Positions 1 to 60,375 of a stretch of 60,375 nucleotides of DNA are shown piece after piece. The translations under genes were made by a program, and so were the position numbers. The stretch's first letter is position 1. Every line of letters begins with the position of its first letter. The stretch covers positions 4,175 through 64,549 of the forward strand of contig JAOADM010000002.1 in assembly GCA_026417315.1 (NCBI GenBank), written 5' to 3'. This stretch comes from Limisphaera sp. GTDB lineage: Bacteria > Verrucomicrobiota > Verrucomicrobiia > Limisphaerales > Limisphaeraceae. Below the pieces are notes generated by a model that saw nothing but the letters and a program-made list of their open reading frames with translations, ran no database searches and was not told the origin of the DNA.

Positions 1-1636
1 GGGATTCTTCCCACCTCTGCCAGCCCAACCAACCCAGCCACATCGCTGCGACGACTGCCCAGCCGACACGACCACGGGCGCTTTTCCACCCGCCGGTCAG
101 CGCCCAGACGCACAAGGCGTAGTAGCCGGCCACCTCCAGAGCGACCGGCCGTTTTACGAACCAGCTACCCCCGGGCACGGCCGCAGCCCACTCGCTGGCC
201 CGCAACATCAACTGCATCCACAGCCACGCACTGTGATTGAACAACTCCGCCAAAGGCGCGGCCCACCCTCCGCACACCCAACTGCCCACGCAGCTCGCCA
301 GCGCGAGACTCGAACATGGGACCACGACCAGGTTCGCCATCAAAGTAATCGGCGTCACGATGTGAAAGTGCCAGGCGATCAAGGGCAGCGACCCCACCCA
401 GGCGGCCCACGAGGTGCCCCCGGCCAATGCGACGGCCCGGAAAGCCGGCGCCAACTTCTGACGCAACCCACGGCGAGCCTCCGCGGGGACATACGGATCC
501 GCCTGCAACCATCGCTGGATCCAGAGGTCCACTTTCGGCAGCCAGAGCGCCAGGCTGGCGACAACGGCAAAGGACAGTTGAAATCCCGCGTGAAACAACT
601 GTTCCGGCTGCCACAGCAGAATCAGCGCCGCCGCCAGCGCCAGTGCGTTGAGCAAATCTCCCGGACGTCCCAGGGCCCAGCCGGTCACCATCACCGTGGT
701 CATGATCGTCGCCCGCACCGCGGAGGGTTGCCATCCGGTGGCAGCGGTATAAAACCAGATCATCGGAACCACGAGCCAGGCACAGAGCGGACGCGCGATT
801 CCCAGGACCCGCAACCCGGTCACGAGCATCCCGCTGAGGAGGGCAATGTGCAGCCCGCTGATGGCGAAGACGTGCATCGTGCCCGAGCGCAAAAACGGCT
901 CGGAGACTTCGTCCGTCAGCGCCGTCCTCCAGCCCAGCGTCATGGCCCGCAACAGTCGTATGGCCACATCGTCCGGCTGGCCCCGCTGCAGCTGGCGCGT
1001 CGCCCACGCCACAAACCGGTCTGTCCACGGCTCCGGAACTTTCTCCCCCCAGCACCGCCAATCCGATTCCGAGGTCACCATGAGGCGGTAATACACCCCG
1101 CGCCGCTCCAAATACGCCCGGTAATCCAGCAGACCCGGCGCCGCCGCTTCCGGCGGAAACTCCAACACGCCCTGCACCTCCACCCCCTGGCCCCCGTGAA
1201 AGCCCTGCCCCAATGCGGCTGGCGTCAGTGCCAAAACCCGGCCCTTGGCCGGCTGCCATTCCCCGCCCAACCGTACCGCTTCCACGTCCACAAAGGCCGC
1301 GGTCCGGTACGCTTCCTGTCCCTCGGCGATGCGCAATCGCAGCGTCGGTGTCTCCGCCAGGTGACCGCGCAATGTGGTCAGAACCGGGACTCGTTCTCCG
1401 ACGACCGCGCGCAGATCGTGAGGCGCAAGAGGCACCGTCCGCTGCGTCAGGTTCAACGCGCCGAGCACCCCCACGAACAAGGGCAGCAACCACGCCCGTC
1501 CTTCGCGCCAAAGCCAGCACACCCCCCAAAGCCCCAGCGCCGCCACCCAAAGCCAGGTCAGCGAGGGCTCGACACGGTCCGCGAGCCAAACCCCCGTTGC
1601 GTAAGCAAGCGCCAGCCCTACTGCCGGGCGTCGCAT
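1..1636 (-). CDS. comEC: ComEC/Rec2-family DNA uptake channel protein (3' end outside window)
   Basis: Integral membrane channel that brings single-stranded DNA across the inner membrane during natural transformation. Reading leftward from the ATG at 1636 gives 545 uninterrupted residues that run off the window edge. The N-terminus has paired hydrophobic helices, then a soluble DUF4131-like part, then the hallmark competence motif MHVFAISGLHIALLSG followed by many membrane helices (for example FQLSFAVVASLALWLP). The family is usually 650-850 residues and often ends in a metallo-beta-lactamase domain, which would lie beyond position 1. It follows the VanZ-like gene by 16 bases, so the two are probably cotranscribed. 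Overlapping open frames on both strands are shadows caused by high GC. Confidence 0.9.
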   Translation of the reverse strand, partial: MRRPAVGLALAYATGVWLADRVEPSLTWLWVAALGLWGVCWLWREGRAWLLPLFVGVLGALNLTQRTVPLAPHDLRAVVGERVPVLTTLRGHLAETPTLRLRIAEGQEAYRTAAFVDVEAVRLGGEWQPAKGRVLALTPAALGQGFHGGQGVEVQGVLEFPPEAAAPGLLDYRAYLERRGVYYRLMVTSESDWRCWGEKVPEPWTDRFVAWATRQLQRGQPDDVAIRLLRAMTLGWRTALTDEVSEPFLRSGTMHVFAISGLHIALLSGMLVTGLRVLGIARPLCAWLVVPMIWFYTAATGWQPSAVRATIMTTVMVTGWALGRPGDLLNALALAAALILLWQPEQLFHAGFQLSFAVVASLALWLPKVDLWIQRWLQADPYVPAEARRGLRQKLAPAFRAVALAGGTSWAAWVGSLPLIAWHFHIVTPITLMANLVVVPCSSLALASCVGSWVCGGWAAPLAELFNHSAWLWMQLMLRASEWAAAVPGGSWFVKRPVALEVAGYYALCVWALTGGWKSARGRVGWAVVAAMWLGWLGWQRWEES

Positions 1637-1652
1637 TGCCGGAACCAACCAC

Positions 1653-2171
1653 TCAATCCGGGGTCACCGAGCCGGACAGCGCCTGCTTTTCCGCAGGAGC
1701 ACCGGCCCGCCCTGCGCGCCGGTGCCAGACCGAGTACACCCACCGGGCCCCCAACAACCCGCAAAACGCACCCACGGTGTCCACCAGCACATCCCACGGA
1801 CTGCCCTCTCGGTTGGGCACGAACGTTTGGTGATACTCGTCCGAGACGGCGTACGCCACGACCACCGCCAGGGCCCACGCCGCCGCTCGCCAGCTCCAGG
1901 GCCGTGCATCTCCGCGCTGTGGCCGCCACAAGGCCCGCCAGACCAGCACCGCCAGCACCGAGTACTCCACGAAATGCGCCACCTTCCGCACCACCAGCAC
2001 CGCCAAATCGACCCGGGGCTCCGACCAGTGCGGGAACAGCCAGCGCACCACCGGCGCGATGATTCGCGAGGTGCGATGCGACGACGCCTGGTCGCTGGAC
2101 GCCGTGAAGATCAACGCCATCCAGATCCCCACCGGCAACCAGTACCACAACCACGTCCGCACCCGTTTCAC
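1653..2171 (-). CDS. VanZ-like membrane protein
   Basis: About 172 residues. Contains hydrophobic helices and the VanZ-family signature: a first helix ending in FTASSDQ, then RKVAHFVEYSVLAVL, then the conserved SDEYHQTFVPNREGSPWDVL block, then a final helix. VanZ domains are small membrane modules; VanZ itself lowers teicoplanin susceptibility, but most homologues have no known function. I chose the GTG at 2171, directly before VKRVRTWLWYWLP, because an upstream in-frame extension is Arg/Cys-rich and unlike protein. A weak TTGCTC-17-TTCTCT promoter ends 8 bases before that GTG. It ends 16 bases before comEC. Confidence 0.75.
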   Translation of the reverse strand: MKRVRTWLWYWLPVGIWMALIFTASSDQASSHRTSRIIAPVVRWLFPHWSEPRVDLAVLVVRKVAHFVEYSVLAVLVWRALWRPQRGDARPWSWRAAAWALAVVVAYAVSDEYHQTFVPNREGSPWDVLVDTVGAFCGLLGARWVYSVWHRRAGRAGAPAEKQALSGSVTPD

Positions 2172-2952
2172 GGCCGCACAGAGAACCAGCAGACACCCGC
2201 TCGAGCAAGCCGCTACCAACGTCCGGATCCGCCCCACCTTGCGCGCATTACCGCGGCAGGGAGCATCGAGGTCGGCCAAAAGGGCATCTCGGCAAAGTGT
2301 CGGAACCGTCTGTCGCCCACGGAACCCATGCAAATGCCTTCGAAGAATCGAGGGTCGCTTTCGAAACACTCCGCTTTCTCAACAGCCTGTCGGAGGAGCC
2401 GCGTCAGGGCAAAACGCCCGGCCGCGCGCACGGCAGACCGTTCGCTGCGAGCAGCTCCGCTGACATCGGTAGCAGGAGTTCTGCCTCGGAAGTCCGCGCA
2501 AACTTGCAGGCCGCTCCCCGCCATGGAGCGTCTGCTCTCCGGGGAACCTTCGATTCGCAAAGCCGACTGACTCGGCACCGAAGAGCCTTGCCGGCAGAAC
2601 AGGGGCAACCGGCCACAAGGCGGGCCGAACGTGCGACCGCGCCAAGCGCCGCGCCCACGCTTGGAGGCCGTGCATCCGCACCCGCGCGCGCGGCAGGGAA
2701 TCCTTCGGCAGCTCGGGGTGTCAGCCGGGCGCGCAGGCAATGGGTCCGTAATGAGCCTGCCGCAGCAAGCGCTCGGCCGGCGGTTCAAGGGCACCGATGC
2801 GGAAGCGGCCCGGGGCGTTTTGCCCCGGGATCGTTGCACAGCCGCACATTCGAGGACGGTCCCGAGTCTCGCGCCAGACTCGACTTCGGCTCCCGTGCTT
2901 AAGGTGGGTTGGACCCGGGTGACAAAGACGTTCCGGCGCCGCCGCCCGGGCG
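2172..2952. other. Intergenic, no gene seen
   Basis: No convincing protein: all open frames here are Arg/Pro/Ala-rich shadows. The only distinct structure is a perfect palindrome at 2809-2829 (8-bp stem CCCGGGGC/GCCCCGGG, loop GTTTT), which resembles the GTT-loop palindromes at 35603 and 58281. Confidence 0.5.
2809..2829. repeat. GC-rich palindrome with GTTTT loop
   Basis: Perfect 8-bp inverted repeat CCCGGGGC/GCCCCGGG separated by GTTTT. Its stem and loop are close to those at 35603-35619 and 58281-58299, so it may be a lone unit of the same intergenic palindrome family. Confidence 0.5.
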
Positions 2953-2996
2953 CAAAACAAAGGTCCCTGCACGGTCTTTGCGACCGCGCAGGGACC
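2953..2996 (-). terminator. Intrinsic terminator of the candidate ncRNA
   Basis: Read on the minus strand: a 15-bp stem (GGTCCCTGCGCGGTC paired with GACCGTGCAGGGACC, one G-U pair), a four-base loop GCAA (with A), then TTTGTTTTG. Textbook Rho-independent terminator. No protein gene precedes it on that strand, so it must serve an RNA. Confidence 0.8.
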
Positions 2997-3819
2997 CATC
3001 GGGAGTGGGAGTGCGCCACGCTCTCTTTCCCGTGCCGGCATTAGGCGCCGCGTTGGGCTGCCGGCTTCCCGACGCTATTCTCCGCGGCAGGGCGGAGTTG
3101 TCGGCCTCATAGCAGGGCCGTCCCGGGCCTTGCGGCCCCGGGATTGTTGAGTGAGGCTTTTCAGCTCGCTTCAGCGAGTGGTTGCGCCACCCGCTTGCGA
3201 ACCAGGCCAAGACACGCTTGCGAGGCATCGCGTCTTGACCACTTGGCGCCGGGGCGGCCACCGCGGTTGGCGGTGCGTTGACCCGGTGCCACGGGTCTCG
3301 CCTCTTACCTCTCAGGTTGCCTTTCCCTCGCAAGGCAGCGGTGCCCTTTTCGACATCGCCACCCTTTCGGAAGGTTTTCACGGGAACTGCCCGGTCCCGT
3401 GGCCTCCCCGATGCGGACGCCCTTTTTGTCTCCCTTTCGGGAGTTTTGTTCGGGCGGCCTTGCGTCACCGTGGCCGCCAGGTTCGCCCGCACCGTGCTGG
3501 TACGCAGTAGCAACCGTGAACCCTCGGGGTAACTGCGATTCGTCCGAGGCCGAAGCCCACCCGGACTACTTGACTCGGCTCGGAGCGGCTTCCGGGACAC
3601 TCCTAACCGCCAAGCTCCTAGTTCGCAGTACCGGCGCGTGCGACCGCGCCAGAGGAGCCGGTGAATCCTGCCTCCACGCCAGTGCGGTTTCTCGCACCCG
3701 TAAGAGGGGTCGCTCCCACCAGCCGGGAACGACCTTTCCCCGGTCACCCGGGATTATCCTCGAGACGAACCCCGCGGCGTTGCCGCCGCAGCCGGTCGCC
3801 TCTGTTCTTTCAATGAACC
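2953..3819 (-). ncRNA. Candidate large structured non-coding RNA (~0.87 kb)
   Basis: No plausible protein on either strand, but the minus strand folds into a dense chain of short perfect hairpins, many with stable tetraloops: 3774-3789 (6 bp, GCAA), 3542-3566 (UUCG), 3430-3443 (CTCCC-GAAA-GGGAG), 3165-3178 (CTCGC-TGAA-GCGAG), 3122-3142 (GCAA) and 3080-3097 (CTCCGC/GCGGAG). The element ends in a strong intrinsic terminator at 2953-2996. A promoter-like TTGGAG-16-TAGAGT at 3853-3826 would start the transcript near 3819. Structure continues further upstream, for example an 11-bp stem at about 3952-3993, so the 5' end may lie as far as ~4090. It lacks the RNase P, tmRNA, SRP and group II domain V signatures that I know. 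Family unknown. It could also be a decayed intron or a scaffold RNA. Confidence 0.5.
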
Positions 3820-3825
3820 ACGGCT

Positions 3826-3853
3826 ACTCTACCACGGTTCACGGGATCTCCAA
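3826..3853 (-). promoter_or_regulatory. Candidate promoter for the structured RNA
   Basis: Minus strand TTGGAG (3853-3848), 16-bp spacer, TAGAGT (3831-3826). The same -10 hexamer occurs before the beta-helix gene at 6864. Weak -35; the transcript could also start upstream of this site. Confidence 0.35.
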
Positions 3854-4148
3854 GGGAATCTTATGCACCGACTTATTCACCGCTGCATCGCTGGTCGAAG
3901 AGCCGGGGAGGCGCTCAACGGGCCTTCTGGCCGTGCGTTTGCGCGCACGCGAAGAAGTTATTCACCGAACCGGCCGGGCGGGCCTTCGGCCACAGTGAAC
4001 AACTTTTTCCTGCGTCTTCCCGGCGTCGATCCCGCAAGTCCCGTCGGGGACTGGCGTTTCGGTCGAGCGGTTCGCGCGACCGGCTTTCCGCGGCACGTCC
4101 TCATCGGTTTCGCGTGCATTTTCCTCGGACTCGGCTCATTTTCGGGCC

Positions 4149-5129
4149 ATGCGAGTGATCGGCTTCCTGATCCTGGTCGTGCTGGACCTCGGGCTCCTTG
4201 TGCCCCGGGATTCCATGGCGCAGGATCCAAAGGGGCCCGCCCCGGAGGATCCCGTTTACCTGTTCAGTACCTTCCGCGAACCGGAACAGGACGGGCTGCG
4301 CTTTGCCTACAGCACGGATGCCCATCACTGGTCCAACCTGCCGGGCCTGTTTCTCGAGCCCCGCGTGGGCGGGGGCATCCTGCGCGATCCCAGCGTGTGC
4401 CGCGGTCCCGACGGTCGATGGCATGTGGTCTGGACCAGTGCCTGGCGGGGCGACCGTGGGTTTGGCTATGCACAGTCTCGAGACCTTGTCCACTGGTCGG
4501 ATCCCCGGTTCATCCCGGTGATGGAACACGAGCCGGACACGGTGAACGTTTGGGCGCCCGAGCTGTTCTACGATGCTCCGCGGAACCGTTTCATCATTGT
4601 CTGGGCTTCGACGATCCCGGGTCGATTCCCCGACCATCTGGAACCGCGAACCAACAATCATCGGCTGTACTACACCACCACAAAGGACTTTCAGGAGTTC
4701 ACGCCCACACAGCTTTTCTGGGACCCTGGTTACAGCGTCATCGATGCGCAGATCGTCTTCGTGGATCCCGGATATGTGTTGGTGCACAAGGACAACACCC
4801 GGCCCGAACGCCGCCTGCGGGTTGCGTTCGGTCAGTCTCCGCTCGGCCCCTGGCGTGACATTTCCCCTCCCCTGACCGCTCCCTTTACCGAGGGACCCTC
4901 GGTCCTCAAAGTGGGCGCGGAATGGATCGTTTATTACGAGGCGTATCGGGATCGGCAGTATCGTGCCCTCAAAACGCGCGACTTTCGTTCGTTCCGCGAT
5001 GCGACTTCCGAAATGACCTTTCCTCCCGGGCTCAAGCATGGCACGGCCTTTGTGGCGACGCGACGGGATCTGGAGCGTTTGCTCCAGGCCGGGGCACGGA
5101 AGGGTGAGCCGACGCCGACCCGGCGGTGA
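4149..5129 (+). CDS. Secreted GH43-like glycoside hydrolase
   Basis: 326 residues with a signal peptide (residues 1-24, ending near SMAQ). Five-bladed propeller family acting on arabinan, xylan or galactan side chains. The three acidic positions expected of GH43-like enzymes can be placed: D80 in LRDPSV (base), D199 in YSVIDAQI (pKa modulator) and E248 in FTEGPS (acid). The segment NVWAPELFYD and repeated WSD or WRD strands support the fold. The stop overlaps the start of the next gene by four bases (ATGA), so it is coupled to the GH28-like enzyme, which fits joint attack on pectin side chains and backbone. Exact substrate cannot be told. Confidence 0.8.
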   Translation: MRVIGFLILVVLDLGLLVPRDSMAQDPKGPAPEDPVYLFSTFREPEQDGLRFAYSTDAHHWSNLPGLFLEPRVGGGILRDPSVCRGPDGRWHVVWTSAWRGDRGFGYAQSRDLVHWSDPRFIPVMEHEPDTVNVWAPELFYDAPRNRFIIVWASTIPGRFPDHLEPRTNNHRLYYTTTKDFQEFTPTQLFWDPGYSVIDAQIVFVDPGYVLVHKDNTRPERRLRVAFGQSPLGPWRDISPPLTAPFTEGPSVLKVGAEWIVYYEAYRDRQYRALKTRDFRSFRDATSEMTFPPGLKHGTAFVATRRDLERLLQAGARKGEPTPTRR

Positions 5130-6682
5130 AGCCATGGGGGAGCCGCGGCGCTTGCGTGTCGGACTCGTCACCCTCCACACTGTCGCCCGTGACCGAACCG
5201 GTTGGTCCTGTAAAAACCGCCTCTCCACGATCGGGCGTCCTGCGACCGGCCTCTGCACGCGCCGCGCGCCGAGCCTGCTCGTTGTGGACCGCCCTGAAGG
5301 TGCTCGTGATCGGAGGGTGTCTTCAACCGGCGGCAGCCGCACCGGCGCACTGGGACGTTCGCGAGTTCGGTGCGCGCGGCGACGGCGTGACGTTGGACAC
5401 CGCGGCCATTCAGAACGCCATCGACGCCTGTGCGGAGGCGGGCGGCGGCGTGGTGCGCCTGCCGCCCGGACGGTATCTGAGCGGCACGATTCGCCTGCGC
5501 AGTCATGTCACGTTGGAACTGACCGCAGGTGCCCGCCTGGTCGGGACCACCAACCTCCACGCGTACGCCCATCCGAGTCCACCCTCCGACGCTCCCGAAG
5601 CCCGGTGGGGCAAATGGCACCGTGGTCTGATCATCGGGGAGAACATTCAAAACGTCACGCTGCGCGGCCCCGGGGTGGTGGACGGCAACCGCGTGTTCGA
5701 TCCGACCGGGGAGGAAAAGATGCGGGGGCCGCACGCCATCGTGCTCATGCACGCCCAGGATGTCACACTGGAGGATCTCACGATCGAAGACGCGGCCAAC
5801 TACGGCATGTTCTTCATGGTCAGCGACAACGTCACTCTGCGTCGGGTCCGTTTTGTGGGAGGCTGGGACGGGGTGCACTGGCGCGGCACGCCGGACCGTT
5901 GGTGCACAAATGTGAACCTCTTGAACTGCGAGTTTTACACGGGGGACGATGCCATCGCAGGCCGCTACTGGGCCGGAACCCGAATCATGCATTGCGTGAT
6001 CAATTCTTCCTGCAACGGCCTGCGGTTGATCGGGCCGGCGTACGATCTGACCGTGGCCGGCTGTTCGTTTTTCGGCCCCGGCCGACGACCGCATCTGACC
6101 TCCCGAGAGCAGCGTCGCACCAACATGCTCAGCGGGATCCTTCTGCAACCCGGGGCGTGGGATGCCACCCGCGGCCGGCTCGACGCCGTCTGGCTGGTGG
6201 ACAATACGATGCAACAAGTGGCCTCGCCGGTGACGTTGTGGACGAGACCGGGCAATTCCGTCGGCCGCGTGGTGGTGCAGGGTCTCGAAGCGATCGGCGT
6301 ATATCGCGCGGCGTTTTCCGCGGAACGCTGGGGGCCCGAAGCCATCGAGTCCGTGGTGTTCCGCGGGGTGCGCGCGGAGTTCACGGGGGGCGCTTCTGCG
6401 GACGCGGCGCGGCGTCCGGTGTCCTCGCCGGGCGTGGATGCGCGTCCCCTGCCGGCCTGGGGCTTCTACGCCCGCGGCGTTCAACGTGTGGAACTGGATG
6501 ACGTCCAGCTGAGGGCCCTTGTTCCGGATTCCCGGCCCGTTTTGCAGGCCGATCAAGTGGAGGAGCTGATTCTGGGCCGCTTCGACTTTTCCGATCCACC
6601 GGCAGGGGTGGAGCCGCTGGTGCTCAACGAGGTCAAACGCGTCCTCCGGCGCCGCATGCCGGCGGCCGGCGGGTCCGAGTGA
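5126..6682 (+). CDS. Secreted GH28-like (polygalacturonase family) beta-helix enzyme
   Basis: 518 residues by the ATGA start at 5126. The first ~50 residues are low-complexity and the true start may be one of the internal GTG or TTG codons before the hydrophobic segment WTALKVLVIGGCLQPAAAA. Opens with the pectin-lyase-fold signature VREFGARGDG, then AIQNAIDACAEAGGGVVRLPPG, and right-handed helix turns such as VTLEDLTIEDAANYGM and VTLRRVRF. Possible catalytic acids are D248 (GGWDGVHWRG) and D274/D275 (YTGDDAIAG). The usual GH28 GHG and RIK motifs are not present in canonical form, so it is a divergent member or an enzyme with another specificity. Operon partner of the GH43-like gene. Confidence 0.78.
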   Translation: MKPWGSRGACVSDSSPSTLSPVTEPVGPVKTASPRSGVLRPASARAARRACSLWTALKVLVIGGCLQPAAAAPAHWDVREFGARGDGVTLDTAAIQNAIDACAEAGGGVVRLPPGRYLSGTIRLRSHVTLELTAGARLVGTTNLHAYAHPSPPSDAPEARWGKWHRGLIIGENIQNVTLRGPGVVDGNRVFDPTGEEKMRGPHAIVLMHAQDVTLEDLTIEDAANYGMFFMVSDNVTLRRVRFVGGWDGVHWRGTPDRWCTNVNLLNCEFYTGDDAIAGRYWAGTRIMHCVINSSCNGLRLIGPAYDLTVAGCSFFGPGRRPHLTSREQRRTNMLSGILLQPGAWDATRGRLDAVWLVDNTMQQVASPVTLWTRPGNSVGRVVVQGLEAIGVYRAAFSAERWGPEAIESVVFRGVRAEFTGGASADAARRPVSSPGVDARPLPAWGFYARGVQRVELDDVQLRALVPDSRPVLQADQVEELILGRFDFSDPPAGVEPLVLNEVKRVLRRRMPAAGGSE

Positions 6683-6841
6683 CCCGAGGTGTCCTGCCGG
6701 ACGAGGCGGCCGGCCCGGGCCCCGGTGGAGAAAAAGGCCCGCTCGATTGACGCGGGGTTTGCACCGGTTCGGGCGCCCTTTTCCCCGAGAGTGTCGCCCG
6801 GCCTTCCCGGGTTCGTCCCCAAAAGAGACCGTGGCTCTCAC

Positions 6842-6869
6842 TTGCCCCGGAAGGATCGTGTGTTAGAGT
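6842..6869 (+). promoter_or_regulatory. Promoter of the beta-helix gene
   Basis: TTGCCC (6842-6847), 16-bp spacer, TAGAGT (6864-6869). The ATG at 6882 lies 12 bases after the -10, so the leader would be very short. Same form as the hemB, metY and hypC promoters. Confidence 0.45.
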
Positions 6870-6881
6870 CCCGCCAACGTC

Positions 6882-9680
6882 ATGCAAAGAGAGGTTTGGG
6901 AGGTGCGAGCCTGCAGACTTTTGCGGGGGATCGTCGCTGCCTGTGTGACCGGGTGTCTGATCCCTGCGACGCTTTCCGCTGCCGTCTTCACGGTCACAAC
7001 CACCGCCGACAGCGGCCCTGGAAGCCTGCGCCAGGCCATTCTGGATGCCGAGGCAACCCCCGGTCCGGACACGGTGCGCTTTCAACTCGCCGGGGCCGGC
7101 CCGTTCACCCTCGGCCTGCAGAGTCCGTTGCCGGCCATTCGCGAGCCCCTGATCCTGGACGGCTCGAGCCAGCCCGGCTACAGCGGGACGCCGCTCATCG
7201 AGCTGAACGGTTCGGCGGCCGGAGCCAACGCCCATGGGCTTTACCTCCTGACCTCCAACAGCGTGATCCGGGCACTGTGCATCAACCGCTTCAGCGGCGA
7301 CGGGATCCGCATCGAATTCGGGGGCAGCAATGTGGTGGAGGGCTGTTACATCGGGGTGACGCCCGACGGCCGTGCCGCTGCCCCCAACGCGCAGGGCGGC
7401 GTCACCGTACGCACGTCGGGCAACCGCATCGGCGGCACCCAACCGCATCAACGCAATGTCATCGCCGGAGGCAACCAGGGCGGCATCTTCCTGCTGGACG
7501 CACCGGCCTCGGGCAACGTAATCCAGGGCAATTACATTGGCGTGGACGCCACTGGGACCAATGCCCTCGGCAACGCGCAAAACGGGATTCTCATTTCGGC
7601 CGCTGCGGGCAACCGGGTGGGCGGCCGCGAGCCCGGGGCGGGCAACGTGCTGTCCGGGAACGGACAGGCGGGCGTTTATCTGATGGGCCCGGCGGCGCTG
7701 TTCAACCGGATCGAGGGCAATCTCATTGGTCCCGATGCCACCGGACGCCGCGCGCTTGGCAACCTGCACGGCGTGGTGATCCTGGGTGGAGTCAGCAACC
7801 GAATCGGCGGACTGGAGGCCGGCTCGGGCAACGTGATTTCCGGAAACCGGTCCAACGGCGTTCACATCACGATCGGCTTTGGCGGCGGCGGATCGTTCAA
7901 CGAGGTGTTGGGCAACCGCATCGGCACCGACATTTCCGGGACCAACGGCCTGCCCAATCGCGGCCGTGGCCTGGAAATCCATCGGGCTTCGTTCAACCGG
8001 GTGGGCCCGGGAAATGTCATTTCAGCCAACGCGCTGAGCGGGATCGCAATCACCGGGACCGGTGCCGTCTCCAACGTGATTGCCGGGAATTTCATTGGAA
8101 CGGACGCCACGGGACTGGCGCCGCTGGGCAACCAGTTCGATGGCGTGCTGCTGCAAGGGGTTTCCTCCAACCTCGTGGGGGGCACGGTTGCCGCGGATCG
8201 CAACGTGATTTCCGGCAATGCCGCCTATGGCGTGTATGTGAACGGCGCCGCAGCCCAGGGCAACCGCATCCAGGGCAATTTCATCGGCACTGACGTCCAG
8301 GGACGCCAGCCCCTGCCCAACGGGTTGTCCGGGATTCGCGTGGACGGCCCCGCCAACCTCGTTGGGGGCGAAGTGGCGGGCGCCGGCAATGTCATCAGTG
8401 GCAACCTCGAAAACGGCGTGTTTCTGGTGGAGCGCAGTGCCTCCAACAACGTGGTCGCGGGAAACATCATCGGGCTGGACGCCTCGGGCCACACGACCCT
8501 GGGCAATCAGGTGGCCGGCATCGGCATCACCAACGCCCCGGACAACCGCATCGGAGGCGGCATTCCCGAGGCGCGCAACTGGATTTCGGCGAATGCCGAC
8601 AGCGGCATCTATCTCCAGGGGCCGTGGGCCACCCGCAACCGGATCCTCGGCAATTACATTGGCACCGATCGCACGGGCATGTTGGCCCGCGGCAATGTCC
8701 GAGACGGGATCTCGGGATATGATGCACCCACCAACCATGTGGGCGGCATCGCGGCCGGTGAAGGCAACGTTATTTCGGGCAACGGATGGAATGGCCTTTA
8801 CCTGACGGGGCCCGGCACGCGCGGCTGGGTGATCCAGGGAAACTACATTGGCGTGCAGGCCGACGGGTGGAGCCCGCTCGGCAACACCTATCACAACGTG
8901 GAGTTTCTCACCAACAGCTCCCACCACCTCATCGGCGGCCCCGCTCCGGAAAGTTACAACCGCATCGGCTGGGCCCGGAGCAGCGGTTGGGACGGCATCC
9001 GCATCCGCAGCGGCTCCACCAATGTCACTGTGTTGGGCAATAACATCTTCAGCAACGGTGGCACGGCCCCCAATGGATTGGGCATCGACCTCGGCAACGA
9101 CGGCGTGACGGCCAACGATGCGTGCGACTCCGACGGTGGGGCTAATTTCCAGCAGAACTTTCCCGTGTTGACCCAGGCGGTCGCCTCGGCCACAACGCTC
9201 GCCGTGCGGGGCTGGCTCGAAAGTGTCGCCGGCCGGACTTACACCCTGTACTTCTACGCCCACCCCACCAACGAACCCTCGAGCCACGGCGAGGGGATGT
9301 TCCCTCTGGGGCAGGCAGTGGTCACCACGGCGGGGAATTGTCGCGGCGTGTTTTCCGTCACCCTGCCGGTGTCCGTCCCAACGGGCATGTGGTTGACCGC
9401 CACCGCCACCGATGCCCAGGGGCACACTTCCGAATTCTCCCAGGCGATTCCCGTGCAGTCTGCGCCGCGCGTGGAGGTCCGCCGTTTACGGGCCTCCGGA
9501 GAGCTGGAGTTGCGGTGGTCGGCGGTCCCGGCCGGCTTTGTGCTCCAGCAGACCACCAATTTGACGCCTCCGGTGATCTGGTGGCCGGTCACCAACGCAC
9601 CCGCCTTGCAGGACGCCACCTACCGAGTCGTCCTGCCGGCCCTGCCGTATCCGCAGTTCTTCCGACTGGTCCTGCCGTAA
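6882..9680 (+). CDS. Secreted right-handed parallel beta-helix repeat protein
   Basis: 932 residues. Signal peptide is followed by a CSLREA-like opening (FTVTTTADSGPGSLRQAI), then about thirteen imperfect repeats of roughly 48 residues built on GNVIQGNYIGVDATGT and NRIGG, typical of NosD or pectate-lyase-like helices. The tail is an Fn3-like domain (about residues 750-930) ending in the strand FFRLVLP, seen on many verrucomicrobial exported proteins. No catalytic residues can be assigned; adhesive or glycan-binding roles are possible. A GTG at 6903 preceded by AGAGAGG is an alternative start that shortens the signal peptide. It follows the two pectin-type enzymes by 199 bases, with its own promoter. 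Confidence 0.8.
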   Translation: MQREVWEVRACRLLRGIVAACVTGCLIPATLSAAVFTVTTTADSGPGSLRQAILDAEATPGPDTVRFQLAGAGPFTLGLQSPLPAIREPLILDGSSQPGYSGTPLIELNGSAAGANAHGLYLLTSNSVIRALCINRFSGDGIRIEFGGSNVVEGCYIGVTPDGRAAAPNAQGGVTVRTSGNRIGGTQPHQRNVIAGGNQGGIFLLDAPASGNVIQGNYIGVDATGTNALGNAQNGILISAAAGNRVGGREPGAGNVLSGNGQAGVYLMGPAALFNRIEGNLIGPDATGRRALGNLHGVVILGGVSNRIGGLEAGSGNVISGNRSNGVHITIGFGGGGSFNEVLGNRIGTDISGTNGLPNRGRGLEIHRASFNRVGPGNVISANALSGIAITGTGAVSNVIAGNFIGTDATGLAPLGNQFDGVLLQGVSSNLVGGTVAADRNVISGNAAYGVYVNGAAAQGNRIQGNFIGTDVQGRQPLPNGLSGIRVDGPANLVGGEVAGAGNVISGNLENGVFLVERSASNNVVAGNIIGLDASGHTTLGNQVAGIGITNAPDNRIGGGIPEARNWISANADSGIYLQGPWATRNRILGNYIGTDRTGMLARGNVRDGISGYDAPTNHVGGIAAGEGNVISGNGWNGLYLTGPGTRGWVIQGNYIGVQADGWSPLGNTYHNVEFLTNSSHHLIGGPAPESYNRIGWARSSGWDGIRIRSGSTNVTVLGNNIFSNGGTAPNGLGIDLGNDGVTANDACDSDGGANFQQNFPVLTQAVASATTLAVRGWLESVAGRTYTLYFYAHPTNEPSSHGEGMFPLGQAVVTTAGNCRGVFSVTLPVSVPTGMWLTATATDAQGHTSEFSQAIPVQSAPRVEVRRLRASGELELRWSAVPAGFVLQQTTNLTPPVIWWPVTNAPALQDATYRVVLPALPYPQFFRLVLP

Positions 9681-10142
9681 GATACGCTGACGCCCGTCTG
9701 TTGCGGCCCGGGCGCTGGTCCGTTCCGGGGGGCGTCGGCAGGGGTGCGACGAGCAAAGGGCCGACCCCGCAACTGCCGTGACACCTCTGGCCTGATCCCG
9801 GGCCGACCGGGACGCGGCCCCAGCAGTCCAGAGAGTGAAGCTGGCAAACCAAACGCGTACCACGGGTTCAGGGACCCCCGCCGAGGCGGTCAGGCGATCC
9901 GGCGATCGGGAGCCCCGCCTGTTGTCCCTGCACCGGAGGTCAGCCCTGCTACACCCGAACCATGCCCCTTGCCATTCGGCCGTCTTGCCATGCTCGCACC
10001 GAAGGTTGGGAGGCAGTCGGAAACGCACTCGGGCCGGCAGCAGATGGCCAACGCGGGCGAGGGCGAGGTGCCAGGGTGCACCGCTTGCATGAGCCGGCTT
10101 CCCTGCGAAGTGCCCGGTGGCCGGCCCGGCGGGGCTGCATGC
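9681..10142. other. Intergenic between convergent genes, nothing recognised
   Basis: GC-rich spacer between the stops of the beta-helix gene and the GH36-type gene. No coding frame, tRNA or clear hairpin-plus-T terminator was found. Confidence 0.4.
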
Positions 10143-12452
10143 TCAAGGTCCCGTCTCGAACCGAACCTTCCAGTGAAGAATCCCGGTTTCTGTCGGATGC
10201 CAGAGCACGCGGGCCAGGCCGTCCTCGGTCGTCATTTGCGCAGGCGCCCGCGCCGAGCCATCGCCCGGGAGAGCCTCCGCGGCCGCGACGCGCCAACGTC
10301 CCGTCGGCTCGGGTAGCACCATCCGGATCTCGTACGGGTCGGCAGCCACGACGCGGCTTCGACCGGACAACGTACGTGTGGCAGGGTCCCATGTTTCTTC
10401 GAGGACGTCCACAATCCCCTGGGTAACGTGGCGGGAAGTGCTGAGCAATTGGGGGTGATCGGCTCGAGGCCGCAACGCCAGGATGCGACAGGCGGCCGCG
10501 GGGACCTCGATTCGGAGGCGTTCTTGCAGGGGCGGCAGACGTTGTCGGTCCCAGAAATCGAACACGTCGTAAACCGTGTCGGGCCGCAGGTCGAGAGACT
10601 CAATGGGTTCGTCCACGGACCAGGGCTGACGGGTCCAGTTGAACAGGCCCAGCACCAGGCGCGGAGGCACAGAGCGGTCGTCCCTCAGAAGCCAAATCCG
10701 GGCAGGTTCGCGTTCGAACAGATCGGCGGGTCGGGACCGGAGTCCGTGTGGCGGGAGCGTGCGTTTGAGGATGTCGAGCCGTTCCGGTGGCAGCTCCGGT
10801 AACCAGTCGCTGTTCATCCAAAGATGGCCGCTGAGGGCCACCCAGGAGCAAAGCAGTCGCGCCTGCTCCAATGGAACCGTGGTTCGGACATACACCGGGT
10901 CCGGGTCATTGTACCAGATCCGTCCATGGAGGAAGTACTGCCGGGAGCTGAAGAGGGGACCGCGGAGAAGTCGCTCCCAGTCCGGTCCGTTGTCCGGTCC
11001 CACGCGCATGGCATCAACCAGTCCGATGGCGCCGCCGTAGGAACGCATGTTCTGGGGGCCGTTGCAACCCAGCAGGAAAACGTCCGGACCCGCAATGGCA
11101 CGAACCAGGCGCAGGCCCTCCCGGTACGCTTCGAGGTTGGAGCGGTGAGGATCGTGGAAGACGGCGTCGCCCATGTGATCTTCCTTGTAGCCGCTGTTGA
11201 TGTATTGCTGTCGGGTGGCCGTGCCGGTCCAGAGTCCGTCAAGCTTCAGGTACCGGAAGCCCCATTCGTGGACGATGCGCCGGGTGACGTCGGCCACGTG
11301 GGCCCGCGCGCCCGGGTGAGTCAGATCCAGACAGGTCCCTCCCCAGGCCGTTTCGTAGGGTTGACCATCCTCGCGTCGGACAAACCAATCCTGATGCGAC
11401 GCGAAGAACGGATCGTACCAGGTACCGGCAAAGGGCATGAACCAGAGACCCGGGATCAATCCCACCGCGCGCAGGCCGTCGGCGGCGGCTTTCATGCCGG
11501 AGGGATAGGGCCCCTGCGGGTCGTGTGTGGTGAAGTTGCGGCGCGGACCGTTGGTGGACACTCCCGCCTGCCACTTGTCGTCGATCTGCACCACGCGGAA
11601 GCCGTACGGCGCGAGCTCCCGGGCGGCGAACTCGGCCAGTTGCCGGAGGTGCACCTCGTCGGAGGCGCCGCCATGGGGGCGAGAGTACCAGGTGCAGTAG
11701 CCGGCAGGTTGCGGGGGCAGGCGAATCCGATACTGCCGTGCCACGGCCTCCGCCCATTGTTCCAGGCCCAGCCGCGCGTCCTCGAACCAGCCCACGGCCC
11801 AGGTCTCCGTGACGACCGTGTCTCCGGGACGCAGCGCCACGCGACCGTAGTCCAGCCGGGCGCGAACGCGAACGGTCTCCCCACCACCGTCAGTAAACCA
11901 CACACCACTTGCGCGGTCGTGGGTGAGCCAACCACAGACGAGACCTTCGCGCGACCGGGGTCGCACCACTGCGAGCCATACATACGAGCCGGGATTCCGA
12001 TCCGGCTCGGCCAATCCCCCGGTGCCCAGGACCCGCCAGGGTTCCCGTCCCGATGCAACCGTCAGGAGCCCTTGCCAAAGCTCGATTCGCCGAAGTGTCC
12101 CATCCGAAAAGGCCTCGGCTCCAAAAGTGGCCATCCCCAGGACCAGCGGCAGGCCCGGATGGAGGCGGACCTGGAACTTTGCGTGACCCGGCATCGACCA
12201 TTCCAGGGCCTGCCCTGTCCCGAAGACGGGATCTTCGATCGTGTAGAGCCGCGCCGGGTTGCCGGCACTTTCCGGTAGTGGGATCTGAAGGAAGGTCTCT
12301 GGAGGCGCGCCTCGGGCCAGAATCAACTCCCCGCTGGTTGGAACCCAGCGCACGTCGAGCACCTCATTCGTGATCCGGGCTTGCTGCGCGCCTGCCGTCT
12401 CCAGACCGGCACAAGCCAGCCACGGCACCAACATTATGCCGGCGCACTTCAT
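10143..12452 (-). CDS. Secreted GH36-type alpha-galactosidase
   Basis: 769 residues from the ATG at 12452, which begins a signal peptide (MKCAGIMLVPWLACAGLETAGA). An ATG at 12482 would add ten basic residues; a longer frame upstream is not protein-like. N-terminal beta-sandwich (about 25-235), then a TIM barrel with GFRVVQIDDKWQ near 285-295, a probable nucleophile D405 in RYLKLDGLW, and LGCNGPQNMRSYGG downstream, then a C-terminal beta domain. This order is that of clan GH-D (GH36/GH27/raffinose-synthase-like) enzymes releasing alpha-galactose. A GH27 enzyme lies divergently 1.3 kb away, suggesting a galactoside-utilising locus. The substrate could instead be another alpha-linked hexose. Confidence 0.8.
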   Translation of the reverse strand: MKCAGIMLVPWLACAGLETAGAQQARITNEVLDVRWVPTSGELILARGAPPETFLQIPLPESAGNPARLYTIEDPVFGTGQALEWSMPGHAKFQVRLHPGLPLVLGMATFGAEAFSDGTLRRIELWQGLLTVASGREPWRVLGTGGLAEPDRNPGSYVWLAVVRPRSREGLVCGWLTHDRASGVWFTDGGGETVRVRARLDYGRVALRPGDTVVTETWAVGWFEDARLGLEQWAEAVARQYRIRLPPQPAGYCTWYSRPHGGASDEVHLRQLAEFAARELAPYGFRVVQIDDKWQAGVSTNGPRRNFTTHDPQGPYPSGMKAAADGLRAVGLIPGLWFMPFAGTWYDPFFASHQDWFVRREDGQPYETAWGGTCLDLTHPGARAHVADVTRRIVHEWGFRYLKLDGLWTGTATRQQYINSGYKEDHMGDAVFHDPHRSNLEAYREGLRLVRAIAGPDVFLLGCNGPQNMRSYGGAIGLVDAMRVGPDNGPDWERLLRGPLFSSRQYFLHGRIWYNDPDPVYVRTTVPLEQARLLCSWVALSGHLWMNSDWLPELPPERLDILKRTLPPHGLRSRPADLFEREPARIWLLRDDRSVPPRLVLGLFNWTRQPWSVDEPIESLDLRPDTVYDVFDFWDRQRLPPLQERLRIEVPAAACRILALRPRADHPQLLSTSRHVTQGIVDVLEETWDPATRTLSGRSRVVAADPYEIRMVLPEPTGRWRVAAAEALPGDGSARAPAQMTTEDGLARVLWHPTETGILHWKVRFETGP

Positions 12453-12550
12453 GACACGTGCAACCTTACGGGTTTCTCGCATGCCAGGGGTCTCGAATGA
12501 ACGTATGAGCCTCTCGAAAGACGGTTGCGCGGGGTTCCGGCCGCTCGGAC

Positions 12551-12922
12551 CTACTCCAGGCCACGGTCCGTGAGTTCCTCTTCGCTCAACCCCAGATAAT
12601 GCCCCAACTCGTGGAGATAGGTCGTCCGGACCTCTTCTCGGTAAACCTCTTCGTCGCCGCCGGCAAACTCCCACAGGTTCAGAAGGAACAAAATGATTTG
12701 AGGCGGCAACGGCACCTGGCCTTCCTCGGCGAAGGGCGCTCCGGAGAACATGCCGAGCGTGTCGGGCGCATAGCCTTCTTCCAACAGCGCCCGGCCGGGG
12801 CGCCGTTCCAGCGTCACCGGAACGGCGCGGGCGCGCGCCCGCAGCGGTGCGGGCAAGGCTTCCAGTGTCGCCTCCACTTCTTCGATGGCCAGACGTTTCA
12901 GCTTGTCCCAGCAAGGCTGCAT
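12551..12922 (-). CDS. Small zinc metallopeptidase-like protein (zincin_1 family)
   Basis: 123 residues from ATG 12922. The C-terminal half carries LHELGHYLGLSEEEL, a minimal zincin motif (HExxHxxGL) preceded by a hydrophobic strand (PLPPQIILFLLNLWEF). This matches the short one-domain predicted Zn peptidases of the PF06262 type in length and layout. The N-terminus (WDKLKRLAIEEVEATLEALP) is helical. The frame continues upstream as low-complexity sequence, hence the downstream start. It is followed by the GH36-type gene 98 bases later and may be cotranscribed. Biological substrate unknown. Confidence 0.75.
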   Translation of the reverse strand: MQPCWDKLKRLAIEEVEATLEALPAPLRARARAVPVTLERRPGRALLEEGYAPDTLGMFSGAPFAEEGQVPLPPQIILFLLNLWEFAGGDEEVYREEVRTTYLHELGHYLGLSEEELTDRGLE

Positions 12923-13709
12923 GCCGTTCTCAATCGATGACCGGTGGGCCGCGGCGAGCAAACAACTTCCGGGTCCGATCCGGCGCCGCCGCTCGTCCGC
13001 ACTTTTTGCGTTCCCAGCAAAACGCCAATCGTCCCGCGGGGAAAGGTCTTTTGTGGTCTGCCGGACCATGCGAACGCCTCGCACACCCTTCCGTCCGGCG
13101 CCGGTCTGAATCGTCAAAGGCAACCCCGGGTCTCCTTATGCTGCGACTCTACAGCCCGTACCCTCGCGTCCCACACCCGCACGAGCCCGGCCTTCGCGGC
13201 TCCCGCCTCCTCCACGGCGTCGGCTCATGGGGCGAGCGGCTCCGCCGGCGAGGGGACTTCCGTGCGGAGCCGCCCACCCGTCGCATGCGGAAGACATCGC
13301 GCCACGCGTGCCTGGGGGAACGGAGGCATCGGCTGACAAGTCGGGCTCGTCCTGCAAAGTCGCCGGAGGGTTGTCCGAGATTCATCGGGTCGACGGCAAC
13401 GCTTGCCTCCGTTCCCGCGTCGTCATCCCGTGATCCGACAGAGTGGGGCAGCGAGGTCCCGCCGACTTGCACACCGCGAAGCGGACCCGGGTCCGGCCAG
13501 CCGCGGTCGGACTCGCTGGGGGCTCACCTGTTCCATGCGAGCCTCTCGAGGGACTCGAGCATACGTGCACGCGCGATGAACCCTCCCCGGAACAGCTTGC
13601 TCTCTGGGACGCAGCCCGGCGTTGCCGCGGCTCCGGGGGTTGTGAGAAGCTGGGCCCGACGGACGATGCACCCGAACCTGGCCGTGGGTGGCGCGTCACG
13701 GGAGTCCTC
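12923..13709. other. Divergent intergenic region, nothing recognised
   Basis: 787 bases between the zincin gene (minus) and the GH27 gene (plus). Open frames here are Arg/Ser/Pro-rich and shadow-like. No tRNA or known riboswitch core was seen. A Shine-Dalgarno-like GGGAG precedes the GH27 start. Confidence 0.4.
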
Positions 13710-15737
13710 ATGACTGCGAAATGGATTGCGCTCGGTTTGTCCCTGGCAATTCCGGTGGTTGCGGAAACCGTCTGGCTCGACACCCTCGATCTCTCGACTT
13801 TGCGGCAGGGATGGGGCACGCCCCAAATCAATCGTTCCATACGTGAGCGGCCCTTGCAGATTGCAGGTCGGACGTTCGAGCGAGGCGTGGGCACTCATGC
13901 ACAGAGCCGGTTTCGGCTTCACCTGGATGGGCAGGTGGATCGGTTTCGGGCGTGGGTGGGAGTGGACGATCATGCGCAGGGACCCGGTTCGGTCGAGTTC
14001 CAGATCCTGGGCGACGATCGCTGGCTGTTTCGCTCGGGGGTGATGCGACCGGGAGACGCCGCCCGAGAAGTGAACGTGGATCTGCGCGGCGTCCGGGTGT
14101 TGCTATTGCGGGTGACGGACGGCGGCGATGGCATCAGTTACGATCATGCGAACTGGGCGGAGGCGCGGTTCGAAGTGCGCGGGTCTCCACCGCGACCCGA
14201 GCCGGTGCCGGAAGAGAAGCCCTACCTGCTGACGCCGCCGCCGGGACCGGCACCTCGGATTTGCGGCCCAACCGTGTACGGAGCCCGGCCGGCTCGGCCG
14301 TTTTTGTACCGGATCCCGGTGCAGGGCGAGCGCCCCCTGCACTTCCGGGTTTACGGGTTGCCGCGCGGTTTGCACGTGGACCCGCGTACCGGAATCGTGA
14401 GCGGTACGACGCCGGCGGGCGCCGGGACTTACGACCTGACCTTCGAGGTCCGGAACCGTCACGGCGTTGCCTGGCGCTCCTTCCGGCTCATCCTGGGCGA
14501 TCGGCTGGCGCTGACCCCGCCGATGGGCTGGAACCCCTGGTATGCCCACTATGACCGCATCACCGACTCCATCGTCCGCGAAGCCGCAGAGATCCTGGTC
14601 CGGAGCGGTCTGGCCGATGTGGGGTATCAGTATGTGAATCTGGACGACTGCTGGATGAACGCCGAGCAGCACGGCGATCCCCTCCGCGTGGGGCCTTTGC
14701 GGGGTCCGGCGGGCCGGATCCTGCCCAATGCTCACTTCCCCGACATGCGCGCCTTGACCGACTTCATCCACGCCCGCGGGCTGAAAGCGGGGATCTACGC
14801 CTCGCCCGGCCCCCGCACATGCACGGGCTTCGCCGGCAGTTTTGGCTTCGAGGCCCGGGACGCCCGACAATTGGCCGAGTGGGGCTTCGACTTCCTGAAG
14901 TACGACTGGTGCAGTTACAGCGAGGTCGCCCGCACGAATCCCGGCCCGGAACTGGAGAAGCTGCAACAACCCTATCGTCAAATGGGCCGGCTGCTCCGAG
15001 AACAGCCGCGCGACATTGTCTTCAATCTCTGTCAGTACGGCATGGGCGAGGTGTGGAAATGGGGTGCGGAGGTCGGCGGTCATGCCTGGCGGACCGGAGG
15101 CGACCTGGGGTTCGAGCTGGATCAATTGTTCGAAGTGGCCCTCCGGAACATTGCTCTGCGCGAGCACCAGAGACCCGGCGCGTGGAACGATCCCGATTAC
15201 ATTCAGATCGGCTGGATCGGGGATGCACGTTCGGCCGGGCCGCCCCGGCCGTGCCCCCTGACGCCGACCGAGCAGTACGCGTTTCTGTCCCTGTGGGCGC
15301 TGATGGCTGCCCCGCTCTTTTACAGCGGAGACCTGACGCGGCTGGACGTGTTCACCCTCAACGTGCTGGCAAATCCCGAGGTCATCGACATCAACCAGGA
15401 TCCGCTGGGGCTCTGTGCCCGCCTCGTTCGCCAGGACGAAGCCACCTTCGTCCTGGCGAAGCCCCTGCAGAACGGAGACGTGGCCGTGGGACTCTGCAAT
15501 GCGGGAGAATGCGCGGCGACCGTTGCCGTGCAGTGGACGGAGATTCCGGAATTGCGGCTTGTGCAACGTCCCGGCGCGGGAGAACCCGGGGCCCGACAAC
15601 TCGTCCGGCTGCGGACCCGCGCCCCCGTCGTGCGGGACGTGTGGCGGCATCAGGATCTCGGCCGCTTTCCCGGGGGCTTCTCTGCCCGGGTGCCGCGCCG
15701 GGGCGTGATGCTCCTGCGGGTGTCCCCACCGGGATGA
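13710..15737 (+). CDS. Secreted GH27 alpha-galactosidase with N-terminal NPCBM domain
   Basis: 675 residues. Start at ATG 13710 with GGGAG six bases upstream and an immediate signal peptide (MTAKWIALGLSLAIPVVAE). Domains: NPCBM-like sugar-binding module (about 20-157, WLDTLDL and RGVGTHAQSRF), an Ig-like He_PIG strand set (about 175-262), then the GH27 barrel beginning LTPPMGWNPW. D399 in FLKYDWCSY is the expected nucleophile and D465 in WRTGGDLG the acid/base; LDDCWM and GAWNDPDY are further family motifs. The C-terminal beta domain ends at RVSPPG. Exo-acting on alpha-galactosides such as galactomannan side chains. Expressed divergently from the zincin and GH36 genes. Confidence 0.88.
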   Translation: MTAKWIALGLSLAIPVVAETVWLDTLDLSTLRQGWGTPQINRSIRERPLQIAGRTFERGVGTHAQSRFRLHLDGQVDRFRAWVGVDDHAQGPGSVEFQILGDDRWLFRSGVMRPGDAAREVNVDLRGVRVLLLRVTDGGDGISYDHANWAEARFEVRGSPPRPEPVPEEKPYLLTPPPGPAPRICGPTVYGARPARPFLYRIPVQGERPLHFRVYGLPRGLHVDPRTGIVSGTTPAGAGTYDLTFEVRNRHGVAWRSFRLILGDRLALTPPMGWNPWYAHYDRITDSIVREAAEILVRSGLADVGYQYVNLDDCWMNAEQHGDPLRVGPLRGPAGRILPNAHFPDMRALTDFIHARGLKAGIYASPGPRTCTGFAGSFGFEARDARQLAEWGFDFLKYDWCSYSEVARTNPGPELEKLQQPYRQMGRLLREQPRDIVFNLCQYGMGEVWKWGAEVGGHAWRTGGDLGFELDQLFEVALRNIALREHQRPGAWNDPDYIQIGWIGDARSAGPPRPCPLTPTEQYAFLSLWALMAAPLFYSGDLTRLDVFTLNVLANPEVIDINQDPLGLCARLVRQDEATFVLAKPLQNGDVAVGLCNAGECAATVAVQWTEIPELRLVQRPGAGEPGARQLVRLRTRAPVVRDVWRHQDLGRFPGGFSARVPRRGVMLLRVSPPG

Positions 15738-15782
15738 ACCGACGGCGCCCGGAGTCCTCCGCGCCCATCTCAGGGGGTGGCC

Positions 15783-16127
15783 TCAACCCGGCGGCCAGCC
15801 CATTTTGCGTCCTCCGAGGATGTGCCCGTGCAGATGCGGCACCGCCTCGCCCGCGTTCGGGCCGCTGTTGAACACCATGCGCCAGCCGCTTTCGGCCAAT
15901 CCCAACTGCCGGGCCACCTCGGCCGCTTTGACCATCAGGTGCCCCAGCAACGGGGCGTCCTCCGGGGTCACCGAAGCCAGGTTCCGAATCGGTTTGCGGG
16001 GCACGATCAGTACATGGGTCGGCGCCTGCGGATTGATGTCGCGAAACGCCACCACGTGCTCGTCCTGATACACGATTTGCGCCGGCAATTCGCCGTCCGC
16101 GATTTTTTGAAAGATGGTCTTGCTCAT
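15783..16127 (-). CDS. HIT-family (HINT-like) nucleotide phosphoramidase
   Basis: 114 residues from ATG 16127. Starts SKTIFQKIADGELPA, has VVAFRDINPQAPTHVLIVP and the histidine triad HLHGHILGG near the C-terminus (catalytic middle His). This is the HINT branch, which hydrolyses AMP-lysine or AMP-NH2-type phosphoramidates in the cytoplasm. Full family length. Lies between GH27 and the nrdR pair, 82 bases from the latter; it could be read from that transcript. Confidence 0.92.
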   Translation of the reverse strand: MSKTIFQKIADGELPAQIVYQDEHVVAFRDINPQAPTHVLIVPRKPIRNLASVTPEDAPLLGHLMVKAAEVARQLGLAESGWRMVFNSGPNAGEAVPHLHGHILGGRKMGWPPG

Positions 16128-16209
16128 GGTGTTCTCGTGCGGCTTTTCCTTTTGTGTTCCAGGCCCCTCGCACCGGCCGGCCACGCCGGCGCCATGGGCG
16201 TGTTCAGGG

Positions 16210-16761
16210 TCAGTCCACCACCAACAGGCACTCTCCCGGGGCCGCCTCGCGCAAGCAGGCCCGTAAATAGTCCACGATGCGGTCGCGCAACGCCTCGCAT
16301 CGCGGACACCAACGGCGCGCCCCGGCCAGGCGTTTCACGCAGGCGCGCAGGCCGTGAAACTCCACCCGGCCCGGCGAACGCTGCAACTGCATTCGAACCG
16401 CCCGACGCAGCTCGGGAAAGAACAACAATTCAGTCCGCCCGGCCGCCTCTGCCAACAACCGCAGATCGGCCGACGGGACCCGGTCGGCGGGAACCTCTGG
16501 CGAGGCGCCGGCCGGCCGCTCCAGATACTCCCGGATCACCTGTTCCAGCGCCTGACTGAATTCCTCCGGCGTGACCGTGTCGCGCGCCTGCTCGTGGCGA
16601 AAATAGTGGAACACGGCCTTGACCATTTGCTCCAGGTACTCGTGATCCACCCGTTGGCAGCCCTGCCCGGCCAACAGCGCAGTGATCCGTTCCGCCGAAT
16701 AGGGGATCCGTTCCCCGCTCGACAGTTCGAACAGCAGATAATCCGTGGCCAACAGAATCAT
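16210..16761 (-). CDS. Uncharacterised protein coupled to nrdR, possible ATP-cone-like fold
   Basis: 183 residues. The start ATG at 16761 overlaps the nrdR stop (ATGA), and codon bias is normal, so it is real and translationally coupled. No confident family. The first ~85 residues (LSSGERIPYSAERITALL, then YLEQMVKAVFHYF and TPEEFSQALEQVI) resemble the outline of an ATP-cone: a GxxxxYS or PFS turn, helix, and a closing EEF..AL helix. The C-terminus has a single CPRC pair in RRWCPRCEALRDRIVDYL. A role as a partner or sensor for the NrdR repressor is inference from coupling only. Confidence 0.7.
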   Translation of the reverse strand: MILLATDYLLFELSSGERIPYSAERITALLAGQGCQRVDHEYLEQMVKAVFHYFRHEQARDTVTPEEFSQALEQVIREYLERPAGASPEVPADRVPSADLRLLAEAAGRTELLFFPELRRAVRMQLQRSPGRVEFHGLRACVKRLAGARRWCPRCEALRDRIVDYLRACLREAAPGECLLVVD

Positions 16762-17213
16762 GACGTCCCCTCCAAGCGGCGTACCTCCTGAACAAAATCG
16801 GTTGCCTCCTGAAACCGGCGGTACACGCTGGCAAACCGCACGTAGGCAACCTGGTCGAGGCGTCGGAGTTCCTCCATCGCCAGTTGACCAATGACCTCGG
16901 CCGGCACCTCCCGGTCGTATCGTTCTTGCAGGGCCTGCATCACCCGCTCGATCAGGGCCTCGACCGCCTCGGTACTGACGGGGCGTTTTTGGCAGGCCTT
17001 GGCGATGCCCGCCGCCAGCTTTTCCCGCGAAAAGGGTTCGCGCCGCCCGTCCCGCTTCAACACCACCAGGTTCTCGTGTTCGATGTGTTCGTACGTGGTG
17101 AACCGGTGTCCGCAACGGGCGCACTCGCGCCGTCTCCGAATGGTCGCCCCTTCGCGTGAGGTGCGGGAATCCACCACGCGGTCCTCGAGACATCCGCACT
17201 TGGGACAGCGCAT
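16758..17213 (-). CDS. nrdR: Transcriptional repressor NrdR
   Basis: 151 residues, standard length. Zinc ribbon with C3, C6, C31 and C34 (MRCPKCG and CARCGHRF), followed by an ATP-cone (LVVLKRDGRREPFSREKL, then ALIERVMQAL and EELRRLDQVAYVRFASVY). Represses ribonucleotide reductase genes according to ATP/dATP occupancy. Transcribed from a clear TTGACA-17-CTAAGT promoter and overlapping the next gene by ATGA. Confidence 0.97.
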   Translation of the reverse strand: MRCPKCGCLEDRVVDSRTSREGATIRRRRECARCGHRFTTYEHIEHENLVVLKRDGRREPFSREKLAAGIAKACQKRPVSTEAVEALIERVMQALQERYDREVPAEVIGQLAMEELRRLDQVAYVRFASVYRRFQEATDFVQEVRRLEGTS

Positions 17214-17218
17214 AAGCG

Positions 17219-17275
17219 GCCGCTACAGCCCGTAGCGGCTTCCTCCACTTAGCACCCCAACCGCTGGGGTGTCAA
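17219..17275 (-). promoter_or_regulatory. nrdR promoter with inverted repeat in the spacer and leader hairpin
   Basis: Minus strand TTGACA (17275-17270), 17-bp spacer, CTAAGT (17252-17247). An inverted repeat CACCCC-N7-GGGGTG (core CACCCCA/TGGGGTG on the plus strand) fills the spacer and overlaps the edges of both hexamers, as a repressor operator would. The expected transcript starts about at 17240 and begins with a perfect hairpin GCCGCTAC-gggct-GTAGCGGC (17239-17219), five bases before the ATG. The GGAGG at 17246-17242 lies between -10 and start point, so it may not act as a ribosome-binding site unless transcription begins upstream. Confidence 0.55.
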
Positions 17276-18033
17276 GCGATGTGTGCAGAAACTTCACCGC
17301 CTTTGGCACAGAATCCGCTAAGCTGGGGCGCAACCCACCATCCTGCCGGAAGGTTCTCCGGAAACCGCGCAAGCGGACTTCTGCTTCCGCCCTCTCCACT
17401 GGGAGCCGATCCCATCAGCCCGGGGAGAAAGGGCCCCTTCCAAGACCCGGCCACCGGAGAATCCACACCCTGGGCGGGCCGCGTCGTCACGAAGGCGCCC
17501 GGTTGCTCCATTCGGCCAGGAACCCGTCGCAGCCCCAGGGCACCCCGCCTCAGCTTGTCCATTCAAAACGACCTGCAGGAACAGCGTCCCAGACGGTCGT
17601 GCTCTTCAAGCAAGGGACGCTCTTCGCAAGGGTCCGAATGCGTCACGGCAGCCGAAGGCGAGAGTTCACCCTCCTCGATGGGCTTCCCAGCTTTTGGTGC
17701 TGCTCTCTTTCCGCCGGGTCTTGCCCATGCCCGACCGTGGTGGTTCGAAGCTTGGATCAGTCCACGGGGGAGCGGCCCTGGCCGGGCTCGGTTCTGCCCC
17801 GAACTTGGCCGTTTTCATTCGGTGGCTGGCGGGGCATCGGCGGGCGCAGCCCACTCCTTGCGGCGGCATGCATGGGTTTGGGCTCAGCGACGAATGCAAC
17901 CCGAACCAGTTTCGTGGGCACATTGGGGGGACCTTGCGTCCGGTTGCGGGAGAAGATCCTGGATGGTCCCTTCGAGGTCGGCCTCGAGGAAAGACTTGAA
18001 TTCCGGGCGAGCTGCGATAGGGTGAGGAGGGTT
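17276..18033. other. Intergenic, nothing recognised
   Basis: About 760 bases before tRNA-Val with no credible gene. Open frames are shadow-like. The tRNA may be expressed from a weak TTGAAT at 17996 and GATAGG near 18016. Confidence 0.4.
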
Positions 18034-18108
18034 GCGCGCTTAGCTCAGCGGTAGAGCATCAGTATCACACACTGGGGGTCGCAGGTTCAAATCCTGCAGC
18101 GCGCACCA
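18034..18108 (+). tRNA. tRNA-Val (CAC)
   Basis: 75 bases with encoded CCA. Acceptor GCGCGCT/AGCGCGC, D arm GCTC-AGCGGTA-GAGC, anticodon stem TCAGT/ACTGG with loop ATCACAC giving anticodon CAC, five-base variable loop, T arm GCAGG-TTCAAAT-CCTGC, ACCA end. A run of eight T at 18111-18118 follows directly and probably ends the transcript. Confidence 0.93.
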
Positions 18109-18265
18109 TCTTTTTTTTGACTCCTTGAGCCCGGGGGCTCCGGCGGCTCACGGCGGCCGTCAGGATCCCTCGCGGCACGCGCGGGGGACGCAGCGATTCC
18201 GAGCCGACCTTCAACTCGCCGGGAGCCGGGTGAGTTGGAGGCAAGTGGTGGGCCGGAGTTGAGGC

Positions 18266-18294
18266 TTGCGAGGTCATCGGAACCGTCGTAAGGT
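18266..18294 (+). promoter_or_regulatory. tRNA-Arg promoter
   Basis: TTGCGA (18266-18271), 17-bp spacer, TAAGGT (18289-18294), 17 bases before the mature tRNA 5' end. Confidence 0.45.
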
Positions 18295-18311
18295 GGAATA
18301 CACTCGAGGGC

Positions 18312-18388
18312 GCACCCGTAGCTCAATTGGATAGAGCATCTGACTACGGATCAGAAGGTTCCAGGTTCGACTCCTGGCGGGTGCGCCA
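18312..18388 (+). tRNA. tRNA-Arg (ACG)
   Basis: 77 bases with encoded CCA. Acceptor GCACCCG/CGGGTGC, D arm GCTC...GAGC, anticodon stem TCTGA/TCAGA with loop CTACGGA giving ACG (inosine-modified, reads CGN), T arm CCAGG-TTCGACT-CCTGG, GCCA end. Confidence 0.96.
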
Positions 18389-18822
18389 GTTTTTGCTGAG
18401 GCAACGGTTGCCGCCACCGCAGGTGCCGATTCCACCGGGGGTCGATGGCTCGCACCGCCACAGCCGGGCCGGGCGTTTGTCGAAGATTGTTTTGGCGGCG
18501 CAGCGGTGGCGTGACCGTGTCCGGTGCGTTCGCCATTCTCCAGCCAGCGTCCAGGGCCCCTTTGGCAAAAACCCGACCCGCCCAAAGGTTCACGGTACGC
18601 CGCAGGGGGTCAGGGGAGCCCTTGGATGCGTGCCCCGGTGTGCGTATGGACCTCGCCAAGCTGCAGCAGCCCGGGCGGCCCTGAAATCCATGCGACACGG
18701 TCCTGCTCGCTTCGTTTCCGGTTTCGAGCCCGGCGTCCGTCAGGGGGAGTTGTGCGGCCCGCCGAACCGTGCCGGGATTCGGGGGCCGCGCCACTGCGGG
18801 CGTTAACTCGCGGAATTTCCAC
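18389..18822. other. Intergenic before hemB, nothing recognised
   Basis: About 430 bases between tRNA-Arg and the hemB promoter. No coding frame or RNA motif recognised. Confidence 0.4.
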
Positions 18823-18850
18823 TTTGCCACCCTCGATGGGCACCTAGAAT
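18823..18850 (+). promoter_or_regulatory. hemB promoter, leaderless layout
   Basis: TTTGCC (18823-18828) with a 16-bp spacer, or TTGCCA with 15, then TAGAAT (18845-18850). The ATG at 18857 is where transcription would be expected to begin, so the mRNA is predicted leaderless. Confidence 0.5.
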
Positions 18851-18856
18851 GAGGTC

Positions 18857-19867
18857 ATGGATGTGAGCACCTTCCTGGGACAGTTCCCGGCTCGGCGCAT
18901 GCGCCGGTTGCGACAGACACCCGCGCTGCGTCGTCTGGTGGCGGAGACCGGCTTGCAACCCTGGCAACTGATCTGGCCGCTGTTTGTTCGCCCGGGCCGC
19001 AAGGAACGCCGTCCGGTCTCTTCCATGCCCGGGGTGTATCAGTTGTCGGTGGACGAGGTAGTCCGGGAGGTGGATCAAGCCGTGTCGGCTGGCGTGTCCG
19101 CCGTGCTGTTGTTCGGCATTCCGGATCGCAAAGATGAAAAGGCCAGCGGCGCATATGCCCCCAAGGGAGTGGTCCAGCAGGCCATTCGCGCGCTGAAACG
19201 GGAGTTTCCCGATTTGATCGTGATCACGGACGTTTGCTTGTGCGAGTACATGTCGCACGGGCATTGCGGTGTGGTGGAGCAACGCAGGGGCAGGGTTCGG
19301 ATCGCCAATGATCCCACCCTGACGCTGTTGGCGCGCACGGCCGTCAGCCATGCCGAGGCCGGAGCGGACATGGTGGCCCCGAGCGACATGATGGACGGGC
19401 GCGTGGCCGCCATTCGCGCGGCGCTGGACCGCGAGGGATTCGAGGAAATGCCCATTCTCTCCTATGCGGCCAAGTTCGCGTCGGCCTTTTACGGGCCGTT
19501 TCGGGAGGCAGCCGAATCCGCCCCAAAGTTTGGGGACCGCCGCAGTTACCAAATGGACCCGGCCAACGCGCGCGAGGCGCTGCGCGAGGTCGCCCTGGAT
19601 GTGGCGGAGGGAGCCGACCTGGTCATGGTCAAGCCCGCGCTGGCCTACCTCGACATCCTGCACCAGGTAAAAACGACCTTCGGGCTTCCGACCGTCGCTT
19701 ATGCGGTGAGCGCGGAGTACTCGATGATCAAGGCCGCCGCGGCTCAGGGTTGGATCGACGAACGAGCCGTCACCCTGGAAACACTCTTGGCCATCCGACG
19801 TGCAGGCGCGGACCTGGTGATCACCTATGCCGCGCCGCAAGTCGCACGGTGGCTCCGGGAGGGCTGA
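18857..19867 (+). CDS. hemB: Delta-aminolevulinic acid dehydratase (porphobilinogen synthase)
   Basis: 336 residues, standard length. Condenses two 5-aminolevulinate molecules to porphobilinogen in haem synthesis. The active-site lysines are K206 ([14 protein letters not shown]) and K259 ([12 protein letters not shown]). The metal loop [15 protein letters not shown] provides three cysteines (C127, C129, C137), so this is the zinc-dependent type. Start chosen at ATG 18857, six bases after the -10. The later haem genes hemY and hemH lie 1.7 kb downstream on the same strand. Confidence 0.97.
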
Positions 19868-20186
19868 GCTCCGCAGGCGGCGCGACGGTCGGTTCTGGAG
19901 CTTTTCCAACTCCTGCCCCTCGAGCAGGCACTGGCTACGGAGGTTGTCCCGACAAAGGCGGTGCGGCGCGGCCGTCGCAGCGCAGGAACTCCCCGAGTGC
20001 ATCCCCCTATCCAAGTCGCTTGCGCTCGGACTGACGCGCCGGACCGCGCCAGGTTGCAAGGGAAACCAAATCCGGCTTCGGCAAGAACGGCTGCCATGCG
20101 CACTTCGAAGCGAGGCCCTCCCAAGGGCGGAGGGACAAAGGGTGCCCAACCCGCGGTGCTCGAACCGGGGTATGGACCCGCCAACG
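19868..20186. other. Convergent intergenic region, nothing recognised
   Basis: 319 bases between the hemB and FHA gene stops. No gene or clear terminator hairpin was identified. Confidence 0.4.
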
Positions 20187-20792
20187 TTACCGGATGGTCA
20201 AATACCCCCAAACCAGCAGGCCAATGATGATCAGGCCGACCACCGCAAAGACCGCCCAAAAAAGAAGGCCGGTTTTGTCCTCCTTCTTGGCGAACCCGGT
20301 CTTTTTGAGGTCCGCCGGGCGCGCGCCGCTTTCCAATTCGCTGAGACTGACGCCGCGCGGGATGGGGGAGGTTTGTCCCAGGGGCTTTTTCGGCGGCGCC
20401 CCCGGCGCCGGAGGGGCGCCCGGAGCAGAGGTGGGCGCCGGACTGGGCGCCGGGGCCGCAGGGGCGGTCGTGCTCGCCGCTGGAGCAGTCACCGCCGTAG
20501 GTGCAGTATCCTCCTCCAAACGGAGTTCGACTGCGCCCAGCCGCAGGATTTGGCCCGGTTTCAAAACCGCCTCCGTGACGGGTTCGCCATTGATGAAGGT
20601 GCCGTTGGTGGACTGCAAATCGCGGACCACAATGTCCTGTCCGCGGATGTAGATCTCGCAGTGGTGGCTCGAGACGGACGGCTCCGGAATTTGAAAGGTG
20701 TTGTCCTCCAGGCGGCCGATGGTGATTTTGTCACCCTTCAGCTCGTGGGTACGACCGGCGAATCCCTCTGAGAGGACAACAAGTTTGGCCAT
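20187..20792 (-). CDS. FHA-domain membrane-anchored protein
   Basis: 201 residues. N-terminal FHA domain (about 1-92) with the phosphothreonine-binding signature IGR, SVSSHHCEI and STNGTFING; then a Pro/Ala-rich linker (about 95-145); then a juxtamembrane segment and one C-terminal helix (LLFWAVFAVVGLIIIGLLVW), so the FHA domain faces the cytoplasm. It may dock a Ser/Thr-phosphorylated partner; no kinase is present in the window. Preceded by a TTGACT-16-AATAAT promoter. Confidence 0.88.
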   Translation of the reverse strand: MAKLVVLSEGFAGRTHELKGDKITIGRLEDNTFQIPEPSVSSHHCEIYIRGQDIVVRDLQSTNGTFINGEPVTEAVLKPGQILRLGAVELRLEEDTAPTAVTAPAASTTAPAAPAPSPAPTSAPGAPPAPGAPPKKPLGQTSPIPRGVSLSELESGARPADLKKTGFAKKEDKTGLLFWAVFAVVGLIIIGLLVWGYLTIR

Positions 20793-20821
20793 AAACGCGT
20801 CAGCTTACCCGTGCGAGGGCG

Positions 20822-20849
20822 ATTATTGCCGGGGCCGGTCTCAAGTCAA
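20822..20849 (-). promoter_or_regulatory. Promoter of the FHA gene
   Basis: Minus strand TTGACT (20849-20844), 16-bp spacer, AATAAT (20827-20822); leader about 23-30 bases. It overlaps the short AT-poor spacer between a tiny candidate ORF and the FHA gene. Confidence 0.45.
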
Positions 20850-20852
20850 ACC

Positions 20853-20999
20853 CTATTCCCTCCGGAACTGCGTGCGCACCTCGCGACCCTCGATCGCAAC
20901 TCTCAAGGCCACGAGCCCCGGCGCCAAGAACCGCTCCAACACCTCCTGCATGCCGGGCGTCGGCGTCCCAAAGGCCCCCGGCCAACCTGCGGCGATCAT
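20853..20999 (-). CDS. Possible 48-residue protein
   Basis: Small ORF starting at ATG 20999 and ending 60 bases before the FHA gene. Sequence is balanced and protein-like (QEVLERFLAPGLVALRVAIE forms an amphipathic helix; ends REVRTQFRRE), with G/C at most third positions as in real genes here. No family recognised. It may equally be chance; no ribosome-binding site was seen. Confidence 0.25.
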   Translation of the reverse strand: MIAAGWPGAFGTPTPGMQEVLERFLAPGLVALRVAIEGREVRTQFRRE

Positions 21000-21502
21000 G
21001 TGACCTGGCCGCCCCTCTGCCGTAATGCGCGCCGGCTCTCACCAGCTCCGCCGACAACACGTCGCCCGCGGCTGCTGCTTCGCTTTTCAACCGCCCGCCG
21101 ACACATCGGTGGCTCTCGCAACGCCGACCGCGACCGACGCCACCAGCGCGGCTGACTCTTCTCCCTCACTGAACTTTCGCGTGCATCCGAAACGACCTTC
21201 ACCCAATCTCTTGAACCTTCGAAAACAAGGTCGTTGCCCCGGGGTCACGGCACCCGCCGGACGCTGAACGAAGGCAGTTGCAGACACGGCCCCTTGCGAA
21301 AGCGCGCGCAGGGGTCCCACAAATCCACCCCGACTTTTAAGCGAGATCTTCTCGAAGCCTTCCCGGACGCACGGCGCGGGCAATCGCCGCAAAGCTCGGG
21401 CTCACCGTTCGTCGGGCACCGGAGGATCCCGAAAAAGCGGATCGTGCCGCCCACGCATGAAGGCAAAGCGCGTGCCGGGCGTACTGCAGGCACGAAACCG
21501 GT
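21000..21502. other. Intergenic before hemY, nothing recognised
   Basis: About 500 bases without a convincing gene; frames are shadow-like. Confidence 0.35.
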
Positions 21503-21531
21503 TTGGCGAAACGGCCGTTTTCCACTACTGT
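21503..21531 (+). promoter_or_regulatory. hemY-hemH promoter
   Basis: TTGGCG (21503-21508), 17-bp spacer, TACTGT (21526-21531); the ATG lies 20 bases after the -10, with GGGG just before it. Confidence 0.45.
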
Positions 21532-21551
21532 TGGGCACGCAATTTCGGGGC

Positions 21552-22976
21552 ATGAACGCAGCTCAAACCAGCTTGGGGAACCGCCCGTCGGTTGCCGTCG
21601 TGGGTGCGGGGATTACGGGTTTGACCGCGGCTTTCGAGCTGCAACGGCACGGCGTGCCCGTGACGGTGTACGAGGCGACGGACCGCGTCGGAGGCGCCAT
21701 TCGCTCCGTGCGTGTCAATGGATTCCTGGCGGAGTTCGGTCCGAACACGATTTTGGAAACCTCGCCCCGGATCACCCAATTGGTGCGGGATGCCGGCCTG
21801 GCGGCGCGGCGGCTGGATCCGGATCGGCGGGCGAAGGCCCGCTACATCGTGCGGGACCGGAGGCCCGTGGCACTCCCGAGCTCGCCGCTGGGGTTTTTCA
21901 CCACGCGGCTTTTCAGCTGGCGGGCCAAGTGGGCCGTGTTGCGCGAGCCGTTCGTACCCGCGCGCCGCGACGATCAAGAGGAGAGCATCGCCGATTTCGT
22001 GCGCCGGCGGCTGAACCAGGAGTTCCTCGATCACGCCATTGACGCACTGGTGGCCGGCATTTACGCGGGCGATCCGGAGCGATTGTCCGTGCAACAGGCC
22101 TTTCCGAAACTGGCAGCCCTGGAACGCGAATATGGATCCCTCATTCGGGGCCAGATCCTGGGAGCACGGGCCCGCAAACGCAGAGGCGAAGTCGCCAAGG
22201 ACCGCGCCCCCAAGTTTTCCTTCGACGAGGGCCTGCAGGTTCTGCCGGACACATTGCGCGAACGCCTGGGGCCCGCGGTGCGTTTGCAATGCACGGTGAC
22301 GCGGCTCCGGCGCGCGGGACACCGCTGGCAGGTCACGGTGCGGACCGCCGAAGGCGAAAGGGTCGAAGAACACGACGCGGTGCTGCTGGCCGCGCCGGCA
22401 TTCAAACTGGCGGAAATCCAGTTGGACACCGAGCGGGCAGACCGTCTGACGTTCCTCGGGGAGATTCGGTATCCGCCGGTGGCCAGCGTGGTGCTGGGGT
22501 TCCGACGGGAGGACGTGGCCCATCCCTGCGAGGGATTCGGCATGTTGATCCCGCGGGTGGAGGGGTTCCGCATTCTCGGCACGATCTTTTCGTCGTCCCT
22601 GTTTCCGAATCGGGCCCCGGCCGGACATGTCACGCTGACCAGTTATGTGGGCGGGGAACGGCAGCCGGAGCTGGCGGGTCGGCCCGCCGAGGAGTTGTAC
22701 GAAATGACCTGTCAGGATCTGGCGGTGTTGCTGGGTGTGCGCGGTCGGCCCGTGTTTTGTCACCATTACTACTGGCCCCGGGCCATCCCGCAGTACAACC
22801 TCGGTTATGGTCGCTATCGGGCGGAAATGACGCGCCTGGAGCTGGAACACCCGGGTCTGTTCTTCGCGGGTCACTATCGCGACGGCATCTCGCTGGGCGA
22901 CTCGATCCTTTCCGGTCTCAACGCGGCCGAACGGATCCGCCAGTTTTGCCGGAACCTTGTCCCCGTTGTCGCATGA
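21552..22976 (+). CDS. hemY: Protoporphyrinogen/coproporphyrinogen oxidase (HemY/HemG type)
   Basis: 474 residues from ATG 21552. FAD-binding Rossmann motif VAVVGAGITGLTAAFEL, then RVGGAIRS and FGPNTILE, the flavin amine-oxidase-like body, and a C-terminal GDGISLGDSILSG segment that closes the FAD site. Oxidises the porphyrinogen ring in the penultimate stages of haem synthesis. Overlaps hemH by ATGA, so the two are coupled. Whether it works in the protoporphyrin or coproporphyrin branch cannot be decided by sight. Confidence 0.93.
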   Translation: MNAAQTSLGNRPSVAVVGAGITGLTAAFELQRHGVPVTVYEATDRVGGAIRSVRVNGFLAEFGPNTILETSPRITQLVRDAGLAARRLDPDRRAKARYIVRDRRPVALPSSPLGFFTTRLFSWRAKWAVLREPFVPARRDDQEESIADFVRRRLNQEFLDHAIDALVAGIYAGDPERLSVQQAFPKLAALEREYGSLIRGQILGARARKRRGEVAKDRAPKFSFDEGLQVLPDTLRERLGPAVRLQCTVTRLRRAGHRWQVTVRTAEGERVEEHDAVLLAAPAFKLAEIQLDTERADRLTFLGEIRYPPVASVVLGFRREDVAHPCEGFGMLIPRVEGFRILGTIFSSSLFPNRAPAGHVTLTSYVGGERQPELAGRPAEELYEMTCQDLAVLLGVRGRPVFCHHYYWPRAIPQYNLGYGRYRAEMTRLELEHPGLFFAGHYRDGISLGDSILSGLNAAERIRQFCRNLVPVVA

Positions 22977-24040
22977 AACGAGCCGTACTGCTGATGAATT
23001 TGGGGTCCCCGGACTCTCCTTCGGTGCCGGATGTGCGTCGGTATCTGGACGAGTTTCTCATGGATCCCCGGGTGATGGATGTGCCGTGGCTGCTGCGCCG
23101 GTGGATCGTGGGAATGATTCTGATCCGGCGGCCGAAACAGTCGGCCCATGCGTACCAGACCATCTGGACCCCGGAAGGATCGCCCTTGATCGTGATCAGC
23201 CGGAATGTGCAGCGGAAGTTGCAGGAACGGCTGGGTTTGCCCGTGGAGCTGGCGATGCGCTATCAGAACCCCTCCGTGGAAAGCGCCGTGGACCGGCTGT
23301 TGGCCCGGGGCATCGAGTGGGTCCATCTCATCCCGCTGTTCCCGCACTATGCCATGTCCAGCTACGAAACCGCGGTGGTGAAGGTGCAGGAGGTGATGCG
23401 CCGGCGGGCACCCCGCATGCGGTTGACGGTGGAGCCGCCGTATCCGGATGCGCCGGATTACATTGCCGCGCTGGTGGAAAGTGCGCGCCCGTACCTGGAT
23501 CAGGGGTACGATCATCTGCTGTTCAGTTTCCATGGCGTGCCGGAACGCCAGATCCGCAAGAGCGATCCGACCGGTCGTCACTGTTTGCAGGTTCCGGACT
23601 GTTGCAACGTCCCCAGCCCGGCCCATGCAACCTGCTACCGGCACCAATGTTTCCGGACGGTGAAAGCCTTTGTGCAAGCGGCCGGCGTGCCGGAGGGACA
23701 CTGGTCGGTGGCTTTCCAGTCTCGTCTGGGGCGCGATCCCTGGCTGCGTCCTTACACGGACGAAGAGATGACCCGCCTGGGACGGGCCGGCGTGGGGAAA
23801 CTCGTGGTCATTTGTCCGGCATTCGTGTCGGATTGTCTGGAAACGCTGGAGGAGATCGGCATGCGCGGGCGAGAGACGTTTTTGCAGTCAGGGGGCCGGG
23901 AGTTTGTTCAGATTCCGTGCCTGAACGAGCATCCACGCTGGATCGAGACCCTGGAGAACATGGCGCGGCGCGCGTTTGCCGGATCGGAAGCAGAGGCGCG
24001 GGCCGGAGCGGCCGCGGGCCCCGGGGTCAACAGGGCTTGA
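22973..24040 (+). CDS. hemH: Ferrochelatase
   Basis: 355 residues. Begins KRAVLLMNLGSPDSPS, has HYAMSSYETA and the catalytic-His motif LLFSFHGVPE (H187), followed by a Cys-rich loop (positions ~204-227: CLQVPDCCN, ATCYRHQC), a possible Fe-S or metal site. Later VICPAFVSDCLETLEEI and PCLNEHPRWIE match the family C-terminus. Inserts Fe2+ into the porphyrin. Its last 14 bases overlap the 3' end of the convergent ubiE gene, leaving no room for a separate terminator. Confidence 0.95.
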   Translation: MKRAVLLMNLGSPDSPSVPDVRRYLDEFLMDPRVMDVPWLLRRWIVGMILIRRPKQSAHAYQTIWTPEGSPLIVISRNVQRKLQERLGLPVELAMRYQNPSVESAVDRLLARGIEWVHLIPLFPHYAMSSYETAVVKVQEVMRRRAPRMRLTVEPPYPDAPDYIAALVESARPYLDQGYDHLLFSFHGVPERQIRKSDPTGRHCLQVPDCCNVPSPAHATCYRHQCFRTVKAFVQAAGVPEGHWSVAFQSRLGRDPWLRPYTDEEMTRLGRAGVGKLVVICPAFVSDCLETLEEIGMRGRETFLQSGGREFVQIPCLNEHPRWIETLENMARRAFAGSEAEARAGAAAGPGVNRA

Positions 24041-24752
24041 TCGCCCGGTGCAGGCTCATGGCGCCGCCCAGGAGGTTGCGCATTTCCAGCGGCTGACAAC
24101 CCAGCTCCTGGAGGGCCTGCAAGACGCCAAGCTGGGCCGGATACGACTCCAGCGATTCCAAAATGTAGGCGTAAGCGGCGCGGTCCCCGGCCAGCCACTG
24201 TCCCCACAGCGGGACCACGAAGCGGAGGTAGCCGAAGTAGATCTTGCGCCACCACGGATGCGCGGGTTTGCCAAAATCCAGGATCACCAGTCGTCCCCCC
24301 GGCCGGCAGACGCGCAGCATTTGGCGCAGTCCCTCCTGCCAGTCGGCCAGGTTCCGCAACCCGTAGGCGATGGTTACGGCGTCAAAGCTGTTGTCGGCAA
24401 AGGGCAGATTCAATGCATCCCCGTGAACGAATTGGATGCGGGCCGCCCGGGCGCCGCGGCGTGCCGCACGACGACGGGCAATCTCCAGCATCGCCGCACT
24501 GAAGTCCAGGGCCACGACTTCGGCTCCGGTGGCGGCCAGTCGCCATGCCACGTCGCCCGTGCCACAACAGACATCGAGGGCCCGCTGTCCGGGGCCCACG
24601 GCCGCCCACCGCACCATGGTGCGTTTCCACAGGCGGTGCAGGCCCGCACTTTGCAGGTCGTTGATCAGGTCATAGCGTCGGGCGATCGCATCAAACAGCG
24701 CCCGAACGCGCTCGGCACGGGACGGTGGCGGAGCCGGAGCGGACGTGTTCAT
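24027..24752 (-). CDS. ubiE: Demethylmenaquinone/2-polyprenyl-benzoquinol methyltransferase (UbiE/MenG)
   Basis: 241 residues from ATG 24752, preceded by GGAAAAAAGC. SAM-binding motif I LDVCCGTGDVA, family motif near the N-terminus VRALFDAIARRYDLINDLQSAG, FDAVTIAYGLRNL, and GGRLVILDFGKP, all typical of UbiE/MenG/COQ5. Catalyses the last methylation of menaquinone (no ubiquinone genes seen). Tail-to-tail overlap of 14 bases with hemH. Confidence 0.93.
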   Translation of the reverse strand: MNTSAPAPPPSRAERVRALFDAIARRYDLINDLQSAGLHRLWKRTMVRWAAVGPGQRALDVCCGTGDVAWRLAATGAEVVALDFSAAMLEIARRRAARRGARAARIQFVHGDALNLPFADNSFDAVTIAYGLRNLADWQEGLRQMLRVCRPGGRLVILDFGKPAHPWWRKIYFGYLRFVVPLWGQWLAGDRAAYAYILESLESYPAQLGVLQALQELGCQPLEMRNLLGGAMSLHRAIKPC

Positions 24753-24820
24753 GAGCTTTTTTCCGGCGCGGGCCGCGGGGGCAGCCCCCTTCGGACATCT
24801 GCGACGCTGTGAAAAGTCCG

Positions 24821-24849
24821 TTGCGGACCCGGCGGCGATGGGGTATAGC
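24821..24849 (+). promoter_or_regulatory. Promoter of the receiver-domain gene
   Basis: TTGCGG (24821-24826), 17-bp spacer, TATAGC (24844-24849); expected leader about 28 bases. Confidence 0.5.
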
Positions 24850-24883
24850 ACGGGTGGGCGGACGGCGCACGTGGGCTCGCACT

Positions 24884-25294
24884 ATGAAGGGCAAAAAGAT
24901 TTTGATCCTGGACGACGATCCGGTGGTGGTCAAAGCCCTCGGGATCAAGTTGGAAAAGCAGGGGTACACCGTTCTCAGCGCCACCAATGCCGAATCGGCC
25001 CTGCGCAGCGTCCGCACCGAAACGCCGGACCTCTTGATCGTGGACATTCATCTGCCCGGCTCGCCGATCGAGGGACCCGAATGGAGCGGGTTCACCCTGG
25101 TGCAGTGGTTGGAGCGACTCTATCAGGACTGGCGCAAGCCCGTGATCATCATCTCCGCCGACGACCCGGCCAGGCACCGCGAAGCCACGCAGCGCGTGGG
25201 AGCGGTGGCCTATTTCCAAAAACCGGTGGATCATGATGCATTGCTGGCGGCCGTGGCCTCCGCGTTGAACACCTCGGCTTCTGCACAAAGCTAG
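24884..25294 (+). CDS. Stand-alone response-regulator receiver protein
   Basis: 136 residues, one CheY-like domain only. Acid pocket ILDDDP, phosphoacceptor D54 in LLIVDIHLPG, conserved Ser in VIIISADDP and Lys in YFQKPVD. An insertion after the acceptor (GSPIEGPEWSGF) lengthens the beta3-alpha3 loop. No output domain and no kinase nearby, so partner unknown. Its stop overlaps the end of the convergent PHP phosphatase gene by four bases. Confidence 0.93.
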   Translation: MKGKKILILDDDPVVVKALGIKLEKQGYTVLSATNAESALRSVRTETPDLLIVDIHLPGSPIEGPEWSGFTLVQWLERLYQDWRKPVIIISADDPARHREATQRVGAVAYFQKPVDHDALLAAVASALNTSASAQS

Positions 25295-26130
25295 GCCCCT
25301 TGGAACCCGGCCGGTTCCGCGGAATCCGCCGGCAAATCCCTCGGCTCAGCCCGGCGGCCCGCCAAACGTACGTACTGCCGGTACCCTGCAGCCCGGGCCA
25401 GGGCCAGCGCCGCAGACCAGTCGGCGGCCACTTCCTCCGGGGCATGGGCATCCGAGCCGAAGACAATGGGGACGCCCGCGCGACAGGCAGCCCGGAGGAT
25501 GGGCAGCGAAGGGTACATCTCGCGGCAGGCCTTGCGCAGGCCCGCGGTGTTGATCTCGATGGCGCATCCCGTGCGTCGAGCAGTGGTGAAAAGGGTGTCC
25601 CAAAGCGGCGCACACTCCGGGGGCGGTGCATGACCGAACTTCTTGGGCAGGTCCACATGACCGAGTACGTCGAACAGACCGCTGCCGGCGGCGGCAATCA
25701 GACGCTCCAGGTAGGCCTGCCACACTTGCACCGGTTCGGCGGTGTTCCAGCGCGCCTGCTGGTGCGGGTTGTCCACTGCCCAGTCGTCGGTGACGTAATG
25801 CACCGAGCCGATGAGATAATCCCAAGGATGTCGCCGCATCAGGTCCCGGATCCATTCTTCCATGCCCGGGAGGTAATCGACCTCCAGGCCAATGCGGATG
25901 ACCACCTCCGGGACGGCTTGTCGGGCGGCCTCGACATCGCGGAGGTACACATCCAAGTCGGCCTGCCGCATGCGCCAGTCATCGAAGTCATCGCGGGGCA
26001 TGGGGGCATGATCGGCAAAGCCGATCTCCCGCAGCCCTCGTGCCCGGGCCTGCCGGGCATAGGCCACGGGCGTGCCTGTGGCGTGTCGGCACAAGGGCGT
26101 GTGCATGTGATAGTCCGGCGGCCAATCCAT
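25291..26130 (-). CDS. PHP-domain histidinol-phosphatase family protein
   Basis: 279 residues from ATG 26130. Metal ligands of the PHP fold: DYHMHTPLCRHA near the N-terminus, GFADHAPMP, GLEVDYLPG, IGSVHYV, DVLGHVDLPKK and FGSDAHAPEEVA near the C-terminus. This order is that of HisK-type histidinol-phosphate phosphatase (EC 3.1.3.15), which dephosphorylates histidinol phosphate. Other PHP phosphoesterases are possible because no his gene is nearby. Confidence 0.85.
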   Translation of the reverse strand: MDWPPDYHMHTPLCRHATGTPVAYARQARARGLREIGFADHAPMPRDDFDDWRMRQADLDVYLRDVEAARQAVPEVVIRIGLEVDYLPGMEEWIRDLMRRHPWDYLIGSVHYVTDDWAVDNPHQQARWNTAEPVQVWQAYLERLIAAAGSGLFDVLGHVDLPKKFGHAPPPECAPLWDTLFTTARRTGCAIEINTAGLRKACREMYPSLPILRAACRAGVPIVFGSDAHAPEEVAADWSAALALARAAGYRQYVRLAGRRAEPRDLPADSAEPAGFQGA

Positions 26131-26464
26131 GAGGCGCAGTGTCAACGTCCGCCCGCCCGGGCGCAAGCACGGGGCGTCGACGAGCTCCTGCGCTTGCGGA
26201 ACCGTCTTCTGCGAGCCGGGGCCGGTGCGCGGAAGAACAGGGTCCGCCGGTCCTGGCCCGGAGGGCAGCGGCTCCGCCCCGGAGGTCTCGACTTGGAGCC
26301 GGCATGGATGGTCAGGCCCGAAGACCGGGGCAACGGGTACAACCTCGGAACCCGGGGGTTCAGGCAGGAGGACTTTGTGCCGTTGCGTAACCGGAGGCTG
26401 GTTGTCAGACCCTCCAAATGCCGATAGATTGTCGCGCGGTGCGTGGTAGCCACCGCCCGATACG

Positions 26465-27865
26465 ATGAGTTTTTGGAACATTCTCTATATCGCCGCTGCG
26501 GTCGTGGTCCTGTTCGGCGCAGCGGTGTTCGTGCATGAGTTTGGGCACTTCTGGATGGCCCGGCGGCGCGGCTTGAAGGTCGAGGGCTTTTCCATCGGCT
26601 TTGGCCCGAAGTTGTTCGGCTGGACCCGGGACGGTGTGGAGTATGCGTGGCGCCTGATCCCGGCCGGGGGCTATGTGAAGCTGCCGCAGATGACTACCGC
26701 GGCCTTTTTGGAGGGTCAAACCGAGGACGGGCAACCGCTGCCTCCGGCCTCGCCGGCGTCGAAAATCCTCGTGGCCGCAGCCGGGCCCATGATGAACATC
26801 CTGTTCGCCTTTGGGTTGGCCACGGTGATCTGGATCGTGGGCCTGCCGGTCCCGGTGAACCCCCCCATCGTCGGTTACGTGGAGCCGGATTCGGAGGAGG
26901 CCCGGCTGGGCATTCAACCGGGAGACCGTGTGGTGTTGGTCAACGGGCAGAAGATCCGCTCCTGGCAGGACATCAATCTGGCGACCGCGCTGGCGCGGAC
27001 GAACGTGGTTCCGGTGGTCACGGAACGCAACGGCGTCTTTTTCACCAATCACCTCACAGCGGTGGTCAACGAAACGTTCGGACTGAAGCTGCTGCGACTG
27101 GAGCCCCGCGATCATCCGGAAGTCATCGAAGTGTTCCCGGACGGCGCCGCCGCCGAGGCGGGCCTGCAGGCCGGGGACCGGATCGTGGCCTTCGCCGGGG
27201 TGCCGGTGGTCAGCCGGGAGCAGTTGATCGAATTGATCCGGAAACGCCCGGATCAGCCCAGCGAGATCCGGGTGGAACGTAAGGGCCAAAAACTCACCCT
27301 CACGGTCCAACCCCGCAAGGATCCCGTCACCGGCCAGGGCCGCATTGGCGTGAGCATCGGCAGCAGCTCCACCCAGGTGTACGTGGTGCAACGACCCGGA
27401 CCGACCCCATGGGAGCAGGTGAGCGACGTGGTGGACAAGACCTTCAAGACCCTGGCCGCGCTGATTTACTCGAAACAAACCGGCGTGGGGGCCAAGGACC
27501 TCAGCGGCCCGGTGGGGATCCTGGCCATGTTGGCCGGCTGGGTGAACACGGATTACCGGCTGGCCCTCAGCTTCCTGGTGCTGTTGAACGTGAACCTGGC
27601 CATTTTGAATCTGCTGCCGATTCCGGTGCTGGACGGCGGCCACATTCTGATGGCCCTGGTGGAAAAGATCCGGCGCCGGCCGCTGAGCGTGCGGGTGGTC
27701 GAAACCACCACCACTGCTTTCGCCCTATTGCTGATCTCTTTCATGCTCTACGTCACCTTCTTCGATCTGAAGCGAATCCCGTTGTTCAGTGCCTGGTTCA
27801 AGGCACGGCATCAAATCGAACAGACGACGCCGGAACCCCCGGCTTCGGAATCGATCGCGCCATGA
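26465..27865 (+). CDS. rseP: Site-2 membrane metalloprotease RseP
   Basis: 466 residues. First helix carries VFVHEFGHFW (zinc ligands H24 and H28, E25), the second site is NLLPIPVLDGGH near residue 385. Between them are two PDZ domains (about 125-200 and 205-285). Cleaves membrane-embedded anti-sigma factors and signal peptides. Heads a nine-gene collinear run; overlaps ispG by ATGA. rseP next to isoprenoid genes is a common arrangement. Confidence 0.96.
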   Translation: MSFWNILYIAAAVVVLFGAAVFVHEFGHFWMARRRGLKVEGFSIGFGPKLFGWTRDGVEYAWRLIPAGGYVKLPQMTTAAFLEGQTEDGQPLPPASPASKILVAAAGPMMNILFAFGLATVIWIVGLPVPVNPPIVGYVEPDSEEARLGIQPGDRVVLVNGQKIRSWQDINLATALARTNVVPVVTERNGVFFTNHLTAVVNETFGLKLLRLEPRDHPEVIEVFPDGAAAEAGLQAGDRIVAFAGVPVVSREQLIELIRKRPDQPSEIRVERKGQKLTLTVQPRKDPVTGQGRIGVSIGSSSTQVYVVQRPGPTPWEQVSDVVDKTFKTLAALIYSKQTGVGAKDLSGPVGILAMLAGWVNTDYRLALSFLVLLNVNLAILNLLPIPVLDGGHILMALVEKIRRRPLSVRVVETTTTAFALLLISFMLYVTFFDLKRIPLFSAWFKARHQIEQTTPEPPASESIAP

Positions 27866-29688
27866 GCTACTGTCCCTCCCCCTACCGGTATCAGCGGCGG
27901 CGCAGCCGCGAGATCTTTCTCGGCGACCCGCGGGACGGTGGCGTGGTCCTGGGCGGGGACCACCCCGTGGTGGTGCAGTCCATGATCACGGCGGACACCA
28001 TGGACACCGAGGCGTGTGTGCGCGAAACGCTGGCCTTGGTGGAGGCAGGCTGCCAGGTGGTGCGGATCACGGCGCCCACGGTGCGAGACGCGGCCAACCT
28101 GCGCAACATCGTGGCCGAGCTGCGCGCGCGCGGCTGCAAGGTCCCCATCGTCGCCGACATCCACTTCAAACCCGAAGCCGCGATGGAGGCGGTCAAATGG
28201 GTCGAGGTCGTCCGCGTCAACCCCGGCAACTACGCCGATTCCAAGAAGTTCGTGGTCAAGGAGTACACCGACGCGCAATACGCCGCCGAACTGGCCCGGG
28301 TCGAGGAGAAATTCACGCCCCTCGTTTTGGAATGCAAACGGCTCGGCCGCGCCCTGCGCATCGGCACCAACCACGGATCGTTGTCCGATCGCATCCTCAA
28401 CCGTTACGGAGACACGCCGCTGGGCATGGTGGAGAGCGCCCTGGAGTTCGCCCGCATCTGCCGCAAGCATGATTTCCACAATTTCAAGTTCTCCATGAAG
28501 GCCTCCAACCCCAAGGTGGCCATCCAGTGCTATCGATTGCTGGTCGCGCGGCTGGCCGCCGAGGGCGACGACTGGAATTACCCGCTCCACCTGGGGGTCA
28601 CCGAGGCGGGCGAAGGCGAGGACGGGCGCATCAAGAGCGCCATCGGAATCGGCGCGCTGCTCTGCGATGGTCTGGGCGACACCATCCGGGTCTCGTTGAC
28701 CGAGGACTCCGTGCATGAAATCCCCGTATGCCGTGCCCTCCTGGAGTGCGTGCCGGCATTGACGCGTCCGGACCTGCAGGTGCCCACGGACGAGTTTCCG
28801 TTCGATCCCTACCAGTACCAGCGGCGGCCCACGGTCGAGGTCGAACTGGCCCCCGGGATCCGGTGCGGCGGCGACCAAACCATTCGCGTGGTGGTGCCGC
28901 GCGCAGCCTGGATGACCTTGCAATCTCGCATCTCCCCGCGGGCCGACGTGCGACCCGAAGCCGTGTACGAGGACCTCCGAATCCTCGAAGTGGACCCGCG
29001 GGAGCCGTTCGAGGTGCCGACCGATGCCCTCCTGGTCACGGTCAAAGATTTGCCGGAACTGCCGGCGCTGGCGGCCTTCCGCCTGTTGGCGTGGCGATTG
29101 AACCGCATGGGGCGGCGCAACCCCATCCTCCTCAAGGACACACTGCAGGTGCCGCAGCCGCCGTTGGACGCCCAAACCGCCCTGCTGCGCAGCTCCATTG
29201 TGTTGGGTGGGCTGCTGGCCGACGGGATCGGCGACGCCATCCTCGTGCGCAACGAAGCCCATCCCGAGGCCGCCCTGCGCCTCGGTTACAACATCCTGCA
29301 GGCCGCGGGCTGTCGCACCTTCAAAACCGAGTACGTGGCGTGTCCGTCCTGTGGGCGCACGTTGTTCAATCTCCAGACCGTCACCGCGCGCATCAAGGCG
29401 CGCACGTCGCACCTCAAGGGGGTCAGAATCGCCGTGATGGGGTGCATCGTCAACGGGCCCGGAGAAATGGCCGATGCCGACTTCGGTTATGTGGGCGGCG
29501 CGCCCGGCAAGGTCAACCTGTACGTGGGCAAAAAACCCGTCAAATTCAACATTCCGGAGGAAGAAGCCGTGGACCGACTGATCGACCTCATCCGGGAACA
29601 CGGCAAGTGGGTCGATCCCGAGCCCGCGCAGGGCTCTGCAGGTACCGATTCGCCCTCGGTCACATGTTCCGTTTCCTCTACGGCCTGA
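27862..29688 (+). CDS. ispG: 4-hydroxy-3-methylbut-2-enyl diphosphate synthase (IspG/GcpE), long form
   Basis: 608 residues. N-terminal TIM barrel (VVVQSMITADTMDTEA, PIVADIHF, VRVNPGNY), a middle insertion domain of roughly 200 residues (about 290-490), then the 4Fe-4S domain with CPSCGRTLFNL and CIVNGPGEMADADFGYVGG. The inserted-domain form is known from plants, Chlamydiae, Bacteroidetes and relatives. Penultimate step of the MEP isoprenoid pathway. Overlaps rseP by four bases and the BON gene by 25. Confidence 0.96.
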   Translation: MSYCPSPYRYQRRRSREIFLGDPRDGGVVLGGDHPVVVQSMITADTMDTEACVRETLALVEAGCQVVRITAPTVRDAANLRNIVAELRARGCKVPIVADIHFKPEAAMEAVKWVEVVRVNPGNYADSKKFVVKEYTDAQYAAELARVEEKFTPLVLECKRLGRALRIGTNHGSLSDRILNRYGDTPLGMVESALEFARICRKHDFHNFKFSMKASNPKVAIQCYRLLVARLAAEGDDWNYPLHLGVTEAGEGEDGRIKSAIGIGALLCDGLGDTIRVSLTEDSVHEIPVCRALLECVPALTRPDLQVPTDEFPFDPYQYQRRPTVEVELAPGIRCGGDQTIRVVVPRAAWMTLQSRISPRADVRPEAVYEDLRILEVDPREPFEVPTDALLVTVKDLPELPALAAFRLLAWRLNRMGRRNPILLKDTLQVPQPPLDAQTALLRSSIVLGGLLADGIGDAILVRNEAHPEAALRLGYNILQAAGCRTFKTEYVACPSCGRTLFNLQTVTARIKARTSHLKGVRIAVMGCIVNGPGEMADADFGYVGGAPGKVNLYVGKKPVKFNIPEEEAVDRLIDLIREHGKWVDPEPAQGSAGTDSPSVTCSVSSTA

Positions 29689-30143
29689 TTCTGGGTGCGC
29701 TGGTCGGGGCCGGGGTGACCTGGTGGTTGCTGGCCCCACCGGAGCCGGCCCGGTGGGAACAGTGGCGCGAAGACCTGGCCGCCACGGGGCTGGGATTGCG
29801 CGACGTGGTGCAGGAAAAGCTCCAGCTCCTGCATTTGACGGCGACCAACATTCAGGAGGAACTGGCCCGACGCGGGCAGGTGGTGCGTCGGGCGGCGCGG
29901 GACCTGGGCCACCAGGTGGCTGACGCCGCCACGGACGCCCGGATCGTGGCCGCCATCAAGGCCAAGTACGTGGCCGACCCCCGGCTTTCGGCCCTGCGCA
30001 TCTCCGTCCAGTGCGAGGGCGGCCGCGTGACCCTGTCGGGTACGGTGGATTCTGCGGAAGATATCGGGCGCGCGGTTCTGCTGGCCATGGAGGCCGACGC
30101 TCGCGTGCGCGAGGTGGTGTCGCAACTGCAGGTCAGGCAGTAG
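29664..30143 (+). CDS. BON-domain membrane-anchored protein
   Basis: 159 residues from ATG 29664. One N-terminal transmembrane helix (FLYGLILGALVGAGVTWWLL), a helical spacer, then one BON domain (about 85-157: ARIVAAIKAKYVADPRLSALRISVQ, GRVTLSGTVDSAEDI, VREVVSQLQV). BON domains bind lipids or peptidoglycan in the periplasm. It begins inside the end of ispG, so expression is coupled. Function unknown. Confidence 0.85.
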   Translation: MFRFLYGLILGALVGAGVTWWLLAPPEPARWEQWREDLAATGLGLRDVVQEKLQLLHLTATNIQEELARRGQVVRRAARDLGHQVADAATDARIVAAIKAKYVADPRLSALRISVQCEGGRVTLSGTVDSAEDIGRAVLLAMEADARVREVVSQLQVRQ

Positions 30144-30239
30144 GTGTCTGTCCTGCGGGAGGGCATGCCGCGGATTGGAGCCCCGGACGGGACCGTCTCG
30201 GGGAGGCGTGGCCGGCGACCAGGGCCGGCAAGGAGTGGC

Positions 30240-31361
30240 ATGAGCCAAACGGACAAATCCAGCCCCGTCCGTCCGGTGCCCGGTCCGGGGTCACTGGAGC
30301 CGGATACGGACGCACCTGCGCTACTGGAGCGGCTGGTCCAATGGGCGGAACAGTCCGGTGCCAGCGACATCCATTTCCAACCCGCAGAGAACTGCGTCCG
30401 GGTCTTTTTCCGCCTGGACGGAGTGTTGACGCCGGTGACGGACCTGCCCGGGGCCCTGGCAGAACGGCTGAGCGGTCGCATCAAATATCTGGCGCGCTTG
30501 AAAACGTGGCAGACGGCCCTGCCGCAGGATGGGCGAATCGATCACTCCGAGGTGGGCACGGCGCACGACATTCGTGTCTCCACCTATCCCACCGTTACGG
30601 GCGAGCGGATCGTGCTGCGTCTGTTCCGGAAAGCCACCCTGCCTGACCTGCAGGGCCTGGGCTTTCCCGAGGCTGCGCGCAAGGAACTGGAACACTTCCT
30701 CCAACGCCCGGCCGGGCTGCTACTGTTGACCGGCCCCGCCGGCAGCGGGAAAACCACGACCATCTACGCCTGTCTGCAGCACCTGGTACGCACGGGCAAC
30801 CGACACATCATCACCATCGAGGATCCGGTCGAACAGATCCTTCCCGGGGTCACCCAAACGGAGATTCAAGAGGCCCTGGGGCTTGACTTTGCCCGGGCCG
30901 CCCGTCACTTGTTGCGGCAGGACCCGGAGGTTTTGGTGGTGGGCGAAATCCGTGACGAGGAAACCGCCCAGATCGTCGTGCGGGCGGCACTGACGGGCCA
31001 CTTGGTGTTGTCCACTTTGCATGCCGGTTCTTGCCGCGGGGTTCTGGAACGACTCCGGTTGATGTGCCGGGACGCCTACACCGCGGTTTCTGCGGTCGAG
31101 CTGATCCTCAACCAACGCCTCGTGCGACGCCTTTGTGGGCAGTGTGACGGACGGGGGTGCGACGCGTGCATGCAAACCGGATATCGCGGTCGAATCCCGG
31201 TGGTCGAGTGGTATCGGGTCACGGAATCGGCACGGGCCCGGTTGCGGGAGGGAGACTGGGCCGTGGTGGCGCCGGACCCTTCGCTGGCGGATGCCGCGCG
31301 TGGACTGATTGCACGCGGCTGGACCACAACGCAAGAAGTACAACGCGTGGTCGGGCCATGA
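30240..31361 (+). CDS. gspE: Type II secretion/type IV pilus assembly ATPase (GspE/PilB-like, short form)
   Basis: 373 residues from ATG 30240, which has AGGAG five bases upstream; a GTG at 30144 directly after the previous stop would add 32 non-protein-like residues. Hexameric ATPase that drives pseudopilus assembly. Lacks the usual N1E/MshEN domain. N2E domain from ~25, Walker A GPAGSGKTTT (165-174), Asp box TIEDPVE, Walker B LVVGEIRDEET, His box LSTLHAGS, and the zinc tetracysteine C299, C302, C307, C310 (CGQC...CDAC). Overlaps gspF by ATGA. Confidence 0.93.
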   Translation: MSQTDKSSPVRPVPGPGSLEPDTDAPALLERLVQWAEQSGASDIHFQPAENCVRVFFRLDGVLTPVTDLPGALAERLSGRIKYLARLKTWQTALPQDGRIDHSEVGTAHDIRVSTYPTVTGERIVLRLFRKATLPDLQGLGFPEAARKELEHFLQRPAGLLLLTGPAGSGKTTTIYACLQHLVRTGNRHIITIEDPVEQILPGVTQTEIQEALGLDFARAARHLLRQDPEVLVVGEIRDEETAQIVVRAALTGHLVLSTLHAGSCRGVLERLRLMCRDAYTAVSAVELILNQRLVRRLCGQCDGRGCDACMQTGYRGRIPVVEWYRVTESARARLREGDWAVVAPDPSLADAARGLIARGWTTTQEVQRVVGP

Positions 31362-32371
31362 ACCTGGAACAGTTTGCTTTTTTGAACCGGCAGTTGGCCG
31401 GTATGCTGCGTGCCGGATTGCCGTTGGAGGCGTCGCTGCGCCAGGTGGCGCGCGACCTGCAAAAGGGCCCCTGGCGCGCGGAATGGGAACGCCTCGAGGC
31501 CGATCTGAGCCGCGGCCTGCCGCTGGCCCGGGCCCTGGAGCCCCGCGTGTTTCCGGAGCTCTACAAGCGGCTTCTCGTGGTGGGGGCACAGGCTCGGGAC
31601 CTGGCGGCTGTGCTGAACCTGTTGGCCGATTATTACCTGGCCCAATACCAACTCTGGCTCCGTTTGAAGGGACTTTTGGTTTATCCCCTGCTGGTGCTGT
31701 TTGGGGCCTTCGCGCTTTCGTGTCTCCTACACTTCCATTTCGTGCCACTTTGGCTGGACCTGGCCACGGAGGGGCTCGGGAGTTGGAGGGGCAATGAAGA
31801 TGCGGCGGGGGAACCATCCCTGCGGTGGATTGTGGTTGGTTCCTGGGGTGCATTTCTCTTGCTGGCGTTGTTGTGTGCCGGTGTGTCTCTCGTGCTCGGG
31901 TCGCGCCGGCTGCGTGAACGTCTCGCCTGGCACCTGCCGGCCTTTCGGGAGTCGTGGGTGGCGCAGACGGCCTCCTCGCTGGCCCTCCTGTTGAAGGGAG
32001 GCGTTCCCCTGGCGGAGGCACTGCCTTTGGTGGAAGGGCTTTTCACGGATCCGATCGCCCGGGCCGATCTTGCCCGGTGGCGTGAACGGTTGGCCCGGGG
32101 CTACGCGCGCTTCGCCCAAGTGGCGGAGGGAAGCCAACGGTTTCCGCCATTGTTCATCTGGATGGTGGCAGGCGCGGGCGAAGACCTCGCGGCCGGGTTC
32201 GAGCAAGCGGCAGGCTTTTACGAAGAACGCGCCCGTGCGCGGGCCGAACAGCTCCTCGCGGTGACCCTGCCCGTGCTGGTGATCGTGACGGGCGGCATTG
32301 TCCTGCTGCAAGCCAGTGCCCTCCCCATGACCCTGCGGGCGTTGTTCGTGGACGTTCAGGTTGCACCCTGA
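31358..32371 (+). CDS. gspF: Type II secretion inner-membrane platform protein (GspF-like)
   Basis: 337 residues. Two T2SF helical domains: the first (LNRQLAGMLRAGLPLEASLRQVARDL) followed by membrane helix LLVYPLLVLFGAFALSCLLHF, the second (TASSLALLLKGGVPLAEALPLV) followed by the final helix LLAVTLPVLVIVTGGIVLLQ. Platform protein that couples the ATPase to pilin extraction. Coupled by ATGA to gspE; nine bases before the next F-like gene. Confidence 0.9.
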   Translation: MNLEQFAFLNRQLAGMLRAGLPLEASLRQVARDLQKGPWRAEWERLEADLSRGLPLARALEPRVFPELYKRLLVVGAQARDLAAVLNLLADYYLAQYQLWLRLKGLLVYPLLVLFGAFALSCLLHFHFVPLWLDLATEGLGSWRGNEDAAGEPSLRWIVVGSWGAFLLLALLCAGVSLVLGSRRLRERLAWHLPAFRESWVAQTASSLALLLKGGVPLAEALPLVEGLFTDPIARADLARWRERLARGYARFAQVAEGSQRFPPLFIWMVAGAGEDLAAGFEQAAGFYEERARARAEQLLAVTLPVLVIVTGGIVLLQASALPMTLRALFVDVQVAP

Positions 32372-32380
32372 GGAGCGTGG

Positions 32381-33610
32381 TTGAGGAAGAGCGGACAGCC
32401 GGCAACTCAAGGGCGGTTTGGAATCGGTTTCATGGACGCGTTGTGGGAGGCATGGCAGCAGTGGATGATGGACCTTCGGGTCGGCGGTGCGGCCTCGCTT
32501 CTTTTTCGGGCGTTCTTCCCGGCTCTGGTGGTTCTGGGACTGGGCGCGATTCTGGCGATCGTGGTCTGGGTCGTCTCGCGCGGGCCGGCCCGGCGGGCCA
32601 GGACGCTGCTTGTGCTCGGGTTGCTCGAGCACCTGGTGCGAGCGGGCCGTCCGATCGAAACCGGGCTGGGAGAGGTCGGGCAAACGGGCGATCGGGGCCT
32701 GGGGAGGCAACTGGGTCGTTTGAGCTACTGGCTGCGGTGTGGCGTACCGCTCCAGACCGCACTGGAACGAGAACGCCGTCTGCTCCCGCCCGAGGTGCAG
32801 GCGGTCTTGCGCGCCGGATTGCAGTTGGGCGATCTTCCCCGCGTTCTCCCGGTCTGTCGCCAACTGCTGGACCGTCCCCGGTCGCGGCTCCTGGGCTCCA
32901 TGATGTACGTGGCCTGGGTGGCCTTCGGCCTTGCCCCGCTGGTTTCAGCGTGGATCCTCGTCACGGGCCGCTACATCGTGGATCACTGGAACCAGCTCAC
33001 GGGGGAGTTTGGAATTGCGCAGCTGGATTACGGTTGGTGGTTGCGGTGGGGATGGCTACTCACTGCGGTTTGGTTCGCGTTGGGAGTGATCATGCTGGGC
33101 TTGATCCTGGGGGGTCCGTGGATCCGAGGATGGATGCAGCCCGCCCGATGGCCCTGGTGGGATGCCATTTTATGGCGACTCCCCTGGCACCGAAAACGGG
33201 TGCTCCGAACGTTTTCGTTGGTGCTTGGAACATTGCTGGACGCGGGCATGCCGGAAGCACAAGCGGTTCGGACGGCTGCAGAATGTACGGCCGATGGAAT
33301 GGTCCGGCTTCGCGCCGTTGCGGTGGAGAAGGCCCTGGCTCAGGGGCAGCCCTTGCCGGCGGCGCTGCGCAAGCTGGAGGACCGGGAAGAACTCTGCTGG
33401 CGCCTCACCAACGCGGCCCGGACCCGAGAGGGGTTCACCGCGGCGCTGCGCGGCTGGCAAGAAACCCTGGCCGCCCAGGCGGCCGCCCAGGAGCAAGCCG
33501 CCGTACAGCTGGCCCTTACCGGCTTGATCCTGGTGAGCGGGGTTTGGGTGGCGGGGAATGCGTGGATGCTGTTTGGCGCCTTGGTGCGCCTCGTGGAGGC
33601 AGCGGGATGA
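32381..33610 (+). CDS. Second, divergent GspF-like membrane protein
   Basis: 409 residues if the TTG at 32381 is used (AGGAG five bases upstream); an ATG at 32432 is the alternative. Architecture repeats that of GspF: N-terminal helix, T2SF-like segment (LLEHLVRAGRPIETGLGEV, SYWLRCGVPLQTAL), two membrane helices, second T2SF-like segment (FSLVLGTLLDAGMPEAQAVRTA, TREGFTAALRGWQETLAAQA) and a last helix. Low similarity to the gene before it, so probably an old duplication. Two F proteins may form a heteromeric platform. Overlaps the next gene by ATGA. Confidence 0.8.
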   Translation: MRKSGQPATQGRFGIGFMDALWEAWQQWMMDLRVGGAASLLFRAFFPALVVLGLGAILAIVVWVVSRGPARRARTLLVLGLLEHLVRAGRPIETGLGEVGQTGDRGLGRQLGRLSYWLRCGVPLQTALERERRLLPPEVQAVLRAGLQLGDLPRVLPVCRQLLDRPRSRLLGSMMYVAWVAFGLAPLVSAWILVTGRYIVDHWNQLTGEFGIAQLDYGWWLRWGWLLTAVWFALGVIMLGLILGGPWIRGWMQPARWPWWDAILWRLPWHRKRVLRTFSLVLGTLLDAGMPEAQAVRTAAECTADGMVRLRAVAVEKALAQGQPLPAALRKLEDREELCWRLTNAARTREGFTAALRGWQETLAAQAAAQEQAAVQLALTGLILVSGVWVAGNAWMLFGALVRLVEAAG

Positions 33611-34011
33611 AGCCGTGGCAGAGAGGTCGGAGCCGGGCCGGGACCGGCTCGAGGCGACGCTCGCGCGGGAGCGCGTTGATCACCGAGTTGCTCGTGGCGA
33701 TGGCGCTGGTGACGGGTGCCCTGGTGCCGCTCAGCCTGGTCGTGGTTCGCGACATGCGCGCCCTCCGGGCGGAGTACCATCGGGCTGCCGCCATGGAATT
33801 GGTGAGCGGGGAGTTGGAAGTCTTGCGGGCCGGGGCTTGGCGGGCCTGGCCGGAGGGAGTGCACGAATACCCCGTGTCAGGTTGGGCGGTCACCAACCTG
33901 GCCGAGGGCCGTTTCACATTGACGCGCGCCGGACGCTTGCTGCGGCTGGAATGGGCGCCGGCGCGGCGGCAGGGTGCGGGCCGCGTTGTTTACGAATGCG
34001 AATTGCCATGA
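33607..34011 (+). CDS. Pseudopilin-like protein 1
   Basis: 134 residues. Basic leader (RRRSRG) then prepilin-type hydrophobic segment SALITELLVAMALVTGALVPLSLVV; cleavage expected after the Gly, with Glu at position 6 rather than 5. The soluble part is small and resembles minor pseudopilins (GspI/V-like). Coupled to neighbours by ATGA on both sides. Confidence 0.75.
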   Translation: MKPWQRGRSRAGTGSRRRSRGSALITELLVAMALVTGALVPLSLVVVRDMRALRAEYHRAAAMELVSGELEVLRAGAWRAWPEGVHEYPVSGWAVTNLAEGRFTLTRAGRLLRLEWAPARRQGAGRVVYECELP

Positions 34012-34517
34012 ATACGCCGGTGTCACCGCCAGCCCCGAACCGGCCGGTGCGAGGCGCCGCTCTCATCGAGCTGGTGGTGTACATCGCAGTCGCTGGCGTG
34101 ATCCTCGTCGGATCCATGAAGGCTTTTTACGAATGTTTCTCCGCTTCCCATCGACTTCGCGAACAAGCCCAACGGATCTCCCAGGCGTTGCGGGCTGGAG
34201 AACGGTGGCGGGCGGACGTGCGCCTGGCCACCGGGCCGCCTCAATTGGAGTCCATGCCCGGCGGCCAGCGGATGACCATTCCGCAGGCAAACGGAAGGGT
34301 GCAGTACGAATTCGGTCCCGAAGGCGTGTACCGGGCAGGTCCGGAGCATGCAGGGCCCGTGCTGGTGTTGCGGAACGTGGCGGCCAGTCAGGTGCAATCC
34401 GAGCTGCGGCACGGTGTCGCGGTCTGGCGGTGGGACCTGGCGCTGGTGCCCGATCGACGTTCCACGAGGCTCCGGCCGGTGTTCACCTTCCTCGCCGTGC
34501 CTCCCCAGACCCCATGA
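34008..34517 (+). CDS. Pseudopilin-like protein 2
   Basis: 169 residues. Short leader ending RPVRG, then AALIELVVYIAVAGVILVGSM with Glu at position 5 of the mature protein, the prepilin-peptidase signature. The soluble domain (YEFGPEGVYRAGPE, VLRNVAASQVQSELRHGVAVW, LRPVFTFLAV) resembles a GspJ-type minor pseudopilin in layout. Start overlaps the previous stop (ATGA). Confidence 0.75.
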   Translation: MNTPVSPPAPNRPVRGAALIELVVYIAVAGVILVGSMKAFYECFSASHRLREQAQRISQALRAGERWRADVRLATGPPQLESMPGGQRMTIPQANGRVQYEFGPEGVYRAGPEHAGPVLVLRNVAASQVQSELRHGVAVWRWDLALVPDRRSTRLRPVFTFLAVPPQTP

Positions 34518-34786
34518 AACCTTTTGCTCCAGGCATGCAGAGCGGAAAAGTCCTCTGGCGGCTTCCGGCGAAGCGAGGGGAACACGGTTTTGTCAGCGTG
34601 GCCGTGGTCACGCTGATGTTGATCATGACCACGCTGGTGGTCGGGAACAGTCGCGTGCTGCACCAGTTGCGGAAGGAAATCCGCTGGATCGAACAGCGCC
34701 ATCGGACCCTTCTGGCGTTTTCACCCACCAATGCACCGGCCGGGACGGTCACCCCGCGGGATTCGGAAGCGCCGCCTCGGCAATGA
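34514..34786 (+). CDS. Small pilin-like membrane protein
   Basis: 90 residues. Basic N-terminus (LWRLPAKRGEHG) followed by FVSVAVVTLMLIMTTLVVG and a basic helix (LHQLRKEIRWIEQRH). Layout of a truncated pilin or GspK N-terminus (hydrophobic helix after a Gly) but without the acidic residue at position 5. Last gene of the ATGA-linked chain. Function unknown; likely part of the same assembly. Confidence 0.7.
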   Translation: MKPFAPGMQSGKVLWRLPAKRGEHGFVSVAVVTLMLIMTTLVVGNSRVLHQLRKEIRWIEQRHRTLLAFSPTNAPAGTVTPRDSEAPPRQ

Positions 34787-34917
34787 GGGTTTCCCAGCCC
34801 TGGGGCGAAGAGTGCCCAAACACGGGCAAGCTTCGTCGTCCGGGCCGGCACAACCTGGCTGTCGCCGGCGTGGCGATCGAACGCTCATCCGATCGGCAGC
34901 CCGGAGGGTCCTCAACC

Positions 34918-34993
34918 GAGCCCGGAGGAGGGTTGGTAAATGCTATGAAACACCAAGTATGTTTCCGGGCTCAGAGGGGGCTTTTTCGTTTTT
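34918..34993 (+). terminator. Probable terminator/structured 3' end of the gsp operon
   Basis: Outer stem GAGCCCGG (34918-34925) with CCGGGCTC (34965-34972), an inner hairpin AAACA-ccaagta-TGTTT (34948-34964), then CTTTTTCGTTTTT (34981-34993). The T-tract begins nine bases past the stem, so termination is plausible but imperfect; a small RNA is an alternative. Confidence 0.4.
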
Positions 34994-35252
34994 GAGCCGC
35001 CGCTTCGACGATCCCGGGCCAATGCCCTTTTCCCTCTATCTTCCCCGAGCCGCAAACACCCGAAACTGCGCCGCGCTTTCCGCGGGGTTCAGAACCGAAA
35101 GCGCGTCGGACAGCGGACCCGCGGCGCCCAGGGTCCTGTCAGGGCGAACGCTGCGAGCGGCTATCGTCCAACGCAGCCGCTGCAGATTCATTTCCACCCA
35201 ACCCATCGAGGGTCGGAGAGGTTTCGGGCCTTCGGCGCCCCGTGGCTTCGCC
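34988..35252 (+). repeat. Dispersed non-coding repeat, copy 1
   Basis: Matches copy 2 (58419-58690, minus) over two blocks with the same order and spacing. Block one (34988-35082) holds CCCTTTTCCC and TGCGCCGCGCTTTC. Block two (35194-35252) holds CATCGAGGGTCGGAGAGG followed by CCTTCGGCGCCCCGTGG. The ~110 bases between are also alignable (AAAGCGC, GGAC.GCGG, CCAGGG, CCTGTC). It contains a 9-bp hairpin CGCGCTTTC/GAAAGCGCG near 35072-35105. Confidence 0.6.
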
Positions 35253-35500
35253 CGCGTGATCCATGAGTTGGGCATCACGATGTTGGCCACGGGGGGAGGC
35301 GCCGGACGGCGTGGGCCTTGCCTGTCTCAGCGTTCTGAGGGGCAATCCTCGAGTCCAACGCCATCCAAATCGAGTCCAGCTGAACGCCCCACGACCCGGA
35401 TATGTTTTGTGCCTTCGGCCCGTGGCGTGTCCGCCGCATCGGGGCGGGCATTCATCAGCCCAGGGTAACCCCCCGGGTGACCGGATACGGCAATTGACCC

Positions 35501-35578
35501 CGCCCTGAAGGGGCCGAATTTGGTGCAGGCACGCCCGGCCCTCGCGATGGGGTCGCGGGTGACGCCCCCTTCAGGGCG
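35501..35578. repeat. 13-bp inverted repeat
   Basis: CGCCCTGAAGGGG (35501-35513) and its exact reverse complement CCCCTTCAGGGCG (35566-35578), 52 bases apart; each arm is also a small imperfect palindrome. Typical of palindromic intergenic elements. Confidence 0.6.
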
Positions 35579-35602
35579 CACTCGGTTTTGCGGGCCGGTT
35601 TG

Positions 35603-35619
35603 CCGGGGCGTTGCCCCGG
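35603..35619. repeat. Palindrome CCGGGGC-GTT-GCCCCGG
   Basis: Perfect 7-bp stem with a GTT loop. Same loop and stem composition as at 58281-58299 and 58313-58325. Confidence 0.6.
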
Positions 35620-35694
35620 GGCTATCGAGTTGAATGCGCCTGCAGCACGTGCACTGGCCCGCGCGATCAAATGGATAATGGAGGGTGGATTTCC

Positions 35695-35786
35695 GTGTTT
35701 GAGCCTTGAATGCAAGAATCCCGGCGGACGCCCTTTTCCCACGGCTTTTCCCACCGATGAGGCCCGACCTTGCGCCGGGCTTTCGG
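35695..35786 (+). repeat. Partial second copy of repeat block one
   Basis: Aligns with 34988-35082 (by eye roughly 70% identity): GTGTTTGAGCC, AATCCCGG, ACGCCCTTTTCCC, TGCGCCGGGCTTTC. It is closer still to copy 2 at 58.6 kb in the segment GAATGCAAG.AT.CCCGG. Block two is absent here. Confidence 0.55.
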
Positions 35787-35837
35787 AGGTGCCCAGAAGC
35801 TGCAACGCAGGGGCTCGGGTCAAGTTCCGGGCGGCCC

Positions 35838-35865
35838 TTGCACTGGTTTCCGGCCGGAGTAGGGT
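35838..35865 (+). promoter_or_regulatory. Promoter of the CPXCG gene, leaderless layout
   Basis: TTGCAC (35838-35843), 16-bp spacer, TAGGGT (35860-35865). The start ATG at 35871 is five bases after the -10, so the transcript should begin at or next to it. Confidence 0.5.
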
Positions 35866-35870
35866 GAGTC

Positions 35871-36050
35871 ATGGAAGTCTCTCAGACCATCGTTTGTCCG
35901 CACTGCGGCCAAAAGTTCGACCTGGTCATCGACACCAGCGAAGGATTCCAGCGCTTCGACACCGATTGCGAAGTGTGCTGTCGGCCCCTGGAGATCGTGG
36001 TGGAATGCGAACCCGGACTGATCATCAGTCTGGACGTCGTCCCCCAATGA
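35871..36050 (+). CDS. CPXCG-motif cysteine-rich small protein
   Basis: 59 residues. Zinc-ribbon with VCPHCG near the N-terminus and DCEVCCRP about 24 residues later, then hydrophobic strands, matching the Cys_rich_CPXG (PF14255) family in length and layout. Function of the family unknown. Too short to be found by length alone, but codon use and family match make it secure. Followed by the TMEM14-like gene after 16 bases. Confidence 0.88.
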   Translation: MEVSQTIVCPHCGQKFDLVIDTSEGFQRFDTDCEVCCRPLEIVVECEPGLIISLDVVPQ

Positions 36051-36066
36051 CGTACAGTCGGCGGGG

Positions 36067-36360
36067 ATGACACCGGACAAAGTGCTTTGGGTTTACATCG
36101 TGTTGTTGGTGGTGGGCGGGCTGATTGGCTGGCTCAAGGCAGGCAGCAAGATCTCGCTGGTGGTATCGGTGGTGTTTGCCGCGGCGCTGAGCGCCTGCGC
36201 GATGGGCTGGGTGCAGTTGCCGTGGGGGGCGGATCTGTTGCTGGTTTGCCTGCTGCTGCTGTTCGCGTGGCGGCTGCTCAAAAGCAAGCAGTTCATGCCC
36301 TCGGGGCTGATGCTGACGCTCACCGTCGTGGCTCTGGCCCTGCGGCACTGGCGTTGGTAG
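36067..36360 (+). CDS. TMEM14-family small membrane protein
   Basis: 97 residues with three or four hydrophobic helices (VLWVYIVLLVVGGLIGWLKAGS, ISLVVSVVFAAALSACAMGW, LLLVCLLLLFAWRLLKS, LMLTLTVVALAL) and the Tmemb_14 feature GWLKAGSKISL plus FMPSGLM. Eukaryotic members help porphyrin or fatty-acid export from organelles; bacterial roles are unknown. Likely cotranscribed with the CPXCG gene. Confidence 0.85.
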   Translation: MTPDKVLWVYIVLLVVGGLIGWLKAGSKISLVVSVVFAAALSACAMGWVQLPWGADLLLVCLLLLFAWRLLKSKQFMPSGLMLTLTVVALALRHWRW

Positions 36361-36814
36361 GGCTGCTTTGCTGCAGCGGGGGATCCGTCCGGTTTGGGGG
36401 CCGGGGTTCGTGCATGGACCCGAGACGCTTGATTGCCCGGGAATCGCCCGCCTGCGCTTTGCACGAGGGCGCCTCGCGGGTACCGAGGCGGCAACTCATG
36501 GCGCGGCATGAACCCTTCCCGGGCCGGGCGACCTGATCTTTGTTCGGATCGCCGGGCTCATGGCCCGGATGGATCCGCGGTCGCCAACCGGAGACACCCT
36601 CCTTGCAGGTTCAGCGATCTGCCGGATGAGCCGCGGATGCTCGTGGGGCGGTGCGCCGTGCTCCCGGGCGGTTGGGTGCAGCGAGGAACCCGTCCTGCGA
36701 GAAACGAGTGGGGAAAGTCCCCGATCGGTAACAAGCCATGCCCCGGACTCACCCTTCCCCATGGCCCATCAGGCGCGGGCGCGTTTCGTAAAGGCGCGCC
36801 ACGGGGCAACGGCC
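36361..36814. other. Convergent intergenic region, nothing recognised
   Basis: 454 bases between the TMEM14 and metX stops. Contains small hairpins (CCGGGC/GCCCGG; GGGGA/TCCCC) but no recognisable RNA gene. Confidence 0.4.
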
Positions 36815-37966
36815 TCACCCGCGCAATTCCTGTTGCAGATGGGGGGTGTAGAGCCGGGGCTCCAGCAGGAACGAGTCGTGCCCCTTCTCCGAGTGCACGG
36901 TGATCCAGATGCACGGCACGTGGGCCCGTTTGAGCAGTTGCACCAGCTTTTCCTGCTCGGACCTCGGAAAGGAGAGGTCCGAGTCGATGCTGAAAACCAG
37001 GTATTTCTGACTGCGACAGCGCTCAAAGGCGCTGGGCAGGTCGGCTGCACCGGCCTCGGCCGCCAGATCGAACCATTGCCACGCATCGAGACTGCGCAGA
37101 TAGGTGTTGGCGTCGAAGCGCTTCACGAACTTGAGCCCCTGATGGAGCATGTACGACTCCACCGGGTGGTTCATTTCGTACCACCCGTGGGGGGGCTTGT
37201 GGGGGACGACCTCGCTCCGGGCGCGTTCGCTGAGCATCTCCAGAGAGACGAAGGTCTTGTGGGCGATGCGCCGGGCCAGGGCCAGTCCGGTTTCGGGCGG
37301 CGGTCCGTCGTAGTAGTTGCCACCACGAAAGTTCGGGTCGCTCTCGATGGCGGTGATCTGCTCGAAGTTGATGATGCGGTGGTAGATGGTGGTCTCCGGC
37401 CCGGTGCCGATGGGCACCACGATGCGGACGCGGTCGGCATAGCGGGTCGCCAGGGTCAGGGCGAGGAATCCGCCGATGGAGGCTCCGATCACAGCGTGCA
37501 ACTGGCGCACGCCCAGCTCGTCCAGAAGGCGCATCTGCGAGTCCACAATGTCGCACATGCGCAGCACGGGGAAATCGGCGGCCCATCGCCGGCCGGTTTT
37601 TGGGTTGATGGACGCCGGGCCGGTGGAACCGTAGCAGCCTCCGAGATAGTTCACGCACAGCACGCAGAACAACCGCGTATCCAGGGCCTTGCCCGGTCCG
37701 ATGAAGGCGTCCCACCAGCCAATGTGGTTCTCTTCCGTCCACCGCCCGTCCACACCGGGCACCTCCGGATTGTACCCGGCGGCGTGTTGGCTGCCGGTCA
37801 TGGCGTGAAAGAGGAGGATCACGTTCGACCGGTCGGAGTTCATCTTGCCGTACATCTCGTAGGCAAGGGTGAAATCGTCCAGTTCCCCGCCCACGCGCAG
37901 TCGCAGCGGATGCTTGCGGTCGCGGAATCGGATGAACCGGGTTTGGACTCTGGGCAGTTTTTGCAT
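36815..37966 (-). CDS. metX: Homoserine O-acyltransferase (MetX)
   Basis: 383 residues. Alpha/beta-hydrolase fold with ILLFHAMTGSQHAAG, NYLGGCYGSTGPASINP and the nucleophile elbow AVIGASIGGF (S163); the catalytic Asp is in FSIDSDLSFP and His in SEKGHDSFL. Acetylates (or succinylates) homoserine, giving the substrate of the upstream metY product. Lies 86 bases downstream of metY on the same strand with no promoter seen between, so the two form a metY-metX operon. Confidence 0.95.
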   Translation of the reverse strand: MQKLPRVQTRFIRFRDRKHPLRLRVGGELDDFTLAYEMYGKMNSDRSNVILLFHAMTGSQHAAGYNPEVPGVDGRWTEENHIGWWDAFIGPGKALDTRLFCVLCVNYLGGCYGSTGPASINPKTGRRWAADFPVLRMCDIVDSQMRLLDELGVRQLHAVIGASIGGFLALTLATRYADRVRIVVPIGTGPETTIYHRIINFEQITAIESDPNFRGGNYYDGPPPETGLALARRIAHKTFVSLEMLSERARSEVVPHKPPHGWYEMNHPVESYMLHQGLKFVKRFDANTYLRSLDAWQWFDLAAEAGAADLPSAFERCRSQKYLVFSIDSDLSFPRSEQEKLVQLLKRAHVPCIWITVHSEKGHDSFLLEPRLYTPHLQQELRG

Positions 37967-38052
37967 GGCCAGGGAACGCCGGCCTCCCGGGGTCCCGAGG
38001 CTTCACCCGGCAGACGAGCCGGGGTGGCGCGGGCTCCCCTTGGGAGCGCGGC

Positions 38053-39342
38053 TCAGGCCGCGGAGCGGGTCAGGGCTTGATCGAGGTCTTCCAGGATATC
38101 GTCGATGTGTTCCAGTCCCACACACAGTCGAACCAGATCGGGCGTGATACCGCCGGCCCGTTGTTGTTCCTCGGTCAATTGGGAATGGGTGGTCGTGGCC
38201 GGATGAATCGCCAACGACTTGGCGTCTCCCATGTTGGCCAGGTGCGAGAACAACTTCAGGGAATCGATGAATCTCTGGCCGGCCTCGCGGCCACCCTTGA
38301 TCCCGAAGACGACCACCGCCCCGCCCTTGCCCCGCAGGTACTTCTGGTTTCGCCCGTACTCGGGGTCCTCGGGCAGGCCCGGGTAGCGCACCCAGCTGAC
38401 ACGCGGATGTTCTTTGAGCCACCGAGCCACGGCCAGCGCGTTGGCGCAATGCCGTTCCATGCGCAGGGGCAGCGTCTCGATGCCCTGCAAGAACATCCAA
38501 CTGTTGTCGGGAGAGATGCAAGCCCCCAGGTTGCGCAGCGGCACGGTGCGCATGCGGAGGATGTAGGCCAGCGGCCGCAGGGGGTCCGGCAGGTCCAGGC
38601 CCCAGCGCAAGCCGTGATAACTGGTGTCGGGCGTGGTGTAGAGGGGATGCTTGCCGGCGGCCCAGGGAAAGCGGCCGCCGTCCACCACCACCCCGCCGAT
38701 TCCCACGCCGTGTCCGCCCAGCCATTTGGTGAGTGAATGGACGACGATGTCCGCGCCGAAATCGAGCGGACGGGTCAGATACGGGGTGCTGGCGGTCGAA
38801 TCCACGATCAATGGCAGGCCGTGCGCGTGTGCGATCTCGGCCACCGCTTCCAGGTCGGTGACGTCCAGGGCGGGATTCGAGAGGGTCTCGCAGAACAGGG
38901 CCCGGGTGCGGGCGTCGATGGCCGCGGCGAAGTTTTCCGGCCGGGTCGAGTCCACGAACTTCACGGTAATGCCCAGGGTGGGGAGGATGTCGTTGAACAT
39001 TGTGTAGGTGCCGCCGTAGAGGTTGCGGGCCGACACGATGTTGTCGCCTGCCTGGGCCAGGTTGATGATCGAATAGAATACGGCGCTGGTGCCGGAGGCC
39101 AGGGCAAGGCCGCCCAATTCGGGGGCTCCCTCCAACAAGGCCATCCGCTTCTCCAACACCTCGGTGGTTGGATTCATGATCCGGGTGTAGATGTTGCCCA
39201 GTTCCTTGAGGGCAAACAGGTTGGCCGCGTGTTCGGTGCTCTTGAACACGTACGACGAGGTGCGATGCACCGGGACACCCCGGGCCAGCGTCACCGGATC
39301 CGGCTGCGTACCCCCGTGCAGGCAAAGCGTTTCCAGCTTCAT
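38053..39342 (-). CDS. metY: O-acetylhomoserine aminocarboxypropyltransferase (sulfhydrylase)
   Basis: 429 residues. PLP-dependent Cys/Met-metabolism family. Begins KLETLCLHGG, has NPTTEVLEKRMALLEG, ASGTSAVFYSI, and the PLP lysine K206 in HSLTKWLGGHG. The ~430-residue length fits O-acetylhomoserine sulfhydrylase rather than cystathionine synthase. Direct sulfhydrylation to homocysteine. Strong TTGCCT-17-TAAGCT promoter, with a perfect 16-bp palindrome upstream. Operon with metX. Confidence 0.95.
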   Translation of the reverse strand: MKLETLCLHGGTQPDPVTLARGVPVHRTSSYVFKSTEHAANLFALKELGNIYTRIMNPTTEVLEKRMALLEGAPELGGLALASGTSAVFYSIINLAQAGDNIVSARNLYGGTYTMFNDILPTLGITVKFVDSTRPENFAAAIDARTRALFCETLSNPALDVTDLEAVAEIAHAHGLPLIVDSTASTPYLTRPLDFGADIVVHSLTKWLGGHGVGIGGVVVDGGRFPWAAGKHPLYTTPDTSYHGLRWGLDLPDPLRPLAYILRMRTVPLRNLGACISPDNSWMFLQGIETLPLRMERHCANALAVARWLKEHPRVSWVRYPGLPEDPEYGRNQKYLRGKGGAVVVFGIKGGREAGQRFIDSLKLFSHLANMGDAKSLAIHPATTTHSQLTEEQQRAGGITPDLVRLCVGLEHIDDILEDLDQALTRSAA

Positions 39343-39351
39343 AGGGGCCGC

Positions 39352-39380
39352 AGCTTACTCAAACCCAGGATGGCAGGCAA
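39352..39380 (-). promoter_or_regulatory. metY promoter with very short leader
   Basis: Minus strand TTGCCT (39380-39375), 17-bp spacer, TAAGCT (39357-39352), then nine bases to the ATG at 39342. Transcription is predicted to begin one to three bases before the start codon. Confidence 0.55.
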
Positions 39381-39406
39381 CGTCCCCCGAGCCGGTGCAG
39401 TGGGAA

Positions 39407-39422
39407 GCGCTTTGCAAAGCGC
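39407..39422. promoter_or_regulatory. 16-bp perfect palindrome upstream of metY (candidate operator)
   Basis: GCGCTTTGCAAAGCGC, centred about 35 bases upstream of the -35 hexamer. Its place and two-fold symmetry suit a dimeric regulator of methionine synthesis. No SAM riboswitch core was found between it and metY. Confidence 0.4.
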
Positions 39423-39622
39423 CTGTCCGGCCCCCTCCCGCGGCCCCGTCCAACAGAGAGTGTCGCGGCCGGCTGCCGGCCCGGCCCGGTTGGCTCGTGC
39501 CGGGCTGCGAGGACCGTGCCGGGTTCGGAGTGGGTTGGAATCGGGGCAGCAGCGGCAACCGACTCCTGCCCGTCCTTGCGCGCCCGCGTTTGCGAATCCC
39601 ACCCCTTGCCTGGCGAGGGGGC

Positions 39623-41191
39623 TCAGGGCGGTGTCAGCGCCGGTGAGGCTGGCGCGTTGGTGCCCGTGGCCGCCGGGGCATTCGTGGCAGGCGCCGTGGG
39701 TGCGGCTGCCGTTTCGGCGGGCAGGTTCAGCTTCGTACGCAAGACGGCCCGCTCCTCTGCGGAGAAGGGACTTTCCCGGGGGTCCAGCAGGCGGCGAAGG
39801 ACTTCGCCGGCGATCTCCTCGAAGGGCGGCAACCCGATGCGCGCCTCCGAGCCCTTGATTTTGCTCATGTACGAGTCGTAGACGAGTCGCGCCAGCCGCT
39901 GATAGGCGTAGGCCTCGTCGTCCAAATCGAGGATCAACCGGGCATAGGCGTGCGCAAGCATGCCCTCCAAGTGGGCCTTCACCCGGATGCGATCGGTTTC
40001 GCCGACGTCCTCGGTGACACGGGCCACGGCGTACTGGTCCAGCGTAACATTGCGCGGGACAGAGTCCGGTTGTCCCTCGAAGAGCGGTTTGTCGGGGTAC
40101 AGCCGGGCCAGGTATTGGAACCATTGGTTGGCCTCGGTCTGCCGACCGGCCGTGTACAAGAAATACACCGCGTCGCGCAGAAAATTCCGGTGCGCGATCC
40201 GGATGTTTTCCCGGTTGGCCGGGTCCTCCTCCATGGCCTTTTCGTACGCGTAATTGACCTTGGGGATGATGTCGAGGTTCGGACCGAATTCGAACCGACG
40301 GTTGATGTAGTCCGGGATGAGGCGGCCCCGGTGGAAGCTCATGAGCATGGACTGAAAGATCACGCGGCGCAGACGAATCAGATCGTTGGTGTTGACCCGT
40401 CGCAGGTTTTTTTCCGCCACGTCCAGTCCCTTGGCGGCCCAATAGATGGCATGGGCTTCCGGCAGGCGCCATTCCAGCGGACCGAATTCCTCGTCCACGC
40501 GTTTGAGGAAGGCGGGATCCATCTTGTACTTCTCGGTCAGCAACCGGACCCGCTCGCGATCCTCCTCGGTTTGGGGATTCAGCAGCGCATCGAAGTTGGG
40601 CCGCTCCATGCCGAAGATCTGGCTCATTTCATTGGCCCACTGCTGTTTGTAATACATGTGGGCGTCGTCAAGGATGTGACCCATCTTGTGCTGAAAGATC
40701 CAGGCGAGCTCGCGGTAGAGGAGCGGTTCGTAAGGGTTGTACTTGAGGGCCTCGTCCCGGAGCAGTTCGAGCCCCGCCTTGACCCAGCGCCAGCGGTCGG
40801 GATACACGCCGAACTCGGTTTCTTTGAACTTTACCGAGATGTTGTAGGCCATGTTCCACGCCTGCACGGCCCAGACCTGCACAAAGTGAGGTTCCAGCTT
40901 GGTGATCCAGTCGGCCAGCTGTTTCATTTCAAAAAACTTGTCCTGGTCCTGCAGCTCCATCATCCGGACCCAGAGCAGGTTGGAAATCAGGCCCCGGAAG
41001 CCCCCGAGGGCCACGGTGGTGAACGCGAGCAGGGGCGGTGCATTCTGCAGAGGTTCGGTGCGCGTCAGCCCCAGACGGTCGCGGTCCAGGTTCATGGACC
41101 GCTCCACCTGGGCCACGCCGGTCCACAGCAATGCCGCCACCAACAGGAGCGCGACCTTTTTCCAGCGCGAGGGCATGCCGTCGGTTCTCAT
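39623..41191 (-). CDS. Uncharacterised membrane-anchored helical protein of an ABC cassette
   Basis: 522 residues from ATG 41191 (an ATG at 41176 is possible). One N-terminal membrane helix (KKVALLLVAALLWTGVAQVE), then an almost all-helical extracytoplasmic body with TPR-like pairs (for example FLRDAVYFLYTAGRQTEANQWFQYLARLYPDKPLF) and Trp/Tyr-rich helices (LEPHFVQVWAVQAWNMAYNISV). The C-terminus is Ala/Pro/Thr-rich. No family recognised. It sits 100 bases after an ABC permease on the same strand, so it probably works with that transporter. Confidence 0.75.
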   Translation of the reverse strand: MRTDGMPSRWKKVALLLVAALLWTGVAQVERSMNLDRDRLGLTRTEPLQNAPPLLAFTTVALGGFRGLISNLLWVRMMELQDQDKFFEMKQLADWITKLEPHFVQVWAVQAWNMAYNISVKFKETEFGVYPDRWRWVKAGLELLRDEALKYNPYEPLLYRELAWIFQHKMGHILDDAHMYYKQQWANEMSQIFGMERPNFDALLNPQTEEDRERVRLLTEKYKMDPAFLKRVDEEFGPLEWRLPEAHAIYWAAKGLDVAEKNLRRVNTNDLIRLRRVIFQSMLMSFHRGRLIPDYINRRFEFGPNLDIIPKVNYAYEKAMEEDPANRENIRIAHRNFLRDAVYFLYTAGRQTEANQWFQYLARLYPDKPLFEGQPDSVPRNVTLDQYAVARVTEDVGETDRIRVKAHLEGMLAHAYARLILDLDDEAYAYQRLARLVYDSYMSKIKGSEARIGLPPFEEIAGEVLRRLLDPRESPFSAEERAVLRTKLNLPAETAAAPTAPATNAPAATGTNAPASPALTPP

Positions 41192-41291
41192 GGGCACGGA
41201 CCGAGCATGGTTGAATCCGGGCCGGGCAGGGGCCGACGCCGGCCTGGCAGAGGCGCGCTTGCGCGCCGCGGCAGTGGAGGGAAGGCCGGAC

Positions 41292-42677
41292 TCATTGCAT
41301 CGGACTCGCGGTGGCCAGTTCCCTGCGGTGGAAGGCCCAGATGCCGGCGGCCGCAAACAGGCCACTGAGCAGAACCACAATCTGCCCCACCGCCCGGGCC
41401 AGCTCGGTCCACGGAACACTCCGGCCGGTGCTCAGGGCGTCGATGGGGGCAAAGCCCTTGGCCAGTTGGATCACCCACCAAAGCCCCTGGAACACCGGCA
41501 CCCCGATCTTGTCGATCCAGGTCTGCGAGGGGGCCTCGGCCTCGGCGTCCCACCCCAGCAGAGAGCCCTCGGTGATGACCGTGCGAATCGTCCCGCTGCT
41601 GAAGACCAGCACGAGCATGGCCAGCGAGGCGAAGGCCGCCACGGGGAAGGACAGAAAACTGGCCGCACTCAGACCCAGCGTGGCCAGCAGGATCATCCAG
41701 CAGAAAATGATCCCCAATCCCCGCAGGTAGTTCAGCAGAAACCCACCCTGCCAATAAAGCACTTCAATGCCGTCCTCCAGCGGAAACAGGAGGGTGACGT
41801 TGTTGGGATTGAAAAAGGCGATCGTCAAGACCCCTTTTTCGTCCATGAGATCGGGCGGGATCTCGAATTCGTGGAAGGTGTCGGGAGCCAGGCTCATGGG
41901 ATCGCTGCGCCATACCCGCGGTGTTTCCGGAACCCCCACCTGCCAGAGCCCGGTGAAGGTTCCGGTTTCGGAAGCGACGGCTGCGTTGAACTTGATGCGC
42001 AGGTGCATCGGCCGCCCCTGCACGAAGAGCCGTTGCAAGCCGAGGTCCACCTGCCAAATCTTGACGTAACCGGGCGGGACGATCTGGTACTCGGCCTTCA
42101 CCTGTTCCTCGATCTGCCGGCGCACCTCGGCCAGGTCCACTTTCAGGAGCGGTTGCTGTGCCAGCCGATCCCGCAGCCGCCGGTCGGTTTCCGCCGCGAT
42201 CTCATTGCGGAAGTCAGGTGGGCGCGCCGACCCGCGCGCGACCAGCACCTCCTTGAACAGCACGGCCTGTTGGTCGGCCGGCAACTTGCCCGCACGGTAG
42301 AGCAACAGGGCGTAGACACAGGCGCCGGCGAGGAGGAGGAGCACGCCGTTGAGCGTCACCAGCCCGAGCCATTTGCCCGTCCAGATCTTCCACCGCGCCA
42401 CCGGTTTCACCGCCACCAGTTGCATCTGGCACTCCTCAATGTCGCGGGCGAGCGTGCCACAGGCCAGCCACAGCGTGCACAATCCCAACAGCCCCGAGAT
42501 CGCGCTCAACGTGTAGGTCAGGAGAATTTGCGTAAATCCGCGGGCGGTCCCGTCATCTTTCAGGATCAAGGGCAGCCCCACCACGGAAGCCAGGAGCAAC
42601 ACGGTCACCACCCAGAACAGGCGGAAGCGGAAGGCGGCCTTCCACGTCAGCACGGCGATGGCCCAGACGGGTTTCAT
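41292..42677 (-). CDS. ABC-2-type transporter permease
   Basis: 461 residues. Membrane helices at the N-terminus (LFWVVTVLLLASVVGLPLIL, ILLTYTLSAISGLLGLCTLWLA) and in the C-terminal third (LGIIFCWMILLATLGLSAASFL, AAFASLAMLVLVFSSGTI, and a last helix before HRRELATASPMQ). Between them is a ~210-residue periplasmic domain with beta strands (GRPMHLRIKFNAAVASETGTF). ABC-2 exporters of this kind pair with the ATPase encoded just upstream. Substrate unknown. Confidence 0.87.
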   Translation of the reverse strand: MKPVWAIAVLTWKAAFRFRLFWVVTVLLLASVVGLPLILKDDGTARGFTQILLTYTLSAISGLLGLCTLWLACGTLARDIEECQMQLVAVKPVARWKIWTGKWLGLVTLNGVLLLLAGACVYALLLYRAGKLPADQQAVLFKEVLVARGSARPPDFRNEIAAETDRRLRDRLAQQPLLKVDLAEVRRQIEEQVKAEYQIVPPGYVKIWQVDLGLQRLFVQGRPMHLRIKFNAAVASETGTFTGLWQVGVPETPRVWRSDPMSLAPDTFHEFEIPPDLMDEKGVLTIAFFNPNNVTLLFPLEDGIEVLYWQGGFLLNYLRGLGIIFCWMILLATLGLSAASFLSFPVAAFASLAMLVLVFSSGTIRTVITEGSLLGWDAEAEAPSQTWIDKIGVPVFQGLWWVIQLAKGFAPIDALSTGRSVPWTELARAVGQIVVLLSGLFAAAGIWAFHRRELATASPMQ

Positions 42678-42796
42678 GCGACTCTGCGAACGTCAAGGTC
42701 CGACCGAGCCCGGCCGTGCGTGATCGGACCGGTTGCCACCGACGGCGCTGCTGCCCCCATGGTCTCCTTGCCACGCATCGACCCTCCGGCCGGTCT

Positions 42797-44008
42797 TCAT
42801 CCCTTCGGTTTACCCAGCAAATTCGCGAGTTTCTCGTCGGCCCTGGCCAACGCCTCTTCTTCTGCGGGCGCGGCCGGCGCTGCGGGCTCTTCCCCCCGGG
42901 GTTCGGCCGCGGCCGCGAGTGTCTCGAGCCTCTTTTCGTCCACCGCGGGCTCCACGGGTGCGGCTTCGCCCGCCTGAGTGGGCGCCCGGGTGGGCAGCGT
43001 CAGTTTTTCCAACAATCGCTCGCCGGCGGGCGCGGGCTCCGTCTCCCCGCGCAGGTACGGGGCCACCCGGGCCCCGGAAACGGCCCCGCTGGTCTCGGTG
43101 GCCGCTTGTCGCGCGCGTTCCACGACCTCCAGGAAGAAGCTCTCCAGGTTTTGCGTGGGATTCTCCACGCGCACCTCGGCCTCGGGTCCCACTTCTTCCC
43201 GAATGGTCGCCAGCACGCGTTCCAAGGTGGGGCGCGACAGCACCGGCGTGGTAATGCGCAGCCGGTCGGGCTTGCGGAGCAGTTCCTTCAGCGGGCCGAT
43301 GGCCTGCACGCGGCCGCCGTAGAGGATCAGGACCCGATCGCAGACATCCTCCACATCGGCCAGCAGGTGGCTGCTCAGAATGACCGTCTTGCCGCGGCGC
43401 GCCAGGGTGAGAATCAAATCCTTCATTTCCCGGCAGCCGATCGGGTCCAGGCCGGACGTGGGCTCGTCCAGGATGACGAGCTGCGGATCATTGATGAGAG
43501 CTTGTGCCAGGCCGATCCGACGTTGCATGCCCTTGGAGAATTCGCCCACCGGTCGGGACCGCACCTGGCTGAGCCCGACCATTTCCAACAGCTCTTCGGT
43601 GCGACGGGCGCGTTCCCGTGCCGGCAGTTCAAACAGCCGCCCGAAGAAATCCAGCGTTTCGCGCGCATCCAGATACCGGTACAAATACGATTCCTCCGGC
43701 AGGTAACCGATTTGCTCCTTGGTGGCCACATGGCGCGGAGACCGACCGAGGACCTGGATCTGACCGCGCGTGGGATACAGCAATCCCAACAGCAGCTTCA
43801 CCGTGGTCGATTTGCCCGACCCGTTGGGCCCCAGCAGGCCGAAGACCTCGCCGCGGTACACATCGAAATCCACGTCGTCCACCGCGCGGGCCTTGGGACG
43901 GCCCCAAAAGTCGTAAAAAATCTTGGTCAATCCGCGAACGGACACCACCACCTCCGGCTTTTTGCCGGTGCCGGGGGCGGCTTGGGATTGGTCGATGGTC
44001 GCAGTCAT
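42797..44008 (-). CDS. ABC transporter ATP-binding protein with extended C-terminus
   Basis: 403 residues. Walker A GLLGPNGSGKSTT, Q-loop IGYLPEESYLY, signature EFSKGMQRRIGLA, Walker B LVILDEPTSGLDP, H-loop LSSHLL. About 100 residues longer than usual: residues ~300-403 are Glu/Ala/Pro-rich, ending ALARADEKLANLLGKPKG, a low-complexity tail likely to mediate contacts. AAAGG lies just before the ATG. First gene of a three-gene export cassette. Confidence 0.93.
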   Translation of the reverse strand: MTATIDQSQAAPGTGKKPEVVVSVRGLTKIFYDFWGRPKARAVDDVDFDVYRGEVFGLLGPNGSGKSTTVKLLLGLLYPTRGQIQVLGRSPRHVATKEQIGYLPEESYLYRYLDARETLDFFGRLFELPARERARRTEELLEMVGLSQVRSRPVGEFSKGMQRRIGLAQALINDPQLVILDEPTSGLDPIGCREMKDLILTLARRGKTVILSSHLLADVEDVCDRVLILYGGRVQAIGPLKELLRKPDRLRITTPVLSRPTLERVLATIREEVGPEAEVRVENPTQNLESFFLEVVERARQAATETSGAVSGARVAPYLRGETEPAPAGERLLEKLTLPTRAPTQAGEAAPVEPAVDEKRLETLAAAAEPRGEEPAAPAAPAEEEALARADEKLANLLGKPKG

Positions 44009-44311
44009 CCTTTGTTTCGCACCGCACGGAAAACATAGCTGCCCCTCCGACTTGCGTCATCCAATTTCCCTTGGCCCGCGGCCGGCCGGGGTCGGTGTGG
44101 AACGTCTTCCCCGCAGGGCCGGTACGGGTGCGGCAGCCAACCGCGCCCCCGGGTTGACCGCCAGTGTCGCGGCCGCCCCGCCGGCGCGAAATGCCTCGAC
44201 AAGACGCACGGTCCGGCACCCGCCAAGCCGGGCCGGTGCAGCGGTGAAGGATCCGTGGAGCGGGCCTTGGGAGGGCCCGAGCCGACGGTGTTGGCAAGTT
44301 GCCGGTTCCGG
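44009..44311. other. Divergent intergenic region, nothing recognised beyond promoter
   Basis: About 300 bases between the ABC ATPase start and the promoter of the Zn-peptidase gene. No gene seen. Confidence 0.4.
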
Positions 44312-44338
44312 TTGAACGCCGCGAACCCTCCATATACT
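44312..44338 (+). promoter_or_regulatory. Promoter of the membrane Zn-peptidase gene
   Basis: TTGAAC (44312-44317), a short 15-bp spacer, TATACT (44333-44338). The leader is about 125 bases and the gene has a good ribosome-binding site (GGAGGAA at 44456-44462), unlike the short-leader genes in this window. Confidence 0.5.
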
Positions 44339-44468
44339 AAACGACTGCCGGGCTGGCCCGGGCTTGCACGGATCAGCGTGGGAATTCGCAACCGGTCCGG
44401 CCGCGGCCCCGGGCCCATATGTGGGTCGGCCGGGAGCGGGAACGGAGAAAGAACGGAGGAAACGAGAC

Positions 44469-45158
44469 ATGTTTTGGCTGATCTTTTTGGTCACGCTGGT
44501 GTTGTCCTTGTGGGCAACAGCGCGGGTGAAGGCGACGTACCATCGGTACAGTCGCATGTTAGTGAGCTCCGGTTTGACCGGAGCAGAGGCCGCCGCGGCC
44601 ATTCTGCGCCGGGCCGGCATCACAGATGTGGAGATTGTCGCCCACAATGGTTTCCTGGGGGATCATTACGATCCCATCCACAAACGGCTGGTTTTGTGTG
44701 AGGAGAATTTCTACGGACAATCGCCTGCGGCCCTGGGAGTGGCGGCGCACGAGGCCGGCCATGCCCTGCAGCATGCCCAGGCCTACAAGCCGCTCCAGTT
44801 GCGCATGGCGGCGGTGGGAATTACCACCTACGCCAGTCAGGTGGTGACCTTCCTGCCGCTGCTTTTCATGTTCGGCGGTGTGATCGAGCCCATGGTAGGG
44901 CTGATGCTGATGGCCCTGGCATGGGGCGTGATCATGGCGTTCAATTTGATCACCCTGCCCGTGGAGTTCGATGCCTCGCGCCGGGCTCGTGCGCTTCTCA
45001 CCACCTCGGGCATGATCCGGACGGAGGAAGAGGCCGAAGCCGTCCGCCGGGTCTTGAATGCTGCTGCCTGGACCTACGTGGCGGCGTTCGTAACCTCGTT
45101 GCTCTACTTCCTCTACTACGTCCTGCCGCTGTTGACGGGCGGCCGCTCGCGGGATTGA
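44469..45158 (+). CDS. YugP-like membrane zinc metallopeptidase
   Basis: 229 residues from ATG 44469, GGAGGAA seven bases upstream. N-terminal helix (FWLIFLVTLVLSLWATARV), the zincin motif AAHEAGHALQHAQAY (H94, E95, H98), two central helices (TYASQVVTFLPLLFMFGGVIE, GLMLMALAWGVIMAFNLI), the conserved PVEFDASRRA that follows the active site, and a C-terminal helix. Matches Zn_peptidase_2 (PF04298) in length and order. Probably membrane protein quality control; substrate unknown. Confidence 0.93.
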   Translation: MFWLIFLVTLVLSLWATARVKATYHRYSRMLVSSGLTGAEAAAAILRRAGITDVEIVAHNGFLGDHYDPIHKRLVLCEENFYGQSPAALGVAAHEAGHALQHAQAYKPLQLRMAAVGITTYASQVVTFLPLLFMFGGVIEPMVGLMLMALAWGVIMAFNLITLPVEFDASRRARALLTTSGMIRTEEEAEAVRRVLNAAAWTYVAAFVTSLLYFLYYVLPLLTGGRSRD

Positions 45159-45224
45159 TCCCAGGGCGGTCGACCCGCGCGTCGGCGCTGATCCCACGGG
45201 CGGAGAAGACCGCCTTCGGCGCCT

Positions 45225-48200
45225 TCACGGCGCGACTTCGACCCGATAGAACCACGCCGCGCCGGTGCGCGAGGCCGGAAGGGTGTAGCGCAGAATCGAA
45301 CTGGATGCCCGAATCCAATCCCCAAGCGGTTCCCACGGGGTCGCGTCCGTGCGACCCCACAGCCGATAAGCCCTACCCGGCACGGCGTTCCATGTGAGCC
45401 GCAGACCGTCGGTGCCCGGCAAGAGGTCGGCCCTGAGCGCCAGGGCCGAGGCGGCGTTGGTGGGGTTGGTGCCGGCGACGAACTCGGCCCAGTCGCTCAT
45501 GCCATCCCGGTCGGCATCCGAGCCGGTGCCGCGTTCCGGATCTGGCCCTCCAAAGTAGGCCGTCTCGTAATCGTCCGGAAGGCCATTGGCATTGGTGTCG
45601 AGGAACGTGTAACGGCCCTCCAGCACGAGGGTCTGACCGGAAACCAGCGTGTTGGTTTGTGGGGCTGGCGTGAGGTGCCAGGGAAGATCGGCGTACTCGA
45701 CGATGTATTGGCCGGGCGGCGCATTGCTCAACACCGCATAAGCCCCGCGCATGCGGCGTGCCACCGGCCCGGACAGCACCCACTCCGCCTGGTGCAGGTT
45801 GTTGCTGAAGACCAGCACGCCGGGATCCACCTGGTGAACGGTGATGCTGACATCGTCCACCAACCAGCCGGACCGCGGAATGGCGTCGAACGCGAATGAG
45901 AGCATCTGGTAGGCGAAGACCACGTTGATCATGTGCCCCACGAAAGGCGTGAGGTCGACTTCGACCCGGGTCCAGTTCTCTGCCTCGAATCCGTACTGGG
46001 CCACGGCGATGGGGGTGCCGACGCCGTTGGTGATGATGTAAACCGTGCCGGATTCCCAGATGTCCAGTTCATCGCGCGGGATGAAATCGTAACTGTGCCA
46101 GAACGTCAGCGTGGCCGTGTTTCCGCCCCCGAGATAGATGGAGGGGCTGATCAGGAAGGTTTCCATGTAATCGTAGGCCTGGCCGCGGAGGCTGGTTCCC
46201 CAGGCCCACGGGGGCGAGTGCGCTTGAGTTTCGTGTCCGTTGTCCGGCCGGCCGCGTTCCCAGCCGGAGACGGACTCGTCACTGCTGTAGACCGTCCATG
46301 CCGTGTTCGTGCCGTTCATGTCATCGACAAAGGGCGGAAGCAGCGGTGCGAGCGTGCGGAAGGTGTAGAGATTCCCGCGGTTGTCATCCGTGCCGAGATT
46401 CCCCGCCGCATCCCGGCTGACCACGCGATAATAGTACACCGTGTCGGGGCGCAGCCCGGTGACGGTGACGTCATGCCGGGTGGAGGGAATGGGGTCGTAG
46501 GCGGTGCGCCCCAGCAGGGGCGATTCTCCGAACTGCACGAGCGCGTCGGCTGGCTCATCGGTTTCCCACGAAACGGTGGCCTGGACGTATTCGGGTTCGT
46601 GACGGGTATCGGAGACCGCCGGCGGTTGTGTGTCCACTTGTGCGGTGGCCCCCACCTCTCGGCCGATGGAAGTGTCCTGGTAGCGAACCCGAAGGAGATC
46701 GCCGTGGCGGGCGCGAAGCCGGCCGGGCCCGGCCGGTTCGGTAACCGGGATCAATGCGAGTTCTCCCCGGAAAACGCCGGGTGTGACGGTTTCCTCCAAC
46801 CAAAGTTCCTGCCCACCGGGGTCGGTCTCCGTGCTGACCTGCACGGAAAGGCGGCCCTGGCCGCGCTGGTCGGGGTCGCCCAACTCCAGCCCCACCAGCG
46901 CGGGCAAGGTGTAGGCCGTCCGATCGAGCCTGAGACTGGCTTCGCCCTCGGCGCCGGGCGCCAAGAATCGGAGGACGTTTCGCATCAGTTGGACACGGTC
47001 ATTCTGGCCGTTCTCCAAGGGCACCGCGTCCAGCGGGAAGGAACAAAACACCAACCGGCCCTGCCCCGGGGCCGGATTTCGCGGCCACCGCAACCCCACC
47101 ACGCCGCCGAAACCGTCCCCCAGCACCGGCACCGCTTCCGGGGACGGGCTGAACGTGTCCGAAATGTCGCTGATGAACCCGGCCCACAATTCCTCGTACA
47201 CGGAGTAGTCGAGGTCCACCTCCAGACCCTCGCCCACCGGATCGCCCAACCCCACGATCGACGGCACGGTCACGTCCTCTTCGAACGCATCGACGTGCAG
47301 GACGTCGCGATTGAAGGCCGGTCCGAACGTCTCCACATTTCGCGTCAACAGTTCCATGGAAGCGACGAACAGGGCACCGCCCGCAGCGAGATAGTTGCTG
47401 ATCAACAAACCCTGGGCCGGGGACCATCCGGTGAACTCCCCCACACGCCAGATCACGGCGCGGTGGGCCAGCAGCGCGGCCAGAGGCGGATCCCCCCGCT
47501 CCGCCACGACCCAAACCTCGTACTCGGCTCCGGCCTGCGACAGCGCCATTGTGTAGCCGTCGAGCGGAGGGGCTCCAAAGAACGGATCATCGTAGCCATC
47601 CACCAGCAGCACCGGAGGGATCGACGGGATGACCACGGTGAACAGTTGACCCCCGTTGTTCTCCACGGCCAGGTTGCCGGCTTCATCGGTGGCTTCCACT
47701 TGATAGTACCAAGTGGTGCCGGCCGGCAGGGCGCCCAACAAAACCGTCGGTTCCGTGGACCACTCGTCGGCCCCGGCTTGCAAAGTGAGCGGTGGGTTTG
47801 TGCCGTATCGCACCAACCCCCAGACGGGTTCGTCGGTGGTCCAGTGGATCGTGACCACACCGAAGTTCACCTCGCTTTGCACGCTGCGGATCCGCGGGGC
47901 GACCAGGTCAGCCAACGCAGTGACCACCCGGATGCGGCCCTCGGACTCGTCCAGATACCGGACCGTGATGACGTCCCCGTGTCGAATCTGCAGTTGCCCA
48001 TCCGCGGTTGCCGGACCGGTGACGGTGGCGACGTGGCCGGTGAAGGAGCCATGGGCATCCGCAGGGACCAGTGGGACGATTTCCCCTTGCGGCTCCGTAC
48101 TGCTTTCCACTTGCGCGGTCAGCCGGGGCGCACCCGCACGGTCACTGTCGAAGATCCGGATGTGGATCCGGCCCGGCGCAGTGTACGCGGTGCGGTCCAA

Positions 48201-50288
48201 CTGCATGGAGGCGACCCCGGGAGGAATGAAACGGCCCGAGATGACCAGCGCAAAGTCCTGATCGAGCTCGGGCGTGTCGCGACGCGCATCTTCCGGGACG
48301 CGATGGGCCCGCACGCGAATGGTGTAAGGTCCCGGAACCGGATTCTCCAGGTACACACATTCGACATTGTTGCGACGGTCCGCGGCAGGCGGGTTGGGCA
48401 CCGACTCCCCCTGGTGGAACGCGTTGCCGAGGAAGCGAACGCCCCGCGGGTCGATCACCTCTAGGTCCAGGTCGTTCACCAGGGCCGGCAGGACAAAGGG
48501 CGCCCCGGGGACATCCGTGTACGCCATGGTCACACGCAGCGGCTCCGATCCATCCACGGGAACAACCTGCTCCCAGTTCTGATCCGTGGCCAGGGGAACC
48601 GACTGGTCGAAAAAGCGGAATTCCCTATCTTCCCCGAGCAGCCGCGCCACATTCAAGCGACCCCACCCCTCGTCGAAATTGGGCACGGGCGCGGTGCCCA
48701 GGCTGTCGTCCATGTCATCGGCCGAGTTGATCAACGCCGCCTTGACCAGGGCCGGCGAGGGAGTCGCGTTGGAGAAATGGTGTCGGTAATACTGCACAAA
48801 CAGCGTAGCCGCACCGGAGACGTGCGGGCCGGCCTGACTGGTGCCCCCCATGTACACGTAGTGCGGCGAGATGGGCAGCCAGGCATTCTCGTCCGGGGCT
48901 GCCGCACTGGCCAGCGACGCAATCCACGTCCCCGGAGCGACCAGGTCGGGTTTGATTCGACCATCCTCGCAGGGACCCCGACTGGAAAAATCCGCCATGG
49001 CGTCGGCCCCGCTGTCATAGAGAAACAGGTCGAACCGATCGTTTTGACACGCCCCTGTGGCGATGACGTTCTTGGCCACGGCCGGGGATCCAATGGTGCG
49101 GGCGCCCGGGCCGGCGTTCCCGGCGGAAAACTCGAGGATGTAGGGTTGGTCGCCCAGTCGCAACGCGTCCGCATCCCGCACCAGTTCGTCGAATTCCATC
49201 GCGCTGACATCATAACGACCGCCGGTGTCGTCCCCCCAACTGTTGGACCCGATCACCGCTCCGGCCCGCACCGCGTCCCGCGTCAACCGCTCGAAACTCG
49301 GCGGCGGCTGGTAGAGACCCAACCCGTCAAAGATGCGTTGCGTTACGATGCGCGCGCCCGGGGCCACGCCCAGCCCGTACAGTTGACCGTTCTCGTCCGT
49401 TTCCCCGGTGGCACCGTCTCCGGCGATGATCCCCGTCACGTGCGTCCCGTGGCCGTGTTCGTCTGCGGCATCGGACAGGCTGCCGTAGTAAAAAAACGCC
49501 GGGGTGCGTCCCCACAGGTCGGGATGCATCGTGGCGGCCTCGCCCAGGGCAAGGCCGCTGTCCGCCACGGCCACTGTGACGCCGCTGCCATCCCAACCCA
49601 GCTGCTGGGTTTGCAGCCGGCCGGGCCCGCCGTCGCCGGCGACAATTTTGGAGGATACCTCGTCGTACAGTCGCATCCGGGGAGCGGGCTCCACCCACAA
49701 CACCGCCTCGGAGGCCGTCAGATTGGGCAGCTCGGAGGCCGGCACTCGACCCCGCAACACGACACCGCTGCGGAGCCGGTTTTCCTGGATGAGAAGCTGA
49801 AACCGCTGCCGCAGGGAGGCGACCGTGCTTGCGTCCACGTCCGGCGCCAGCAGGACCGTGGTTTCCACCACGGACGGCGCCGTTGCAGCGGCCAACGCCG
49901 GGTGCAGCTTGTGACGCGCCAGATACGGCCCGATCCACTCGACAAAGGGCAGGTTTCGCACCTCCCCGGCCGGCACCTGCGCGCACCGGACGACAAACGC
50001 GTCCTCGGGCACGTAGCGCAGGATGCGCAGCCCGAGCTGCTCCAACGCGGCGCGCCAGTCGGCCCGGGGGGCCTGCTTGAGCTGCACCAGATACAGTCCG
50101 TGGAGCCGCGGCTCCTGCCCCGGCACCCCCGCGGCCGCCGTCAACTCCGGAGAACGGTTCGTGCTCGGGTCGAAGGGGTCCGTTCGCAAGTGGATGGGCT
50201 TGGCTTCACACCAAAGGCCGGCGCCGGCGGCCAGGCCCAGGATCACCGTCACCTCCCAACAACGGTACACGAGCCGAGAGCGGTTCAC
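45225..50288 (-). CDS. Very large secreted subtilisin-family (S8) serine protease
   Basis: 1687 residues from GTG 50288, six bases after a TTGCCG-17-TATTGT promoter and directly before a signal peptide (VTVILGLAAGAGLWCEA). Propeptide-like region to ~210, then the S8 domain with D243 (VAVADSG), H280 (HGHGTHVTG) and S484 (GGTSQAGPHVSG). Downstream are repeated C-terminal modules: two segments like the purple-phosphatase Fn3 domain (VTIHWTTDEP, ATVSWETDEP, each followed by YYYRVVSRDAAGN-type strands), a Rossmann-like insert (PVLLVDGYDDPFF), a jelly-roll-like domain (WTVYSSDESVSGWERG), a Ca-binding DTNANGLPDDYE and DADRDGMSDWAE stretch, and a terminal strand FYRVEVAP. Exported protein degrader. 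Confidence 0.88.
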   Translation of the reverse strand: MNRSRLVYRCWEVTVILGLAAGAGLWCEAKPIHLRTDPFDPSTNRSPELTAAAGVPGQEPRLHGLYLVQLKQAPRADWRAALEQLGLRILRYVPEDAFVVRCAQVPAGEVRNLPFVEWIGPYLARHKLHPALAAATAPSVVETTVLLAPDVDASTVASLRQRFQLLIQENRLRSGVVLRGRVPASELPNLTASEAVLWVEPAPRMRLYDEVSSKIVAGDGGPGRLQTQQLGWDGSGVTVAVADSGLALGEAATMHPDLWGRTPAFFYYGSLSDAADEHGHGTHVTGIIAGDGATGETDENGQLYGLGVAPGARIVTQRIFDGLGLYQPPPSFERLTRDAVRAGAVIGSNSWGDDTGGRYDVSAMEFDELVRDADALRLGDQPYILEFSAGNAGPGARTIGSPAVAKNVIATGACQNDRFDLFLYDSGADAMADFSSRGPCEDGRIKPDLVAPGTWIASLASAAAPDENAWLPISPHYVYMGGTSQAGPHVSGAATLFVQYYRHHFSNATPSPALVKAALINSADDMDDSLGTAPVPNFDEGWGRLNVARLLGEDREFRFFDQSVPLATDQNWEQVVPVDGSEPLRVTMAYTDVPGAPFVLPALVNDLDLEVIDPRGVRFLGNAFHQGESVPNPPAADRRNNVECVYLENPVPGPYTIRVRAHRVPEDARRDTPELDQDFALVISGRFIPPGVASMQLDRTAYTAPGRIHIRIFDSDRAGAPRLTAQVESSTEPQGEIVPLVPADAHGSFTGHVATVTGPATADGQLQIRHGDVITVRYLDESEGRIRVVTALADLVAPRIRSVQSEVNFGVVTIHWTTDEPVWGLVRYGTNPPLTLQAGADEWSTEPTVLLGALPAGTTWYYQVEATDEAGNLAVENNGGQLFTVVIPSIPPVLLVDGYDDPFFGAPPLDGYTMALSQAGAEYEVWVVAERGDPPLAALLAHRAVIWRVGEFTGWSPAQGLLISNYLAAGGALFVASMELLTRNVETFGPAFNRDVLHVDAFEEDVTVPSIVGLGDPVGEGLEVDLDYSVYEELWAGFISDISDTFSPSPEAVPVLGDGFGGVVGLRWPRNPAPGQGRLVFCSFPLDAVPLENGQNDRVQLMRNVLRFLAPGAEGEASLRLDRTAYTLPALVGLELGDPDQRGQGRLSVQVSTETDPGGQELWLEETVTPGVFRGELALIPVTEPAGPGRLRARHGDLLRVRYQDTSIGREVGATAQVDTQPPAVSDTRHEPEYVQATVSWETDEPADALVQFGESPLLGRTAYDPIPSTRHDVTVTGLRPDTVYYYRVVSRDAAGNLGTDDNRGNLYTFRTLAPLLPPFVDDMNGTNTAWTVYSSDESVSGWERGRPDNGHETQAHSPPWAWGTSLRGQAYDYMETFLISPSIYLGGGNTATLTFWHSYDFIPRDELDIWESGTVYIITNGVGTPIAVAQYGFEAENWTRVEVDLTPFVGHMINVVFAYQMLSFAFDAIPRSGWLVDDVSITVHQVDPGVLVFSNNLHQAEWVLSGPVARRMRGAYAVLSNAPPGQYIVEYADLPWHLTPAPQTNTLVSGQTLVLEGRYTFLDTNANGLPDDYETAYFGGPDPERGTGSDADRDGMSDWAEFVAGTNPTNAASALALRADLLPGTDGLRLTWNAVPGRAYRLWGRTDATPWEPLGDWIRASSSILRYTLPASRTGAAWFYRVEVAP

Positions 50289-50294
50289 TGCGCG

Positions 50295-50323
50295 ACAATA
50301 CGCCAGGGGCGCCCCCCCGGCAA
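50295..50323 (-). promoter_or_regulatory. Promoter of the large subtilase, leaderless layout
   Basis: Minus strand TTGCCG (50323-50318), 17-bp spacer, TATTGT (50300-50295), six bases to the GTG at 50288. This spacing supports GTG 50288 as the start, since an upstream ATG would precede the promoter. Confidence 0.55.
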
Positions 50324-50577
50324 GGGACCGCGGCCCTGGTGAGCGAAGCCCTCCCGCCAGCGCCTGCCTGCCACTGGGCGCCCGACCCGCAGCCGCTGAA
50401 ATGACAACGTCCTCCGCAACCCACCGGGTGGAATCCACGCCGGCAGAGTTTCCGACAAATCGCCCGGCGGTTTACACCCGCCTGTCCCGCGTGTCGCGCT
50501 CCCCGGGTAAAGAGCCCGGCGGCCGTTCGAAATTCACGCGGCGCTGCGGTTGCGGGCTGTTTTGCCGCTGGTCAAGC

Positions 50578-50605
50578 GGGAGGGGTGGGGTACTTTGGGG
50601 GTGGG
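50578..50605 (+). other. G-quadruplex motif over the ribBA ribosome-binding region
   Basis: Five runs of three to five G (50578-50580, 50582-50585, 50587-50590, 50597-50601, 50603-50605) separated by 1, 1, 6 and 1 bases, on the coding strand and ending two bases before the ATG at 50607. Meets the usual quadruplex pattern both as DNA and as mRNA. Confidence 0.65.
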
Positions 50606-50606
50606 T

Positions 50607-51809
50607 ATGCAGGGTGGTTTTGACACGATTGAGTCGGTGTTGGCGGACTTGCGCCGGGGGCGCATGGTCATTGTGGTGGACGATGCGGACCGGGAGAACG
50701 AGGGGGATCTGGTGATGGCGGCGCAGTTTGTGACGCCGGAGGCGGTCAATTTCATGGCCAAGTACGGGCGGGGGTTGATTTGCGTGCCGACGACGGCCGA
50801 GCGGCTACAGCAGCTGGGCATTGACAGCATGGTGCGGGAGAATCGGGACAGTTTTCGGACGGATTTTCAGGTCAGTGTGGATGCGGCCCGCGGCATTACG
50901 ACGGGGATCAGTGCGGCGGATCGGGCCCGGACGATTCAGGTGCTGGCCGATCCGACGGCGGTGCCGGAGGATTTGGTGCGGCCGGGGCATGTGTTTCCGT
51001 TGCGGGCCAAGCCCGGGGGGGTGTTGCAGCGGGCGGGGCACACGGAGGCGGCGGTGGATTTGGCGCGTTTGGCGGGGCTGCGGCCGGTGGCGGGGATCTG
51101 CGAGATCATGAACGAGCAGGGGCGGATGATGCGGCTGGGGCAGTTGCGGCGGTTTGCGCGGCGGCATCGACTGAAGCTGTGCACGATAGCGGATTTGATC
51201 GAGTATCGGCGGCGGCGGGAGAAGTTGATCGAGCGGGTGGAGACGGTGGGGTTGCCGACGCAGCTGGGGCGGTTTCAGCTGCATTTGTACCGGTCGCGGC
51301 TGGACGGGCAGCATCATGTGGCGTTGGTGATGGGGGAGGTGGCGGGGCGGCAGGGGGTGTTGGTGCGGGTGCACAGTGAGTGTTTGACGGGGGATGTGTT
51401 TGGGTCGTTGCGGTGTGACTGTGGGCCGCAGTTGCGGGCGGCGATGGAGCGGATTGCGCAGGAGGGCTGCGGGGTGTTGGTGTACATGCGCCAGGAGGGG
51501 CGGGGCATTGGGTTGGAGGGCAAGATTCGGGCGTATCGGTTGCAGGAGCAGGAGGGGTTGGACACGGTGGAGGCCAATGCGCGGCTGGGCTATCCGATGG
51601 ATTTGCGGGAGTACGGGTTGGGGGCGCAGATTTTGGTGGATTTGGGGCTGCGGACGATTCGGTTGTTGACGAACAATCCGAAGAAGCTGGTGGGCCTGGA
51701 GGGCTACGGGTTGGAGGTGGTGGAGCAGATTCCGCTGCGGGTGGGGGCCAATCCGCACAATGCGGGGTATTTGCGGACCAAGCGGCAGAAGATGGGCCAC
51801 TGGCTCTGA
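50607..51809 (+). CDS. ribBA: Bifunctional 3,4-dihydroxy-2-butanone-4-phosphate synthase/GTP cyclohydrolase II
   Basis: 400 residues from ATG 50607 (a TTG at 50550 would add 19). RibB half (1-200): DDADRENEGDLVMAA, GHVFPLRAKPGGVLQR and GHTEAAVDLARLAG. RibA half: zinc cysteines in SECLTGDVFGSLRCDCG, RQEGRGIGL, and NNPKKLVGLEGYGL. Supplies both riboflavin precursors from GTP and ribulose-5-phosphate. Base use is odd: the sense strand is extremely G-rich, with TTG, GGG, GCG and GTG chosen almost throughout, unlike neighbours that favour C-ending codons. No FMN riboswitch is present upstream. Confidence 0.96.
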   Translation: MQGGFDTIESVLADLRRGRMVIVVDDADRENEGDLVMAAQFVTPEAVNFMAKYGRGLICVPTTAERLQQLGIDSMVRENRDSFRTDFQVSVDAARGITTGISAADRARTIQVLADPTAVPEDLVRPGHVFPLRAKPGGVLQRAGHTEAAVDLARLAGLRPVAGICEIMNEQGRMMRLGQLRRFARRHRLKLCTIADLIEYRRRREKLIERVETVGLPTQLGRFQLHLYRSRLDGQHHVALVMGEVAGRQGVLVRVHSECLTGDVFGSLRCDCGPQLRAAMERIAQEGCGVLVYMRQEGRGIGLEGKIRAYRLQEQEGLDTVEANARLGYPMDLREYGLGAQILVDLGLRTIRLLTNNPKKLVGLEGYGLEVVEQIPLRVGANPHNAGYLRTKRQKMGHWL

Positions 51810-52025
51810 GGGGAGGGGGCGGGAATGTTGCGCAGGCGGCAAGCAGCACGGGTACGGGGGTCCGGGGGGTGGTATGTCATCGTGGCCTCGCGGTACAACG
51901 GGCGCCCTCACGGTCGCGGTTCTTAAAATGCGATTGTTGCGGTCGCGGGTCTCGAGAACGGGGCGCATCAATCCTGGGGGCCTGGCTCGCCCGAAGCGCG
52001 ACCGCCCACAAAGGCGGGCTCCGGC

Positions 52026-53555
52026 TCAGCCAGCGCCCCTCAGCACGCAGGGCAGCCAAAGGGTGACCGTGGCAACGACCGCCACGACACCCACCAGGTC
52101 TGTGACGAGCCCATGCCGCAACATGGTTCCCAACGAAATCCAACCGGATCCATACACCAGGGCGTTCGGCGGCGTGGACACCGGGAGCATGAAGGCCAGG
52201 GAGGCCCCCAAACAAGCCCCGAGCGCGGGGGGCACGGGCCACACGCCTGCGGCCTCCGACACGGCCAGGGCCATGGGCACCACCAGGTTCGCGGTCGCCG
52301 TGTTGGACGTGGTCTCCGTGAGCAACACCGCAATCCCGGTGAACAACACGGTCAGGGTGAACGGATCCGGATTCGGCACGGCGGCTGCCAGCTGCTGGCC
52401 GATCCATTGGCCCAGGCCGCTCGAGACCACGCTCTCGCCCAGCGCCAGCCCGCCTCCGAACAAAAGAATTGTGCCCCAATCCACCGTGCGGACGTCCTCC
52501 CATGAAAGCGTGGATTGTCCCCGGCGGTCTCCTGCGGGCAGGGCAAACAGCAGCAACGCTCCCAGCAAGGCACAGATTTCCTCCGGCAAATGCCGGTGCA
52601 GCCATCGGGAGGCGGCGGTATCGGGGCCCAGCAAAAGACCGGCCAGTCCGGGCAGCAACCAGAGCGTCACGGTGAGCGCGAACACCGCGAGCACCTGAAT
52701 TTCCCCTCGCCGCCACGGACCCAATTGGGCGCGGGCGGTTGCCAGCCAGGTGGTCGCATTGCTCCACGCCCCGTTCGGGGCCGGGCAGACCCGGTGGAAA
52801 TACACAACCAGAAACCCTGCCAGCACCAGGGCGATGGGCAGGCCCAGGGCCACCCACTGCAGGAAGGAGATTTCCACCCCGGCCTGCTCGCGCAGAAGGG
52901 CCATCCCAATCAGGTTGGGCGGCGACCCGACGGGTGTGGCCATCCCACCGATGGAGGCTCCGAACGCGGTCACCAGCATCAGCGCCTTTGTGTACGGGAG
53001 GTCAGCCGGGTCCACGGGTTGGCCCGTCAGGACGCTCTGTCGGCGCGCCATTTCCCGCAGCAGGGCCGCTCCCATGGGAAACATCATGGCCGCCGTGGTC
53101 GTGTTGGAGATCCACATGGAAAGCAGCACGCACGTGACGGTATAGGCCGTCAGCAGCCGCGCCGGCCGATCCGCCACGCCGGGGAGGCTCATCAAAGCCA
53201 GCGCCAGGCGTCGGCTCAACCCGTGCCGGACCATTGCGGCGGCCAACAGAAAGCTGCCCAAAAACAAAAACAGCACCGGGTGACCGAAACTTTGGAACAC
53301 GGACCGGACCTCGCCCACGCCCAACAAAACACACAAACACGGGCCCAACAGCGCTGTCGCGCCCAGCGGTAACGCCTCGCTCAGCCACAGCACCATGACC
53401 AGGCCCAGGATCGCCAGCATGCGATGGGCCGGCTCCGGGAGACCGTCGAACGGCCAGGCCCAGAGCCCGACAAACACCACGGGGGCCAGAATCCATCCTC
53501 CTCGCCGGCGATACCGTTCAAAGGTGGGCAAGGGGGGCGCTGCAGGCTCCGCCAT
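52026..53555 (-). CDS. SLC13/DASS-family sodium:anion symporter
   Basis: 509 residues from ATG 53555 (GAGG nine bases upstream); a GTG at 53573 is also possible. Ten or more hydrophobic helices. Contains the paired SNT motifs of the family: ISNTTTAAMMFP in the first half and ETTSNTATANLVVP in the second, each followed by an ASIGG or STPPN hairpin (GMATPVGSPPN, MLPVSTPPNALVYG). Transports di- or tricarboxylates or sulfate with Na+. Divergent from topB; both have short-leader promoters in the 230-base gap. Confidence 0.92.
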   Translation of the reverse strand: MAEPAAPPLPTFERYRRRGGWILAPVVFVGLWAWPFDGLPEPAHRMLAILGLVMVLWLSEALPLGATALLGPCLCVLLGVGEVRSVFQSFGHPVLFLFLGSFLLAAAMVRHGLSRRLALALMSLPGVADRPARLLTAYTVTCVLLSMWISNTTTAAMMFPMGAALLREMARRQSVLTGQPVDPADLPYTKALMLVTAFGASIGGMATPVGSPPNLIGMALLREQAGVEISFLQWVALGLPIALVLAGFLVVYFHRVCPAPNGAWSNATTWLATARAQLGPWRRGEIQVLAVFALTVTLWLLPGLAGLLLGPDTAASRWLHRHLPEEICALLGALLLFALPAGDRRGQSTLSWEDVRTVDWGTILLFGGGLALGESVVSSGLGQWIGQQLAAAVPNPDPFTLTVLFTGIAVLLTETTSNTATANLVVPMALAVSEAAGVWPVPPALGACLGASLAFMLPVSTPPNALVYGSGWISLGTMLRHGLVTDLVGVVAVVATVTLWLPCVLRGAG

Positions 53556-53581
53556 GGCCGCATCCTCGTGCACGCTTCCGC

Positions 53582-53610
53582 TTAATCTGCAAATCCCCGG
53601 GCTTTGCCAA
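53582..53610 (-). promoter_or_regulatory. Promoter of the SLC13 gene
   Basis: Minus strand TTGGCA (53610-53605), 17-bp spacer, GATTAA (53587-53582). Eight bases to a GTG at 53573 and 26 to the preferred ATG at 53555. Confidence 0.4.
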
Positions 53611-53757
53611 GTCCGAATCCTGCGCCGGCCGGCCGGTTCTTGAAGCCCTCGTCCCGGCCCGCCGGGGCCGGCCCGGGCTGCGCGCCGGGGCTGCGAAAGC
53701 TGTGGCGCAGGGCCGCCTCCGGCGCGACACTTCGACGAGCACGCTCGGAAGTTGGGG

Positions 53758-53786
53758 TTGCGCGGGGCGGGTTCTTGGCGTTAATG
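53758..53786 (+). promoter_or_regulatory. topB promoter
   Basis: TTGCGC (53758-53763), 17-bp spacer, TTAATG (53781-53786), nine bases before the ATG at 53796. The -10 overlaps a competing ATG at 53784, which favours 53796 as the start. Confidence 0.4.
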
Positions 53787-53795
53787 GTTCACGCT

Positions 53796-56654
53796 ATGGG
53801 CAAGGCCCTGGTCATCGCAGAGAAGCCCTCCGTGGCGGCGGACATCGCCCGCGCCCTGGGTGGCTGCAAAAAAGTGGGCGACCACTACGAGAACGACCGG
53901 TACGTCATCTCGTCAGCGGTCGGCCACCTGTTGGAATTGACACCGCCGGAAGGGGTCGAGCCCGCCCGGGGCAAGTGGAGTTTTCATCACCTGCCGGTGT
54001 TGCCGGACCACTTTGATCTGCAGCCCATCGAGAAGAGTGCGGCCCGACTCAAGCATCTGATCCGGCTGATCCAGCGGCCGGACGTGGAGGAGATCATCAA
54101 CGCCTGCGATGCCGGGCGGGAAGGCGAACTGATCTTCCGCAACATCATTCGCTATTCGGGCACGCGCAAACCGATCCGGCGGCTGTGGCTGCAATCGATG
54201 ACCCCCGCCGCCATCCGGGAGGGGTTTCAACACCTGCGTTCGGACGAGGAAATGCAGCCACTGGCCGAGGCTGCCATCAGTCGTGCCGAGGCCGACTGGT
54301 TGGTTGGCATCAACGGCACGCGCGCCATGACGGCGTTCAATTCCAAGTCCGGCGGCTTCTTCAAGACCACGGTGGGCCGGGTTCAGACCCCCACCCTGGC
54401 CATCGTGGTGGAACGCGAAAACCGGATCCGGCGGTTCGTCCCGCGCCCTTACTGGGAGGTGGTGGCCACCTTCACCTGCGCGGCCGGCACGTACACCGGT
54501 CGGTGGTTCGACGAAAAGTTCGTCAAGCCGGAGGGACGGGACGCGGATCCGGACCTCAAACCGGAACGGTTGTGGGAGCTGGCGCGGGCGGAGGATCTTC
54601 GCGCCCGTTGTCTGGGCCAGTCCGGCACGGTCACCGAGGAAAGCAAACCCTCCAGCCAGCCGGCCCCGTTGTTGTTCGATCTGACCAGCCTGCAGCGCGA
54701 GGCCAACGCGCGGTTCGGTTTCAGCGCCAGTCGCACGCTCCAGCTGGCGCAGGCCCTCTACGAACGACACAAGGTGTTGACCTACCCGCGCACCGATTCG
54801 CGAGCGCTGCCCGAGGACTACCTGGAGACCGTCCGCACCACGTTGCAAGCGCTCGCCCAGACCGCCTACGGTCCGTTCGCCTCGGAAATCCTGGAGCAGG
54901 GCTGGGTCCGCCCCAACAAGCGGGTCTTCGACAATGCCAAGGTCTCCGATCACTTTGCCATCATCCCCACGCCCCAGCCGCCCAGGAATCTCAACGAGGC
55001 GGAGCAAAAGCTCTATGATCTGGTCGCCCGCCGCTTCCTGGCCGTGTTCTACCCGGCGGCCGAATTCCTCGAAACCATCCGCATCACCCGCGTGGCCGGA
55101 GAGCCGTTCAAGAGCGTCGGACGTGTGCTGGTGAAGCCGGGCTGGATGGTCGTTTACGGCAAGGAAGCCCCCGGCGCCGAGGAAACCCCCCGGTTGCCGC
55201 CGATTCGGCCCGACGAGACCGTTCACACCCGCGAAATCGAAATCAAGGCCGGCCAGACCAAGCCCCCGCCCCGCTTCACGGAGGCCACGCTGCTCACGGC
55301 CATGGAAGGGGCGGGGAAACTTGTCGAAGACGACGAGTTGCGCGAGGCCATGCGCGAAAAGGGCCTGGGTACTCCGGCCACCCGCGCGGCCATCATCGAG
55401 GGTCTCATCGAGGAAAAGTACCTCGTACGGCAGGGGCGCGAGCTGGTCCCCACTGCCAAGGCCTTCGCGCTGATGGAGCTGCTCAACGGCCTGGGCATCC
55501 CCGAGCTCACCAAACCGGAACTGACCGGCGACTGGGAGTACCAACTGCGCCAGGTCCAGCGCCGCCAGAAAACCCGCGAGGAATTCATGCAGGGCATCCG
55601 CGAAATGACCCGGCGCATCGTGGAACGCGCCAAACAGTACGAGCTCGACACCATCCCGGGTGATTTCGGCGTGTTGCAGGCGCCCTGCCCCAAATGCGGC
55701 GGCGAAATCCATGAAAAGTACAAGACCTACCAGTGCGTACGGCCCGGCTGCGACTTTGCCATCCCCAAGATCCTCGGGGGCCGAATGTTCGAACTGGACG
55801 AGGTGGAAGCCTTGTTGCGCGACAAACAGGTCGGCCCCCTGCAGGGCTTCCGAAGCAAAACCGGCCGTCCGTTCAATGCCATCCTCCGCCTCAGCCCGGC
55901 GGGTCGGGTCGAATTCGATTTCGGACAGGCCACCGCCTCCGACGCCGGCGGTGCAGCCGATACGCCGCCTCCCGACTTTTCCCAGCAGCAGCCCCTGGGG
56001 CCGTGCCCCCGCTGCGGCGCCCCGGTGTACGAAGCCGGAATGCATTATGTCTGCGCCAAAGCGGTGGGGCCGGACAAAGCCTGTTCCTTCCGCGTCGGCC
56101 GCGTCATCCTTCAACAGCCGGTGGAACCCGCCCAGATGCGCAAGATCCTCACCGAAGGGAAAAGCGATTTGCTGCCCGGTTTCATCTCCAATCGCAACCA
56201 CCGAAAGTTCGAAGCCTACCTGGTTCTCCAAGACGGCGACGTGAAGTTCGAATTCGCCCCTCGCGAACCCGGCGCCCGGACGCGCCGGGTGCGCGCCACC
56301 GCCGCCCCCCCGGCCCCGGTGGATCTCTCCGGCCTCACGCCGTTGGGTTCATGTCCCAAATGCAAGGGCCGCGTCTTCGAGACCCCGGAGGATTATCGCT
56401 GTGAAAACACCCAGGCCGCCACGCGACCCTGCACCTTTCGCCTGGCCAAAACCATTCTTCAGCAACCGCTGCCGCCCGAGCAGGTCCGCAAGCTCTTGAG
56501 CGAGGGCCGCACCGACCGACTCGACCGGTTTGTGTCTCAAAAGACCGGGCGCCCGTTCGCCGCCTTCCTCGTGCTGGGCCCCAAAGGCAAGGTCAAATTC
56601 GAATTCCCCGAACGAGAGACCCCCGACACAACCCGGGAGCCAACCACGGCTTGA
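53796..56654 (+). CDS. topB: DNA topoisomerase III (type IA) with three C-terminal zinc-ribbon repeats
   Basis: 952 residues. Toprim domain (ALVIAEKPSVAADIA; ACDAGREGELIFR with D105), TopA-like core with VGRVQTPTLAIVVERE and the catalytic Tyr Y330 in LTYPRTDSR, then EKGLGTPATRAAIIEGL. The C-terminal ~270 residues hold three repeats, each a zinc ribbon (CPKCGGEIHEKY...C...C; CPRCGAPVY...; CPKCKGRVF...) followed by a KTGRPF-type beta unit (for example SKTGRPFNAILRL, SQKTGRPFAAFLVL). Relaxes and decatenates DNA through single-strand passage. Followed by xerC after 30 bases, so a DNA-processing operon is likely. Confidence 0.95.
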   Translation: MGKALVIAEKPSVAADIARALGGCKKVGDHYENDRYVISSAVGHLLELTPPEGVEPARGKWSFHHLPVLPDHFDLQPIEKSAARLKHLIRLIQRPDVEEIINACDAGREGELIFRNIIRYSGTRKPIRRLWLQSMTPAAIREGFQHLRSDEEMQPLAEAAISRAEADWLVGINGTRAMTAFNSKSGGFFKTTVGRVQTPTLAIVVERENRIRRFVPRPYWEVVATFTCAAGTYTGRWFDEKFVKPEGRDADPDLKPERLWELARAEDLRARCLGQSGTVTEESKPSSQPAPLLFDLTSLQREANARFGFSASRTLQLAQALYERHKVLTYPRTDSRALPEDYLETVRTTLQALAQTAYGPFASEILEQGWVRPNKRVFDNAKVSDHFAIIPTPQPPRNLNEAEQKLYDLVARRFLAVFYPAAEFLETIRITRVAGEPFKSVGRVLVKPGWMVVYGKEAPGAEETPRLPPIRPDETVHTREIEIKAGQTKPPPRFTEATLLTAMEGAGKLVEDDELREAMREKGLGTPATRAAIIEGLIEEKYLVRQGRELVPTAKAFALMELLNGLGIPELTKPELTGDWEYQLRQVQRRQKTREEFMQGIREMTRRIVERAKQYELDTIPGDFGVLQAPCPKCGGEIHEKYKTYQCVRPGCDFAIPKILGGRMFELDEVEALLRDKQVGPLQGFRSKTGRPFNAILRLSPAGRVEFDFGQATASDAGGAADTPPPDFSQQQPLGPCPRCGAPVYEAGMHYVCAKAVGPDKACSFRVGRVILQQPVEPAQMRKILTEGKSDLLPGFISNRNHRKFEAYLVLQDGDVKFEFAPREPGARTRRVRATAAPPAPVDLSGLTPLGSCPKCKGRVFETPEDYRCENTQAATRPCTFRLAKTILQQPLPPEQVRKLLSEGRTDRLDRFVSQKTGRPFAAFLVLGPKGKVKFEFPERETPDTTREPTTA

Positions 56655-56684
56655 ACGACCCGACCCGCGCCGGTCCCCATTCCC

Positions 56685-57785
56685 ATGTGGCCCGATCCCG
56701 ACCCTTCCGATCGCCCGGCCCGCTCCAATCCCCAGCCCGAGACTCAAGACTCTCCTGCCCCACCCCGGCCCCCGACACCGCCCCCCGGCGGGGCGTCCGA
56801 CCCGGACGCCGATGTGGAGGCTTTCCTAGAGTACCTGGCCACGGAACGCGGTGCCCCGCCCTACACCTGTCGCAACTACCGCACCGCCCTCGAAGCCTTC
56901 CGCCGCTGGTACCGCGAAACGCGACAGATGCTCCCGGCTTGGGCCGGGCTCCACCGCGATGACTTCCGCGCTTTTTTGCGGCATCTGGGCCGCCAGAACC
57001 TCGGACGCGCCACCATCCGGCTCTGGTTCAGTGCGCTGCGCAGCTTCTACCGGTTTCTCGTCCGTCGCGGCCGCGCCGCGGCCTCTCCCGTGCACGGTCT
57101 CGATTTGCCCAAACTGCCGCGCCGGCTCCCCCGCCATCTGACCGTCCAGCAACTGGTTCAACTGCTCCGCGCCCCTTTCCAGGCCCTGCAAGCCGCGACT
57201 ACCCGGGCCCAGACCCGCCGGGGCCGTCCGCCCCTGGCCGTGGCGTATTACCGCGATTACGCCATCCTGGAGACGATATATTCCTGCGGCCTGCGTATCA
57301 GCGAACTCTGCGGCCTGCGGGTTGGCGACATCCACTGGCAGGAGGCCTTGGTCCGCGTCCGGGGCAAGGGCCGCAAAGAACGCCTCGTCCCCATCGGGGA
57401 GCCGGCCCTGGAGGCGATTCAAACCTATTGGAATCTCCTGCCGGAGCCGCCGGCCCCGGATCACCCCGTGTTCCAATCCCACTCGCCCCGCGCAGGGCGG
57501 CCTTCGCGTCGGCGGCCTTCCTCCTCCGCCGGCCCCGCCCCGATCACGGCCAACCTGCTGCAGCGCCGCCTGAAAATGTATCTCGTGTGGGCCGGTCTCG
57601 ACCCCGCCATTACGCCCCATCAACTCCGGCACAGTTACGCCACGCACCTGTTGCAGAACGGCGCCGATTTGCGCGTGGTGCAGGAACTGCTCGGCCACGC
57701 CCACCTGGTCACCACCCAGGTATACACGCATGTCACCACCGACCGCCTCAAACGCGTGTACGACCAGTCCCATCCGCGCGCCTGA
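56685..57785 (+). CDS. xerC: Tyrosine recombinase XerC/XerD-like
   Basis: 366 residues. The N-terminal ~42 residues are Pro-rich, then a SAM-like core-binding domain (FLEYLATERGAPPYTCRNYRTALEAF) and the catalytic domain with R204 (CGLRISELCGL), K228 (RGKGRKERLVPIG), H312/R315 (HQLRHSYATHLL), H338 (LGHAHLVTTQ) and nucleophile Y347. A Ser/Arg-rich insertion lies at about 262-285. Acts in chromosome-dimer resolution. Placed next to topB and without phage genes or att-like repeats, so a housekeeping Xer is more likely than an integrase. XerC versus XerD cannot be told by eye. Confidence 0.88.
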   Translation: MWPDPDPSDRPARSNPQPETQDSPAPPRPPTPPPGGASDPDADVEAFLEYLATERGAPPYTCRNYRTALEAFRRWYRETRQMLPAWAGLHRDDFRAFLRHLGRQNLGRATIRLWFSALRSFYRFLVRRGRAAASPVHGLDLPKLPRRLPRHLTVQQLVQLLRAPFQALQAATTRAQTRRGRPPLAVAYYRDYAILETIYSCGLRISELCGLRVGDIHWQEALVRVRGKGRKERLVPIGEPALEAIQTYWNLLPEPPAPDHPVFQSHSPRAGRPSRRRPSSSAGPAPITANLLQRRLKMYLVWAGLDPAITPHQLRHSYATHLLQNGADLRVVQELLGHAHLVTTQVYTHVTTDRLKRVYDQSHPRA

Positions 57786-58243
57786 ACGGCTGACAGAAGG
57801 GGGCGTGGGCCGACAGAAACCCCGGATCACGCCAATTCCGCATCGGCCGTCGGGTTGGATCGATGAGCCTTGTAGTGCTGAGGGGGGCGAAGCACTCGCA
57901 GCAACAGAGCCCGTGCCCTCGAGCCCGCTTGGCCCGCGTCCGACCGGAGCATCTCGAAGCGCGAGCTGCGGGAACAACCACCCGCCGGGCCTTCTGACTT
58001 TTCGTGGACAGCTACGGGTCGGGCAGACCCGATCCCAAGTTCCGGGCAGCCACTCGACTCCCTTGGGCCGTTGTCCCTGACGGGCCCACAGTGCGCGACC
58101 CTCCGTTTTCCAACTCGACCCCGCCGCGCCGAGTGTACGGCTCGGCCGGGTCCTGCGACCGGGACAACCTCACCATTCCGACCGCTCCCGGGCATGCCTC
58201 CGCAAGCTCCTGCGAGCGGCGCATGCGTGTGTCCCGCCGAATC

Positions 58244-58325
58244 CCGCCCTCAGGCGGGATGAATGGCGGCGACCCGGTTACCCAGGGCGTTGCCCCGGGC
58301 TGGTGAGTTTTCGCCCCGTTGGGGC
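58244..58325. repeat. Cluster of three short palindromes
   Basis: ATCCCGCC-CTCA-GGCGGGAT (58244-58263, perfect), CCCAGGGC-GTT-GCCCCGGG (58281-58299, one mismatch) and GCCCC-GTT-GGGGC (58313-58325, perfect). The GTT-looped units recur at 35603. Composite palindromic intergenic repeats of this look are common in Verrucomicrobiota and Planctomycetota genomes. Confidence 0.65.
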
Positions 58326-58418
58326 AATCACTCAGTGCGCTGGCGGAACGCACATTCCCCCGGCAGCGAAGTGATCCGGTGGCCCGGGGCGCTACCCTGA
58401 ACCGGCGCGTCCGCACCC

Positions 58419-58690
58419 TCTCGGGGCAAACCCACGGCGCGGCGAAGGCACGGAACCTTTCCGACCCTGGATGGGCTCGTTGGGGGTAGATCTTGCAAGG
58501 GCTGTTTGGGAGGATCGAGGCGTGGATCTTTGGCGTGGGACAGGGCTCCCTGGCACCGCAAATCCGCGGTCCCTGCGCTTTCCGGTGTCGAAGAGAGCCA
58601 AAAATCCGGCGGCATTTGGGAGGTGCTCGGCACCCAAGAGCCGAGGGAAAAGCGCGTTTCCCGGGAATGCTTGCATTCGGCGCCCGGTGA
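58419..58690 (-). repeat. Dispersed non-coding repeat, copy 2
   Basis: Read on the minus strand it parallels 34988-35252. Block one (58690 to ~58595) has GAATGCAAGCATTCCCGGG and CGCTTTTCCCTCGGCT. The middle has GGAAAGCGC, GGACCGCGGA, CCAGGGAGCCCTGTC. Block two (58489-58419) has CATCCAGGGTCGGAAAGG and CCTTCGCCGCGCCGTGG. Order and spacing are kept within about ten bases; no open frame is conserved. Confidence 0.6.
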
Positions 58691-58762
58691 ATGCGCCCCT
58701 CCGCAAGGCACGCCGGGTTCACGACTCGACGGCGCCGGTGCGAGCGTCTAGTTTTGGCCGCC

Positions 58763-60001
58763 ATGGAAGCAAGCACCGTCGAAAGCCTGCCGGATGCACG
58801 AGGGCATTTCGGACCCTACGGAGGTCGGTTCGTGCCCGAAACCCTGATGCATCCGCTCGAAGAACTCGAGGCCGAATATCGAAAGGCCAGCGCAGACCCT
58901 GCGTTCCAGGCCGAATTCGAATACTACCTCCGCGAATTCTGCGGCCGGCCCACGCCGCTGTATCTGGCCGAGCGTCTGACTCGCCAACTGGGCGGCGCCC
59001 GCATCTACCTCAAACGCGAAGACCTGCTGCACACGGGCGCTCACAAGATCAACAACTGCATCGGCCAGGCCCTGCTGGCCCGGCGGATGGGCAAGCGCCG
59101 CGTGATTGCAGAAACCGGCGCCGGACAACACGGCGTGGCCACGGCCACCGTGGCCGCCATGTTCGGCATGGAATGCGTCATTTACATGGGGGCGGTGGAC
59201 TGCGCCCGACAGGCCCTGAATGTTTACCGGATGAAACTGCTGGGGGCGGAGGTGGTGCCGGTCACCGCCGGCCAGCAGACACTCAAGGAGGCCATCAACG
59301 AGGCCATGCGCGACTGGGTGACCAACGTGCGCACCACCCATTACATCCTGGGCACCGTGTATGGCGCGCACCCCTATCCTCTCATGGTCCGAAACTTCCA
59401 ACGCGTCATCGGAGAAGAAGCCCGTCGCCAAATCCTGGAAAAAGAGGGGCGACTGCCGGATCTGTTGATTGCCTGTGTGGGGGGCGGGTCCAACGCGATG
59501 GGTCTGTTCCATGCCTTTTTGGGGGATGCAGAGGTTCAGATGGTCGGCGTGGAAGCCGGCGGCGAGGGGATTCAACCCGGCAAACATGCAGCCCGATTTC
59601 AGGGTGGATCGCTGGGCGTCTTGCAGGGCACCCGCTCGTACCTGCTGCAGGACGAGTGGGGCCAGATTCAGCTCACCCACAGCGTGAGCGCCGGCCTCGA
59701 TTACGCGGCCGTGGGCCCCGAGCACGCCTGGCTGCGCGACCAGGGCCGGGTGACCTACACCTATGCCACGGACGAAGAGGCGCTGGAGGCCTTCGAACGG
59801 CTGGCCCGCACCGAGGGCATCCTGCCCGCCCTCGAGAGCGCCCACGCGGTGGCCGAAGCGATCAAACGCGCCCCGGCCATGCGGCCCGATCAAATCATCA
59901 TCGTCAATCTCTCGGGACGGGGCGACAAAGACGTCGCCCAGGTGGCCGCGCGGCGCAAGCTCTCCCTGCCGGTGTCACTGGAATCGGTACCATCGCACTG
60001 A
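58763..60001 (+). CDS. trpB: Tryptophan synthase beta chain
   Basis: 412 residues from ATG 58763. N-terminal [25 protein letters not shown] lysine K95 in [52 protein letters not shown], the phosphate-binding [16 protein letters not shown] and C-terminal NLSGRGDKD. Standard TrpB1 type. Joins indole and serine to make tryptophan. No trpA or other trp gene follows within the window, since the next gene is hypC on its own promoter. Confidence 0.97.
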
Positions 60002-60201
60002 CGCCGCGATGCTTCGCTTTCGCCCTCGGCGGTGGGCCGGGGCCGGGCGCAAACGCTCGCCCGGTGCAAGGGTTTGGGCACTGACCCGGACTTTTGACCC
60101 CGTCCAATGCCGGGAGCCGACCCCGGCCTGAGTCGCCCGGGCACAGGGTGGGTCTCGATCGCGCCGGGGCGAACCCTGCCCCGCGAGGAGACAGGAGACG
60201 T

Positions 60202-60230
60202 TTGCCAGGCAGGCCGGTCTCCGCTAGACA
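60202..60230 (+). promoter_or_regulatory. hypC promoter with very short leader
   Basis: TTGCCA (60202-60207), 17-bp spacer, TAGACA (60225-60230), nine bases before the ATG at 60240. Confidence 0.5.
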
Positions 60231-60239
60231 TACGGTGTC

Positions 60240-60375
60240 ATGTGCCTCGCAGTACCAGGAAAACTGCTCAGCGTGAGCGGGGAGGACCCTCTGGAGCGGA
60301 CCGGCCGCGTCAGTTTCGGGGGCGTCATCAAGGAGGTCAGCCTCGCTTGTGTGCCCGAGGCCAAACCCGGGGACC
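60240..60375 (+). CDS. hypC: Hydrogenase maturation chaperone HypC/HybG (3' end outside window)
   Basis: First 45 residues only; the gene runs off the window. Begins MCLAVPGKLL with the essential Cys2, then RVSFGGVIKEVSLACVPEAKPGD, matching the HypC/HupF family (about 80-95 residues). HypC carries the Fe(CN)2CO unit with HypD and passes it to [NiFe]-hydrogenase large subunits. Suggests that hyp or hydrogenase genes lie just beyond 60375. Confidence 0.93.
   Translation, partial: MCLAVPGKLLSVSGEDPLERTGRVSFGGVIKEVSLACVPEAKPGD

Follow-up and report, generated by a model that had tools for sequence, protein, structure and literature searches.

The locus

The window, the whole stretch of 60,375 nucleotides of Limisphaera sp. 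(contig JAOADM010000002.1) that we analysed, contains a complete, single gene of the MISL RNA, an already catalogued large bacterial RNA, on its minus strand. In a cmscan of the window against 4,227 Rfam families, positions 3759-3008 (-) matched RF03079 (MISL RNA) with 572.6 bits (E 3e-173; the gathering score is 274.6 bits). This was the sole strong match among all the families, and it spans the model from end to end (positions 1-751 of 751, no truncation). The RNA agrees with the family in size and, over its full length, in sequence and secondary structure: 170 consensus pairs of the Rfam structure map onto 3759-3008, far beyond chance, and the alignment flags few non-standard pairs. The hairpin-rich minus-strand element of the original prediction is thus borne out, and the Infernal search of Rfam proposed there settles its identity as a known family. 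The gene is present in one copy in its own genome. The main features of the unit are as follows.

3008..3759, minus strand: MISL RNA body, RF03079 model 1-751 (cmscan, 572.6 bits; single copy)
2955..3819, minus strand: predicted full MISL transcript, about 865 nt (start placed from the -10 position and the conserved leader, end from the terminator)
3826..3853, minus strand: putative promoter TTGGAG-16-TAGAGT (from the sequence; -10-like TAnnnT in homologs)
2953..2996, minus strand: intrinsic terminator (10-bp covarying stem, then a U-rich run)

A Pfam scan identified VanZ-like and GH43-like genes as the neighbours. Genes for GH43-like, GH28/pectate-lyase-like and beta-helix proteins adjoin the RNA at 4149-9680 (+). 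The opposite flank holds the VanZ-like gene, which a GC-rich palindromic spacer of about 580 nt (2370-2950), with no Rfam match, separates from the terminator.

A predicted transcription unit of its own

The MISL transcript in all probability runs from about 3819 to 2955, some 865 nt, because a terminator lies just past the end of the model and a conserved leader block lies next to the promoter. The terminator stem (2995-2986/2963-2972, 10 bp) covaries across 99 homologs, with double changes at 8 pairs, and nearly all of these loci have an intrinsic terminator 3' of the RNA, 10-20 nt past the end of the model in RNA orientation. At the other end, homologs carry the block GUUC[ACU]UUGA[AUC]AGAAC about 59 nt 5' of the model start, directly after the promoter, and in order-level homologs a -10-like TAnnnT stands immediately 5' of this leader. 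Both the terminator and the promoter of the original prediction were therefore real or correctly read, the latter in its letters, its position and the conserved leader directly downstream of it in homologs. Of the minus-strand noncoding RNA of 0.87-1.1 kb with its own promoter and terminator, the version of about 0.87 kb stands, and the extension to 4090, which counted DnaA-box-like sites of the DNA among the RNA stems, does not.

A frame of 282 codons is open in the window, and reads as a GC-rich by-product because just one of 101 homologs keeps it open. We rejected a protein-coding reading on this lack of conservation, in agreement with the earlier statement that the element holds no protein-like frame.

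Structure beyond the Rfam model

Relative to the Rfam model, the window and its homologs add a 5' leader domain of about 60 nt, extra pseudoknots, the terminator and DnaA-box-like promoter sites. We searched a covariation alignment of 99 homologs (Neff 67) for stacks of covarying pairs outside the Rfam structure line, relative to which helices are here called extra. Compensatory changes back seven such helices, which are mainly pseudoknots or long-range contacts. The seven were tested with a pair counter on a separate alignment of 45 sequences, a subset of the homologs, and independent both-sided changes were counted on a tree built without the helix columns. The predicted helices and the leader elements are listed here, all on the minus strand.

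3315..3515, minus strand: long-range helix, GGUUGC 3515-3510 with GCAACC 3315-3320 (97.4% paired; 28 independent both-sided changes)
3218..3333, minus strand: pseudoknot, UUGCGA 3333-3328 with the hairpin loop UCGCAA 3218-3223 (94.7% paired; 21 changes)
3623..3643, minus strand: pseudoknot, UCGCA 3643-3639 with UGCGA 3623-3627 (96.3% paired; 17 independent both-sided changes)
3497..3722, minus strand: pseudoknot, CUGGU 3722-3718 with ACCAG 3497-3501 (99.1% paired; 12 independent both-sided changes)
3073..3114, minus strand: pseudoknot, UGCUA 3114-3110 with UAGCG 3073-3077 (100% paired; 11 independent both-sided changes)
3552..3592, minus strand: possible loop-loop contact, GAAGC 3592-3588 with GCUUC 3552-3556 (91.6% paired; 2 both-sided changes)
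3804..3818, minus strand: leader element GUUCAUUGAAAGAAC, boxA-like, whose loop UGA[A] pairs with 3665-3662
3662..3665, minus strand: UUCA, pseudoknot partner of the leader loop (leader loop 3812/3662; 6 independent both-sided changes)
3762..3802, minus strand: P0 leader helix, GAGGCGA/UCGUCUC, 3802-3796/3762-3768 (outside the Rfam model; covariation)

In the 45-sequence alignment, the 36 extra pairs are paired in 96.7% of cells and 25 of them show both-sided changes, whereas controls with slid partners reach 30-40% pairing. The covariation score of these pairs is 0.331 against 0.163 in shuffles, and none of 500 shuffles scored as high. Independent both-sided changes number 6 to 28 per helix, except for the contact 3592/3552, which has 2 and is possibly real, the weakest of the seven. 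Given this evidence we have little doubt about the predicted pseudoknot network. P0 behaves as a variable but persistent leader helix: 57 distinct helices occupy the same place, a helix score of at least 5 is reached in 90% of cases against 22% of shuffles, and covariation is seen at 3801/3763 and 3799/3765. The leader-body pairing (3809/3665) shows 6 independent compensatory changes, and the 5' leader is therefore part of the folded RNA. The covariance analysis of relatives that had been proposed thus returned compensatory changes in the RNA body, the leader and the terminator.

The leader and its likeness to boxA

The leader element resembles the boxA of rRNA operons, which recruits NusB/NusE (PMC10250234, PMC4807359). 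In the same genomes or in close relatives, rRNA leaders contain TGCTCTTTGAAAG, GTTCTTTGAGAG, GATCTTTGATAA and similar sequences. A matrix built from nine such leaders scores 11 bits or more in 94% of 101 MISL leaders and in 1.6% of simulated leaders, a comparison that was made post hoc, on related loci, and in which the loop pairing accounts for part of the conservation. Only nine genomes could be compared because searches by family, by DNA and by primer site did not detect 16S rRNA in most complete genomes of the family f61 (G075, G156, G148, G332 and others), where it is probably masked in the copies that were searched. In both settings, an untranslated stable RNA has a UCUUUGA-type motif shortly 3' of its promoter. 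The MISL motif differs from the rRNA boxA in that it also pairs with the RNA body, has no rRNA downstream and, in two large clades, has A or C at a position where the rRNA boxA has T; the copy in the window has a letter other than T at one position.

These observations allow two readings of nearly equal standing. Since the motif was found post hoc in related loci and owes some of its conservation to the loop pairing, we give a functional boxA antitermination in the MISL leader about an even chance. The block could instead be purely structural, a hairpin plus a loop pairing, with a boxA likeness that arose by chance and brings no antitermination. We rate this slightly below an even chance: compensatory changes back the pairing of the loop with 3665-3662, GUUC/GAAC can form in most members, and the two clades depart from boxA at one position, but so few simulated leaders attain the boxA score, and distant members retain GATCTTTGACAGAA or GCTCTTTGACAG, close to the rRNA boxA of the phylum, even where they lack a good stem. 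At another locus (L024), the upstream region has the boxA-like hairpin in two consecutive copies (GTTCTTCGAAAGAGGAACGGGTTCATTGAAAGAAC).

DnaA-box-like sites upstream of the promoter

Four candidate DnaA-binding sites lie upstream of the putative promoter.

3861..3869, plus strand: DnaA-box-like site TTATGCACC (pattern match; in tandem with the box at 3873-3881)
3873..3881, plus strand: DnaA-box-like site TTATTCACC (pattern match; same variant upstream of dnaA)
3958..3966, plus strand: DnaA-box-like site TTATTCACC (pattern match)
3994..4002, minus strand: weaker DnaA-like site TTGTTCACT (arm of the AAGTTGTTCAC/GTGAATAACTT inverted repeat)

The pattern TT[AG]TNCAC[AC] is matched at 3861-3869, at 3873-3881 and by one arm of the inverted repeat at 3993-3952; it was picked after the sequences had been seen and is the TTATNCACA consensus of textbooks (PMC4447404) with two positions loosened. 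The AAGTTGTTCAC/GTGAATAACTT pair had been described as one of several further RNA stems upstream, a reading that we abandon: the listed stems lie upstream of the promoter, and this pair corresponds to DnaA-box-like sites in the DNA. Within the 260 nt ahead of the leader, every group has one site or more in 89-95% of its MISL loci, against 2-4% for simulated sequence, and two or more in 60-88%, against 0 of 5,320 background genomic windows. A search of the window's own draft genome with the pattern of the tandem TTATGCACC-N3-TTATTCACC returned this pair and no other, and 7 nt separate the nearest upstream box from the -35 (3861 versus 3853). Most of the 14 genomes checked also carry the same box variant ahead of dnaA, in many cases no more than about 130 nt from where the DnaA match begins.

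Promoters regulated by DnaA include those of sda in Bacillus subtilis and of dnaA itself. The MISL promoter resembles them by its nearby TTATNCAC-type candidate boxes, in the variant found upstream of dnaA, and differs from them in that the target would be a noncoding RNA. DnaA boxes (TTATNCACA) also act in transcription control outside oriC (PMC4447404). Control of the MISL promoter by DnaA through the upstream candidate boxes is, in our view, fairly probable.

A DnaA reservoir or titration site, comparable to datA of Escherichia coli and placed beside MISL by chance, could account for the boxes with no regulatory role. They are indeed clustered and rare elsewhere in the sampled genomes, the tandem pair occurs once in its own draft genome, and datA likewise lies near stable-RNA genes. 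Yet all sampled lineages retain the boxes at the MISL promoter while other neighbours vary, and the nearest one is only 7 nt from the -35, which makes a chance association unlikely. Far less probable still is that the cluster is a chromosomal origin and MISL an oriC-associated transcript. Clusters of TTATNCACA-type boxes typify oriC (PMC4447404), but dnaA is not adjacent to MISL, and MISL lies away from the minus-to-plus switch of GC skew in the four complete genomes with readable skew among the six sampled (G075, G156, G332 and G376, the skew of G148 and G185 being noisy). MISL as a marker of oriC was rejected on this sampling.

Neighbouring genes and distribution

MISL loci were found in 27 of 58 relatives and in 31 of 388 genomes of the phylum. 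At least 119 stretches occur in named genomes and, among the matches listed, every title with a taxon name points to Verrucomicrobiota. The culturable Haloferula rosea is one of the species with the core motif. MISL is missing from roughly half of the order, or too diverged there for detection. The closest relative, of the genus of the window (L026 in G001), has a strongly diverged copy that scores 243 bits, below the gathering score; its core helix is rebuilt, and its leader, promoter and terminator are intact. Two genomes have two MISL genes each (G387, C44 and C5; G212, C5 and C33). Several loci (L148, L179, L204, L236 and similar ones) have the exact core motif, and a recognisable 5' start or leader was not found within reach; these are perhaps a diverged or expanded subtype.

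Neighbours differ between families, and by this comparison MISL would form an independent transcription unit. In several families of the order, a cysK-like gene and, behind it, a rho-like one (termination factor) lie downstream and a peptidase-like gene upstream, whereas in f61 the neighbours are typA and an HrpB-like helicase gene (the names cysK, rho, typA and HrpB were read by eye from the sequences; the Pfam scan covered the neighbours in the window). The downstream order cysK-like then rho-like was seen at L058, L062, L063, L067 and L068. A function deduced from neighbours was discarded, as no neighbouring gene is common across families.

MISL shares its size class with large RNAs borne by phages or plasmids, such as GOLLD and ROOL, and a 2.3-kb contig filed as viral (L266, IMGVR_UViG_3300034676_001488) contains the MISL core motif. 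This contig is possibly a cellular fragment. A phage or plasmid origin is very improbable: MISL was not found in 50,697 phage records and 72,556 plasmid records, and different ordinary chromosomal genes flank it in different families.

Other large RNAs

OLE, ROOL and GOLLD resemble MISL as large, highly structured bacterial RNAs of the same size class and of poorly known function, and form homo-oligomers in cryo-EM (PMC12286853). They are separate Rfam families and do not match here: a permissive Rfam scan (E<=1) of the stretch alone gave no GOLLD or ROOL match and no other noteworthy family. GOLLD and ROOL are associated with phages or prophages, whereas MISL is chromosomal with variable neighbours.

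A large, GC-rich, structured RNA might also suggest RNase P, tmRNA, a decayed group I/II intron or an omegaRNA scaffold. The original prediction had set the first two aside, rightly, and had kept intron and omegaRNA as alternatives, which gain no support; all of them can be dismissed, for none matches the stretch at E<=1 among all Rfam families (RF00010 and RF00023 included), RNase P and tmRNA are both located elsewhere in the same genome, and the nearest neighbours are VanZ-like and GH43-like genes, with no mobile-element protein found beside the RNA. The proposal of a new, uncatalogued class, which size and hairpin richness had invited, is likewise refuted by the full-length RF03079 match some 300 bits above the gathering score.

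Proposed working and meaning

The best explanation overall, which we consider likely, is an autonomous MISL transcription unit, tuned by DnaA, that yields a folded leader and body acting in trans. Transcription of a sigma-70 type would start at about 3819, and DnaA bound upstream of the -35 would tune it, so that output would follow replication initiation or growth. The boxA-like leader may help RNA polymerase to get across about 0.9 kb of highly structured, untranslated RNA and would afterwards dock onto the RNA body. The whole would fold into a single compact pseudoknotted particle ending at the intrinsic terminator, and act as a structural RNA, be it an RNP scaffold, an RNA-only particle or a ribozyme. 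Action in trans is itself very likely, because the families have no conserved neighbour gene in common.

The RNA family was already known, probably from a description by Weinberg in 2017, and we found no functional study of MISL in the open literature searched. The parts of specialist interest are the link to DnaA and the completed architecture. Constructs cut at the Rfam boundaries would miss the leader domain and with it a pairing to the RNA body. The clusters of DnaA-box-like sites offer a concrete and testable hint on how MISL is controlled, and with a likely 5' end about 60 nt upstream of the model they open its function to specific experiments. To our knowledge, no large structured bacterial noncoding RNA has been shown to be directly wired to the initiator protein. 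As a tentative and rather doubtful extension, MISL may be a replication-coupled RNA machine, its synthesis set by DnaA and carried through by antitermination in the style of rRNA, possibly with feedback on chromosome replication or growth.
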